Assembly (NCBI GenBank): GCA_030272585.1
Contig: BSYQ01000004.1
Span: 3,844,001-3,908,000 of the forward strand
Length of the DNA: 64,000 nucleotides
Reading direction: 5' to 3'
Source: Bryopsis sp. KO-2023
Taxonomy: Eukaryota > Chlorophyta > Ulvophyceae > Bryopsidales > Bryopsidaceae
A model generated the notes under the pieces. That model searched no databases, was not told where the DNA came from, and was given only the letters and a program-made list of their open reading frames with translations. The position numbers and the translations under genes were made by a program. This document shows positions 1 to 64,000 of this stretch, piece by piece. Position 1 is the stretch's first letter, and every line of letters starts with the position of its first letter.

Positions 1-258
1 TTTTCCCCAAGGGGGAAAACCATCACTCTGTTTCCCAAATCGTTTTTTTCCGTATTTCATTCCCTTTTCCTTGGAGAATTTGCCCAAAAAGAACGGATCA
101 TACTGGTTTGTGAAGGATTTTTTCTTCTTTTAACTTGGGATATGTCAAGCAAGACCCCTCTACTCCATTTCCAAACACCACTGCATCGACCACCTCTGTG
201 TGTGTTTTTCCCTCTATTTTTTTTTTGAATTTTGTTGTGGGGGGGGGACAACTTCCAG

Positions 259-3200
259 GCACTGCAGCAGCTGGAGAATCTGATGAGTGTGGAAACTACG
301 AGTGCTAGGGTGAGGAGCTTTGCCAACGGTGCGATTCTACGGAGGCTGGAGGACGACCATGGGGACGTCGTGATGGAAGCATTGCATTGCTCCTTCGATG
401 GGGACCTCACAGACCCCCTCCTATATCACAGCGCTGTCAAAGAAACTTTCGCCAGGGCTGCCTTGAAAGTGACGGAAGAGGGAACGTGGATGAAGATCGT
501 CCAGCAGGTTGATTGTCCAAAAAAAAAAGAGACAAAAACACACGACTAAGAAAAGTGGCGTTTCTGTGATAATAAAACTGCTCACTGTATGCATTTCAGC
601 CGGACAGCCATCCTGAAACCCACTGTCGACTAAAAACGTTTTCTGTTCCAACTCCGAAAAAAATCCTGCACTGGGGGGTCTGCTTTTCTTCCCCTTTTTT
701 GTTTTGCTCTTCTTCCCTTGTTATATGTATATATATATATATATATATAACCAATCACCTCCACGAACCCATGCAAAAGTTGTTCAACTGAATTGAAGGC
801 TTCCTGTGTATGGCGCTCCTTTCACAGAGTTTGGACGTCCTGTCGAAGAATGTTTCTTGCAATCCGGACCTCAGCGACTCCACGTTTGCATTTTTGATTG
901 GGTACATCGTGCTGCCCGGTCAGACTGGACTGGAGTCGTCCAAAAAGATCGTCGAAGCTTTGGGGAAAATGCCTGCTCCTTACGGACCTCTGATTGAAGC
1001 ATGTTTGAAGGAAGATGGTGACGAATCGACCTCGAGGTTAGTTTTCAGCTCCAGCTGCTTTTTTTTTTAGTACCTTCTTTTTTTTTCAGAAGTGATATTG
1101 GGAGGCAAAAACCCAGGATCGAAACGGCCTATGATTACAAACCTGTTTGCACGTCAGTCTGACACATTTGGTGCTGAGAAACCACAGATAATATTATGAG
1201 GCCTCTTTTTTCTTCCGTTTTTTTTTACCTCTCTTTTTGTTTCTTTTCAGTGCTCTCTGGGCTGTGCTTTTATCGATAAGTTGAAAAGAATTTGTCGCAC
1301 CATCGTAAAAAATCATGCCGAAGCTGCCAAGGATGACCAACCTGTTTGCACGTCAGTCTGACATTCTGTGTGCTGAGAAAATACAGATCAAAGTCTGAGG
1401 CACAGCATAACATCGCACACAGTGTTTTCTTTTGTTAATTTTTGTTTTATTTTTTTGAAGTGAATTCGAGTGAGCTTCGCTGGTCAATGTACTGATGTGA
1501 ATTTGCTGTTTTTTTTGTTTTTTTTTTTTTCACCCGCTCCTCCACAGCAAAGTGATTTCTAATTTGATCAGCAAGGTTGGAGATGGACTGGAATCATTTC
1601 TGGAGCAATTGTTACCTCGATGCGAACCTCAGGCGCTGCACATTCTCTTCCTCGCAATCAACCACGCGTGCTGTGAGTTTTCTTTTGTGACAGTACTTTA
1701 TATATATGTAAAATTCTATAAAATAAAATAAATTAAATTTTTAAATATGTTAGATTGTAGCTGAAAGAAAGCCTTCTCATGGAGCCCCGTCCAGCGTGAA
1801 AACAATGTTCAGTGTTCCTCTTTTTGCTTGAAAAAAAAAAACGAAACAGAGAATGTGCAGAAAACCAAACTAACCACAGAACTGTTTTGTCTGATGCGAA
1901 TTTCTTCGATTTTTTGCAGTTGCGCTGCAACCTCCCTCCATATCAACCATCGCCCTCAAGTGTGTGGATCGCTATTGGCACTTGATGGAATCAATCACCC
2001 CAGTTGCCCAAGAGGACCTAAAGCCTCTGGAAGACATAGAAGAGCCTCCAGAGAAAACAGAGCCCCTAATGGAAATTGACTCCTCCCAGCCGAACGACGA
2101 TGAGGAAACCGGCAATGGGGAGCCCCCACCAAAAGCACAGGGTTTCTGCCCCATTGAATTCCCTGTGATGGCTGCCGGTCTGGCTCTGCAGCAAGTGTTA
2201 TTCTCGGTGTTGCTCGGGATGCAAACAGACCGGCTGGAGAAGCCCACACAGGAAGAATTGAGGGGGTGGTTAGTCAGGATTTTGGGCCTGCGGGGATGGG
2301 AGCAATTCGGTGCGCACATCAAAGAGCTTCTCAAACTGGTTGAAGAGTCGAGGTTCGTTTTTGTGGCGGAAGTGATCGGCTGCCCAGAAGAAATGATGGA
2401 TAACGATGTTGTGCTGAGAGCCCTTACAGTTCTTTTCCAGCTGTTGAAGGTAAAAAAAAATAAAAAAATCAAAACAGTGGAAAAGCGAATGTCCTTTTTC
2501 GCCTGGGTTCACCATGGCTTTTGCCAGAGAGCTGATCCTCTATTGCATTTGTTTAATCTGTTGGGTCAGAGTTGAGGTAGTGGTCCAAGCGTGAATTGGT
2601 GGTATTTGAACGGTGATGTCAGGAAAAAGAGGACGAGGAGGAGTTCCCCTCGGTTATGCTTCCCTGTGTTTTGGGGTGCATGGCTTCGCCGGTGCAGGCC
2701 GTTCGCAAGTTGGTTCTTGAAAATTTCGAAGGGGTGATAGTGGCCCTTAAGAGGATGACCGCAAAAAAGGAAAGTATGGAATCCGTTGAACAACGGCTGA
2801 CTGCTCTTGCTAAGGTGAGTTTGTACAATTAATTTCGTCCCTCGTTCGTTAAGTGACCATAAATTTTTATTTTTTATTTATTTTTTTCCCACGGAGAAAT
2901 GGTTGAGTCTGCCCCACATTTCTGCATGTGTGTAATGGTGATTCTCCCGTTCCCGCATGCACTACATTAGAAAGGAAACATAAATAAAGAGGGAAAAAAC
3001 AACAAAAAATTGGCTGAAAAAAAGCCATTATTGGCTGAGCTCTGGGAGTGGAACAGGAACTAGAACTCAGTTTGATGGGCCTGCGATCGCAGCATCCTTT
3101 TTTTGTATTGGAGAAAAACAAAAAAGAAGAGTCAAATCGCCACTCTCAAGTTTCCTCAAGTTTCGGGATGAACCCGGAGGTCGTGCTTTTCTTTTTCTAT

Positions 3201-6200
3201 AGCATACCAAAAAAAAACAAACAATGCCCGCTGGGAAAATCTCCCCCCCCCCCCCCCCCCCTATTTACTTTCATCGAAGCGATCGGGAATCAAACAACTG
3301 CACAAAGTAGCACACGACATGGAAACCTTTCATGTTTTTTGTTTTTCAATTTTTTTGTTTGGACTCAATGCAGGTGGTGAACAAAGACGCCAGCGTCATA
3401 GGGGAGGATCCGACTGGTGTCATCAAAACCCTCCGGACCCACTATCAATCGTTTGAGCATATCTTCAGCAGATTGTGTAAGGTGGAGTCGCTCACTGGGG
3501 CTCCATGGGCCAGGGCTGCCCTTGTGGTGGTTGCGGTGCTTCCGACCCCCACCAACATGAACCAATGGAATCTATTGGTGAAGTTCCTGCCTCTCCTCGG
3601 ACAGCTCACGGAAGGTGGAAACACCCGGGCACCGAGCATCTTGTGCGAGCTAGGCATCGCAGTCCTAGCTCTATACACTCAAGAAATCAACAGGTTGAAC
3701 GCTAAAGACCGACGCAAAGTGGAGGGGGGGTTGCTTGCTATACTGCATTCCGGGGGGACCGGCCCCCCGGAAGACAGAATGCTTGTCGATGGGTCGGATG
3801 AAAGCGGTGCTTTTTTGACCTATTCCGATGTGAGGGTGGCTGCGTTCGAGCGGTTGGCCGATGTGTTTGAGGTTTTGCTGTACAAACGGCAGTCTGTCTT
3901 GAAGACCTTGCTGCAGGCCGCCGCCTCGGATCCCGATTTGAAAGCGAGAAAAGCAGCCAGAGAATGCCTGGAAAAAGTGCCGCTTGTGGCGGATGATCTG
4001 ATCGCACTGTTACAGCTGGACAGCTCAGGGGATGAGGTGAGTGATATTTTGACACCTGTACTTGGCGTATATATGTGTGAAACCAGGGAGGGGATGTTTA
4101 ATGGATGGGCATTTATGTGAACCAGCATGAAGGTGTCCGCTGCACTGGGGGTTGATTGTGTGTGCATGTGAATGTGTTTTATTTTCAAATGTTGCTGGTG
4201 ATATTGGCCTATGATGCAAATCTTATCTGAGTGAATGGGCATCTATTGCTCCGACTGTGCTTTTCAGTTCGTATTCTCTGAGGCCACCCTATCCACTATG
4301 TTACGATGTTCGTTTGTTTGATTTTTTCCACCCAAAGATCGGCGAAAAAAAAAAAATGAAAATCACCGCTTTGTATTTATCAGGGCAAAAATATCAGTAC
4401 AGGCGAGTTCATTCTGATTGATTTTTTTTTGTGGGGGGTTCCCCCCTTGTCATGTGCTCGACGCAGAATTCCGCCAAGCGAAGGAAAAGAGGAAATGGCA
4501 AGATGCACAAGGTGCAGCAGCTGCCTCGGAATTGCACGCTGGCCCTGGAGGTGGTTCAGTGGAAAAACGTGGTCTTCGAGGAGGAAAAGCTGTTGCTGGG
4601 GGTCCAAGATCTGATGCATGCGCTGCTGGACAGGGTGAAAACCACTGATGTGGTTTGGGAAGAGGGGGGTTTGGAGTACATGTGCAGATTGTGCTTGGCC
4701 GCTTTCAAGCGTTTGGTGGAAAGGATCGACGATGCCGAAACTCTGCAAAAATTGGAGGTGAAATTAGGAAACAAGGGGGTGTGCATGCTGCATATCAAAT
4801 TCCGGCTTTTGTGATTATGAGGTGTCTGCATGTGTTTTTTTTCTTCTCTGTTGCATCTGGAAAGACTCTAATCATTTTTTTTTCGTCTTTTTTTTTTTTG
4901 TGTCACAGGGGAAAGTGGTGGTTGAGTTTCTTCGGAATGCTCCGGATGGGTCTCTGCGAAATGAGGCGATGGCTTTGCTTCGGCCGATGGTGGATAAATT
5001 GCCTGACAAGACGTTGGATCACATTCTGGAGGTAATCATCCGAACTTAAAAAAAAGTTAGCAAACCGACGCTTTGTCGATCGCTTCCATTGAATCTGTGC
5101 ACAATACACCTGTGCAAAATGGATAGAAAAAAAAATTTAATAAAAACAAATATAATAATAATATATTAAAATTTAAAGATGAATATATAATTGGCACATA
5201 TCACAAGATCAGCATGAAAATAGCGTCGAAACATTTTTGTGGTGGTGGTTTTGATGAATGAAAATGAAGATATTCAAGTTGATGGGGGAAACCGGCATTT
5301 TGGAGGACAATCGATATTCTCGAAAGCTGGCGACCGAAACCTTTGCTGTAGCTGTGCCTGCGTGGATAGAGGCGGGAAAAGGAATAGAGGCGCTTTGGAT
5401 GACAATAATTCCAATCCTGCCCAGCATCCACCCAACTCACCGAATGTCGGTTCTGACATCGCTGTTACAGCCAATGCCCAAGGTGAAACTCCAGAGCCCC
5501 CCCCCAACAAAAAAACAAGAAAGAAAATGCATGTTCCAAGACTCTGTCCCTTTTTTTGTACATAAACACTTGCAGGGGGTGCCAACCACGGCTCCTTATT
5601 TCCATTTTTGAACTCATTATTCCAGATTGATTTACGATGCTAGGTACATGTATTGATCGGATGTTTCGAGAGGGGGGTTTTGTTTTTTGTTTCTGAGGTT
5701 TTTGTTTTTGTTGTATTTCTTTTTTCGACCAGGTGGAGGGTTGTGCTGTGGCGTTATTTTCACTTCTGAAAAACCGAAATATTGCAGATTCGGAGGTCTA
5801 CGCCAACGTGTTTCATCCTGCAGCCAGGGAACTCAGCAGAAACGTGAGGAAATATATATACGGCGGGATGAAAAAATAAATAATAAATCCATATTTCACC
5901 ATCTTTTTTTTTCCCTTTAAAATATTACAAGTAAAAGCGTTAAAACCGAAACTATGAGATGAGATGCCAGGTGCAAGGATTGTCCTTTGAAAGGATGCTG
6001 CTGCTTACGACTTCTTAATTGGAGGTATCTTGTTTTGACATTTGTGTGCATTCTTTTTTGTGTTTCTTTTATTTTTTAATTTATTCTATGAAGGCTCCCA
6101 TATCGATTCGAGCAAAAGCTTTGGCCAAATGTTTGAGCATGGCTATGGAAGAAGAATCAGGCGAAAGGGATGCCTCATTTTTCCAGCTTTTGAAGGCAGT

Positions 6201-9200
6201 TATCCACTTCATTTTTTGTGAAATTCAGGTAGGTTGTTCGACTAGGTTCTCATTTATATATTTTAAAAATAATACATAAGATTATCATATTAATAATATC
6301 TATGTGCATATTTTTTTTTTTATTTTTTCATTCGAAAAAAATACCATAAGACAATGTGCATGTGTGTATTTCACCTTGTTTTTCTTTTAAAAGAAAGGGG
6401 GGGGTGAGGGATTTATATTCTTATATTGTAATTAAATTTTCAAATATCATTCCACTTGAGGGTACACTCAGTTTTCTTGGAAAACTCAGGAAAATTCTTT
6501 TTTTTTATTGCTGTAGTTTTGTTCTTCTTTCCTCGTTCATTTCTAACATCAAGAGTTTTTCTTGTTTTCGATGTCAAAAAAAAACAAACATTACAGTTTT
6601 TTACATCGAACGCTGTAACCAGCACAAGTTCGGGACATGCATACGACGCCGCTTTATCCAGCACTTGCCAGGATCTACTGGAGGAAACTGTGAAACAACT
6701 CAATGTGGCAGAAAAGCATGCGAAATCCGCACCAAAGAAGCACAGACCAGAGTGGCGAAAGATGAGTTCGCAACTGATGAATATCGTCGCTGAATTGAAA
6801 AACCAAATGGATGCTCAACCGTACATCAAGGTATCGTCCTCTTCTCGGCAACTAACTTCCTTGCAAGAAAAAAAAATATATATATATAGATAGATCTGCC
6901 TTCGTTGTGCAAGTTTGCCTAATGTAAATTAAATATTCTTTCATATATAGATCTATAGATATATGTATATATATATATTGTGTGTGTATACATTCAGTGA
7001 CCAAATGTGGGCACATCAAATTCCGCAGCCAATGGAGGTCATCGGCTTCGGCCATGTTTTTGTTCAAAAAGATTCAACAATGTTGACATCGATCAAACTG
7101 AACGTGTGTTTTGTTTTTTTTGCTTGGTCTGTTTGACAGAGCCTTGTGGGATTCATGGGCAGCGGTTTGGACGCCCGTGCGCTCGAGCTATATGCCGAAA
7201 AAATGAACGACATGGAAGCCAAAGGGGTAGGAAGAGAGAATCACAATTCGGTCGGCCTCGCCATTCTGTTTTCATGTATATTTTTGAATTTCATCCCACG
7301 TCCCCCCCTAAAAAGAATAAAAATAATTGAATCAATTTATTTAATTTAACACGCATTTAGGTTTTTTTTTGGGTTTTTTTTTATGGGTAGGAACAATTTT
7401 TGTCCCAGGGAAAAAAGTGTGTCCTGAGTAAGCACTTCAATTCGTCAGTGATGGCTGGTGGTGGGGTATATTCTGAGCCCGGTTAGTTCTCCTACCAATT
7501 GAGTGCCAATTTCTCAATTGTTTTTTATCAAAATTGTGCATTTAATTTTTTTTGGGGGGGGGTTGGTTATCTATTGGTTGGGTTAGTGTGTTGATATTTT
7601 TTTTTGTGCCCACCCTGTCACATAGACTGTACACAAAAACAGAGTGGAAAATAGTCACGAAAAAAATATCCCTGTGCCTTTTTTTGCTGCTGCAAAAGCT
7701 CGATGATGCTTCACTCCTCGCACATTTATGTTTTTCGAATTTCAGTATCCTTCATTCATAACTTTGTTTCAAAAATTTGTTTCAGGTCAACTACTACGGT
7801 CCCAAGTATATCCAGGAGATGGCGGCGGCTGCGTTGTCCATCTGCGATCCCATCAAAAACCTCCTGTCAGACCCCAAAAGCAAAATCGAGGTGAAGCAGC
7901 TGGCGATGGGTGCCATTCAGAGCGCCGTCGTGGTTTTCGGTCCTTCGCATCCGGGGGGATTCCCTGGCGTGATGGAGGCCGTGCTAAAATTTGCCAGCCA
8001 CAATCTGGCTTCGAAAGGAAGTGCGTTCGTCACGATGGCAGCGCTGGTCAAAGGCTTGAAAACGGAGGCGGTGCCGCATTTGCCAAAGGTCAGTTGATGA
8101 TATGGAGTTCCAACAGTAAAAGAAATAAAAGAAACAGGAAAAAAGAGGCTACGAGATTGGTCCGAAGCCATGATTTCCACCTTTGTTTTTCGCCCCCTCG
8201 AATGAACGAGGACTCACTAAGCTTCACTTTCTGGTGTGACTTGCAGCTGGTTCCAGCTGTGATCGAATCGGCGGAAGCTGCTGTTTCTAAATTGCTGGTA
8301 GTCGATGCTTGGTGTGCCCCCAACGGAGAGATGCAAGAAGAATCGATAGTGGGGTTGCAAGACACTGCCCTAGAATTGGCCACCAGTCTGTCTGTAATCC
8401 AAGAGCTCGTGGCACACCTCGGAACTTTCATCAGTCCCTATGTGCAGCAGATTCTTGGAATTGTGCTGAATCCCAAGGTGTGGAAAGTTGCTGAATTTTT
8501 TTTCCTTCCCTTCTTGCTTTCCGACTGTGTCAAGAGGATGGGAAGTCCTGAACAGTGTTTTGTTTTTTCTTGTTTCTTTGTTTTCCCCTGTATCCTTTTA
8601 TTTAATTTTTTTTTTTGGGGGGGGGGAAGGGGTTTTCTTGAAATAGATTGTTGATATTTGTGTGCGAACTTTTTGGCACTGATCTTTCTAGATATTCGCT
8701 TTTTTTTATTTTGCTGTTCATAGATGTCTGTGTCTATCCCTGCAGTACTTTTGGAAATTCCACTTTCACGTTACTTATCAAAAAAATTCCGTTGTTTCAG
8801 GTGCTTGGATTCAATGAGCTCAGTTGTGGGGACTTGGCCAGGGCAATCGGTGCAGAGATTCCACAAAGGGTGCCCCCTCGATTGATGTTCGAGCCCATGT
8901 TCGATCGCTTCGATTCTGCCGTCGAGGGTGGTGAGAAATCGCTCATTCAGCTGCTGGAGGTCGTCGGAGTGCTGGCTTCCAGATTGGACCCTAAGTCTGC
9001 TGCAAACTACAGCGAACAGGTTGGATGGGGGGTTGAAATTTTGAACATACGATTCATTGCACAGTCGCAATATTTTTTTATTGAGTTTGATTCACTTGTA
9101 CCAGCTGGCTTTTAGATGGTGGTGGTGGGTGGGTTTTTAAAAAATTGTTTTGAGAATCACAGCCACTGGCCCATGCTTGAATTGCTCAGAAAAGCATTTT

Positions 9201-11261
9201 TACATAGAGGGGCCTGAATTTCGCTCCATCATTTCAACATTGTGGTATATTCTGAAATTCTTTGTGGCGGTGTGTGGTTTTCTTGTCAGATTTTCATGTT
9301 TCTTTTGCGAGCGTTGGAAATTCGACAAAGCGGTTCGCTGTCGATGGCAGCTACCCACAATGTGGAATCGGCTTGCATTTCGGCCTTCTTGCAGCTGGTC
9401 ATGAAATTGAGCGAAAAGTATTTCCGACCGCTGTTCGTACGGATGGTAGAATGGTCTTGCATGAAAGCAGGGGATGGTGACAGGGAAAATCTGGGTAAGT
9501 GTGATGCAATTGAATTCAGGCGATCCAAAAAAGAGTGTACATTGGGTAGAGTTGTATATACAGAGTTGTACATATGTGGAACTCTATACATTATCTTCAT
9601 ATATATGATATATCTCTCTATATATAGATTATACAGCAAAGCATTCAACTTTTCAGATTGTTTCTAAGTTTTTGGTGCCTGAGGAGAAACTTCAAAGTTT
9701 TCGAAAAAGAAAAATCAGTTATGAATCCAGCTCATTTAGTTTAATTTATATCCATTGTCCGTCCTGATGCCATTATTTGTTCGAACAGGTCGACAAGTAT
9801 CGTTTTGTCGATTGGTGGGGGATTTGGCAAAGAGGCTCCGGTCCATGTTTGTCGCTTATTTCGATCATTTTCTGGAAGACGCCATCAAGCTGCTGCTGGG
9901 CATCGAATCCTCACGAAAGCAGAAAAAGAAGAAAAGGAAAACAACCGATGGGGATGTCGACTCCTCCTTGCGCCAACAGCAAGAACTCTATCAGCTACGG
10001 CTATACTTGGTTCGAGCTGTGCATAGGTAGAGCCAAAAAAAAAAGAGTTTGGGAATTTGAACTGGGTTTTCTTTTTTTTCCGGTAGTTTCCTGACCAACA
10101 TATTAAGAAATAAAGGTTTGGGTGCGGGGGGGGGGAGGGTAAGTTTGGATGCGATTGTCACTCTCATTCAAACATAATATTAAAACCACTCGAGGATTCC
10201 CAACACATGGGTTCCACCTGTGGTTTTCTTACACTTTGCCTTGTGCTCGAGAGCTGTCGCTGGCCACCCCCCTCCCTGCAAAGAAATCTGTGAAACTGTA
10301 CATAGCCATACAGCTCTTCTTAAATCAATATCAAGTTTCTTGAACACCTTTGGTGCTTATTTTTATCACCAAAAATAAAAATAAGCACACTTATTTTTAT
10401 CCATATAAAAGTAACTGTGTTGGGCATGTGCTATTTGATGCAACGCAGATGTGCTCTGTACGACATGGTGGGTTTCCTGACGCCAGAAAAAATCGAAGAG
10501 CTGGGCCCTGCTTTGGTCCATCAAGTCAAAGTGGGTGAGCCTTTATCTCAAGTGACCGAAGGGTTGGAGTTCTTGGTGGCGGATTCCGATTTGGAAGGAA
10601 ATTACGAAGTGGAGGAGGTGGATGTGCTAGGAACCGCCACCGTTGCGAGTTTGGTGAACTTGGCTGTCGCAGGGGGATTGGAAGAAACATGGCAGGCCGT
10701 GAATTTGAAGGTATGGGTGGGTTGTCATTCTTTTGTAAGCGTCGGTGCCGGAAGTCCCACAGTTCAGAATGTAGAGGTTTTTCAAACAGGCGAATTTGCT
10801 CAGAAGGAAGATCTTGGAATTCTGTGTATGTGGACGGAGCACCGAGAAGCATGAACGACTCGGTTTTTTTATAGTTGTCGTTTTTTTCGATTCTTTCATG
10901 AAATGTCGTTTTTTTCGGTTCTTTCATGAAATGTTTTTGACCAAGTCCTCACGAAAAGCCGCACACATGATGTCGATGTGGATATTGAATGCGTATGCAT
11001 ATCCACTGGTTTGATTGCTGGGTGCAGGTGTTGAAAGCATCACGGAAGGGGTCCCAGTATGTCAGGATTCTCGTTCTGGAGTTTGAGAAGCATCTCATCA
11101 ACGTATTGAAGGAGGACTTTTTGTCAATGGTTCCGGAAACCTTGCCTCGCTTGGCAGAATTTTTGGAAGACTCAGAGGCGGTGGTGTCGAATCGGGCCAG
11201 AGACGTGATCGGGTTGCTGGAGAAGCTCTCTGGGGAGAGTTACGACCAGTACCTCAAATAG
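259..11261 (+). CDS. UTP10: UTP10/HEATR1, U3 snoRNP (SSU processome) HEAT-repeat protein, 5' end outside window
   Basis: Nucleolar scaffold of the small-subunit processome, needed for early 18S rRNA processing. I trace 20 exons: 259-507, 828-1036, 1548-1672, 1920-2449, 2623-2814, 3374-4036, 4467-4757, 4909-5031, 5270-5482, 5733-5843, 6094-6228, 6597-6830, 7140-7226, 7786-8088, 8247-8477, 8801-9019, 9290-9494, 9789-10026, 10449-10710 and 11028-11261. They join in frame to about 1617 residues. Family landmarks are the IFKLMGETGIL segment, the BP28CT region (MKLSEKYFRPLF, then RLVGDLAKRL) and the C-terminal FLSMVPETLPRLAEFLED block. The first visible exon corresponds to about residue 550 of the roughly 2140-residue human protein, so the N-terminal quarter lies upstream. 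An acidic insert in exon 1920-2449 (about residues 185-225 of the visible part) is not shared with human. Introns at 1037-1547 and 4037-4466 carry snoRNA-like elements. The identification is very secure; single splice sites are less so. Confidence 0.95.
554..624 (+). ncRNA. weak box C/D snoRNA candidate in UTP10 intron
   Basis: A C-box-like GTGATAA (566-572) and a D box CTGA (613-616) are flanked by arms AGTGGCGTT and AACCCACT, which can pair with one bulge. Box spacing is short (40 bases) and I could not match the sequence before the D box to rRNA. It is listed because three stronger candidates occur in the same host gene. Confidence 0.25.
725..749. repeat. (TA)n microsatellite
   Basis: About twelve TA dinucleotides within the UTP10 intron 508-827. 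Simple sequence, no coding content. Confidence 0.9.
1126..1203 (+). ncRNA. box C/D snoRNA-like element, copy 1, in UTP10 intron
   Basis: A 78-nt element inside intron 1037-1547. Terminal arms GGCC (1126-1129) and GGCC (1200-1203) pair. Next to them are a C box ATGATTA (1131-1137, 6/7 to RUGAUGA) and a degenerate D box ATGA (1196-1199). Internally there are a D' box CTGA (1159-1162) and a C'-like TGCTGA (1172-1177). The stretch before D' contains TTTGCACGTCAG, complementary over 12 nt to the conserved large-subunit rRNA segment CTGACGTGCAAA, as I recall it. Pairing covers guide positions 2-13, and position 5 faces the A of CTGA, the usual 2'-O-methylation geometry. The degenerate D box makes this copy the less certain of the pair. 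Confidence 0.6.
1325..1402 (+). ncRNA. box C/D snoRNA-like element, copy 2, in UTP10 intron
   Basis: Also exactly 78 nt, 199 bases downstream of copy 1 in the same intron. Arms TGCC (1325-1328) and GGCA (1399-1402) pair. C-like box ATGACCA is at 1333-1339 (5/7), D' CTGA at 1358-1361, C'-like TGCTGA at 1371-1376, and a canonical D box CTGA at 1395-1398. Arms and second guide differ from copy 1, but the block around the D' guide and box is identical. That is what selection on one rRNA guide would leave. The predicted target is the same large-subunit CTGACGTGCAAA segment. Known context: processing factors and ribosomal proteins are classic intronic snoRNA hosts. Confidence 0.65.
3241..3262. repeat. 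poly(C) run in UTP10 intron
   Basis: About twenty consecutive C residues, interrupted by one T near the start, within intron 2815-3373. Likely length-polymorphic and error-prone in sequencing. Confidence 0.85.
4206..4285 (+). ncRNA. box C/D snoRNA-like element in a second UTP10 intron
   Basis: An 80-nt element in intron 4037-4466. Terminal stem GGCC (4206-4209) pairs with GGCC (4282-4285). C box ATGATGC (4211-4217) is 6/7 to consensus, and D box CTGA (4278-4281) abuts the 3' stem. The 10 bases at guide positions 2-11 before D (GTTCGTATTC) complement GAATACGAAC, which I recall from a conserved large-subunit rRNA segment upstream of CGTGAAAGCG. Position 5 would face the U. A CTGA at 4227-4230 is too near the C box to be a useful D'. 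Its outer stem and C box resemble copy 1 at 1126-1203, but the guide differs. Confidence 0.65.
10877..10932. repeat. two tandem 28-bp units in UTP10 intron
   Basis: Units 10877-10904 and 10905-10932 differ at one base (cgattc versus cggttc) and sit inside intron 10711-11027. A recent tandem duplication with no coding content. Confidence 0.85.
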
Positions 11262-14200
11262 GGGGGGTGTCCCTTTTTCTTTCTTCGGTGTTTTCTGTTT
11301 TTTTTCTTATGTTCTGGTCAAGGTTGCAGCATTTTTTTCATTGTAGTTGGGAAATAGAAAATGTAAGGACGGTGGTTTGGCAGGCACATGCATGTGGTGT
11401 TACTTATTTACACTTTGCTGTTTCACGAGGCATTGTGGCCTTTCAGAAATTGAAGCTGTGTTTTTCGTTGCTGGTCTCCTGGTGCATCACCCGTAGACCC
11501 CAACTGACCATAAACCGTGGGCACCATGATCTGTGCATTCATAAATTCACAAAGTGCAGAGAAGCACATATATATATATATTTGTCCATCCACCTTCCGA
11601 AGGTTACTCACCCTTTCATTATTTGGCAGAAACTTTAACACCCCAGCAAAAAAAGAAACAAAAAAACCAAAGCAGTTCCATGGCACAACGACGAAAAGGG
11701 AGAGGGGTCGATTTGACGGCAGGAAGCAGGGAAATAGTGGAGTAAAAAAAAGGTAAAAAAGACAATCCATAAAATTGAAGTGCAGATTCCCTTCAATGTT
11801 TCCGATCAGTATTGGGGTGTCCTAGATGATGCAAACTTCGGCCGGTTTATACTCAGGTTTCCCACCCAAACGAAAGTGGATCAGTGAGAACCTGGGCATC
11901 CAAAACACCAGTTACAGTTTCACTGTTGTGAGCTTGCGGGGAAAGCTCGAGCTGAAGGGACATCAGGTACAAAAGGCACCTGTTCAAGACATCTTCACCA
12001 GCCCATCACAAAAAAGAACAGACCACTTTTCTCCACCCCTTCCTGTCAACTCTGGCCATCCCTATTTCCTCGATGAGGGGACACAATTCTGGTAAACCAT
12101 CCAGCCCGGAGAGAACGCCATGGTCCTTCAACCAAGCCACATCTGCTCCCTCTATCTTTCACGAAAGCATCACAATGGACCCTTGCGTGTCTCTGACTGC
12201 AATTTTGCTGGGGGTGCCTGTCTCGGGCTTTAGTTTCTGGCCTGACTTTACGGTGGATTCAATTCCCCTCCAAAGTGGCCAAAATCAGCCTGAATGTGCC
12301 GATTCGATACATTTGCTTCAAGGAACAAATTAGATCTTGCTTTCAGACCACAATATCAAAAATTTCAGGAAGAGATTAAAGTGTGAAAATACACTGTTGG
12401 AACGCTACACACTGTTTGCTGAGGGTTGGCATCGTGATCATGGTTCCCAGAAAACGTCCACCCTTTTTGGAGCCCTACCATGACGCAATCGACTGTGTAT
12501 CTGAGCTCCAACACTCTGTTTCCCCTTCGATGCAAGCATATTCTTTGATGGTAATGTTGTTTTCCTGACAGACCTGTAATGCTGACAACCAACTCTTCTC
12601 TTGCACCTTTTCGGGATTCTTTGCGAGTGCACTGGGATAAAATCAATGGCCATAACGCGTTCCCAACAAAGAGAGAGTCCTGCTCTGACGACCGAAACGG
12701 TGACGTCCTACGACGGATCGAAAGGATGTAGCTTGGATGGAAACGTTTCGGTCTCGAATACCCACGCGGACGTCACGGGTGGGTGTGCACTCAGAAGGCT
12801 CCACAAGTGAAACGAAACTCCTCAACACTGTGCGTCATGGGTGTCCCAGTTTTCCTGAACACATTTTCCTGAACTCTGTCGCCAAGGAGCGTTTCGAATT
12901 CGAGTTCCTTCGGAAATTCCATGCATCGCAGCAAGTCCATATCAGACCAAAATAACTTGTACTCACTTTCCATGCTTTTGCCTTGTGAAGAGGTCCCTGT
13001 GTTTTGGATGCAACATCTGTGGGTGAAACATGTGCTCTGATTTGTGCAGTGATGGGGACCCAGAGAGAAAGCAGACGATTGGAAAATCTACAGGTGGTGT
13101 GATGAATCGATGCTAAGGGCTGGGGGTTGAATCCTGTTTGCTTGCATATTTTTTGTGTTATTTTTCGTCGTGGTCTTTTCCATGCATGTTTAAGAGATTT
13201 GTATAAGCTGTCGTCCGTGTCCGAGATTCTGTGAAGGAGTGCAGAACCTGAAACAGTGATCTATCGCTTGTACAAATGTAAAAGATGGTATACTGGGTTG
13301 TCCTTTTGCCTTGCATGTGTGTTTGTTGCTCTCTTTGTTTCCTTTATGTGTTTTTGTTTCGTAGTGAGGTTGCAGCAATGAATTGTTTCCTTTGGTCTGA
13401 ATGATCCTGTGTCATGTCAGATTCACATTCCTCACCCCGACGGGGCCCACGAATGGACAGAATCCTGAATAGGCAAATTCTAGAATATGCCTTTCGGGCC
13501 CAACCCACCCCGAGTGAACTCTCGGTCCCACCCAGACATGCTCCAACAACCATGTGGTATGATGCTGGTAGAACAGGTATGTTTTACGGCTTTGTCTCGC
13601 TTGTTCTGCCACTCAGTCTGTCATTCGGTTGAAGGTCAACCCTCTGTCGGTTGGATAGCTGGAAGTCAGACAGCTGAGGCCCAACCCTCACTCAGTCAGA
13701 CAGAGCGGGTCAAACCTTCATTCAGTCAGACAACTGCTCTGTCAGACCCTCATTCAGTCAATCCTGGGTCAAATAAGAGGCTATTCCTGGCTCATTGAAC
13801 CACAGAGGCACTTCTTGACCTTGGAGATCTATCTTTCTGGAATCATAGGACCCACACTCAGCCGGAGCACTGTTCTAAGAGACTCTTGTTGCAATGGAAT
13901 TGGGAGCAAAGAGCTTTCTACGACGTGTCAGAGTGAGGGCCATATTTTTGAGTTTTTCGTCCATTGATTGCATCATCATGAACTTCCATCTTTTCATGGT
14001 TCATAAGACCCCAATGGATAGTGTTTTGATGGGGATTATGGAGAATTGACCCATTTCTGGCATATTCCCCCCTATTTGACCGAAGATTCCTCTTGTGGGA
14101 TCAATGCATGGCAACCCATGCTTGCCCGTACAACCCACCCAGCATTCAACTGGCAAGAAATACTATATATTGGGAAAAGTCACAAGATAATAACCATGCT

Positions 14201-14309
14201 GAGTCAGGGTCTGTGTGTTCACACCTGCTACCAGGACCCATCCTCGTTTCGTCGAGGCCGGAATCCAGTTGGCTGTGCTAAAGATCCACACCAGGCATAC
14301 AAGTCCAAC
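11262..14309. other. 3-kb stretch without a recognised gene
   Basis: Between the UTP10 stop and the first confident exon of the coiled-coil gene. Open frames at 11826-12095, 12073-12333 and 12601-12810 show no recognisable domain and no convincing splice-linked partners. A CpG-rich patch at 12690-12790 carries TGACGTCC (12701-12708) and GGACGTCACGGG (12768-12779), resembling upstream regions elsewhere in the window. It may be the true promoter of the 14310 gene, with untranslated exons between. A degenerate tandem repeat lies at 13611-13770. Confidence 0.5.
13611..13770. repeat. degenerate tandem repeat, CATTCAGTCAGACA-type
   Basis: About four imperfect units of roughly 35-45 bases sharing AACCCTCACTCAGTCAGACA or CATTCAGTCAGACA cores. 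Likely a decayed minisatellite; no coding potential recognised. Confidence 0.55.
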
Positions 14310-17300
14310 ATGAACTTACGGAAGGAGCTCTCGGAAGTTGAAGTCACCCTCAAGGCCAAGGAGTATGAACTGGAGTCCTTGCATCGGAGGGCAGATCTTT
14401 TCAGGTTGGATTGAGAGTCCCAAACGGGTTGTTTTGAAAATCTCTCATTTGTGTGTGAGTGACACCAGTGCATTAAGATTTTGTCCATGGACCTACTCCA
14501 TCAAACCTGCCTAGATGTGAAAATGGATTAGTGGTGGAAATGTTTGCTTGCTTCATTTCCAGACTCTTCTTGTGTGTATGGGGACATGATTTTTGAACAT
14601 ATCCGGTTGGTGGATTGAGCAGGTGTGCATTTACAACTGTTCCGATCTTTTAGCTGTTGTCAATGAATGTGTTTGAAAAGATGGTGGAGGATTTCTATCC
14701 CCAAAGGGCTAACCATTTTTACTAAAATCTCACCAGACTCATCACCTGATTCAACCTCTGAGCCGAGGGGGGTTCCTAGGAATGCATACCGGAACAAGGG
14801 TCGCCACAGACAGAAATGACAAGCGGGTGCATTATGTTTGCAGGTGGACGAAGCTCCAAAACGAAAAGAATCAGGTCGTATCCAGTGAAGCCAGAAAGGA
14901 ATCTGTGAAGAGATTCATGGAACAGCATTCCAGGCCATCACAGACCCAAGCATCGTCAAACCCGCCACCGGAGTACCTCAAGGAAATGGTGAATAACGTC
15001 TGCCACCAGCTCAACACCACTGACGGTGTGCACGGTGGCCAAGATGCAAGGATTCCTGATGAAAATGATGGAGCTCCTGTAAAAACATCCGAAAAAGAGG
15101 TCAGCATCGGTTCAAGATCTCCAATATCAGATTCCAATCGCTTCAACGATTCGGAGAGTCGAGGCGATGGCAGCAGCTGGAAGATCGGGTCCCACCCAGT
15201 GCCAAGGCAGAGTTCGAGTGGAGAGAAGCTTTCTGTGAAGGAAACCACAAAAGACCGATCATGGAGAATCGATTGTGATGAACCTGTGCTGGTCAGCGAT
15301 GCCGAAGTTCAAACGGCCAAATTGGAAAGGTGTCCTGAGGAAGTCCAAATCCTGGAGGTGGAGTTGAAGGTATGGAGCCAGTTCTTCTGCTTGCTGGATA
15401 CTTAACCTCCCACGTTCAGATGCTTCAATTCTCTTTGTTTCGATGGTTTTCCAGGCTAAAATCACGAAGCTGGAGGCCGAGCTCACAGTGGAGAGGTGCA
15501 TGCGCCGAGAAGCTGCTGCAGAGAACGTGCGGCTCCAGGGGCAGAAGGCTTCCGACCAAGAGGTGATCGCTGCCTTGAGGGAGGAGGTCGCCAGGAGAGC
15601 TGAGAGGGAGCATCAGCTGAGCCACGCTGTTGATCGGTGAGTGAATCCCAAGCTTTGTGAAAGTCATGAGCCTTGCATTGTTTTGAATCCAAGCAAACCT
15701 CCTGCTCGATTTGAACTGCTGATCGATATGTTTAAAGATCCCACACACAATTTTAGATGGTGCCCCTTATTTGAAGAGTGCAAAAGAGTTCAATGAGTAT
15801 CAAATTCCTCAGATGCCTTGTTATTTCTCCTCCTTTCCAAGCTGAGTCCAAGGATCCACCAGACCCAAAATATGGTTTTCCTTTACTCTTACTTTATAAG
15901 ATCACCAGATTCAGTAGATTCTCTTTGCAGTTCTGGTTTTTCCTTGCTTTCCCATGCTTATACTTGAGCGAGTCCTGCCAATCAACCCCTCACCTTGGCT
16001 GGAGGTTTTTCAACACATCTGACAAGAAGAGTGCCAAAAAATGGAGAGCATCAAAATTTAATAGTCGTCTTGAATTCCACAGGAAGCTCGAGGAGGTGGA
16101 GGCCATGAAGGGGGAGTATGGCCGGATCTGCGAGGAGCTGGACCACTTGGAGAAATTCCAGGTCAGCAACCTCAAAGACCAACTCATCAAGATCGCAAAC
16201 GAGCGCAACAGGCTGGAAAAGGAGCTGGGTGAGTCGAGGAACGCCATGCTGAACCTGAGGGCTGAGCGAGAAAAGCTCAAGGGAGAAAAAGAGGTGGGGT
16301 GTGGTCAATTGAATCTTGTGCACGTTTGAAAGTTGCAACTCCCTTGGTGAATGTGGTCTGACCATGTGCTTTTGACAAGAAAATTGGGTCTCCATCCACA
16401 CGAGCAGGCTTCACCTGTCGAGCAATGAGTGCCACTCTCGACCAAAAATAAAAATACGATTCGATGTGAATTCAGGCCCTGCTTCAGTTCGCGAAGGAGG
16501 ATGAGGAGGACCACCAGCTGGTGCTGAGGACTCGAAATCAGCTCCTTCATCAGCTGCAAACCCTTCAAACCGATCTTGAGGATGCCAAGGCTACCACTGA
16601 AAAGGTTGAAGCTGCCTCAGCCCAAAAAGACGATCAAATGGCGACTCTACGACAGCAGCTGGCTGATGCGACCCCAATCCCGGAGGCACAGGTGAGCAAG
16701 ATCATTGAAGTAAACTGGAGGCTTCTAATGCAACCACAAGGATGTCTGAGAACAGCGAGGAAGGGCTGGATTGACAGAGCTGGCTCACCTTGGCGACTCC
16801 CCTTCTAAAGAAATGCATCGGTGCTATAGGAACTTCTGACAGCGAAAGCGAAGGAAATGGAGGAAACTGTTGGGAAGCTGGAGGATGAGCTGCAGAAGAA
16901 ACAAACTGCCCTCGATCAGGTACGAATCCACATCGTAATGTTTATTCTTGGGAATTGATGACGGCAATCTCTTATAAATCTGTGAGTTCATTTTCTTTGT
17001 TCAAGAAGCCAGGGAATTTTAGGTTGAAAATTCGTTATTTTACAAAACATGGTTTTACTTTTTCTTCTGGGGGAAAAAATTACCTGAGGAGAGGATCTGG
17101 TTGTGTTTGTGTAGAGCATGACACTCCAACAGAAGCTTCTGAAGAATGCTGATCGGAACCCTCGAGTTTGCCCAGGGCTTCTGGAAGAAGAAAACGAAAT
17201 GCTCAAACAAAAGCTCATTGTGAGTAGCACAGATCCTTTCTTTTCAAACAATTGGGTAGCAAACAGCAAATCCTGGCGATTGTGTCCTGAACCATCTTCT

Positions 17301-17974
17301 TCAAACCCCTACTTCCAGGAGCGTGACATGGAAATGGATGAGATGAAAGAGGTTCACCAAAAGAAGGCCAGTGCGTACGAGGCAGCGGACGAAAACATCG
17401 CGTGCTTAGAGGCAGACATCGAGCAGTGGAGAAGGGACTACAAGGGATGCTCCAAAGCCAGAGCCAGGCTTCAACGGGAGAACGACTCCATGAAGGAGGA
17501 ACTCCGAAAGTTGGCCATCGAGTGCGAAGGCAGCCCTGCCAAACGTGTTCAAGCCCTGAAACGAAAGTTGGCACAGGTAAGAAGAATGAACTGCAAGCAT
17601 AAGACTAGCTGATTTCGAGTTAGACCATCACATGGATTTGGAGAATGAGAATTCCTCTGGCCGCACCTTGACATTGCAACCCACCATGCTAAAATTTTGA
17701 TGTACTATACAATGGTTTCTGCTGTACTTCGAAAGCAATATTCTCGGTTTGGTTTTGTTTTGTGGAGGCGTATGAACGAAGAATTACTTTGAATTGTTTG
17801 TTTTCTTTTTCCTGGAATGAAATCTTGAGAAAACTTTTCATTTGAATGTTATTTGTGCAGGAGCGAGAGCAATCGGAAGTGGTGAGGGAAACTATCAAAA
17901 GAGTTCAAAACATGAGGAACTCGCTCAAAAAGGGACGTTCGGGAAGCCCAAGAAATACGGTTGAAACTGAATAG
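14310..17974 (+). CDS. long coiled-coil protein, unknown function
   Basis: Nine exons join in frame: 14310-14404, 14844-15369, 15455-15636, 16083-16293, 16476-16691, 16830-16919, 17115-17219, 17319-17576 and 17861-17974. They give about 598 residues. The second exon (residues about 33-207) is Ser/Gln/Asp-rich and probably disordered. From residue about 208 onward the chain is almost continuous heptad-type helix, Glu/Lys/Leu/Arg-rich, in blocks such as AKITKLEAEL, NERNRLEKELGE and LENDL-like repeats. It ends in a short basic tail (KKGRSGSPR). No signal peptide, membrane segment or catalytic motif is visible. ATG 14310 is only the first Met in the first confident exon; the frame is open upstream to 14046, so the N-terminus may be longer. 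A decayed partial copy of this gene lies at 48250-47080 on the other strand. A cytoskeletal or scaffold role is only a guess. Confidence 0.75.
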
Positions 17975-18831
17975 AGAAAGAATTTGTCTGTGAGGGAGAA
18001 AGGGGTGATATTTTGCGGGGGAAATGAGGGAAGAGAGAAATCGAAGAGAGAAATTTGAAAAGGAGAAAAATATCTAGAGAGAAAAAAATTGAAAAAGGAA
18101 ACAAAGAAAAAAAACGTGGGGAAGTACAAGCTTGTTTTTGATATTTGGGAAACATCAAAGCTGTTCGGTGCTTCGTTGGGGAAGTTTTTTGGAAATAGTT
18201 TTTTCGTGTTCGATGGATTTTCATCGATTTTGTAATTTGTGTTCAAGGCAACATGAAGAAGAAATATAATCCTCTGTGTTTTTGTGTATATTTTTAAGAG
18301 GGGGAATCCACTGGAAAAGAAAAAAAACAAGCTGCGGCACAAACAAGGTCCAGAAGTTTGTTTTCGGATTTCATGACTTTCCACAATGGACTCTTTGTAT
18401 GGAGGTATTGCAGGAGGGGGGAGGGGGGTGGGAAGAATGCTTTCACCCAATAGGTGAAAAAATAACAGTAGAATAGCAGGGGTGCTGGGAATATAGTGTT
18501 GGTATATTCCCAGCACGAACCTTTGCTGCAACCTTTGCTTTCCATCCACCACCACTCAAACGAGCACGACAAGGGCGACGCTGCGGGAATCGAACCACGC
18601 AAGGGGGGTCCATGCATCGATCAAAAGTTCTTGCTGAAACCAACGCATTTTCTCTGGGTGGCAGGAGGCTGGAGCAGCAGCCGCAACAAAAAATGCGATT
18701 TGTTCTCTGCTGGTACGATCAATTCCAGTTCTACACAGGATTCATCGAATCTTGCACGTGGGTTTCTGGCATCCCGGGAGTGTTGGTACTATTTGCGCCA
18801 CGCTCAGGGTCTGAGGGATGCACCCATCGCC
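17975..18831. other. intergenic / 5' untranslated stretch
   Basis: Purine-rich from 17975 to about 18140, then AT-rich, with no supported gene. It contains a perfect 14-bp-stem inverted repeat at 18482-18516, upstream of the 18832 start codon. Confidence 0.5.
18482..18516. repeat. perfect inverted repeat, 14-bp stem, 7-nt loop
   Basis: Left arm GTGCTGGGAATATA (18482-18495) is the exact reverse complement of 18503-18516, around loop GTGTTGG. If transcribed with the 18832 gene it would be a stable 5' UTR hairpin. It could also be a small cruciform or an element relic. Confidence 0.85.
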
Positions 18832-20329
18832 ATGACGACCCCGTCGCGCCGACTACTGGAGGTTTTCACGAAAGAGGATACTCCCGAGCCACAGACTCCC
18901 TTGCCTCCCACGGCAACGCTCGCAAAACTCTCCGCGCCACATCCTCAAGCTGGGGCGCTGCGTGGAGAGGTGTCGAACACCCCCATCAGGTTCCGCCACA
19001 GCTTCCATGACGCGAAAACCCCGAAATTATCCCAAGGATTTCATGGAAGCGACTTCGGGGGAAGCAAAACCGTGAACCCGTCGTCGCGGTTGGGGGGAGA
19101 TTTCGAGACGCTGACGGAAAACGTGAGAGGGCCACAGTTCGAAACCATACAGGAAGAAAGGTGTGGGGGGGGGAGTGGATAAACTGGGGTTCATTGAAAT
19201 TCATCCCCTGAGGAAGGAAGCTTTTTGTTCTCACCTTGAGAGGTTGACCCTGGACTGTGCTTTTCCTTCCTGAGTTATTTCTTGGTGATCAAACAAAATG
19301 AAATGAAAATGAAAAATATGTTTTGGAGACTGACTGATTCGATCAAGATTTTTCATCGATTGATCAGGGGGGTTTTGTTTACACAGGGTCGGTCTGGATT
19401 TGGTTGCAGAAATCGATCACCCAGAAGATGGGGTTTCAGAGGAAGGGGGCTTCTTGGAGGAGGAAGAGGTTGAACGACATGAATTTGAGCAATGGATACA
19501 CCAGCGTGCGGCTAAATTTGGACGAAGCTATGATCAAATGCTGGAAGAAATGGGGGAGGAGGCCGTCGCTTTCGCTTATCAAACCAAGCGGCAAAAGGAG
19601 ATCATGCAAGAGGTCGAGATGGAGGAGAAGAGGAAACTCTTGGAAGACATAGAGATGTGCATGCCATGCGAGGTGGTGCAAATTCACTCCCGAAAGAGAC
19701 GTCGTAAAAAAAATAAATGCGTCATGGTGTTTTGTCATGATTTAGAAAAAAGAAGGGAACTCTTTTCCGATGTTTTTGTGTTTGGTAGAACGAAAGGTCG
19801 ATTTAATCCTTCCATAGATATCTGGTTTTGCATTTTTGACATTTCTTGGATGTCCAATAAATGGGGTTCTTTTGAAAATGCTTCCAGGGGCCACCTTCTC
19901 CGGTTCCTTCGTGTGTCCATCCTTCGAGCAGCTCCGACATCACAGGTAAGGACTTCGAATCCAAAATTGTATCAACAGACGAATGCCAGGCCACTCTTTT
20001 CCTTTCCTGGATTGTATTTATCGACAACGGTCAATTCATATCTGAGGACTTGGGATTTAGAAAAGTGATGAAAAACTTCCAACTTTTGGGGAGAACTTTG
20101 GCTGATGTATGCTGCATGCATATTTGTTCCTTTGTGTTTAGAGGGACAAGGTGTGAAACTGGAAATATATTTTCAAATCTTGAATGTTTGTATGGATGTG
20201 GAAAATGCAGGGTGTTCCGTAAGCCCCACATCGATCAGGAGCCTGGGTTCCTGGCCGCCATTTGATATCCCAGAAGAACCGGAATATCTTTTCTACGATT
20301 TGGAAAACAGCCAGAATGGGGAGCAATGA
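18832..20329 (+). CDS. hypothetical acidic protein
   Basis: Not recognised. The best model has exons 18832-19160, 19387-19672, 19888-19945 and 20211-20329, in frame, 263 residues. The N-terminal third is Pro/Thr/Ser-rich (TPEPQTPLPPTATL) and probably disordered. Residues about 110-205 are Glu-rich and helical, with EFEQWIHQRAAKFGRSYDQM followed by KRQKEIMQEVEMEEKRKLLE. The tail is Ser/Pro-rich then acidic (EEPEYLFYDLENSQNGEQ). The start at 18832 follows catcgcc; the frame is open upstream to 18496. An alternative donor near 19693 and a different downstream frame would give a shorter basic C-terminus ending at 20265. No signal peptide or membrane segment. Confidence 0.5.
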
Positions 20330-21544
20330 TAGATACTTCATGAAAGTGGACTATAATTTTTGGATATGGAACCAGCTGAAATTTGACGAAAGAATTTGAA
20401 GAGAGATCTTTTCTTTTGTTCACAGTGTTTTTCCTGCAACCCATGGGTGGTTGAGAGTCGTTTGAATTCCGAACTATGTAGAAAGGATGTGGTAGATTGG
20501 AAGGGAGGGGGGGTTGTGGGTGTGAGCACAGACTGTATACAGAGTCATCAATATAGTTTGTAATAATTCAAGGTGTAGGACAGAAAAGACAAGCGGAAAA
20601 AAAAGGAAAAAGAAAAGAAAAGCAGTCTTGAAAACACTGCTGAGGGATGTTGGGTGCAAAACGAGAATTCTCTTCCCTGAACCAATACTCCTGCACCTGG
20701 TGTGCTATTTGATATGGACCGCTCTCTCCAGAGGTGAGTGGGTGGGCTGCAAAGTTCGTGATTCCTTGGTTAAATGGAATTTGGAGACTGCACGGTCTAC
20801 TCTGTTTTTTCTACGTTTCACAACTCCATTTTTTTCTGAGGATTGGAATGATTTGAGATGTTCTTTGGTGGTTTGGGCATTATCCCGAACCACCTCGCAG
20901 GAACACTCGTGGGCCCAATCTTCACCTAACACATAAACCTATCCTAAACTTTAGCATAGCACCAGCATTCATCTCTTATCTTCGGAAAGCAGCACTCATA
21001 ATTGAGCAGAACCAGCTAATCAGATTCCAAAGGGGTGGTGCTAAATAATGGGCATCTGGGCCTAATCAAACAAAGAAACAAAACTGCGTCTACATGCACT
21101 GGTGTTTGATCTGGAGTAGGCACCACTCCCCAGTTCGTGTGAATATTTCAACAGTATATGGAAATCATGTCCCATCACTGAAGCATTTTTTTCCCCTCCC
21201 CCACAACCACCACCACCGCCACAGCCACCACCACACGGGCAGAAAAACAATAATCACACATCCACTGTCGCCCAGCAAAATTCCGACAACCCCCAGCCTC
21301 CAAATATATAGTTTTTTTTTCTTCTTTTTCTTTTCTTTTTGCACTACAAATACCTCCACCAAATTCTCTCGCAACCAAAACGCCACTCGTTTCCCCCCCC
21401 AAAACCAACCGGAGCCCACCCCAGCATCGATTCCAATTTCCCCGCACACACCACACCACGACCTGTCTTGCCCAACCATGAAACCACCGTCGCCCCTTCC
21501 CAGTTTTCCAACCAGACGCAATCGTTCGACCTCCAGAGTTTCTC
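20330..21544. other. convergent intergenic region
   Basis: Between the 3' ends of the hypothetical gene and RPL3. It holds C-rich stretches (21190-21480) but no ORF with recognisable features; presumably 3' untranslated sequence of both genes. Confidence 0.5.
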
Positions 21545-23939
21545 TTACACAGCCTCCACTGGCTTGGTTCGCCCCATGATCTTCATTTTCTCTTCGGAGG
21601 TCTGGAAACGACCGTGGCCCATCTTGGACGAAGTGTCAATGAATTTCAACTCCACCTCCTCCAGAGCCCTGCGGGACGTCTGTGCCAACAAACTCCTTCG
21701 CAGCGTGATCGGCCTCTTCTTGGTTCCCACAACGGAGCCCTTGAACATGAGGTAATCCTCGGACACCACTCCGTATCGTGGGAAACCGCCCATGGGAGTG
21801 ACATCCTTTTCGGTCAAATCGAAGGCGGTCTTGGCCTTGTGCGAGGGTTGGTTCTTTTTGCCGATCTTGTAGATTTTGTGGTTCATCTCAGTTCGGTGAT
21901 GGAAACCGTGCTGACCCACTCTGGCCACGGTCCAGGACACCCTGGAAGGATGCCACGCTCCGATACAAGCGACCTATCCATTCGTTCACCAGAGGAAGTC
22001 TTGCTTAATTCAACAGTTGGCTTAATTTGCATTCTAATTGAAGATCGGACAACCTTGTCTTTTTCACTTTTACTTTCTGACTGGAGCGAAGGAAAGATCC
22101 TTGAACGGAAATCCATGATGAAAGTTTTATCCTCAGATAGTAATATCAAACAAACAAAAACAATGGTTGTCTGGAGGGAAAAATTTGTTCATTCTGGTGA
22201 GATTCCAAATCAAGGGGCGGGTAATAAAAAAGAACTGCGGCAAATTAAGAACGATACTCGTTCTGCTGAACAGCCATTCCAAAAAAAATATCGCACACTT
22301 CTCTCCTAAAACAGAACATACCACGTCGCTCTAAAAAAGGACGTGAAGAGAAGCCAAAAATAGAACCAGAACTTAAGTATCGAATGTATATGTCTGACGC
22401 GGAAAAAGGATTCATTTTTGGCTATTTCAACTGCATAATAAATTTCTAAATGATGGAAAAAAAAATTGAATTTCAAAGACGCCACAGTGGACATCGTTGT
22501 AACCAAACAAAACAAACATCTTTGAGAAACTATATATGTATATATCTTCAACATGTCAGAAAAAGAAAAAAACCTAAAAGAATTTTAAACCCCTCATAAT
22601 GTATATATATATATATATACCTTTCTGAGACCTCTATGGGTCTTTCTTGGCAATCGAGTGACACCCCATCTGGTGACCACACCCTCAGTTCCGCAACCCT
22701 TTGTGACGGCAATAGTGTCGATCATTTCATTGGGTTGGAAGACGCTATCCACGCTCACACCCTTCTCAAACAATTTGTATGCAAAATCGACCTTGTCTGG
22801 AACGGTTCCGCCATTAACCTGGTCAACATACCCCAACTCAGCTTTCGACCCATTAATTTCAAGAACTTCAAAAAAAAAAGGAGAAAGGATTTGGTTTTTT
22901 GCTGATTTTTGCCCTTCAGGGAATGAAACTTCAGCAATACGCCCACCCACCCCACTCCCCCCAAAAAATAAAAAAAATCCCCATTTTTCCTCCAAGCCGT
23001 ATGCGTAATATTCTTTCTTTCTTTTTTTTGGACTGGTCTCCTATGAAAATCAGGCATCTATCATCAATACCAATGACAATTGGCAACATCCCCACATACA
23101 CATCTCCACTCCTTATTTATTTTGGTTGCGATTGTTTTTTTTTCCTTGTAGAAGACATGTGCTTCTCAGCAGCGACACCCTCACATTTGCTTTTTTTTCA
23201 ACAAGAAGAAAACTAAAAAAAGGATGGGAAAACTGCCAATAAATATCAAATAAAAATACCCATATGTTGTGTCTTTTTCCATTCCAGTTCATTTTTACTT
23301 TTTCGTGTTTCCAACAAATGAAATAAAAACCATCAACAGACCTACAATAACAAAAAAAGAAGAAAAAAAACCTATGTGCAACTGTACCTGAATCTCCATG
23401 CAATGACCCTTCTTTTGGAACCTCTTCAGGGGCGTCTTGGAGATCTGAGTGTGTGCCAAAATCCTGATGGAGACGCACTCATCCTTCATCTTCCTCAAAG
23501 TATCCTCGATCTCGGTGGATCCATCCTGATACTTCTTGGCATAGTTACAGAAAGCCCTCCTCTGGCTGGTGTGCCACCTCTTGTAAAACCTCCTCTTCAT
23601 TTCGTCGGTGAGATGCTGAGCCCACACGGTGTACTTGGACACGGGTCCCTTGGCGGTGGAAACGTATCCGATTGCCGCGACGACGATCATTGGGGGGCAC
23701 TCCACGATCGTCACGGCTTCACAGGTCTCCTTCTTGTGGAGTTTCGAGTTGGGACGATCGACTTCGCGAACGATGTGGGTGGAACCCGCCTTGTAACCCA
23801 TGAACCCGGTCAAGTGGGGTGGTTGCGAGGCGTCGTCCTTGGGAAAGGATTTGATCTTTCCCTTTCCGCGCCTGCATCGCTTCTTGGGCAGGAATCCCAA
23901 CGAACCGCAACGAGGGTGCTCGAATTTTCTGTGCGACAT
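21545..23939 (-). CDS. RPL3: 60S ribosomal protein L3 (uL3)
   Basis: Cytosolic large-subunit protein near the peptidyl-transferase centre. Three exons on the minus strand: 23939-23388 (184 codons), 22818-22621 (66) and 21973-21545 (143 with stop). Both junctions are phase 0, giving 392 residues, the normal size. Family motifs are N-terminal [20 protein letters not shown], then [15 protein letters not shown], the exon-2 segment [23 protein letters not shown] with [12 protein letters not shown]-type ending, and the C-terminal GHGRFQT. The junction restores MEIQ-VNGGTV, as in other uL3 proteins. The conserved tryptophan-loop segment is present (RWG rather than RWH). It is head-to-head with the trypsin-ankyrin gene (start codons 921 bases apart). 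Confidence 0.97.
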
Positions 23940-24860
23940 TTTCGCTCCCTACGTATCCCTCTTCCAACCTCTAAACAGCTGGAGGCCGAGTTGAAAAAAA
24001 ATATATTAGGCGTCAGAAAACCATTCCCCCCCTTCAACCCCAGTGATGAGAAGGGGCTTTGTGTTCAAAATGAACCCCTTTTCGCACGTTCTTGCGTTGA
24101 CATTCAAACCCGAAAACTTCTCGCGTTCTCGGTTTCAAAAAAAGAGAATGAGGGAAGGCACACGACCCAACATACAGGGGACAGAATGAAAACGAACGCG
24201 CTAGCCAATCAGCTCCAGACGCCGGCAACAAAGGAAGACCAGGACCGGGAAAATAGAAACCTCGACGCCCATGCAAGTGCAGGAAATAGAGCTGGACAAT
24301 GAACGTACCCCTTCCTCTGCTCCTCTCTGGCGTTTCCGACGCCTTCTTTCAGCTGCTGCTCTGCCCGTGTGCTGCAATCCGCCGCCTGCCCTGGACTTCG
24401 CTCACGTTTCTGTTTTTGATCGAAAATAATATCGGACGCCGATAATGACTCGCATTATCGATCTTTGGTGAATTTCTGTCCATTTTTTTTTCCATCGTCT
24501 TTCACCCAATCCTCGATCGCGGCCGGCCACACACAACTCGCCGCAACAGTGTGTGTGTGTGTGTGTGTGTGTTTGTGTGTTTCTTCCAGCCCAGTTTGAA
24601 CTTCCTCCCCTGGATGGTTGCAGCCGTCTCGACCAACGTCTTTTTTGGGACTGGCCTGAGTTCAGAACAAACACCACCAAGATTTGTGATGCAGCTGTCA
24701 GCGATTAGGCGCAAGGTCACACTTCCATCAAGAACAATATAACGAAACCGTGGGGTAAGAACATGCAGAACTTTTCAAAGTAGAACTTGAAGAAAGAAAA
24801 ATTTCACCGCCCTCACCACAAGCGGAAAAAGTCTTCCGTGGGCGGTAGAAAACTTCCCCA
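23940..24860. promoter_or_regulatory. divergent upstream region of RPL3 and the trypsin-ankyrin gene
   Basis: A 921-base region between two head-to-head start codons, locally GC-rich at 24200-24400, with a (TG)n run at 24549-24571. It must hold both promoters. I see no ORF worth calling and no clear TATA box. Confidence 0.55.
24549..24571. repeat. (TG)n microsatellite
   Basis: About eleven GT repeats in the divergent upstream region of RPL3 and the protease gene. Confidence 0.85.
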
Positions 24861-27800
24861 ATGAACGTCAGCGGCCTTCTGAAGTGCCTCTTGGCGTTCT
24901 TATTGATCCTGCTGCAGGTCGCGTGCCAGGACCTGGACAAAAATGCTCCCGGCCGAGAAAAGTTTGAGGTGTTCCACTATGGTGAGCTGCAAACACCCCT
25001 TCCTTCCCCCCAAGCAGAAAGAACAAGGCGTCCCCAAATAGGCGTCCGTCAAGGATCTCCGTTTCGTATTGTCATATCGGGAACACGTGCTGCCCCACAA
25101 GTTTCCTTACATAAGGATGCTTGATCGCACGCTGAACTCCTGCACCGACAACGCTTCCGTTCCTCTCGTGGAAACGTGAACGAGTATGTTGTCTCACTTG
25201 CAGGAACTTCCAAGATGAGAAGGAACGTGAAAGTAAACAGGAAACCCGTCCAAGCGCGAATTGCGGTGAGTGTCCCCGCGGGCGCCAGGCGAAGTATGTC
25301 GTCATAGTTCCACACTAAAAATAAAACAGAGGAGTTCAGTCATTGCCAGCTGAAATCAAGGAGCAAACAACAATAGCGCGAAACGCGCGTGGGGTGTTCC
25401 ATGCGATAAACTGTAAATTCTGTTTCCCTCCCTTCATTTTTGCCTTTGATTTTTGCATGTATAGAAATCAATCAAGCACTCACCTCTGTATCAAAATCTA
25501 ATGACTGTTTCTGGTTGGGCATATTCCAGGGTGGATCATCCTCTGCTAAGGGCCGGTTCCCATACATGGTGTCCCTGAGGGGCCCAACGAACGAACACAC
25601 CTGTGGAGGGGCATTGATTGGGAAGTACTGGGTCCTGACAGCAGCACACTGCGTTCACCCAAAAAGGAAAATATCCGCGGGATTGAATGCAGTGGTGGTC
25701 ATTGGGGGATTTAACAATGACGACGATTCTTCCGTCGCCGGAGTTGAGGTGGGAGGGAGGGGATGCTACTGTGAATTATGATCGATTTGTGCAGTTTTCT
25801 GAAACGCTCCTCTGCATGGCGGACTGTGACAGTAATGGGAGTTCCCCCCAAACTGTACCCTGCAGCAAATCTGCAAGTGCATTGCTTAGTCAGTTCCCAC
25901 CAATTTAAAAAAAAAACTACAGAAATGATCGAATCGACACAACATTTGCTCCTGTGCTCCGATGTTCACAGATGATGCGAGTGGCCGAAACATTTATTCA
26001 CAAAGATTTCAACCCTGACGATCTTTTCGGACAAGGTTCTGACATTGCCTTGTTGAAACTGGAGGAACCATCCAGCAAGACTCCTGTGGGACTGCCGGAC
26101 CCCCGATCGGAATTCGGGTTGGGAGATAAATTCCTGATTATTGGGTGGGGCAAGCAGGGGGTAGAGAATCCAGTCAAGGAATTGCAACAGGCTTTCCTTT
26201 CCTTCGTGCCAAGGGATATCTGTGGGGATAAATGGAATGGCGCAATTCACCCAACCCTCATGTGCGCATGGGATCCGAAGGCGGATGCCTGCACAGGTCC
26301 CCATGCGACGACTAATTGCTTTTCCATCGATGCTCTCTCGTGCTTGCAGAAAGAATTTAAAAAAGAAAAATCTGAAGTTAACGGGTCAAAAATTCCTTTT
26401 TCTGATGTGCCGCACAATGTCTTACTTTTCGTTCTGGCTTTGATCGAACAGGAGATTCGGGTGGCCCCCTCCTCATCCCTTTTGCACCAAAAAATGATGT
26501 GAGTCTTGGAGAAGCTAAATTCGACACCATAGTGGGCCTCACATCATTCGGTGAGAATTCCTCTTGCGGAAGATCCACCATCCCTGGTGCCTACACCAAA
26601 CTTTCGAAATTCATCGGCTGGATCGAAGAGACAATGGCGGCACCCGAGGTGAATTGCCCAAACTTCCCACCACCCCCCCCGTCAGAACCTGAGGTGCGCA
26701 TGCATGATTCGCCATTCCTGCAATTATTATCTATAGTTTTTTGGATGGGGTTGATCTTGGTTAGGAAGTAATCCAAGGTCCGTATGCTTTCCGAAAACTC
26801 CACATCCAGTTCAGCAGGCAGCTTGTTTTGAGAAGTTAGTGTTGACTGCAAAGATGAGAATGTGGTGCAGGCACAGCCAGCGGATGAAATCCCTCCAAAG
26901 ACAGTTAAGAAGCAGCCAGACAACTCCCCCACAGAGGTGTGTTATTCGCTCCCGCGAAAGACCTCCTCTTTTTTTCTTCGCCACAGCGCGAAATGACACT
27001 TGTGCACAATATCCCTGGAAAAGATTGGGTGGATACATTAAGGAAAGAACAGAAGGGGGGGATGGGGTTCCCCCATACAATTTTGTGTTGTTTTGTTTTG
27101 TTTTGTTTTGTTTTGTTTTGTTTTGTTTTGTTTTGTTTTGTTTTGTTTTGTTTTGTTTTGTTTTGTTTTGTTTTGCTTTTTTTTTTTTTGGGGGGGGGGG
27201 GGGCACGGAATCAATTATGTTATATCTTTCAGAGTTCAGCTAAGTATACCAACAGAACTTGCGGTGTTGAGACTTGAGGGCTGTCTATGCACTGTACAGA
27301 CCGCCAAAGAACGCGGCCCTGCTTCAGAGGAACCACCTCTTGATGAAGAGGATGGTGCAACCCCTGTGGAAGTTCCAGATGTGCCCAAGGTATCGGTTCA
27401 CTGCACAATTCTTTTTCTTCTTAGAAATATATGAATTTAAATTGGACCCCTTTCCTTGCTTTGTGGAGAATAAAGCCTTCTGAATGAGCGATATACCACT
27501 GGTTGCTGGCTGAGTTTGGGTAGGAGAAAAACCCCACTGAATGCGCGACAAAATGCACTTGCGTGTGTGGGGGTTTGGCCCTGATTTTTCTCATTATTTT
27601 GTGAAATTTCATTTAGGAAGAGGATGTCAGTCCTCCAAAACTTGGGGACAAGGAACAGAAGAAGCTGGATTCGGTAGGCAGGAGATCAACCGGATACAAG
27701 ACAGCACTTAAAAAATGATGGAACATATCCTTGTTATTTTTCTTTTTTTTTTTTTTTTGGGGGGGGGGGGTGGTTTTAGGTCTCCCCAGGGTAGCTGTTT

Positions 27801-29357
27801 TCTGATCAGTTCTTGTTGATATTTGAATACTGCTTAGCTTGTCTGTATTTTTGCAGGACCTGTTGGTTGCAGCAAAGATAAACGACCTGGCAGAAGTGAA
27901 GGTAGCATCGACACAATGCCATCAAAAAGAAACAGTCTAAAGCTGGCCATAATTATTGAAAACCCCAAAATTGGATGAACGCACACCTCGTGATTCCGTC
28001 CGAGACCGAGGAAAACAACCCTACGATTAACTTTGAAAAACTGTCAATGGCTACAGGCGGTTATGTTTTGGATTTTCTTCTTTTTCATTCGAAGGGAATA
28101 TCAACCACTGCTTGTTTTCGTTCTTCCGTTTTGAAACTCTTGTAGTGCGCATCATTTTCGGCGAAAATTCAAGTGTTGGTTTTCATCTGAAGGAAAACCG
28201 TTTTGCTTCTATGATCGCTGAGGGTTTTTTTTCCTTGTGAAACAAAGAAATTGCTGAAGAAGGGTGCCGACATCAACGTCAAAATGAACGGCTGGACACC
28301 CCTCCTGGTGGCTGCACATGAGGGTCTGCTTGGATTAGCTGAGGTACAGCTCCAAAAAACTCCACACCAAAGAATCATGCAAGGTTTCGATCCACTCCAT
28401 TACAGCTTCCTCCGCTGCTTAAATCATGATCGATATTCCGACCTCACGGTTGCTTCCTGTTGTTTTGGGTTGGTTTGCAGCTGCTGTTGGATCGTGGAGC
28501 AGATATTGAGGGGGCCACAGATGAAGGCTGGACGCCTGTGATCCGCGCATCCTTCGATGGCCATTCCGACCTCGTCAAAGTAAGCAGCAGCACCAAAGCT
28601 GGAAATCAACACGTTTTTTTTCGAAGTTTTTTGCCATTTAAAAGCTCCCTTCCGGCCCTTTTTTCCCATCAATCGAATCAAGCTGGAAAAACTGCCGTTG
28701 AGTCATAGTGCATGTCTTTTTGGGAGCGGTGTGGAGATACCATTGCTGGGGGTGTATAAGATCCACACATTTGGGCAGCCCATGTCACGAATGCAGAGTG
28801 GTCTTGTCGATATTTGCACTTTACGAGCTTGATTGCTTCTCTGTCTGTCTTGCAGTTTTTTGTGGAGCAGGGAGCAAATGTCGATGCCCAAACAGTGGAA
28901 GGCAACACAGCATTGATGCACGCAGCCTACCGAGGCCGAATCCAAGATGTAGAGGTAATAATCACCTCGATCGTGTTCATTTTCAGCTCAAAATTTAAAA
29001 GGGAAATAAAAGGGAATCGAAAGGGACCCTCTGGGCATATTGATGCATCAAAATCTCGTCGGCTCCATTCTGACTTGCTCGAAGAATTCTGCCATAAAAC
29101 AAAAACGAACAAGCAACAGCACGACAAGCTTTCCCTTTTCAATACGCAGTCCATAACTCAAGTGGAGATTTTCGGTGTGTGTGTGTGTTTTTTTTCCCCT
29201 TTTTTCGACACAGGTGCTCTTGGAGATGGGGGCCAAAAAAGATTTAATAAATGAAAACGGAAGCATTGCTAGCGAAGTCGCTTGCGGAGATCCTGACACC
29301 GACTGCCCCTTATCGACTCGAAAAAAACTGGACAAGCTCTTGTCTAATGAAAACTGA
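24861..29357 (+). CDS. secreted trypsin-like serine protease with C-terminal ankyrin repeats
   Basis: Thirteen exons join in frame to 554 residues: 24861-24981, 25204-25265, 25530-25748, 25972-26296, 26452-26693, 26871-26936, 27300-27389, 27617-27673, 27857-27901, 28248-28343, 28482 or 28481-28579, 28856-28954 and 29214-29357. The N-terminal MNVSGLLKCLLAFLLILLQV is a signal peptide. Propeptide cleavage is predicted at R59|IAGG. The S1 triad is His101 (TAAHC), Asp158 (SDIALLKL) and Ser245 (GDSGGP). Asp239, six residues before Ser245, predicts cleavage after Lys/Arg. Residues about 310-395 are a Pro/Glu-rich linker over three short phase-0 exons. From about 395 come four to five ankyrin units, nearly one per exon (96-99 nt), with GADINV, GADIEG and GANVDA turns. 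S1 peptidases act outside the cytoplasm while ankyrin repeats are mostly cytosolic, so the topology is unusual. Whether all exons form one mRNA is inferred from phase continuity and the absence of an internal stop. Confidence 0.8.
27091..27175. repeat. (TTTTG)n pentanucleotide repeat, about 17 units
   Basis: Uninterrupted TTTTG array in the protease intron 26937-27299, followed by a T-run and G-run to about 27202. Expected to be length-variable. Confidence 0.95.
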
Positions 29358-31391
29358 ACGAAATGGAAAAACTCAAGGGATGGGGGGAAAAGGACAGGGT
29401 TCAAAAAAAAAAAGAAAACCAACAGGGATGGGGTCAGAAACCAACAAGACAACAATTGCAAGAGGGTGAACAGGGGAAAACCAGAAAAAGAGAGCTTGTT
29501 TTTTTTTTTAAAGGGTCGAATGGTATAAACAGGATTGAATTTCGCTCAAGGTATAAATTGACTTCCATTAATGCGCGTTTTCACACACGGGGGGTGGCAG
29601 TTATATTGGGATGGCTATATTTGCGTAAAGTTGTAAAGTTGTAAAAGTTTTTTTTGTTGTTTTTTTTCTACGAGCTGCGGTGGTTTTCGTTGAGGGGTCG
29701 ATTTTGTATACCTCTGCAGTGTTAGATAGAGAAAAAGACATAAATTTCGGAATTTGGTTGTTGATTTCTTTCCTTGGGGGGAGGGGGGGAGAACGGACGC
29801 AATTGGGGAAGTTGATTTATCGAAGCAGAGGGGGGGTGAAAAAAGATACATACACATATGGAGAAAGAGAGAGAGAGAGAGAGAGTTGGGGAAAGCATTT
29901 TTAAGGAATTTGGGAATTCGGAAAGCTAGGGGCGACCGAGCAAGAGGGTTTTTTGAAAAAGCCCTCCCATAAAGAAAGAAAGAAAAACGGCAACTATGTG
30001 ATGATGGTGGTTCTACCTTTTTGGATATATTCTTATCCAAAAAAAAAGTGTGAGAACCACTTGCTTGTGATCAAACAGAAGAAAGGGGAAAAGAGAAAAA
30101 GAGAAAAAGAAAAAAAGGAAAGGGGGGAGGGGGGGTTGAAAAACCAAAACCATCAGAATATTCTGATATTTTTTTTTGACTCACTCCCCTGCCCCGTCTT
30201 AGAAAATGGGAAAAAAAAATTAGAACGTTTCATGGATTCATGTGATCTGTTTTTTGTAGGGATGTATATTTTCAGGGTGCAGAAGCAACCAGAAGTGTTG
30301 GATTTGGGTTGGAATTTGAAAGTAGACGAGGTTTTCCATGTCAGACTCGATTAAAATATCGAGCTTTGATTCACCTGATTGATTTGAGGGGGGGAAGGTG
30401 GCAAGGGGGGGAAGAGGGGGGCAGATTTGCCCCCCACACACACTAAAAAAAAAAAATTGAAGAGAAAAGATACGCTCAGGTTGTAAGTTTTGTCTAGGTT
30501 GCGAGTGACGTTTCAAGCGAGGTAACTTAACCTTGCTGTTTCTAAAAGAATCGAGTTAAATCGGCATTGCATGTCTAGATTTAAGAAGAAAAAAAACGTT
30601 AAGAAGGTCTGCAGGTGGCATCATCTGGATATGCAAAGACAAATCTGAATCTGGTAGAATTTCTCTTTGTTTTTTTTTTTTTCATGTGATTTTTTTGCTT
30701 GCTCTCTGGATATGTTGGAAAGATGCAACAATAATGACCTGGCCTGTGTTTTTCCTTGGACATAGCACCTGGTCAAAACCTGTTTTCTTTTCTTGGCAGA
30801 ATTCCAACATCCCAAAATAGGTGTTCGACCCATTTTCATACAATCTCATCCCCCCCCCCTCTAGAGAGCCCGATGCAGCGAAATAAATTTTCAATCGAAA
30901 TTTCGCAATTTCTCCCCGACCCTCCATGCCCCTCGACTATCCCAACCATAAACAATACTCCGAAAAGTGATCTCTTCGGGTGTGCATTCAGCCAACCCAA
31001 ACAAATCATATCACCACCCCTCCCGCCCCATCTTTCCCCATGATATTCCCCAACTTTTTTTTTCTTTTCTTTTTTTAGAGTGTGTGCATACCATGTCTGT
31101 CCCCACCCCCATGAGAATATAACTATTTCCCAAATTCGTCCCAACAGTAAAAACCCATGGAAAGTCACATCATTACCTCCGCCAGTTTCTCCCCCTCAAT
31201 ATGCTTTTTTTCGTTTCGAAAAAGGAACGTCATATATACTAGCTATATGATTACATATCAAAAATACATGATCAGCACTCGAAATTTTGCACGTCATTTG
31301 ATGTTTCTTTTTTTTTCCTTTTTTTTGTTCTTTTTGTTTGTTGTTTTGGGGGCATGGAACTAAGAATAGAACTCCACCCTTGATGCTTTTT
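29358..31391. other. convergent intergenic region
   Basis: Between the 3' ends of the protease-ankyrin and SSNA1 genes. 29360-30140 is purine-rich, with A, G and GA runs (29866-29885). 30300-31390 is AT-rich with pyrimidine runs. Short open frames here are low-complexity Lys/Glu/Gly; no gene can be supported. Confidence 0.55.
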
Positions 31392-32608
31392 TTAGGAACT
31401 GGCTTGCCGTTTCTTGGAGATGTTGATGGACTCCCTCTTGAGAACCGTCAGCAGGGTTTGGGAGCTCTCCAAGATTTTGAGGTAGGCTGCCTCCGTTTCT
31501 TGGATCACCTTGTCATACTCGTTTCGAGTGTCGATCTGAAACCGAACGGGAAAGACAATCGGTCAATGCAAGCTTTCGAGTTTAAAAAAATAATAAAAAA
31601 ATCAAAGAGAGTTGTTACCAAACCCTGAGAGGAAAAGCAATATATGTAATCGTTGGGTTTTTTCTTTTTGAAATTCGGAACAATTTTATTGGTGGTGGTG
31701 TTCGTTTGTTTTTTTTGAAGTCATTGACATCCCCTCATGAAAAACCATCCAGGCATATCTTATTTGGATTTATGGCTTTTTTTTGCTCCTTTTTTTTGGG
31801 AAAAAGGGGGGAGTCAGAAAATAAGAAACAACAAACTGGAGGTAGGGTGCCTATCTGCCTGAAGTCTTTTTGTTGTTCGTTTTTCGAGAGTTACAGTATC
31901 TCTCCCCACTGATTTCGTTATTCAATAATTTATCTACATATCTCTTTATTACAGTTATTATTTACCGCCTTATTAATTAAAAAATAATTGAGTAAGTATC
32001 GCTCAATTTATTTAAAAAAATCAAAATCAAAATAATTCCAGTCTCACCTTTCTGGCCAGCGACTCGTTGATGTGTGCCAGCCGCTTGGTAAGAATTTGCA
32101 GGTCTTGCTGAATTTTCGTTTTTTCCCCCTCTTCTTCCTTTATTTGTTTGCCAACCTCCTCCCTCTTTTCACGCAGATCCTCGATGCCTGATTCAAAACG
32201 CATTCCCCAAAGAAACTCCTCACAATTTGTCATTTTCATCGTTCATTTTTCATTGGTGTTTTTCTTGGAAGCTGCAGACATCATGACAATTTTTCCCAAT
32301 CTAAATTGATTGGACTCAGCCCCTCTCCGATTCGATTGAATCCAACCACAGGAATTAAAAAAAAATTAACCTTTTCTCGTTGAAAAACCGCAGGTTTAAT
32401 CTTATGCATAGCTTCTATGCGATTCTCAACCAACATCGTTATTTCTTTAGTTCCAGTAACGGTGTTGGCGTCGTGAGAAAACAGAGGGGGGGGAAGCAAC
32501 AGGAGGCAAAAGCCCGAAAAAGAGGGGGATTGAACATCGATTGTGACCCCACTCACACTTGACTAGCTCATTGTTGTGGTTCTGGAGCGCTGCGCCTTGG
32601 GCAGCCAT
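31392..32608 (-). CDS. SSNA1: SSNA1 / DIP13 (NA14) microtubule-associated coiled-coil protein
   Basis: Small coiled-coil protein of centrosomes, basal bodies and axonemes that self-assembles into fibrils and binds microtubules. Exons on the minus strand: 32608-32557, 32187-32048 and 31535-31392. They give 111 residues (human about 119). The N-terminus [16 protein letters not shown] and the exon-1/2 join [12 protein letters not shown] match the family. So do [13 protein letters not shown] and [17 protein letters not shown]. The first intron is phase 1 and the second phase 0. The start codon lies 970 bases from the divergent PIN-protein start. Its presence implies a lineage that builds flagella or centrioles. 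Confidence 0.95.
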
Positions 32609-33578
32609 GTTGGGCCTCGACGCGAATCACGGACGGACGTCAAAAAAGTCGTCCGATGAAAGAATCCTGCGTGGCCAATCCCTCCACCGCACGCCCCAAT
32701 GCACTCGCACCAGTTGCGCGTAAATCCAACGATTTGGGGGGTTCCTTGTGGGTTGTTTGGATAGGTGGTGGTTTGAAATTGGGTGCGATTCGTTCGAGGT
32801 GTTGACAGTCAGAATCATGGCGTTTCTTTTGGCGCTTCTTTATCGACTAGATGAACCCTAACATGGACTACAAATGGTTCTACAATCTGGAACTTTGAAC
32901 AAACCAACGCACAGCGGATCTTTGTATCTCAGTTGCGGGGGTGGGGATGGGGGTCGACAAAGAGAAAGAATGTTTCGGTTTCTGGAAATCATGCATTGTG
33001 GAAAAAAGTTTGCCGCCTTGTCAGGGAAAGGAAAGCATTCAGAAAATCCATATTGGAGAAACACAACTGTGTTCCATCCTCCAATCCATGCTCTTGAACG
33101 AACACCACTTGGCAGAGAAGCTGTCACCAAAGCCTGAGTTAATCTACAAGGGCCAATGCTGTTTGAAAGACCCCAAAGCACACCCCCTCCCCCCGCACTG
33201 GCGGCGCTGTACAAATCAGTGACATGTGGGCACTTCATGATGTCGTGCAGAAGTCATTGTTGTGGTGGTTTCAATACTTTAAGATTTTGAACCCACACAC
33301 TTGCAGCTTTTCCTTAGACAAGCAATTCTCTGCATGTAAGCGCAACCTGCATCGATTTCTGGTCCTCGCTTCCAAACAGACAAACGCACAAGGGGCGTGA
33401 GTCGTACTGGGGCAACTGGTAAATCGTAGTCATATGTTCGATTCGACAACTCGGATGAAGGGTGTCACTAGCCCCTTCGGAGCCCCAGTTGTAAAATCCA
33501 TGCACACAGGTAAGAGTTCCCGCCGGTTTCAACCCCCCCCATTGGACTGCACGTTTCGGAAAGAGCTTGGCCGACGCG
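32609..33578. promoter_or_regulatory. divergent upstream region of SSNA1 and the PIN gene
   Basis: A 970-base gap between head-to-head start codons. GGACGTCA lies at 32635-32642, 27 bases upstream of the SSNA1 ATG. No supported gene; frames near 32870-33240 on either strand overlap one another and lack known domains. Confidence 0.5.
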
Positions 33579-35521
33579 ATGGGGGTTCGCCACATGATGA
33601 CGTTTCTGAAATCCACCGTCCAGCGAACGAGGAGGCTGAAGGGGGGTACAAATGATGCCGGCCAGCCAACGTCGACGATCGTCTACGACGCCCTTGGGTC
33701 TTTGGAGAGATATTTTAACCAAGGGTGCTACGTGTGGGATTTCGATCGCATGCGGCAAGCCGTTCTCAAAGACGTCAATGCATTTCGAGCCGCGGGATTC
33801 AACCTTTTGGTGGTGTTGGATGGCGGCGTGGATCCCAGAAAGTTCAAAACCTGGTTTCGACGGCGGGAAGACGATTTGGCGCATCTCAGAATTCTGAACG
33901 ACTACCTCATCTCTCCAGACAGACATATGGAACGCCACGGACCGTTGGATGATGAAATCTGGGCACCACCTCCAGGGAAAGCCCAATATCTGGGCCAGGC
34001 ATTTCGACATGCAGGGTGTGAGGTTCGATGTGCAGTCCATGATGCCGATCCTGAAATCGCATGGCTGGCTAAATCCTTGAATGCTTATGGGGTCATGACA
34101 TGCGACACCGATTTCGTTCTTTTCCCTGGAGTCCAAACCTATCTGGACAGCAGAACGTTGAAAATTGGGAAAAACTCGGAGATAAGTGTGGAAGCTGTCA
34201 GCAAGAGCGAGTTGTGCAAACAGTTGAGAATTTCTCAGGAAGATTTACCGGCTGTGGCTGGCATTTTGGGAAACGATATCATCGAGGGATCCTACAGAGA
34301 TATCAAAAAGCTGATGCGAAAGTGGGAGGTGAATTCCATGGTGGCGGGTGCAGCCATGGAGGTGGCGAACATGCATCCTGCGAAATGGCCGTGGAAATGG
34401 GAGGAGGCCAAGCAATACTACGCTCTCAAAAAATCGAAGTTGGCAGATGTGACGAATCCGAAGGGGCATGTGCTGCTGAAGGAGAAGGTACATCGGTGCC
34501 CTGGTCTGACATATGAATCATCTGAGTAAAAAGGTAGTCATGGAACAATTTTGTCTGCAATTTTTTTTATTTCTCTCTTTTGGCAGAATGTTTTGTGGGC
34601 GATTGGCTTTTATTGAACGAGGTCCCTTGCATCCACGATTTGTTCGACATGGGTTGAGGGTTGGGGTGTTTCGATTGCTGACGTGGAATCAGATGTATGT
34701 TCGAGGGGTTGCGATGGAGCGGCTGGGCGATTCAGTTTCCACCCACGAGGTTTTGGCCCCTCTTTGTAGAGCTGTATATTCTCGAAATGGTGTTGGGTCT
34801 GTAAAGGAGCACTTGTGCGTGCCGTCGATGGATGCAAACGCATGGAGGGCAGGATGGACTGTCAGGATATCACAAACCGACCCCAAGGCACCAGAACCAC
34901 CCTCCGATCCAAAGAAGCTGGCTATCATGGTTTGCCAATACCTGAGGCATGTCAAAGCCATCAGCGACTTCCATTTCTGTGCACTGGTTGCTCAAGTTGC
35001 GGACAGGTCAGTCTTACCAACACAATCCGAGCCATCGCATGTTGTGCAAAGATGCAACGCTGGGGGACACATTAGCAAATTTCCCAACTGTTCGAAAAGA
35101 AAGTACCATATCCTTGACATTGGCTCTAGGTGGAAATATGCATTCGGTTAAAAAAAAAAGGTTACCGCTTTTGGTCCACAAGACACTACTTTGAGCCTTG
35201 TTCGAACAATGATTTTCTGAATTGGGTTGGATTGGCTTTCGCAGGGACATGCTGAAAGAACGCATGCAAGAAACGGCCGCAAGTCCACCAGACATCCCTC
35301 GCTTAGATGATCTCCATGCATGCAACTTGTATCTGAATGCGATCGAGGTTTTCTGGATGGGGGCGGATGGAAACGAGCCTTGTTGTTGGGACATTTTCGA
35401 TGGGGTGTTGTACCACACACTGTGTCAGACCGATTTGGGGAAGGGACTTCACGAGCGTGCGGATTGGAAGAAGATGTCGTGCGATTGGAATAAAATTTGT
35501 GTTAAACCATTGTTTCGCTAG
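33579..35521 (+). CDS. XPG/FEN1-like PIN-domain protein of the FAM120/asteroid type
   Basis: Three exons, 33579-34495, 34587-35006 and 35245-35521, with phase-2 junctions that both restore Arg, give 537 residues. The N-terminus MGVRHMMTFLKSTVQ fits the family start (MGV..). Likely metal-binding acidic residues are Asp37 (VYDALG), Asp81 (VVLDGG), the Asp155/Asp157/Glu159 cluster (HDADPEIA) and Asp176/Asp178 (TCDTDF). The segment LPAVAGILGNDI matches the LLGNDI block of FAM120/constitutive-coactivator-like and asteroid proteins. The C-terminal half is not recognised. Canonical FEN1 helix-hairpin-helix features are not obvious, so flap-endonuclease activity should not be assumed. The function could be a structure-specific nuclease or an RNA-binding PIN scaffold. 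ATG 33579 was chosen because the PIN fold begins there. Confidence 0.8.
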
Positions 35522-35810
35522 TCTTTTTTTTATAGTTTTGACAAGGACTTTTTGCAACCTTCAGAGCTTCATCCTGTCTTTTTTGGGTAGATATGAATAT
35601 TAATGTACACATGTTGCGGCTTCCCCTCCCTTCGAGTATGTCTAATTAAAGCACTTCTTTTGGTGGCAAGTCGTGGAGGTCGTGCAATGACCATCATAGA
35701 GATTGTTGTGCGGGGCCAGCTGGCTGTTTCCTGTAGGTCACCCAAGCAGGCAGGTGTTAGGTGTATGGTACTCAGCAAGATTCCACCCATAAACAAACGC
35801 ATTACGCAAG

Positions 35811-37315
35811 CTAGGCACAATTAACCCTGCTGGATTCTGTGGAAACCAACCTTCGCTTTCTTGCAGATGATGGTTGGCCTTCTCGGTGCCCCTTTCCCAA
35901 ATTTGACACTGCCCATGCATCGAAAAAAAAACCAATCAAACAAAAAGTATAGAATTTCCAACAGAGCGTTTTCCAGTACATCTTCCACCCACCCACGGAT
36001 GAAAAAACGAAAATAAGCAACGAAAGGTAAAAAAAAAGAAAAAGAAAAAGGTAAATTGGCTCACCCAGCTGGTTATTCTCAGGCGCATGCTTTCTTTTTG
36101 GCATCTTGCGATGAGCGTCCTCATCGCTGCTTGACACCAGGTCGATACAAGAGGGCTTTTCTTTGCGCTTGCATCCGGAGGAATAACGGAGTGCAGCGAC
36201 AGACTGAGACAAATACCTTTGCCACCAGATGGTCGAGTAGTAATTAAGATAGCTGTGCATCGACTCTGCCCCCAGGGCGCCTTCCATTCGAGCGGGTTTC
36301 GGAAAGGGATGATGCCAGGAGGGGGCAAAACAGAGCGGATGAGTCCGTTGAGTTTGTGCAGCATTTTGTGAGCCAGTGAAATGTGAATTGCCAGCCATCG
36401 ATGGTGCGGGAAATCTTCGCGCGGCTGCCGACACTTGAAAGTTCTTGAGAGGCTCCAGCACTCTCCCAGTCCCACATGCAGGATTTTCTGGTTCCACTCC
36501 ACGTGGTTCATCCGCGAAAAACAACTCGGCGCTTCTCGGGCGATTGCTTGGGTCCGTCAAGGCTTCGATCTCGAGGTGAGGGAGATACCCAAACACGCTC
36601 TCGGCCTCCCCCCTCTGCCTGTCCAGAACGCTGTCGATCGATTCCAAACGCAGCGATGACGACTCTGAGTCCGACCCTGAGGAGCTGGTGGGGAAAGCTG
36701 GTCGCGAACTTCTCAGCACCCAATTCCCATCTTGCACAGCTGTAGGAGTTCAGAAGGCCTTGTTTTCAATGCATTGAGATTGCTTATTGGGGTGCAAGGA
36801 AAAGATTGTGGAGTTGCAACTGCGACAATTTTTCTACACGAAAGTGGCCAGGGAGTATATTTCCTCACCCAGCTGTAGATCCTCCATGATTTTTTGTTTC
36901 CGTCCACTGTCCAGATCATCCAGCTTGCCGAGCAAGCACTGTGGGAGTGCGTGGCCTTTGAATATTTCTTGCAGAGTTTGCTCATCGTTGGAAATCGGGA
37001 TCTGCACTCCAGAATGCAGATGGCGCAGCGCCGCCGTTTGCAAGAGGCCTTCATTTTTCAGACGATGCAGTGGCGTCAACTTGTCGCCCTTCTCTCCGAT
37101 ACAAACTGCGTCGCCAAGAACAACACACGGTCAAAAAAACGCTTCCGTTGAAAATTTTGGGCGTTTTGTGTGCAGTTTTGGTTCCAACAATGCAAAGCAC
37201 TCTTCTCGCCAACGACTGGTGTGTGTTGATGAAGTTCGTCGTTCATCGCCTTCGATAAAGATGAATACAGAAAGCAGGCCATTGTGTTGGTCGACCTACT
37301 GGACACAGACGCCAT
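35811..37315 (-). CDS. hypothetical protein, Ser-rich with basic patches
   Basis: Not recognised. Well-supported exons on the minus strand are about 37106-36869 (helical; TPLHRLKNEGLLQTAALRHL), 36739-36065 (225 codons) and 35908-35811 (tail ending RKRRLVSTESSRVNCA). Both junctions between them are phase 1 and in frame. The middle exon has a Ser/Asp-rich stretch (SSSGSDSESSSLRLESIDS), Pro-rich parts, and a nuclear-localisation-like KMPKRKH near its end. The 5' end is uncertain. ATG 37315 in context ACTACCATGG opens a plausible first exon (MASVSSRSTNTMACF), but I could not fix its donor site. No signal peptide; a nuclear location is a weak inference from the basic clusters. Confidence 0.5.
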
Positions 37316-37954
37316 GGTAGTCAAGGATGCCAGGCAGCGTCGCAGCCAGGCACCGTTCGCTCTCAAGTCTTCGCCAGAAACTGTAGGTGGGCATCGCAGG
37401 TCGCATTATTTGTGGTTCTGATATCAATCTGGCACCAAGGGCTCCTCCCATCTCGAGACAGTTTCTGTAGACAATGCGTTTCGAACAAAAAATGTGGCTT
37501 CTTCGCGTGTAATTATGTTATGATATGTTATGTTTCGAACGAAAAGTCGACGACAAAACTTAAATGTTGTGTGCTCACCCCTATGTTTTTTATCCTTGGA
37601 AACGGTGTATTGAGCAAGGAAGTGAGGAATTTTTGGGTCAATGAAGAGATGAGTTTTCCCTCCAGAGGGATTCAAGGATATTTCATGTGTTTCCACAACG
37701 CAAAAGCTGAGGCCACACACAGGTCGCCAGATTGAGAGATTATAAAATATTAAATCAGACAGTGTACAGTTGACACTTCACCCTACTGAACTGCTTCGAA
37801 AACCACTGGTGCCTCTAGCACACAGCATCAAAAATGGCCCCCTGAGCTAGCCACAATCAAAATTCCCTGGACACGGTACTATCTCTTGCACCTGATGCAC
37901 CACCCCTATTCCTTTCTTTCCCCATCTAAAACATTCGAGCCCAGCTGACTGCCC
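37316..37954. other. tandem intergenic region
   Basis: Between the AAT 3' end and the upstream side of the minus-strand hypothetical gene. It probably contains that gene's promoter and the AAT 3' UTR. The frames at 37412-37735 (+) and 37424-37720 (-) mirror each other and have no recognisable domain. Confidence 0.45.
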
Positions 37955-40934
37955 CTAAACATTCCTGACCGCATCATCTATTGCGTCAGCCAGGTATCCG
38001 CAATTTTTGGAAGAGAGCCCCGCCATGGAAATCCTTCCATTGAGCATCATGTACACATGCCATTTGTCAGTCATGTACTGGACTTGTTCTTTCGAGAGCC
38101 CCGTGAAAGTGAACATCCCGATTTGCTTCAGGATGTGGGTCCAATCCCCTGGGGTGCCTTTTTGCACCAGAGCAGCATGCAGTTTTTCCCTCACCGACCG
38201 GATCCTCCCAGCCATTCCACGAAGTTCGACCTGCCAACACACAAATATCAGCCATTTGGACACAGGTGAGTGAATCTTTCGTGGGAAATCAATCAATCCC
38301 ACCTTCCACTGCTCGAATAACTCTGGGGACCCCAGCACAGCGCTGGCAATGGCAGCCCCATGGCGGGGGGGATTTGAGTACATTGGGCGGATCACAGCCT
38401 TCAGCTGACTCTCCACTCTTTTGGCTTGGCTGGCGCTCTGACAAACGACCGATAGGCAGCCGGTCCTTTCGCCGTACAGCCCCAAGTTTTTGGAATAGCT
38501 TTGAGCCAGCAGCATGTCCACATTTGCATTAGCAAACAATCTGATGGAGGCGGCATCTATGTCCAAATCACCGGTTGCGAAACCCTGGAACCCAGCGAAA
38601 AAAATGAGCAATTTGACAAGAAGAAACTCCCACTCCGGTTTCTTGTTTGAAAAACGGTCAACAGAAATCTTCAGCAGAAACATAACCAACCCTCCAGGTA
38701 AGTCGACAGAGAAGCTGACCGAGAAAAAACAAAATAAACTGGGGAAAGGGTTAAGAGTTTCGGCTGCCAGCTTGCTGTGGAGGGCAGGATATGGAATGAT
38801 GTGCGTCAGATAGGTATTTTCATTATTCGTGTTTGGTCCCTCTGGGTCCAGCCTTCAGCACCTGGTAAGCCGAATCAAAGAAGGGAAGCAGTTTTTTGGA
38901 TTTGACGACTCTAAGCATCTGCTCCCATTGAGCCATGGAGGGGTCGACCCCTGTGGGGTTGTGCGCACATGCATGGAAAACAACAATTGCACCAGGAAGG
39001 GCCTCCCTCAAATCCTCCATCATGCCCTACATTAAAATAATCCATGTTTAGATGTAATTTCTAAAAATAACCCCCCCCAAAATGAAATTGAAAATTTAAA
39101 TTATCGGATCCAGGCAATTTTGGGGATTTCTTCCCCTGTGTGTTGTTGATTGTTTGAAATTGAAGGTCGAGTATAAAGGAAAAAGCTTGAAGGGTGGATA
39201 CAGGGATGAATCTGCACATGCATGGCCAAAATGAATTGAAAAAAAAGGCCTTTCGACTTACCTGAAAATCGAGTCCCCTCGTTCCGCTGTGGTAGTATCG
39301 ATATTTGCGGATCTCCATGTCCTCTGCCTCAAAGATCGGTTGGTGGGGTGCCCATGATGGGTTTGGCAAATACACAACCTTTACAGGGTAGTTTTTTCCA
39401 AGGAATCCCGCACCAACCTGCGAAAAAAAGCGAAAAAAAAAATGAAATGAAAAAATATGCACACAATGGATCATAATCATTTCTGCTGATGTAATCTCTT
39501 TCGGGAAAAATCTACTTGATTTTTGGGCTGTGTGTCGACTTGTGGATCCACCTCACTAGAAAAAACCCTAACCAAACATCCAATTTCTTAAAAAAAATAA
39601 AAAAACAGAGAGAAAAAAGAAGAAGTGCTAGCTCTTTCATGCTCTCATATCAAAATAGTTTTTCGTTTTAATTTCAACCCCCTTTCCTGTTCTTACCCTC
39701 AAAGCCCCCGAGCCGGAAATGGACTGAACTGTGGCGATCGCCTCTCGATGAATTTTGGGGCAAGATTTCCCAAACGCCAATTGACGGCTCAGGCGACATA
39801 GATCAGGATTTCCACCGATGCCGAGGTACTCCTGCAAGGTATTTGTTTTTCTCAACAATTTTCCAGATGTTTCAACAGCCAAGCAAACCACCTCAAAAAG
39901 CAAACTGTACTGCTTTATGGAGGTTTCTGTTTTTGCGAATTGAACAAATAACGAATGCTAACCTTGTTTGGTTTTGGGTCCATCACCATACTCATTTCTG
40001 CTTTCCTGACCACATCCAGAACCAGAGGCTCCCCTTCCTGCAATAGAGATGGTGGTGGCAATGACTGACTATGAAAGAAAACAAACCATAACACGCAACG
40101 AAAAGGACCTCTGCATCCAAGGGCACCAAACCGAACGCCATCGTAGCTCTTGTGCAAAAGAAACAATCATACATGCATATGTATATATATATATATTTAT
40201 TTATATCAGGGAAAAGAAACACGCGTGTTTGCGTGTTTGCGTGTTTTCGTGTTTTCGAAGCCACAAGAAACAATGTAGGGAGGCTAATCCATATACATGC
40301 AATTACCATATCGAACCATACCTCTGTCCTGTAAGCACCAACACCGAGATTCAATTTTTTGGGATTGGGATCTGCCCTCCATTTCTCAGTGATCCCCAAT
40401 ATCATATCGGGGGGAGCCTGCCACCATGAAAATCATATTCATCCTCAGCAAAATCCTTTACCTTCCGCAGAAAACATCGGTGGAGCATTCAGGGGGCAAA
40501 GGGTTGGGATCAAGAGAATGCCAGCAAATCGATTAATGAAAACCAAGATTGATGAGTGTGTATGACTAAAACTATGTCAACTATGGTAGCCACAGTTGAC
40601 CCCCCCTCCCCCTCTAAAAATGCATTGTCCAATAGTGTTGCTCCTCCAGTCATGCTAATGATTGGTCATTGGATTGCATTGATTAACTCCAAAAAACCAA
40701 GCAGTCAGGCACCCAAGAAACCAAGCATCCATTGTTTTCGTTTCGTTTTCAGACAAGCACCTCCGAAATATGTTCCCAGACAGCGTCTTGGTTGAAAGAC
40801 GTCGGCTGGTGGGTTATCCCTTGCCCCTCATAGTCCGGCGTCGCGTCATCGACGACCAGGTGCTGTCGCAGGACTCTCAGACGCTCGGCCGACCTTCCTA
40901 TGAAACGGACGAGAATCAGGCAGTCAATGGGCAT
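37955..40934 (-). CDS. GOT2: aspartate aminotransferase (class I), probably mitochondrial
   Basis: PLP-dependent transaminase interconverting aspartate/2-oxoglutarate and oxaloacetate/glutamate. Eight exons on the minus strand, all seven introns phase 0: 40934-40761, 40417-40322, 40037-39963, 39831-39697, 39417-39262, 39026-38862, 38584-38303 and 38230-37955. They give 452 residues. Markers are [23 protein letters not shown], the SISGSGALR loop, [12 protein letters not shown], and Lys299 in [15 protein letters not shown] as the Schiff-base lysine. [12 protein letters not shown] and the C-terminal GRISMAGL (substrate-carboxylate Arg) are also present. About 45 residues precede the conserved VWEHISE start. 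They are Arg-rich and begin [19 protein letters not shown], compatible with a mitochondrial presequence; I infer that location. The gene symbol is by orthology and the isoform is not proven. Confidence 0.95.
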
Positions 40935-41537
40935 AACAGCATCGCCGACCTCGTATTGTGCCGTCGACCTTTGAGTGGTGGCGCGGAGTGGGAAGACGTC
41001 AGAGACGTCTCGGAGTGTATCCTCATCGTACCGCGTTCGTTTGACGCCATCGTCGCTGGCAAAACCAAGGATTCAAAATCGTGCGTTCACAAACGGATCG
41101 AGTTTCGCGGTTCGGAGACCTCCTTTTCGCTCTTTTTGCTGCGGACGAGTTGGTAGGCAGCATTACGACTCGGCTTTGCACCACGTGACGTGTCAAACAC
41201 AGAAGAGCTGGCGTGTCGAGCCGTCAGGACGTCTGGAAGAAAAAAAATAAATGCAACATTGGTATCCTTGCATAGCCTTTGGCCGGATTTCTGTCAATTC
41301 GTAAACAAGAGGAAGATTTGGGGAAAAAGAAAACTGGACGCGGGGGTTGCAGGGAGCGATTTCTTTCCGGTGAGACGTGGGGATAGAAAATTGTTTCGTC
41401 GGGGGGAAAGGCGTCGAAGGAACTCAGCTGGTTCAGATTCGTCGACTTTGGGGTGTGAAAAATTAAAAACACAAAAGAAAACGATAGAGCACGCATCATT
41501 TTTTTTCCTGTGTAGCAAGGGGAAGGAGGAAGCGAAA
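40935..41537. promoter_or_regulatory. divergent upstream region, AAT and coiled-coil gene
   Basis: A 603-base head-to-head region, CpG-rich next to AAT. GACGTCAGAGACGTC lies at 40995-41009 and CACGTGACGTGTCA at 41182-41195; both contain bZIP-type ACGT cores. No supported ORF. Confidence 0.55.
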
Positions 41538-44500
41538 ATGGACGACAGCGTCAGGGAAAACTTGGACCACTGGAAGAAGAAATACCACACCGTTTTCGTG
41601 AAGTATCAAACCGCAGCTTTCGAGCTGGAGACGGAGCGCTTGAGGTCGTCGTTTTTCGAGGCTGCGATGAATTCTGGGGAAGAGGACACGGAGAGATACC
41701 AAGTGCTCTGCCGAAAGCTGTACGATGCGCTGGATGGGGAGGAGGCACTGCGAGGCACGCTTGAGAAAGAGAAGGCCCTGGTGGCAGACAAATGCGACAG
41801 ACTTCTCGACCAGAAAGAGGTGCGAGTTGTTGTGCGGGCGTTGCTTCATATGGATTGAATCAAAGAAAATGGATAGGTAGGTATTTTTTCATCTTCTTAT
41901 ATTGTATCAAGAATCAGGCATGCTGAGAAGAAAAAAAATCGATTCGATTTTTCTTTCTGCCTTGTAATTGGTGCCTTGGTGAAAAAGCTTGAGGAAATTA
42001 AAAGTCGAGAATGGCCATTGATGCTAAAAGTGCTCGGAAAAAAAAAAAAAAAAAAGCATGACTGTTTAAAAGTGTAAGCAATCAAAGTCCTGTTTTCTTT
42101 ATACAAGGACAATCCCCCAGGGAAAAAACAAAACAAAAAAACATTATGATGATTTTTTCTTCTTCTAATTTCTTTCACAATGAGGAATATTTTCCTTTTT
42201 TACACGGTTTTTCTTTGCGACAGCTCAAAATATTTTTTCGTGCCAACTATTTTTTAATTGTTTCAAAACCTTTTTTGAGTATTTCAGGCAATGAGAGCTG
42301 CTGCAAAGGGGGAAGCACAAAAGCTGCAGCAAAATCAGGAAGACCTCACCGAGAAATTGGCCGCAGCTGAAACCGAGGCAGCATCTCATCGAGAGGAGCT
42401 CACCAAGAAAAGCGCCTCGATGAAAAAAATGGAAGAACGAAATGAGGAGGTGCAGGTTCGAGTTTCTAGATTAGAGGCAGATCTGCTGCAGACTAAGGAT
42501 GCTTTGGAGGATGCAAAATCTGAGGTGGGGACTTTGGCCACGCAATTGGAAAAAGCAGTCAAAGAGAGGAGCGATGTCATGGAGCTGCTGGACAGAGAAC
42601 GGCAAGCCAGGTGAGGATGTTTCACTCTCACAAGATAATAAAGGAGATCTTGAAGTAGTGGGAGAAAACAGTATGGTGCGAATATTGATCGTTTTAGGAT
42701 ATGCTGATACAGTGAGGTGTGGTGGAGGGTTCGCAACGGAAACGGGGGCGAGAGTTCTGGATTTTTCTACAAGAGATAGTGTCGGGCAATCGGGTGGGGG
42801 GTTTTATTCGATTGTTTTGTCTGTCAGGGCTGACAGTGGCGTCGTGAAGGCGACTCTCGAGAAAGAGGTGCAACGCTTGAAGGAGGAGGTGAGCAAAAAC
42901 AGAAAAAATGGAAAAGATGATAGTCGGTTGGATTGAAAATTATTAGGGGTAGGGGAAGGGAATGCTTGAAAAATCATGCACAAACTTAGTGACAGGTTTC
43001 GAAATTCTCGTTATGTCGTTGTTTTTTTTGGCAATTTGGTCAAAGTTGTGAATTGGTACTCAATTCACAAGGAGGAGTTTTTTTTTTAGCAATATCAGAA
43101 AACGCAAGGTGTTTCTGTTTCAACTGGATGTTTTTTTGAAGGTTGCATTCCTCTTTTTCGGATCCCGAGTATATTTTATGATGTGCTATTTGTTTGTCAT
43201 TTTTTTCCCTGTGTTGCAATTTTATTATTTATTTTCCCTCATAGTCGTTGACTTTGTTTAAAAAAAAAACAGGTCACAACGATGATGCTCGAAAAAGTTC
43301 GCCTGGAGGGAAAAGTTGCCCAACACTCAGCTGTCAGGTGTTTGGCAATTCTCGCTATCTTTTTTTTTCTGTTTTTTTTCCCTATCTGGGCAGTTTTGTT
43401 TCGAGAAAAGAAGGATTCCAAGTCGATGTTATAACATTTCTGCGGAATGCTAAAACTTCTAGGATCCAGGAAAAAAAAAATGCGTTTTTCAAATTTGGCG
43501 TTTTTTTTTTTTCCTCGATGTGGTCACAATGAACCTTGTTTGTGTCGAAGAGCACCTGCAAAAACTAATAAATTTTATGATAGGATATTTTTATTTCATT
43601 TTTCACGGTCATTGTCCGTTGGCAAAGTGTGGAGCAATTTTCAGTGCTATTTTTATTTTTATTTTTATTTTTTGGGGGGGGGGAGCAATAGGGGTTGTAA
43701 GAAAGCAAAAGTCCTCTGGTTTTTTTGTGGGGGAAATGTGGTGATATTGTATTGACGTATATGTTCCTAAATCATTTTCATTTTTTTTTTGGGCCAGAGG
43801 CAAGATGGAGGAATACACAGAGACGCTGATGAAAGGAAAAGATGACGTTACCAGTCAGGTATCTTTTTTGTAAATCGAAAAACACCCCTCTTCTGATGTA
43901 TAATGATAAAATTTGTCACTAGAAAATATAATAAGAAATACTAATTGGAGCTTCACTGTGCCCATTTAATCCAGTTTTTTTGTTTTTTTGTTTTTTTTGG
44001 TGCTCAGTACAGGTCGTTGCTGTTCAAAGCGAAAAGGCTGGCCTGCAAAGTCAAATCCAAAATTTGATAGCCCAATCAGAGGAGCAAAAACACTTCCGGT
44101 AATTCAACAGAAAAAAAAAATGGCAATAGTTGTGAAAACAATTTAGGTGATCAGCCTGTATGTGATCCATCATTTTTCAATCAACCACAAAAAAAAAGAC
44201 AAGCGCATGAAACCTCGAACAGGAAAGAATTTTTTTTGCTCTGAAGTTTGAAGGACTGTTTCTTTGGCGACTTTTTTTTGCAGGGCTGTTGCTGAAGCGA
44301 AAGTGGCCGAACTTTCTGCTGTAGTTTCAAAGATGGAAAGCAAGGTACATGTGGGGAGAATTTTCATCCAAAAATTATAAACATTGGACATCAGATGAGT
44401 TGCTATATGTGTATGAGTCGGAAGAAACACCTGTAGTTTGACTTTCGTTTATTAACTGCACAAGGCATCCCAGAACGAGACAACTGCTCAACGCAAAGAC

Positions 44501-46757
44501 GAAGCTGCTACTGAGAAAATCCATCGGCTCAAAACCAAATATGATGAAACGGAGGCACAAAGGTAAGGATGGGCTGCCCCTCCTCCCCACCCCTTGCAAA
44601 AAAAAATCAATTTTTTTCTTTTCTGGATTTTTGTGCAGTAGAACTCGCTGCAGGACAGTTTGTCAATCCGCTGTTTGAGCGAAATTGAACACGGAACAGA
44701 ACTCCACAGGTTGAGGAATAAAACAATTGCCGTCTTGAGGATCAAAGCATGTTATTTCGTTAAACACAACCACCACCAAACAACACCCTGTTCCAACTCA
44801 TTGGCTGTCTGTTATTTTTACTTTTCGTGCCCTTGCAGGGCTGATACGCAGAAGATCCTCGATTCAAAAAATCAAGAGCTCTCATCGCTTCAGAAAAAAG
44901 TGAGGATCTTTTTACGATAGTTTTGCATCTCTTTTGGTATGCTCGACTGCCCCCCCCCCCCCCTCTTTTCCCTGGTGGTAATTCATGCAAGCGCCATCTT
45001 GTTGCTGGGACACCAGAAACCAAGACAATTTCCAAAGGATTAACTTTTGGGGTAAGACTTTTGGGATATGAAGGGATGCATTGAGTGCTTAGGGTTTTAC
45101 ATTTACCTAGCAAATGGTTTTTTCTTCTGCAGATTTCGGAACAGGAGGCAACGATTGCGGAGCTGAGTGCACATCGAGAAGATCACATGGTAGTTGTCCT
45201 TGCTTGTGTTTCGCTTTTTTTTTTTTTTTTTCCATAAAAACAGAACGGGTTGAGGAAAAAGACAATCGTGTTTGTTCAGTGGAAGCCTTGCAGTTTTTCG
45301 ACATGCAGGCGAGGAAAATAAAAATGTGTTGATGATGATGTGCAGGAGGGAGGGGTCGATAATGTTTTGGATCGAATCGTGGATGTGATGGGACCTCCCG
45401 AGGAAACCTCCATCCCTCCCCCCAGTCAGACTTCGAAAAATGCTGCCCGACTGCAGGATGATGAGGATGATGATGATGAAATGCTGGGGCTCAGACTGAC
45501 CCAGGCTGTGAAAGAAGGAGAGGGGTCACCCCCACCAGCAACGAAAAAAACAGGAAGAAAAAGGCAAGCCGAAGCCAATCTAGACAAGGTGGGCATTGGG
45601 AAAAAAGAATAAAGAAATAGAGGGCTGGGGATGTTGAGGGAGGGAGGAATTCGGAACGGTTCTGCATGTCATTTCTAGAAGGGCACCCTCGTGAGGAATT
45701 TAGTTTTACGCTTCCTTAGATTGGATAGCCCCTGCCCCCCCCCCCCCTTTCAAAAAACGAGAAAAAGAATGAGGGCTACATGAAGTGGAGGCATGCAGTG
45801 GCGTTTTCATTTTTTTCATTTTATTTGTTTTTTTTTTTTTGGGGGGGGGGTGAAGAGGCAATGTGATATCCATAGGAAAAGAACAAGGTGTGCAAGGTTT
45901 GCATATGCTGAATCAAATGTTTTTTTGGTTTGTTCGTTATGTTATTTTTTCAGGGTGGCCCTTCGACAGCTGATGAGAATTTTGCCCCCAAAGCTGCAGA
46001 ATTGGGAAAAGGCAAAACAAGGAAAGGAAAGCAGAAAAGGCCCATCGTCAACCGAATGTTTGATGAGCCTATGGAAGCTTTGGGTGGAAGGTATATATTT
46101 TTTCTTTTTTTTCTTTTTTCAATTGACAAATTGTTTTCTCCAGGTTGCAATATTGTGGCACTCCCAATGTCAGAATCTCTGCTGTTGAGAAAGCTTCACA
46201 ATTCTTAAACAAGAAGAAAAAAAAAAAAAAAAAAACAGAATGCCAGAACGGTGAATTTAAGTGGAATTATCGGCTGTATACAGGACTCTGGAAGAAGTTG
46301 AAGCCCGCAGGAACGCTGCCGCCAAACCGTTTGCATTCTTACCGATTTCACAAGGCACCAGGTATGCTTCCACTTTTTTTTTTTTTTACTTTTTGAATCA
46401 AAGGGTTGAAACAAGGGTTAATCGATCCCACTGTTGCTGGGTTTTTTTTCTGTCTTCAAAAAAAAAAAAAAAAACTAAAATTTCATTAGCATTTCTACCT
46501 ACCAGAAAAAAGCTAAGATGCACAATGCTGGTGGTGTTATTCTGCCACATGTTTGTTTTCGAGGGGTTTTCAGATATGTCTTTTTCTGATGTGCATATTG
46601 AATATCCATATATTTGTGTACTATTTTTACTTTTTTCTTAAAAAAATACAGATCGGTTGCCAGCAGCAAAGGAACGAAGCGAAGGTTGGGACAACAATGG
46701 TTCGATAATCACCAGGACCTCCCCAAACGCAGGACAAGAAACAATAAGAAGTTCTGA
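41538..46757 (+). CDS. coiled-coil protein with basic C-terminus, unknown function
   Basis: At least 14 exons join in frame to about 572 residues: 41538-41819, 42288-42610, 42828-42888, 43273-43337, 43798-43858, 44013-44098, 44284-44344, 44465-44562, 44839-44899, 45133-45189, 45346-45588, 45954-46090, 46284-46361 and 46652-46757. An optional phase-compatible exon at 44659-44709 would make 589. Residues 1 to about 370 are Glu/Lys/Ala-rich heptad helix (LEADLLQTKDALEDAKSEV). Next comes a disordered acidic section (QDDEDDDDEMLG) and a Lys/Arg-rich tail (PKRRTRNNKKF) with several nuclear-localisation-like patches. Many internal exons are only 57-98 nt, and all the phase-2 introns split an Arg codon. 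The helix plus basic tail suggests a nuclear or chromatin-associated filament or kinetochore-type protein, but I recognise no family. Confidence 0.75.
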
Positions 46758-47079
46758 CTCTCTTTTTTGTGGGTTTTTTTTCTTCTTACAATGGCAAAGT
46801 GGGTTTTAGGGATGCATTAAAGAAAGTTTGAACATCTTTTGAATTTTTTTGTTTCGTTCAAAAGAGACATTTTTAGATGGAAGGGCAGTGTGGGGATTCT
46901 CGTGTAAATCATGTTGCATGTCTTGTTGTCCTTCACAACGTGTTGTTTCTGTTTCTTGTTGAAACCATGCTTTTCCAATTTTATCAAGAAACATAGACAA
47001 CAATATATCAAAATTCATCGAAGATGGAATCAACCGTGGTCGATTGATTAAAATTTGTTCGTTTGTTTTTAAGTTTCTT

Positions 47080-48250
47080 CCAATTGGTCCCTTGTTTTGA
47101 GGAGCTTGTGTTGGGTAGACCTTACTTCTTCTCCAAATACGTAACATCCAGCTTCGACCACGCATGTACATTTTTGCAGATCCATGCATGTCCTGAAGAG
47201 GCCCGAAACAAACAGGAAATTTGTTGGGAGGAAAAGCTGTTGTCTGTTGAAGTCTGTTTCTTTTGGAGCTCATTTTCCAGCTTCCGTACAGCTTCCTACA
47301 TTTCCTTGGGTTTTGCTGCTTGCAAGTCCACTTCATGCACCTTTTTCATACCGTCTTGAAAGTTCCAAAAACTTCCATTGATTTTTCTCACCGTTTGCAC
47401 CTTCGATCTTGGGGTTGGATCACCCACCTGGTGTTTTGGAGCTGCAATTTGATCATCTTTTTGGGTTGAGGCAGCTTCCATCTTTTTGGTGGAAGCCTTC
47501 GCATCCTCAAGATCGGTTTCCAGAGTTTCTAGCTGTTGAGCAAGCTCATCTCGAGTCCTCAGCAGCAGTCGTTGTTGGTCCTTCATCATCTTGACAGCAT
47601 TGCCCTCGATTGTGTACCACGTGATTGGACATCCTGCTCGTTTAGACTCCGGTTACCTAGGGGGGATGATGAAGGACTGAATTCAAAAACCAGTCACAAA
47701 AATGCAAGCACATCTTTAGATTTGTTATTTACATTCTCTCCTTAACCTGCAACGTTTTCTCAATCCCCATGCCGTCCACTGCAAATGTGTCTCAAGATAA
47801 GCAGTGTTGGCAGTGGGGCGTTTCTCCTCCAGGCTGATGACTTGCTCCTCCCTGGTGCTGGAAAGGACAACTAAACCGGGCAATCCTTGAGGGTTTGGCC
47901 CTTGACATGTATGTTCAAAATCCTGGCAGCTTCCAGCATTTCCTCCTCCTTCAATAACTTTCTCTGGTTTCTTGATGCATTATGGCATACCAACCAAACA
48001 ACATGCCTGACAACACAAATCAATGCACAAATAGGTCTCCGAAACAACACCACAATACATATATATCCCAAAGGGTAAAATTTCCTCCTCCAGCTATTGC
48101 TTGGCGACCTTGTGTTGTGGATAGCCCACGGATCAGCTCTTGATCGAAAGCCTTTTGTTTCTGGACCCTCACGTTTTCGGTAGCTGCTTCTCGATGCATG
48201 CACTTCTCCACCAGCAGTTCAGCTTCCAGCTTTGTCACTTTTGCCTTCAA
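47080..48250 (-). pseudogene. decayed partial copy of the 14310-17974 coiled-coil gene
   Basis: Minus-strand blocks match successive exons of the + strand coiled-coil gene, in the same order. About 48248-48110 reads AKVTKLEAELLVEKCMHREA (parent AKITKLEAELTVERCMRREA). About 47975-47880 resembles the next exon. 47589-47385 reads LLRTRDELAQQLETLETDLE (parent LVLRTRNQLLHQLQTLQTDL). 47340-47250 reads AKPKEM, stop, EAVRKLENELQKKQ (parent AKAKEMEETVGKLEDELQKK). About 47120-47085 resembles the exon after that. The in-frame TAG at 47298-47296 replaces a Glu codon. The first block loses similarity after DQELI, and several splice sites are gone. Intron-like spacers remain, so this came from a DNA-level duplication, not a retrocopy. 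Confidence 0.8.
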
Positions 48251-49950
48251 ACACATTGAAACAAGGACACCAAACAAACAGTCGATTGAACAGAGAATCA
48301 GCTCCACCATTGAGCATTTCTAAGAGGTCCTGTTGTTTCTGTTTGTGAGGGATGGTCGCCCATGGGTGCCTGTTTACCAACCTTGGTCTTCCATCTTTCA
48401 AGAAAAACTCCAAACAGAAAGTGTGGGCGTTTCCCCACTTGACAATTCCTATTGATCAGTTTCAATAAATTCAAAATCATAAGAAAAAAGAGGGAACCAG
48501 CTTTGACTTCTTCTTTACCCTTTTGAGGGATTAAGCTTGACAATGAGCTTGACAATTTCCCAATCTTGAAATTAGGTGTTTTTTTTGGTTTTTCTTTAAT
48601 TTCAGAAGAAAAACAACAATTGTTCTTTCCTAGTTCTGAGATTGAACTCCAGCATGGCTGAATTACACAAGTCCAAAACAAGTTATTTTCCATGGTGGGG
48701 GTTATTTCTGAACAGAAAATCATAGTGCCTCAGGCGTCAGTCACAGTGGCCTCCTTTTCCGTTCAGTCTTTTATTTTGTGTTGAAGTTTAAACTGAGCTG
48801 CATTACGATTTCACCAAAGGGCAAAAAATCTTGTATTGTAGAGGCATATTTGAGTTCGCCCCTTTAGCAAATCTCATGGGGTGGTCTTCCAGGCCCTCAC
48901 CTTTCCAAATTCCTTTACCCTAAACTGTTTCCTTGCTTTTCCTTGCGTTACTGCGTAATATTGGGGTGACCTGAACGATCACCTGTCTGGGTGGGACATA
49001 CGAGGCAGAACAGACGGGAAAAGATTTACAAGTCTCAAACATCGACTCACGCCGCTAGGCTATATCATGATCTGACCTCTCGACTGTACTCCCCTCATTT
49101 TCTATCCATTAACTCATCCTCACTCCCTATCCCACATTCCTCTCAACATTCCCCAATTCCAGTTGTCACTCAAATGTTTGTATCTCTGCCTCCCTCTGTC
49201 ACCCATCAATCACATCTGTCGCTTCAAGCTCCCTCTTTTAACCTCCATTATTCCTACTTTTACATACCCAATGAAGCACCTCAAAGAAAATGGCTATTAT
49301 AATAGCCATTTTTAATAATTTTTAAATAGCCATAATTATGAAGCTCAAGATGGGAAGAGTCACGATGAGAATTTCATGTTTTCCGGGGAATTTCTAGTGG
49401 AGAAAATATTGGAAAAGGGGAGAGCCTGGGTTCAAGGATTTTTTATTGACAGTTTGAACCGCTGCAAGGATGATGCACAGAGTCAAGAGGAGACAGCAGT
49501 TCAAAGATGGGGACCATATGCTAGGTTAAGGATTTACTGACGGGGCTTGTCTGGATGATTGATAATTGAAGTGTGGCACTTCCAAAAACTTTAGTGAAAA
49601 TTATTCACCAAAGTATACTCGCAGCAGACACGACAACCCCACAAAAAGAACAATAGATTGGATTAACGTCAATCAAGAACAAGCTGGTAAACCGTGAGGC
49701 TTTCATTCACTTTTCGTTCACAGTATCAAATTAAGTTTCTGGTTCTGGCCAACCTCCTAGCTCCCTACGAACATCTTAATAATTAACTCTCTTGCGAAGG
49801 TTCGATCCTATGTACTCTTTGTGGCCCACTGAATGGGCTTGAGAATAAAAAAAGTAATCACTGAAACAAGTAAAAACCCACTAATATTTTTAAGCCTCCA
49901 GCAATATACACATGAACACGAAATGAGAAAAGAAACCTAGGAACCTCAAC
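48251..49950. other. gene-poor stretch
   Basis: No supported gene. It may include further unrecognised remnants of the duplicated coiled-coil gene at its left edge. A perfect 26-bp palindrome lies at 49287-49312. Frames at 48298-48723 (-) and 48991-49302 (+) have no recognisable domain. Confidence 0.5.
49287..49312. repeat. perfect 26-bp palindrome
   Basis: AAAATGGCTATTA is followed immediately by its exact reverse complement with no loop; a partial copy (aaatagccata) follows at about 49324. Could be a tiny element end or a chance AT-rich palindrome. Confidence 0.8.
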
Positions 49951-51044
49951 CTATTCTTTGAATCCACTGTCGCACTCCGCACAGTATTTCCTGTTTGGAA
50001 CGAAGCTTCTGAGCCAGCACTCCCCTGCTTTGTTGTACTTGGTGTCCTTCTTGATCCTTGTCCAAGCCTTGCAGTCTGACAAAACATTCAAACAACTGAG
50101 CATGAGCTCCACTTTGATGAACCACCAGCGTCTTTAGGAGGAGTGTTACGAGGAGAGAAAAAAAAACTTCAAAAAAAAAATGGTACAGTCTCCTGAAGAC
50201 TGCTGGAGTGCTCACCACTTCTCGTATTGCATTTCCTGCAGCACTCAGCATTGGATTTTGTGAACTGGCCATTGTTCAGAAGGCCATCTTTGGAAGGAAA
50301 ATCGGTGTTCCCAAGCACTCCACACGAATTCACCCCGCTGTCACAATAGGAGCACGCTTTCTGGGCAGGTCTGAAACTCCTCAGCCAACATTCTCCACTG
50401 GTGCTGCCACCGAAGTTACCTTTGATCCTTGTCCAAACCTTGCACGCTGAGAAATCGCCCCAAATTTGGGGATTTAAATTCAGTTGAAAAAAAAAAAATT
50501 GAAAACACTTGTTTTAAAAACACTGTAAGCATTCTTTGAGTTCGTGCACAGAGAGTGTTCTGCTGCCCTTTGTTCCAAACACCACAAAAAATAATTCAAA
50601 AGTGCAATTCGTTTTGAACAGTCAACCCCTATTGAAACTTTGAGAGCTCACCAGGGTGGCTGGCACATTTCTCGCAACACTCCCCATTCGTGGCGGTTAT
50701 GTCGTTGTTTCCATTGTTCAGAATTCCCGCGCCAGATGGAAAATCGACATTGAACATCGTGCCGCATCCACCGAAGGGCCCTTCACTGTGTCGAGATTGC
50801 GCTCCTGCCCAGCAAAAAACAACGATAATCCTTGAGTTCGTTGAACACCAGCACAGTCCTTGGGGGAAAAATCGATGCTGCCTCAGATCAACCCAGCGAT
50901 TCTGTTTGTTACAGACTTTCGAACGCCCGCACATATACATCTTTAATCGGAATTCGCAACCAAGGTGAAGGATTGGCCATACATACCGTGCCGTGCCAAG
51001 ATGGTCAATAGAACAGCTACGACAACTTTGTGCGAAAGCATCAT
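49951..51044 (-). CDS. secreted Cys-rich protein with PAN/apple-like modules
   Basis: Four exons on the minus strand, 51044-50987, 50804-50652, 50446-50216 and 50075-49951, give 188 residues. All three introns are phase 1. The N-terminus MMLSHKVVVAVLLTILARHG is a signal peptide, cut probably near HGAQS. The mature chain carries two near-identical modules, each split by an intron. The N-half pattern is CG..FNVDFPS.(A/D)G(I/L)LNNG followed by (E)CC.KC. The C-half pattern is (A/D)CK(V/A)WTRIK followed by GECWLRSF.P....C..CDSG. The CC..C, CxxWT and CWL pattern is that of PAN/apple domains, extracellular disulfide modules that bind carbohydrate or protein. Symmetrical phase-1 exons suit duplication by exon shuffling. 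No catalytic domain is attached, so the role may be adhesion, cell wall or secreted lectin-like. Confidence 0.8.
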
Positions 51045-52737
51045 TTTTAACTCGTAGAACGACTGAATCCAAAGTCGATGGACCTGGAAGATAAAACTTC
51101 GAAGTAGGGGCTGATTCTCAAAGGAGGAGGCAAGTTTGGGGCAAAAAAATTGTTGTTTGGTGCTCCCAGTCGACAAATATTTATGGGGATGCGTGGGGCG
51201 GATGTTCAGCCCCAAGATCGCGGAGTGATAGGACACTGGCGCAAGACTGGTGTGGCGGTTCGTGTTTGGAGTTGCAGTAGACCGCTCACTCTTCGAGTGT
51301 GTGAGTCCTTGCTTGGAGGAGTGTCAAGAAATACACGCATGCGTAAAAAAACGGGCGCATGCGGCCGTTTTTCTTGAGCAGGAGATCTCCTCTAGAAAAG
51401 ACCCTCTGCGTGTTGTCACCAGTACTGGTAGTTTGAATCCTTGCGAGTCGAGTAAAAGTACTGACTGGTTCTTGAAAGCACCAAGTCCGCCGCAGTTGGA
51501 GCGGTTACGAGCTCTCCATTAAAAAACGCTCATCCATAGTGCAACTGTGTGTGTAAATAAATAATAACCATTTTCTAAATAATAACCAATGCACTTTTGT
51601 GAGCAAAATATCCCATGTCCACAGCTGCCATGGCCTCGACTGAGGGGTTGCTGCACTTTACAAAAATTAGGACTTGGGAGTTCAACGAAGGAGATATCAA
51701 GGGAAAAGAAACAGGTTATGCTCCAATCTCAACAAAGAAATATTTTATAAGGGTAGGAGACGGGAAAATGAAAATGAAGGGCGTTTTTGTAGAGGATATT
51801 TGGATGCTCATGGCAGAAAAAACAACCGTTGTCAAAACACTGGCATTATGCAGTTTTGGACATGAGAAGCACCACTTCAAACAAAAAAGAGCAACTGCTC
51901 CCTTCGAGGCAGAAGAAAAAAGTTTCCCTCCTCTTCGTTTTCCTTTATTATTGTTGATCGAATCCACAATTATTCCTGGCAGTCATATGACCATCCCTTA
52001 CCATCCATTGATATCACTTGTCCAAAGAACAATCAACGAAACACGAACATGAACCCCCCAAAAAACCCAGCAATCGACATGCAAAACACGGCTTCCCAAC
52101 CAAGCCTGTGAGGAAAAAAAATCTGTGCTCGAAATATACAAGAAAAAAGTGTCCTCTCAGGGAAAGCAATCCTCAAATTGGTAAAAAAAACATAAGGAGG
52201 GAAAAAAAGAAACTCTAATCCAAAGTAAACACATAGATACTTAAAAACAATAATCGCCCATCCCATTAGCAATATGATTAAATTCCCAAATCGTTCAGAC
52301 ACCCTCCCTTTCCCCTGTACAAAGCAAATCCAGCCCTTGCTTCCCGAAAAACTTGATTCTTGAGCGGAAGGCAAAAACATCACAAAAACAATGCAGATAT
52401 TTCCACCCCCGCAGGAACACACATACCCCACAAAATCGACCCATCGAGACAAAAATGACAAAAATGCCAGAAATATCTCTGGTGAATTCAATGCAATCGA
52501 TTATTTGGAGCAGGATAGCCCCTCACAGCCACCCGCACGTATCCATTTCAACAGGGAAATTTTCCCCACCCCGGGCGGGCAAAAAGCCTACCACAGCGCA
52601 TAAATATCAAATTTGGATAAAGGGAATTTCACTGTGAGAAGCTTGGGTGCAAGCAGCCGATCCCTGGTATTTCTCCGTTTAGTCGTTTTTTTTTTTTGGT
52701 TTTGTTTTGTTTTTTTGTTTTGTAATTTCGTTCATGG
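51045..52737. other. intergenic stretch
   Basis: The PAN-gene promoter side followed by the 3' flank of the VPS9 gene. One 145-codon open frame (51615-52052, +) begins MSTAAMASTEGLLHFTKIRT, but it has no recognisable domain, partner exons or composition support. I do not call it a gene. A T-rich run at 52685-52730 adjoins the VPS9 stop. Confidence 0.45.
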
Positions 52738-55700
52738 CTACTGCAACAGATCTGGGAAAGAATCCATGGCTGACATGTTGACCTCCCCACCGACAGGCTC
52801 TTTTTTGATAACTACCCCATCCTTATCTCCACCAAAAGAAAATTCCGAATTGCTCTGCTGAGCTGCCACTCCATTATGCTCCACCCCCTCCACATCTTCC
52901 CCCGAACTACCTTTAGTAATGGAACCCCCTGGATTGGTTAATGATACATGTGATATCAAAGACGGCGCCTCCGACACCCCCGGATGCTCCTGTTGTACAT
53001 TGGATGGCCCCTCATCCCAACCCCGTAGATTTGACAGTGCCGTCGACTCTTCCGGCTCGCCTTTCTGGACGTTGTTATTGTTCAAATCGGCGCTGTCAGA
53101 TATGCCCACCCCCCCGTTTTCAGCCGCCGAAATGCAATCCGCTGAAGCGGGGAAACGGAAATCATGCACCGTTTTGTTGCTGGTTTCAGGCGGCGAGGGG
53201 ACCCCCTCCGCTTGACCTTGCACTGAGGTCGACTCTTCAGGGAATGTGATCAGCGGATGCGAGTTTCTGGTGGGCAGCACCCCCCCGTCCCTCTCGCCAC
53301 CATCCCCAGCAGCATGGTCTTCCCCAGTGTTTGTCTCGGACGCACTCCCAGGGCCGCTTCCAGCAGTGGATTGCGATGTGGGCGGTCCGCTGCCGACACC
53401 GCTGACCTCGCATTCATCCCCACGCACCGAATTGGAGGCCGAGAATTCAGGGTCCAGTTCGTGGGAAAGCATGACATCCTGCTCCTCCAAGCTGGAGTCG
53501 GAAGACCTCATTCGATGCCTCAGTGCTTGCTCCAGGATTTCATATTTCAACACCATTTCTTTGTACTCATCGAAAAGCTTGGAAATATGCCCCACCGTCA
53601 TATCGGCAGCTGCCGTGGAAAGAAACGGATAGGCAGCCAACAAGTTTCCGTTGGAAGGCCAAACGCACTTCCACTTGCGACCATCGTCCGTATCCGATAT
53701 CAACCTGACAAAACACAGCAAACACAAAATTTTTGTAATTCGAAATATAAGTTTCCCCCCCCAAATGCTTTTTTCACCCACTATTTCACCACACATATTT
53801 GAAAGAATGCATGGATGCACCAATCAAATACATGTCTTCGGAACACAAAAAAGCCCAACTCACACATTAAAAAAAATAAAAAAAACCTAGATCACTCATT
53901 CGTATAGCGGAGGGGCAACATGGCCTTCCAGTCTCGATGTACTACATTTGAGGGAAAAAAACAAAAAAAAACACGCCATGAGATATGAGAGGGGGAAAGA
54001 ATTGCAGCACCCACTTGACGATCGTTGGGGAATCTTTGTGCATGGTGGATTCCTTCAGGACTTCGTAGCCCATCACCACGGAGCGGTACTCTGTCAGCAG
54101 CGAATCCACCTGTCCCAAAGTGACCAAATCTGATGTCAAGCCCATCAAAGGATATCTGTTGACGATATCCCCTTCGGCAGCCAGCTGGGAAACCAAGCCC
54201 ACACCCTCGGCCTCCAGCTCAGCATATGAAGATATCCTGGGGAAAAAAACAACAAAACAACAGAAAATAAAAAAACATGTATTTCCCCTGGAAAAGCAAT
54301 CCAGCAAAGAGCTCACACAACTGTATTAATTTACAACAGGACGACATACGCTTTTCAGTTAAATTAAATTAAAATTTATTCCATTCGTTATTTTCAATAA
54401 AAACAGAAGTACCAAGTCAATTCGATCTCCATGTTTTAATTCACTCATTGAAATTTCATTTTTTTTTTCTTTGTTTCGGAAAGCGTATCGCAGGAAAACA
54501 ACACCCCCCCCTCAAAAAAAATAAAAAAATAAAAATGTATTTCTAAACACTTTTCTGCCCCAGTCACCTGTCCCAACTGATTTCCATTTTGGGATCCCCA
54601 TGTCTGGCCCCGATGGCCTCGGAGCTCACCACACTGCTGCCATCCTGCCACAATAACACTGCCTCACCACAAAACAAAATTCCCCTGGGAGGAGAGGAGG
54701 GGGAAAAATATATATATCACAAGATACGTCTGCAGCCTCCAGGCTTCCTCCACTTGGATTCAAATCTTTAAAAAAAAAATGAGCTCTTTGCTTTTCTCGT
54801 TCCTTTTTGAATTTTTGATCCGATTCTGAGCACACAGCTGGGTCAGGCTATGCTTCTTTGTTCTGGTTGGAATGTTGCACCCCTCACAACTGGCAAAAAT
54901 CTGCAGCTAGAAAACACAACAGATCACATTTCTCAAAGCAACGTATTTCCTTCTTTCATCCTTATTGTTTAGAGAGCCTCACCGGATCAGGCCTTGGGTT
55001 GACTTCCTCCTTCGATTTCTTGTGCAATGACGGTGGTGTTGTGGCGGTGGCAGTCATGTCAGACTCCTGAGTCATTCTGTGAGAGTCTGACACTTTGCCT
55101 CCCATCGCCTCTTCATATTGCTCGTAGCCCAGCAGGCCGTTTTCGAGGAAGCTGGTCAGAAACTCTTCCCGACCGTCAGTGAAGGATTCGGCATCCGCTG
55201 TTTCAATGAAAAGCGCCGACACGCTCTGACAGAAAGAATTAAACTGTCTTATTAAAAAGAAAACAAGATGAAACCAAGTTTTCAACATAACATTGCCCAC
55301 CCATGATACCTTTAATCCTGGAAGCTAGAAATATCACTAGTAGCACTATCACACAACAATATTATTATTATTAGTGGTAATGAATTTCTTTTATTTTACT
55401 TTGCTTTTTTGGAGGGGGGGAGGGATTGGTGGATTATCACACAATTGGGTCAATTTCAAATACCAGGAACCTAATTAAAGAGCTACCAAAAACAGTAACA
55501 AACGTCCATCAGGCGAAAATCGACCATTTTCCTGAAATCGATGAAAACTTGAAAGAAACACAAGAATCGCCATAGATGAATGCATGCATGGTCTCACCAA
55601 CTGCATGAAATAGTACTCGGCGATGGAAACCAATTTGGTCTTCATTCGAAACCGCTTGATGAATTCAATGTTAGAAATCAAGTGCTTTGGCCGTGCGCGG

Positions 55701-57933
55701 ATCACCACATAATTCAAAACAGGAACGAAAATGTCGGCACCTGAAACCAGAATTAAATATCAGCACAAAGATCTTTCAAAAATCGAATTTAAAAACCGAC
55801 AATATCTGCTCAACACAGGAAGACATACACTCTGTTGAAAAAAAAAAGAAAATTTAATGTATGTAGATAGATATAATATCCAAAAACACATTTTCGTGAG
55901 CAGGATTGCACTCGGCAAATCTTTGCCTTGTGTAAAATATTTTAGTAAAAATATATCACAAAAAAAAGTAATGGTACGTAAAGTTTTGTTTCCAGAGGTG
56001 TTTCCTACAGGTGTTCAGAATCAATTACTGTGGCAAAAATGTGGCACAGGATGGGTTTTGTTTGTTTACTCACCATCACCAGCACGTCCTGAATTTCGAA
56101 GCATGTTCAGAATCACACGACAGCAATTCAACATGCAAATCAGCTTCGCTCGAGGGCACTGCGAAAAAAATCGGACAAATCAGAAATGTGCATATTATTC
56201 TGTTCTCATTTTGTCTAAAACGATGAGGGTGATGGAATCCTCCCAACCCCCCGCAAAAATAATAATCAAAAAAATCAAAAAAATCACAGCCCTCTTAAAT
56301 AATAGAAAACACTTCCCTTTTTTGGGGTAACGTGGAGTATTTCCCTCCATTATACAAAAACATTTCATTCCATATCATATCATATCATGTCATCTCATTT
56401 TTTTTTCTCTTTTTTTTTTGGGGGGGGGGGGGGGCGTAAGACGAACGGCACGACACGCACACAGAAAATCCATCACCTGAAAAGCGTTCATTTTCTGGAG
56501 CTCTTTCACAGCAAGGGCAATGAACTCTTCCGTCATCACTTTCGGGGGGATGTCCAGGTGAGAGGGCTGCACGAATTGCATGGCCTCCATTCTGGCCGAA
56601 AGCATTTCGTCCCTTTCTCGATCTTCCAAATATTTTCCAAACAGCAGAGAGTGCAGCTTCCTCGTTAGATATTCCTCCAGACCCTGTCCATTCGCAAAAA
56701 GGTCATCGGGGCTGCGAGAATCGAAGAAAGCGATGTGCCAGTAAACTGGCAAAGTGATATTTTTTGGGGAAGTGCAAAAATCCCTTTCTTTAGCAGCCAC
56801 TGTATACGAAGCACTCCTGATGTTTGTTCACAACCATCTTTTCAAATTTGCTTTGCTGAACTTTTTTTTCTTCCCTAAATGTTATCAAGAAAAGAAAAAT
56901 CTTCTCACTGAAAGATTCTTTCAGCTCCAGCTTTGCTTCTATTTATAGCTAATTTTCACTGTAACAGCCAGAACTCTCGAATAACCCCTAAGGTTATTTG
57001 TTGTTTTTTTCCCTCTACTCGCTCACCTCCATTGTGATGTACATTTCATGTGGAGGGACGGATTTCCAAACTTTGTGTTTCTTAAAATCTGCCTCAATTC
57101 TTACCATGAAGTTCTGAGCAGGACACAACCAGGCCAATGTTTCACTCCACAGGAAAGTGAGCGAAAATAAAATCGAACGAACTAACAAATTAACACAAAT
57201 TATATTTATTTTTTATTTTATTTTTTAGTATACACGTCTGTATGTTTCTTCTACATTTTTAGGAGAACCCGAAAAAAAGGTTGGAGGATAGAGTTGAAAA
57301 TCAACTCCATGCGAAGAGATGATTTTTTTTTTTACACTGAGACTATCCACAATCTCCAAAATTAATAAGTAAATACATAATAAATAAATAAAATGGGGCT
57401 GATGATACTCTGTGGGTTGGCTTCTCAATCAATAAGATGGAGTCGGCAAATTTCTCCTTCACACAGGATGTCATTACCTGAATGGCATTGCTATCTTTGT
57501 TTGGTTCCCTCTTTTTTCTATCGAAGTTCTGCAGGAACCTTGGATTAAAAAAAAGAAAAAAACAGGGCAAACTTCAGCACATAAAGTTTCTGTCTTGAAT
57601 GTATTTATATTATAAAAAAAAACTTGATTTCTCATTTGTATGACAATAAACTCAACATGGGGCTTTCAGCCATCATTGAAATGCAACCAGCAACAAGAAA
57701 GAAATGAAGAACAGTTTTTCTTTCCCCATGTCAGCCTGGTGTGGGCTTGCTTTTTTCATTTTTGCTCTGTTTCTGCTCGGTGCGTTTTTTTCCACTTTTC
57801 GACTTCGAATACAAGGAGTCACTCACTTATTGATTTTTCTGACGAACTCCTTCGCAGACTCATTTTTCATTAGCTCCAGAAATCTTTGGAAAGAAACGGG
57901 AGCGACGAAAGGCGCGAAGGGATCCTCTTCCAT
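52738..57933 (-). CDS. VPS9-domain protein, predicted Rab5-family GEF with long C-terminal extension
   Basis: Predicted nucleotide exchange factor for Rab5/RABF GTPases on early endosomes. Exons on the minus strand: 57933-57827, 57538-57478, 57113-57027, 56683-56477, 56158-56074, 55740-55598, 55225-54983, 54644-54568, 54236-54011, a tentative 29-nt exon 53924-53896, and 53704-52738. They give about 743 residues. The helical-bundle part resembles plant VPS9A (FQRFLELMKNESAKEFVRKI; GLEEYLTRKLHSLLF; PSHLDIPPKV). The VPS9 core is AKLICMLNCCRVILNMLRNS, then GADIFVPVLNYVVIRARPKHL with the key Asp185, then YYFMQL. Residues about 312-743 have no counterpart in VPS9A. They hold two related modules (about 363-402 and 445-485) and a Ser/Gly/Glu-rich tail. 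A Met 78 bases upstream (58011) is possible. The 29-nt exon is the weakest part; it is needed to keep the frame. Confidence 0.85.
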
Positions 57934-58109
57934 TTTATCTGCAGGACGCTTTTGTTTTTTTCTCCGAGGCAAACAACAGACGAGGGCTTCGCGCGCAGAT
58001 ACCACAGCCAAACGCTGTCGTACGACAGCTGCCCTCCTTACGTCACGTCGTTTCTGGAAAGAAAGACGTATAAAACCAGCACTGCTTGGTGTTTTCTGGC
58101 TGGCGTGCG
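57934..58109. promoter_or_regulatory. 176-base bidirectional promoter, VPS9 gene and MRPL13
   Basis: The two start codons are only 176 bases apart and head-to-head, so both promoters and both 5' UTRs must lie here. TTACGTCACGTCG at 58039-58051 contains a TGACGT/ACGTCA core. No TATA box is visible. Confidence 0.65.
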
Positions 58110-59646
58110 ATGGGGACCAGACTGCGGAACATCGACGTCACCGGACTGAGGCTCCGGTACATCGACGCCAAAGGAGAGGTGAGATCGATTTCACTCCTCC
58201 GTTTGATGAGAAGTGCTGGGCAGAGGGATGACGTTTTTTTGGGGGTGACGTTTATTTTGGGGGGAGGGAGGAGAGGAGGTTGCGCAAACTACCTTTATAG
58301 CAGTTCGATGGATAAATAAGCCCAAAAGAGACTCTGAAGGAAAGACAGAAAACAAAGATTCCAAAAGGATTCTGCTGGATTTTGTGAAGAGCAAATTGGG
58401 ACATATATACCGCATATGAAGAATGGTGTTGTGAGCCATTTTCTTTGCAAAAAAGAAAAAAAATCAGCAATAAAATTGGTCAGTGTGGATCAGGTGGTGG
58501 GTAGGCTAGCTGCACAGCTGTCCAAAATTCTGCAAGGCAAGGATAAGCCCTCTTATGCTCCGAACAAGGACTCGGGAGATGTTTGCATCGTGGTCAATGC
58601 AAGCAAAGTTGAACTCACGGGGAAAAAATGGAAACAGAAAGAATATGTGTGGCACACAGGTGCGCATCCATTTTTTTTTTTCAACCAATAAAAAAAAGAT
58701 AGAAAAAATAGAGAAGTGCTGTTTTTTTATTTCAGATGTCGATGAAACTCCCCCCCTTCCCCAAGTAACCAAAAACGAAAATAACTATATCTACATATAG
58801 AAAAACTCATGCGTGTGGGAAAATTTTGATATTTTGGTTTTTCGAGGATCAAATAGTGGAATCTGATAGATCTTGTTTGCTTGGGTTTGTTGTTATGCAT
58901 TGGATTTACTGAGCGGTGCATATTTTGGGATTTCCCCCTTCTCCTCCCAACAAAGAAACAAAAAATTATTGAAGGCAAAAGTCTGACAAGAGTGACATGA
59001 GTATCCAGGTTTTTTTGTTTTTTTTTTGAAAATCTGTTGATATCCAGATAAATATCAACACAACGATATTCTCTTTCACCTACTAGCACATGGATCTAGC
59101 TGATTTTTTTTTTAATTATTATTTTAAAATTATATTAATGGTAATGTTATTATTATTATAACTGTACTGTGTATACATATACAAGGGTACATGGGAGGTC
59201 TGAAGAAAAAGAGCGTGCAAGATGTGTTCGACAAGAAACCCGAAGACGTTCTGTGGAGGGCCGTGAACGGGATGCTCCCCAAAAACAACCTGCGTAGATA
59301 TCGAATGAGGAAACTCAGGATTTTCCCTGAGGACTACATCCCGGAGTACGCTTCCATGCATCCCTTGGTCCCTTGGGAAATGCCGGAAAGGAAATTGCGT
59401 GACAGAGGCAAGGGATTCACGCTTCCTCAGGGTGCGTTGCCCATGAACCCGGAGGCTTACATGAGGAGAATGAAGTCTTCCCCGAAATATGAAACGGCCA
59501 AGGAGCGGTACTTGAGGGGGGAATTCGATGCACCTGAGGAGGAGGTGGTGATCGCAGGGACCCCACCGGAAGGTTGGACGCCGAAAACTTGGGAGGAAGA
59601 AGGGGAAAAGAAAAGGAAAGAGGATGAAGCTGCCCGCAAGAAATAG
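58110..59646 (+). CDS. MRPL13: mitochondrial (bacterial-type) ribosomal protein uL13
   Basis: Large-subunit protein of the organellar ribosome. Exons 58110-58178, 58494-58659 and 59186-59646 give 231 residues. Key signatures span the joins: YIDAKGE-VVGRLAAQLSKIL, YAPNKDSGDVCIVVNA, then VELTGKKW, and HT-GYMGGLKKKS. VLWRAVNGMLPKNNLRR and YRMRKLRIF follow. The organisation is bacterial/mitochondrial uL13, not the eukaryotic cytosolic L13a type. The C-terminus extends about 90 residues beyond the bacterial end, with a Glu/Lys-rich tail common in mitoribosomal proteins. No long cleavable presequence is seen (MGTRLRNIDVTGLRLRYID is short and basic). A plastid location is therefore not excluded but less likely. 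Confidence 0.92.
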
Positions 59647-60361
59647 AACACCGCATATTCTTTTTAGTTGGAGAAAGGCGGGGGGGGGGTTGCGGGGATT
59701 TGTAGGAGAGTAGTTTGCGGTTTCGCTAGTTTTTTTGGTGTATTTTTCATCCTTACTTTTTCTTATGTTCTTTTTTTTTTAGTTCTGGTGGTGCAATGGA
59801 ACGGTGGTGTCTTTTCATTGACTTTGGGTTGCTTCTCTCCGTTTCATGCTGCAGATCCTCCTTTGTGGTTTTCAGTTTTCGACAGTAGGTTTTCTTTTTT
59901 TTTTTTTGGGGGGGGGGGATCGTGCTTGAAAAAAGGGCTTTGTAAATTCAAGGCAGGAATTCACGTCACTGTTCCATTTCACCAGTTGAGCTCTTTGTAT
60001 CCAAGGATTGTTGCTGTTGCATCATTTTCACTCACAACGCATGAACAGCATTCTAGAAGAACGCCTCTATTTTCAGCATGAGGAATGGTGGTGAAGGAGA
60101 CCACCCCACCCCACCCTACATCTTCTTTTTAGGGCAGATTGGGGAAATTTTGGTGCATTTTGCTTCATCGTTTCTATTTCCGAGCAGTTCACCAAACCTC
60201 ACACAGCATGACTCATTTCGCACAAACAGAGAGGAGCAGCCATAAATTGTCAGTTTTCCTCCAAATTGCTCGAAAAAACCCAAGCCATTCCACTCACCTT
60301 CAATCGTGGTTCCGTTCTCCTGTCTTGCCAATCTACACCTTTACAGTAGGAACGTCGCGCG
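59647..60361. other. intergenic stretch, MRPL13 to TMA7
   Basis: MRPL13 3' UTR, a T-run/G-run junction at about 59897-59918, then the TMA7 upstream region (CGTCGCGCG just before its ATG). The open frame at 60139-60747 overlaps TMA7 in another phase and is not a gene. Confidence 0.5.
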
Positions 60362-60556
60362 ATGCCTGGAAGAGAGGGTGGAAAAGCCAAGCCACTGAAG
60401 GCCCCAAAGAAGAAGAACAAACAGCTGGACGACGACGACTTGGAGTTTCTCAAGAAAAAGAAAGAGGACCAAAAAGCGCTGCAGGACTTGAAAAAACAAG
60501 CTGGCCAAAAGGGTGCTTTCGGAGGGGCTGGGTTGAAGAAAAGCGGAAAGAAGTGA
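60362..60556 (+). CDS. TMA7: TMA7, translation machinery-associated protein 7
   Basis: Single-exon 64-residue protein. The N-terminus MPGREGGKAKPLKAPKKK and the C-terminus ending KKSGKK match the TMA7/CCDC72 family almost end to end. A charged middle (DDDDLEFLKKKKEDQKAL) forms the expected helix. It is a small, highly charged ribosome-associated protein found across eukaryotes; its exact role in translation is not established. No introns, signal peptide or membrane segment. Confidence 0.95.
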   Translation: MPGREGGKAKPLKAPKKKNKQLDDDDLEFLKKKKEDQKALQDLKKQAGQKGAFGGAGLKKSGKK

Positions 60557-61030
60557 ACGAGGTGTGTAGAGCAGCGAGTTTTTTTTCTGCGGGTTTTCTG
60601 TTTTCTTTTTGGCCCTTTTTTGGGTGTCGTGTCATCGTCTTGCATCTTTTTATGTGTGTGTGGGTTCTGGGTAAGTTGTGGGTTTTCGAAATTTGCCTAC
60701 AGGTCTGTTTTGTCAAGAATTTTGGGTGTGTTTCTTCCTTAGCCTGAGCAGAACCCTGGATGAAAGGTCCCTTCTTAAGTATTGGTGGTGCAATTAAAAA
60801 TAGATATATTCATCAAGCTCCTACCTCCCCCTGTTGGTGGCTTCAGCAGGTTAGGTCGACTGACTTATCGTTCCAACCACAGTTAAACACCCAACTATTC
60901 GATCCTTTTTTCCCGCCACATTCTTTCATTTTTTTTTCCCAAAAAAGAAAGGACAGAGAACACCACTGATGATGAAGTTCAACTTCCCACAGGGTGTTGA
61001 TTTCCTTCCGAAGCTCCTGCCCCACTGTAG
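60557..61030. other. intergenic stretch, TMA7 to DMAC1-like gene
   Basis: T-rich 3' UTR-like sequence then AT-rich upstream region. Nothing else recognised. Confidence 0.5.
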
Positions 61031-61234
61031 ATGGAGACCTCGAAGGACACCCCCGGCTATTCCAAAGACTGTCTGGGCTGTAGAATCACGGGGACTGTGG
61101 TGTGTTTGGGAGTGAGTGGATACGTTGCCTCCAATTTGTTCACCCAACCCCCTCCCTCAGGAATGCACAGGATTTCGTTGATGTTAATGGCGGGTGGATT
61201 CTTGGGGGTGGGTTTGTACAGGGCGGTGACTTGA
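61031..61234 (+). CDS. small DUF4536/DMAC1-like membrane protein
   Basis: Single-exon 67-residue protein. The DCLGCRITGTVVCLGVSGYV segment has the CxxCR motif leading into a first hydrophobic helix (residues about 17-37). A second hydrophobic segment follows at about 47-65 (ISLMLMAGGFLGVGLYRAV). This CxxC plus helical-hairpin pattern is that of DUF4536/DMAC1, a mitochondrial inner-membrane factor for assembly of the complex I distal membrane arm in animals. The match rests on a short motif, so the family call is moderate and a complex I role is inference. The next gene is convergent on the minus strand. Confidence 0.55.
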   Translation: METSKDTPGYSKDCLGCRITGTVVCLGVSGYVASNLFTQPPPSGMHRISLMLMAGGFLGVGLYRAVT

Positions 61235-61605
61235 GGTCGGGCAGTTTGAAGCTTGCAAGGATTCGATGTGTACAAGGCATTCTTTGTATTTTGCTTACTA
61301 AATCTTCTTATGGGACTCTGGGATTATGTGGGGAAAATGCAAAATGTATTGTGTGGATGTGTGCAATCAAAAGGTTTGATTGCACAAACGCCAGAGCCCA
61401 ATGTTGTGCAATATGGTGGGAGGATTAGGGGAAATGGAAAGCTTTGGAAAGGTTGGAGGAGCTTCTTGAGAAGATTTATCGACACAAAGTGATTTTACTT
61501 TGTCCCCAAAATTGTCAGGCATCAACACAAAATACCTTCACTCCATGCGATCGATCGGCTACTCTACCCCACATCATCCTGAACGTGTTACGTCATCTTT
61601 TTCTT
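61235..61605. other. convergent intergenic region
   Basis: 371 bases between two converging 3' ends. No gene or repeat recognised. Confidence 0.5.
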
Positions 61606-63300
61606 TCAGCTAAGCTTGCACCCCCATGCAACGTGAACGCCCGGGATACTCTCCTGCACACCCCTCACCCCCCCGCCCGAAATCCTAGGATTGTCGTACA
61701 CTGACAGAGACAGCAAATTCTTCAATTTCCTGATTGGCTTTAATCCTGCGTTCGTCAGAGCCGCCCCTGACATGTTCAGACTGGTGAGATTGATCAGAGG
61801 GGATAAATGCCACGCCCCAGCATCCCCAATGTCCACGTTTTGAGCCAGACTGAGGTATGTGAGCGTGGTTAGGGTGGAGAGATGAGCCACTCCAGTAGCA
61901 TCGATTTTTCCCCCGCACAACTCCAAGTGCTCCAGGTTAGACATCACTTTCAGCTTGCTTAACCCTTCATGCGTCACTCGAGCGCCGAACATGTCCAACT
62001 TCCTCAGTTGCACCAATGACGATATTTGCGTCAGCGTCTTGTCCGTGAGGAGCCTGGAATCCAAGTTCAAAGACTTGAGGTTGGTCTGCGATGCCAGCGC
62101 TCCGAGTCCGTCATCCGTGACGTCGCAATACGCCAAGCACAAAGATTCCAGGGACAAATTGGAAAGGTGCTCCATCCCGTAGTCGCTGATGGCCGTGTCG
62201 GCGAGGTCGAGGTGCTTGAGCTTGGGCAGGTGCGAGCTCAGGCCTTGCAACGACTTGTCCGATATCGAACACGAATCCAGATTCAGATCAGTCAAAGTGG
62301 AAAGCGCCCACAAGGAATGCATCCCTTTGTCGCTCACGGCCGTGAAACCCAGGTCCAGTTTCGCGAGCTGAGGGAATTGCGTCAGGTGCTTGAGACAACC
62401 ATCGCTGATCACGCAACGTTCGACATTTATCTCTTCCAGAGCGGTCATGGCCCCCAAAACCTCGAACGCCTCCTCACATATTGCGCATCCTGCCAGGTCG
62501 ATTTTCCTCAATCGTTTCAGGTCCTTGAGCGCCGCCAGCCCCTCGTCCGTGACTTTGGTTCGGCTGAGTTGCAAGTCCGTGAGCCCCGTCAGTCTACCCA
62601 GGTGATAGACGTCAACATCAGAGACGTCGCAACACCATCCCAAGTATAAAGACGTCAAGGAGGCCAGGTTTCCGATGTGGCACAGCCCCCGCCGCAAATT
62701 GCAGCACATTTCCAAGTTGAGAGCTCGCAGTTTCGCCAAACCATTGAGGTAGTGGAAGCCAGACCCGGTCAGTCGCTCGCAGCATTCCAACGACAGTGAA
62801 GTGAGGCTGGTCAGAGAAGACAAACAGCACAAAGCCGCGTCTGTGATATTCCCGCAGAACGCCAACGAAAGGCTTGTGAGACTCGATAGCTTCTTGACCT
62901 CTAGCAAGGCTCGATCGGTGATGTCTTGACAGTATGCTAAGTCCAGCCGCCGCAGGGGCGACTTGGCCAAAACCGTCACCCAGTCGTCAACGACCCCTGG
63001 GTGTCCACTCACATCCGCCTGGTGGAGAAACTGATTGGAAAACAGTAGAATGGTTGTATCGTTCAAGCTTCGATTGCGGACCAGCTCGTCGAACAGTCTC
63101 TGCGCCAGATCGGCTGGTAGGGCTTCGATCGCGTCCTCAGTGAAAGCGCTGACCCGGCGAGCTATCACCTCCAAGCACCGAACCTGCAGGTTTCGACCCT
63201 TCAAGGCGTGCGGGGGTACCAGGTTGACCGGCGGCTTGCGTTTTCTTTCCTTAGGATATGGCCGGCCGACCTTGCCACACATGCTGCACGTCGCCCCCAT
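61606..63300 (-). CDS. leucine-rich-repeat protein (RNI/AMN1-type), N-myristoylation-like start
   Basis: Intronless, 564 residues. The start MGATCSMCGKVGRP was chosen over an upstream in-frame Met (63396). MGxxxC is a classic N-myristoylation/palmitoylation start, and the same organisation occurs in a plant LRR family (for example Arabidopsis At1g15740). After a basic stretch comes an F-box-like or pre-LRR helix (ALPADLAQRLFDELV, residues about 65-80). About 17 cysteine-containing-type LRRs of 23-26 residues follow to the end, with the recurring pattern LTSL.L..C..ITD..L..L. The RNI horseshoe serves protein binding, often as substrate receptor in SCF ligases. I cannot confirm a true F-box, so it could equally be a membrane-tethered scaffold. 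It is the only multidomain-size gene here without introns. Confidence 0.88.
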   Translation of the reverse strand: MGATCSMCGKVGRPYPKERKRKPPVNLVPPHALKGRNLQVRCLEVIARRVSAFTEDAIEALPADLAQRLFDELVRNRSLNDTTILLFSNQFLHQADVSGHPGVVDDWVTVLAKSPLRRLDLAYCQDITDRALLEVKKLSSLTSLSLAFCGNITDAALCCLSSLTSLTSLSLECCERLTGSGFHYLNGLAKLRALNLEMCCNLRRGLCHIGNLASLTSLYLGWCCDVSDVDVYHLGRLTGLTDLQLSRTKVTDEGLAALKDLKRLRKIDLAGCAICEEAFEVLGAMTALEEINVERCVISDGCLKHLTQFPQLAKLDLGFTAVSDKGMHSLWALSTLTDLNLDSCSISDKSLQGLSSHLPKLKHLDLADTAISDYGMEHLSNLSLESLCLAYCDVTDDGLGALASQTNLKSLNLDSRLLTDKTLTQISSLVQLRKLDMFGARVTHEGLSKLKVMSNLEHLELCGGKIDATGVAHLSTLTTLTYLSLAQNVDIGDAGAWHLSPLINLTSLNMSGAALTNAGLKPIRKLKNLLSLSVYDNPRISGGGVRGVQESIPGVHVAWGCKLS

Positions 63301-64000
63301 GATGAGCCAAAACCTGTCCATTACCCTACCGCGCAAGTAAAAGTACCACGCCGCCGCCCATCGCAAGAAAAATCGCAGTTTCAAGGGTGGTTGCATAGGG
63401 AGAAGAAACCCTCATTGAACAAGAGCGATGGCTTTGCTGACCACGTCTTGACGTCTCCGACTGACGACATCTCATCCTGTTGTCTCCCGCACTTGCAAGC
63501 GCACGTGCACCACCATCGTGGAATATCGGCCTTGCACGCAGGAGAACGTTGATGCCCACTAATGGGCTCTACGTTTGATTTAAAAATCGCAACCCTTCTG
63601 CTCAAATATTGTTGGTTGTTTGGGTGGAAGGTGCTTCAGACAGCGTGTGTTGGGTGTTTGCCGCACAAGAAGTGGTGGCAAGGTTTCTCTGGAGCAAGGA
63701 GAATAACGCTTTGCGCGCGTTTATGGCGGCGGTTGTTTCGACCTTCCACTCAGCCATCCACTTTGCTCAGAGAGATTGCTGATCGACAGACTAATTGTTT
63801 GGGTTTCTTTTTTGGGGGGTGGGGCCGAATTCGGAACACCAATGAAGAGAGAGCTCTTGGTGTGCTCACTTCCAGCCAGCCACTTTTCCCCTTATTTTGA
63901 CTTGGAGCCTTGGGTTCTTTCTCAGCAACAACAGCAATACCCACTGGAACAGAACACGTGAAGAAATAAATTAAAAAAAAAACAAATTAAAAAAAGAGCT
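63301..64000. other. upstream region of the LRR gene
   Basis: 700 bases to the window edge. TTGACGTC lies at 63448-63455, about 150 bases upstream of the LRR start. The open frame at 63562-63900 has no recognisable domain; nothing else supported. Confidence 0.45.

What the first reader, a model, noticed from the sequence alone, without database searches (positions are those of the whole stretch)
24861..29357. Signal peptide, trypsin domain and ankyrin repeats in one phase-continuous gene
Seen: an intact S1 catalytic triad with activation site R|IAGG, then Pro/Glu linker exons, then ankyrin repeats at almost one repeat per 96-99 nt exon. All downstream introns are phase 0 and the 13 exons sum to 1665 nt with a single terminal stop. 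Known: S1 proteases are secreted, whereas ankyrin repeats are mostly cytosolic. An ER-targeted trypsin with an ankyrin tail would therefore be an extracellular or vacuolar ankyrin scaffold, or a protease with a built-in docking or inhibitory module. I do not know this architecture as a described family.
Basis: partly seen in the sequence, partly recalled or inferred. Interest (0 to 1): 0.8.

Follow-up and report, generated by a model that had tools for sequence, protein, structure and literature searches.

The report
Secreted trypsin-ankyrin protease family
In what looks like a Bryopsis-type green seaweed, this gene joins a signal peptide, a complete trypsin and an ankyrin-repeat tail in one protein; it belongs to a large family of such genes in the same genome, so the odd combination is very probably real, though what the tail does is still unknown.

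Summary
It is not a lone oddity: 18 further genes read in the same 91-Mb genome carry trypsin exons followed on the same strand by ankyrin repeats; 10 of 11 C4 trypsin loci hand-picked from those with no listed ankyrin do so, and 0 of 10 informative loci on other contigs. Paralogs have linker exons between the domains, nine share an ankyrin intron with the window's exon 9, and most have a four-cysteine C-terminal cap. Repeats of trypsin-linked genes hold 0 cysteines in 2,942 residues against 31 in 3,237 for unlinked ankyrins, which fits the secretory pathway. The ankyrin part changes about three times faster than the protease at equal synonymous divergence. Best reading: a secreted zymogen whose fast-evolving tail is a docking module. 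Function is inferred; no transcript was available. PsaB points to Bryopsis or near kin. I found no description in print, but the main Bryopsis genome paper was not held.

The parts
24861..24981 (+). exon 1: start codon and signal peptide (residues 1-22, MNVSGLLKCLLAFLLILLQVAC), start of propeptide
   Evidence: hydrophobic run 3.44 by Kyte-Doolittle; cleavage place judged by eye
25204..25265 (+). exon 2: propeptide and activation site R59|I60-A
25530..25748 (+). exon 3: protease, GG...TAAHC with His57 equivalent (H101, 25647-25649)
25972..26296 (+). exon 4: protease with Asp102 equivalent (D158) and S1-pocket Asp189 equivalent (D239)
26452..26693 (+). exon 5: GDSGGP with Ser195 equivalent (S245), end of protease, start of Pro-rich linker
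26871..26936 (+). exon 6: Pro/Glu linker (phase 0)
   Evidence: not checked against a close relative, least certain
27300..27389 (+). exon 7: acidic Pro/Glu linker (phase 0)
   Evidence: least certain
27617..27673 (+). exon 8: linker (phase 0)
   Evidence: least certain
27857..27901 (+). exon 9: first ankyrin half-repeat, ends ...EVK|gt at the same place and phase as the N-cap exon of nine paralogs (...KVK|gt)
28248..28343 (+). exon 10: ankyrin repeat
28481..28579 (+). exon 11: ankyrin repeat
28856..28954 (+). exon 12: ankyrin repeat
29214..29357 (+). exon 13: last repeat and short C-terminal cap with Cys531 and Cys538, stop codon
29632..29644 (+). two TGTAA motifs after the stop codon, possible poly(A) signals (TGTAA as green-algal signal is recalled); none lies in 26694-27856, but an AATAAA lies at 27469 in intron 7
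   Evidence: weak,

Best explanation
One nuclear gene encodes a secreted S1A protease zymogen with an ankyrin-repeat tail. The chain enters the ER by its signal peptide, folds with the three usual trypsin disulfides, and is switched on by cleavage after Arg59, which frees Ile60. The ankyrin solenoid, held after a flexible Pro/Glu linker and closed by a disulfide-type cap, binds a partner (substrate, surface or inhibitor) outside the cytosol, in the cell wall space or vacuole, and brings the conserved protease to it. The genome has multiplied the unit and varied the tail while keeping the enzyme. Shown: gene order and exon structure shared by paralogs, intact active site, family, fast tail. Inferred: splicing of the window's linker exons, secretion, disulfides in the cap, zymogen activation, docking. 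Confidence that it is one gene: about 0.91; that the product is secretory: about 0.9; that the tail is a docking or recognition module: about 0.6.
For: 13-exon chain exact; Pfam; 18 further genes of the same order in this genome; 10 of 11 C4 loci hand-picked from those with no listed ankyrin downstream; linker and N-cap exons in printed junctions, N-cap found by pattern in 9 of 19 genes, with the donor at the window's exon 9 position in those nine; cap with four Cys in 16 of 18 complete genes, three in L052, two in the window; 0 Cys in 2,942 repeat residues against 31 in 3,237; candidate signal peptides in 5 of 6 linked genes with enough upstream DNA; Ser195 and Asp102 in 19 of 19, His57 in 17 of 17 that cover it; pN/pS trypsin 0.17-0.19, ankyrin part 0.55-0.59 in two groups.
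Against: No transcript or protein evidence. The window's linker exons are not confirmed by relatives. The window's cap is reduced to two Cys, and it lacks the CxxxC N-cap of the large group. A hydrophobic ATG frame lies between the domains in 5 of 19 genes, 0 of 19 on the reverse strand, and an AATAAA at 27469. pN/pS stays below 1 in every class tested, so recognition is not forced; a tail under weak constraint would look alike, and no other ankyrin family served as control for the rate. L044 has an in-frame stop in a trypsin exon, so some copies are probably dead. The nearest kin by tree (L042) shares 44% of the protease, and the tree rejects one clade of ankyrin-linked trypsins (p-AU 0.0002), so the join may have arisen or been lost more than once. 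17 of 19 linked genes lack Asp189, so the window's specificity is not that of the family.
Confidence: 0.6

Rival explanations
1. The ankyrin tail is a built-in brake: it folds back on the protease and blocks the active site until it is cleaved off or bound by a ligand.
For: The tail is C-terminal to the enzyme in all 19 genes, behind a linker where the junction was printed. Self-inhibition would explain why a family of active-looking proteases keeps it.
Against: A brake that fits a conserved enzyme face should be constrained with it; the tail evolves about three times faster in amino acids. Detected repeat hits vary from 4 to 11 per gene, half-repeats included.
Confidence: 0.15
2. The tail is a sorting or anchoring device for the vacuole or wall, and the enzyme is an ordinary digestive protease.
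For: Signal peptide candidates, Pro-rich linker, many tandem copies.
Against: Anchors seldom need variable repeats (general knowledge); a close trypsin relative (L060) shows no ankyrin but a Cys-rich repeat downstream.
Confidence: 0.15
3. Two adjacent genes, a trypsin and an ankyrin protein, that the reader joined.
For: No transcript; a copy without the trypsin block exists (L066); hydrophobic ATG frames between the domains in 5 of 19 genes against 0 of 19 on the reverse strand, that of L052 in frame with the linker; AATAAA at window 27469; TGTAA does not settle the 3' end (9 of 18 genes have one within 400 bases after the stop, 6 of 19 between the domains).
Against: Same order and strand in 19 genes at 0.3-1.2 kb spacing; the protease frame meets a GT at the same codon in 14 of 19 genes; linker and N-cap exons in phase 0 in printed junctions of the large group; T-rich intron ends explain most of the hydrophobic frames.
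Confidence: 0.07
4. The gene is a decaying copy with no product.
For: It lies about 1.3 Mb from the main arrays (capped ends up to 2.60 Mb; the nearest listed capped end is 0.25 Mb away), with a reduced cap; L044 shows that broken copies exist.
Against: No stop, frameshift or lost splice site in 13 exons; catalytic residues and the three trypsin disulfide pairs present.
Confidence: 0.04

Closest known systems
S1A trypsin-like zymogens, some with extra modules (chymotrypsin, coagulation factor XI, plasma kallikrein: among the best PDB matches)
   Same: R|I activation site, triad, GDSGGP, disulfide cysteines; best E 1.4e-30
   Different: Their extra modules are Apple, kringle and the like and mostly lie before the enzyme (recalled); here an ankyrin array lies after it
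Secreted ankyrin-repeat proteins (ANK effectors) of oomycetes, PMC11139960 (abstract and passages seen)
   Same: Signal peptide plus ankyrin repeats, expanded family; one member possibly works in the plant apoplast
   Different: The word trypsin does not occur in the text, so no protease fusion is described there; other lineage
Latrotoxins (PDB 7ptx, 9goa, 7pty; molecule names only)
   Same: Ankyrin proteins that act outside the cell (recalled); the window's repeats match theirs
   Different: No protease domain (recalled); only the ankyrin part was compared
Cytosolic ankyrin proteins such as ankyrin-1 and -2 (best PDB matches)
   Same: Repeat consensus
   Different: No signal peptide, cap or enzyme; cytosolic (recalled)

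Membership tests
S1A trypsin family | His-Asp-Ser triad in TAAHC, DIAL, GDSGGP | tested here: met
S1A trypsin family | Activation site Arg|Ile with Asp194 | tested here: met
   R59|I60-A-G-G and GDSGG; cleavage itself not tested
S1A trypsin family | Three core disulfide pairs (42-58, 168-182, 191-220) | tested here: met
   Cys 86/102, 218/232, 241/281 by place in the sequence
S1A trypsin family | Asp189 for Arg/Lys specificity | tested here: met
   Asp239 in the window and in L042; 17 of 19 linked genes have Gly, Ala, Ser or Thr instead
S1A trypsin family | Proteolytic activity | not testable with these tools
   needs protein
Ankyrin repeat proteins | 33-residue repeats over Pfam cut-off | tested here: met
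   PF00023 77.8 bits against 21.1
Ankyrin repeat proteins | Solenoid fold | not tested
   the spliced protein is not read letter by letter from the DNA, so I did not hand it to the structure tool
Oomycete secreted ANK effectors | Signal peptide with ankyrin repeats and no enzyme between | tested here: not met
   a complete trypsin lies between them
Latrotoxins | Latrotoxin-specific regions beyond the repeats | not tested
   only the ankyrin part was compared with the PDB

The most novel reading that the evidence does not exclude
A coenocytic green seaweed runs a secreted recognition system made of dozens of proteases with variable ankyrin tails, in effect extracellular repeat-based receptors that carry their own enzyme, used against microbes or to seal wounds; the enzyme is dropped in some copies (L066) and the tail replaced by other repeats in others (L060).
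Probability: 0.15. Interest if true: 0.85.

Novelty: new variant of a known kind. Interest (0 to 1): 0.62.

Why it matters
Ankyrin repeats are mostly taken as cytosolic modules; a large family that joins them to a secreted protease, with cysteine-free repeats and a cysteine-rich cap, would show how the solenoid is refitted for use outside the cytosol. If the tail guides the protease, the family is a natural set of guided proteases in which one enzyme is kept and the targeting part varied, in an alga of a kind known for rebuilding itself from spilled cytoplasm.

Tried and rejected
Two-gene reading: tested by paralogs and set aside, not excluded. TGTAA as poly(A) evidence: 9 of 18 genes within 400 bases after the stop (some stretches shorter), 6 of 19 between the domains; too weak to use. 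Co-location from capped hit lists: of 115 trypsin loci 8 had a listed ankyrin downstream within 8 kb, 4 upstream on the same strand, 1 on the other strand; this undercounts, because single-repeat exons fall below Ank_2, so loci were read directly. Cap search: of the 148 matches, 78 reach the cap (query end 103 or more), 70 on C4; 43 of 70 have a trypsin hit upstream on the same strand within 7.5 kb (150 hits plus 5), against 15 downstream and 7 upstream on the other strand; tandem arrays inflate the controls, 27 of 70 had none, and the ends of the window, L039, L040, L023 and L027 fall short of that cut. Four capped ends without a listed trypsin were fetched (three on C4, one on C12): L066 shows no trypsin in 2.6 kb upstream of its first detected repeat, L067 none in 4.4 kb, L068 and L069 had under 0.9 kb upstream and say nothing. 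One-origin test rejected, p-AU 0.0002, long branches in play. A first rate for the second group's ankyrin (0.82) was wrong because L023 was read out of frame; one search replaces it (0.55). Viral contigs: no relative of the trypsin part. Prokaryote genome contigs were not searched with success (one search failed). Papers: no description found in seven searches, listings seen only; the paper asked for (DOI recalled as the Bryopsis genome paper) is not held. 18S rRNA search failed twice. Structure prediction was not run, because the spliced protein is not letter for letter in the DNA and the paralogs came from the genome search and the fetch from genomes, which that tool does not list. Rows dropped before counts: L009, L010, L011, L013, L015 (pieces of the window gene), L012, L014, L019, L021, L022, L025, L037 (second cuts of other loci), an edge fragment on the minus strand of L047, L032 (partial trypsin, C2, no ankyrin hit), and the second gene of L055 for the tail count. 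On review, I lowered the one-gene odds from 0.93 to 0.91 and raised the two-gene rival from 0.06 to 0.07.
Full report
What was checked. The window lies at 3,844,001-3,908,000 of contig C4 in an assembly of 91.09 Mb in 28 contigs. Pfam finds Trypsin at 60-300 (E 8.8e-44) and Ank (E 3.2e-22). The best solved chain by sequence is chymotrypsin (E 1.4e-30), and 545 distinct PDB sequences match the trypsin part at E 0.001 or better. Triad, R59|I60, Asp189 and the six disulfide cysteines are in place.

Organism. C28 is a 91,672-bp contig with an rbcL of 475 aa whose PDB matches are of green type as I know them, beside an atpA (named from recall). A 450-aa piece of its psaB matches PDB 6igz_B best (1028.6 bits, six differences as I read the printed alignment), the next at 940.9 bits. 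6IGZ is from Bryopsis corticulans (passages of PMC9931709). So the source is Bryopsis or near kin. An assembly of Bryopsis sp. KO-2023, GCA_030272585.1, is in print (passages of PMC12509668); whether this is that one was not tested.

A family, not a curiosity. Trypsin gives 198 matches in this genome, 150 of them listed, which fall into 115 loci, 54 on C4. Read directly: six loci, five of them chosen because ankyrin hits lay near; ten, hand-picked from trypsin loci with no listed ankyrin downstream; ten more; and L023 and L027, brought in by their ankyrin hits. With the profiles, 19 genes have trypsin exons followed on the same strand by ankyrin repeats: L023, L027, two in L039, L040, L041, L042, L044, L046-L053, L056, L057 and the window. 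Of the C4 loci picked with no listed ankyrin, 10 of 11 carry it (8 of 8, 2 of 3; the exception, L058, is a trypsin whose active serine is replaced). On other contigs 0 of 10 informative loci do (L043, L054, L055, L059-L065, each with at least 3.2 kb downstream; a second gene in L055 has 106 bases downstream and is not counted). Twelve trypsins read as one open frame (L001-L008, L020, L028, L029, L034), held with 1.5-kb flanks, showed none.

Why it is one gene. In the large C4 group the protease frame reaches a GT right after WIDEKM; a linker exon such as GSQTSSPEISPSNEAESPAENTDDAAE (L048) and an exon GICREDCDKLN...KVK then lead, in phase 0, into the repeats (nine junctions printed, of eight loci). 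A GT at that codon is seen in 14 of 19 genes; L042, L044, L056, L057 and the window have none there. The N-cap exon was found by pattern in 9 of 19 genes, and in those nine its end (KVK, then gt) matches the window's exon 9 (EVK, then gt) in place and phase; the acceptor side was not found by that script and was seen by eye only, in L041 and L056. The C-terminus after the last repeat has a cap, CxC...C(x4)C, with four cysteines in 16 of 18 complete genes, three in L052 and two in the window (L050 runs out of its stretch). A search with one terminal exon found 78 places that reach the cap, 70 on C4, 67 of those between 0.5 and 2.7 Mb; 43 of 70 have a listed trypsin exon upstream within 7.5 kb, against 15 and 7 for the two controls. 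Against: by a loose hydrophobicity rule 5 of 19 genes have a start-like frame between the domains and none on the reverse strand. In the window it is the GTTTT repeat of the intron; in L052 it reads in frame into the linker exon. T-rich intron ends make such frames likely on the coding strand, but a second start is not excluded.

Secretory route. A hydrophobic start was found in 5 of 6 linked genes with enough DNA upstream, not in L044 (a simple rule, no trained predictor, and some loci gave more than one candidate). Repeat hits of 15 bits or more in the 19 linked genes contain 0 Cys in 2,942 residues; 11 unlinked ankyrin loci of the same genome contain 31 in 3,237, and 10 of those 11 have at least one. 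The residue-level p of 2e-9 overstates the case because the genes are relatives, and the cytosolic place of the unlinked set is assumed. L066 is 91-92% identical to L053 on both sides of a missing 1.6-kb trypsin block; it keeps the signal-peptide exon, but whether its frame is whole from there to the repeats was not settled.

Enzyme kept, tail varied. In two groups of close copies (8 and 5 genes) pN/pS is 0.19 and 0.17 for the protease pieces, and 0.59 for the last repeat plus cap in the first group and 0.55 for the whole ankyrin frame in the second, with column-bootstrap ranges that do not overlap and nearly equal synonymous change (0.346 and 0.349; 0.268 and 0.290). In the second group the usual binding-face positions (recalled from designed ankyrins) stand at 0.74 against 0.45 for the other repeat positions. 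Nothing exceeds 1. Ser195 and Asp102 are present in 19 of 19, His57 in 17 of 17 covered. Asp189 is present only in the window and L042; the others have Gly (11), Ala (4), Ser (1) or Thr (1). So most copies are not expected to cut after Arg or Lys, while the window's should.

Descent. On a protease tree of 43 rows the window pairs with L042 (support 93/71, 44% identity), apart from the main C4 group; ankyrin-linked rows need four changes, and holding them as one clade is rejected. Long branches make this unsure. Losses in L060, L061, L063 and L064 or more than one join would both fit.

Reading. I take it as a secreted S1A zymogen with a C-terminal ankyrin docking module. That it is one gene and a family is well supported; secretion is well supported; docking is an inference from a conserved enzyme, a variable tail and large copy number. 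A brake and a sorting device are live rivals. Against the known: S1A proteases with extra modules are common (recalled), secreted ankyrin proteins are known in oomycetes (PMC11139960, abstract and passages) and in latrotoxins (molecule names; their action outside the cell is recalled), but I found the two joined in no listing of seven searches. The library did not hold the paper that I recall as the Bryopsis genome paper and I had no protein database of eukaryotes, so a gap in print is not shown.

Noticed in passing
L054 and L055 (C14), L058 (C4 3.55 Mb), L059 (C5), L065 (C8): Trypsin-like genes in which the active-site motif GDSGGP reads GDDGGP, GDNGGP or GDGGGP; likely inactive pseudoproteases, three of them in two stretches of C14.
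   Followed up: partly
L060 2214-2942: A trypsin close to the trypsin-ankyrin group has no ankyrin hit; downstream lie four 183-nt tandem units that read as a 61-residue Cys-rich repeat with no Pfam family over cut-off.
   Followed up: partly
L062, downstream of the trypsin: Two Cys-rich pieces that resemble PAN/Apple domains (PAN_4 at E 0.005 and 0.002 alone, below cut-off; 1.3e-7 when joined with inexact leading letters); Apple domains also accompany trypsins in factor XI and kallikrein (recalled).
   Followed up: partly
L066 against L053: A copy that lacks a 1.6-kb block with the trypsin exons, 91-92% identical on both sides.
   Followed up: partly
window about 27085-27180: A (GTTTT)n run followed by long T and G runs inside an intron of the gene.
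   Followed up: no
window 23295-23948, - strand: Ribosomal protein L3-like start ([18 protein letters not shown]...), named from recall, divergent upstream neighbour of the gene.
   Followed up: no
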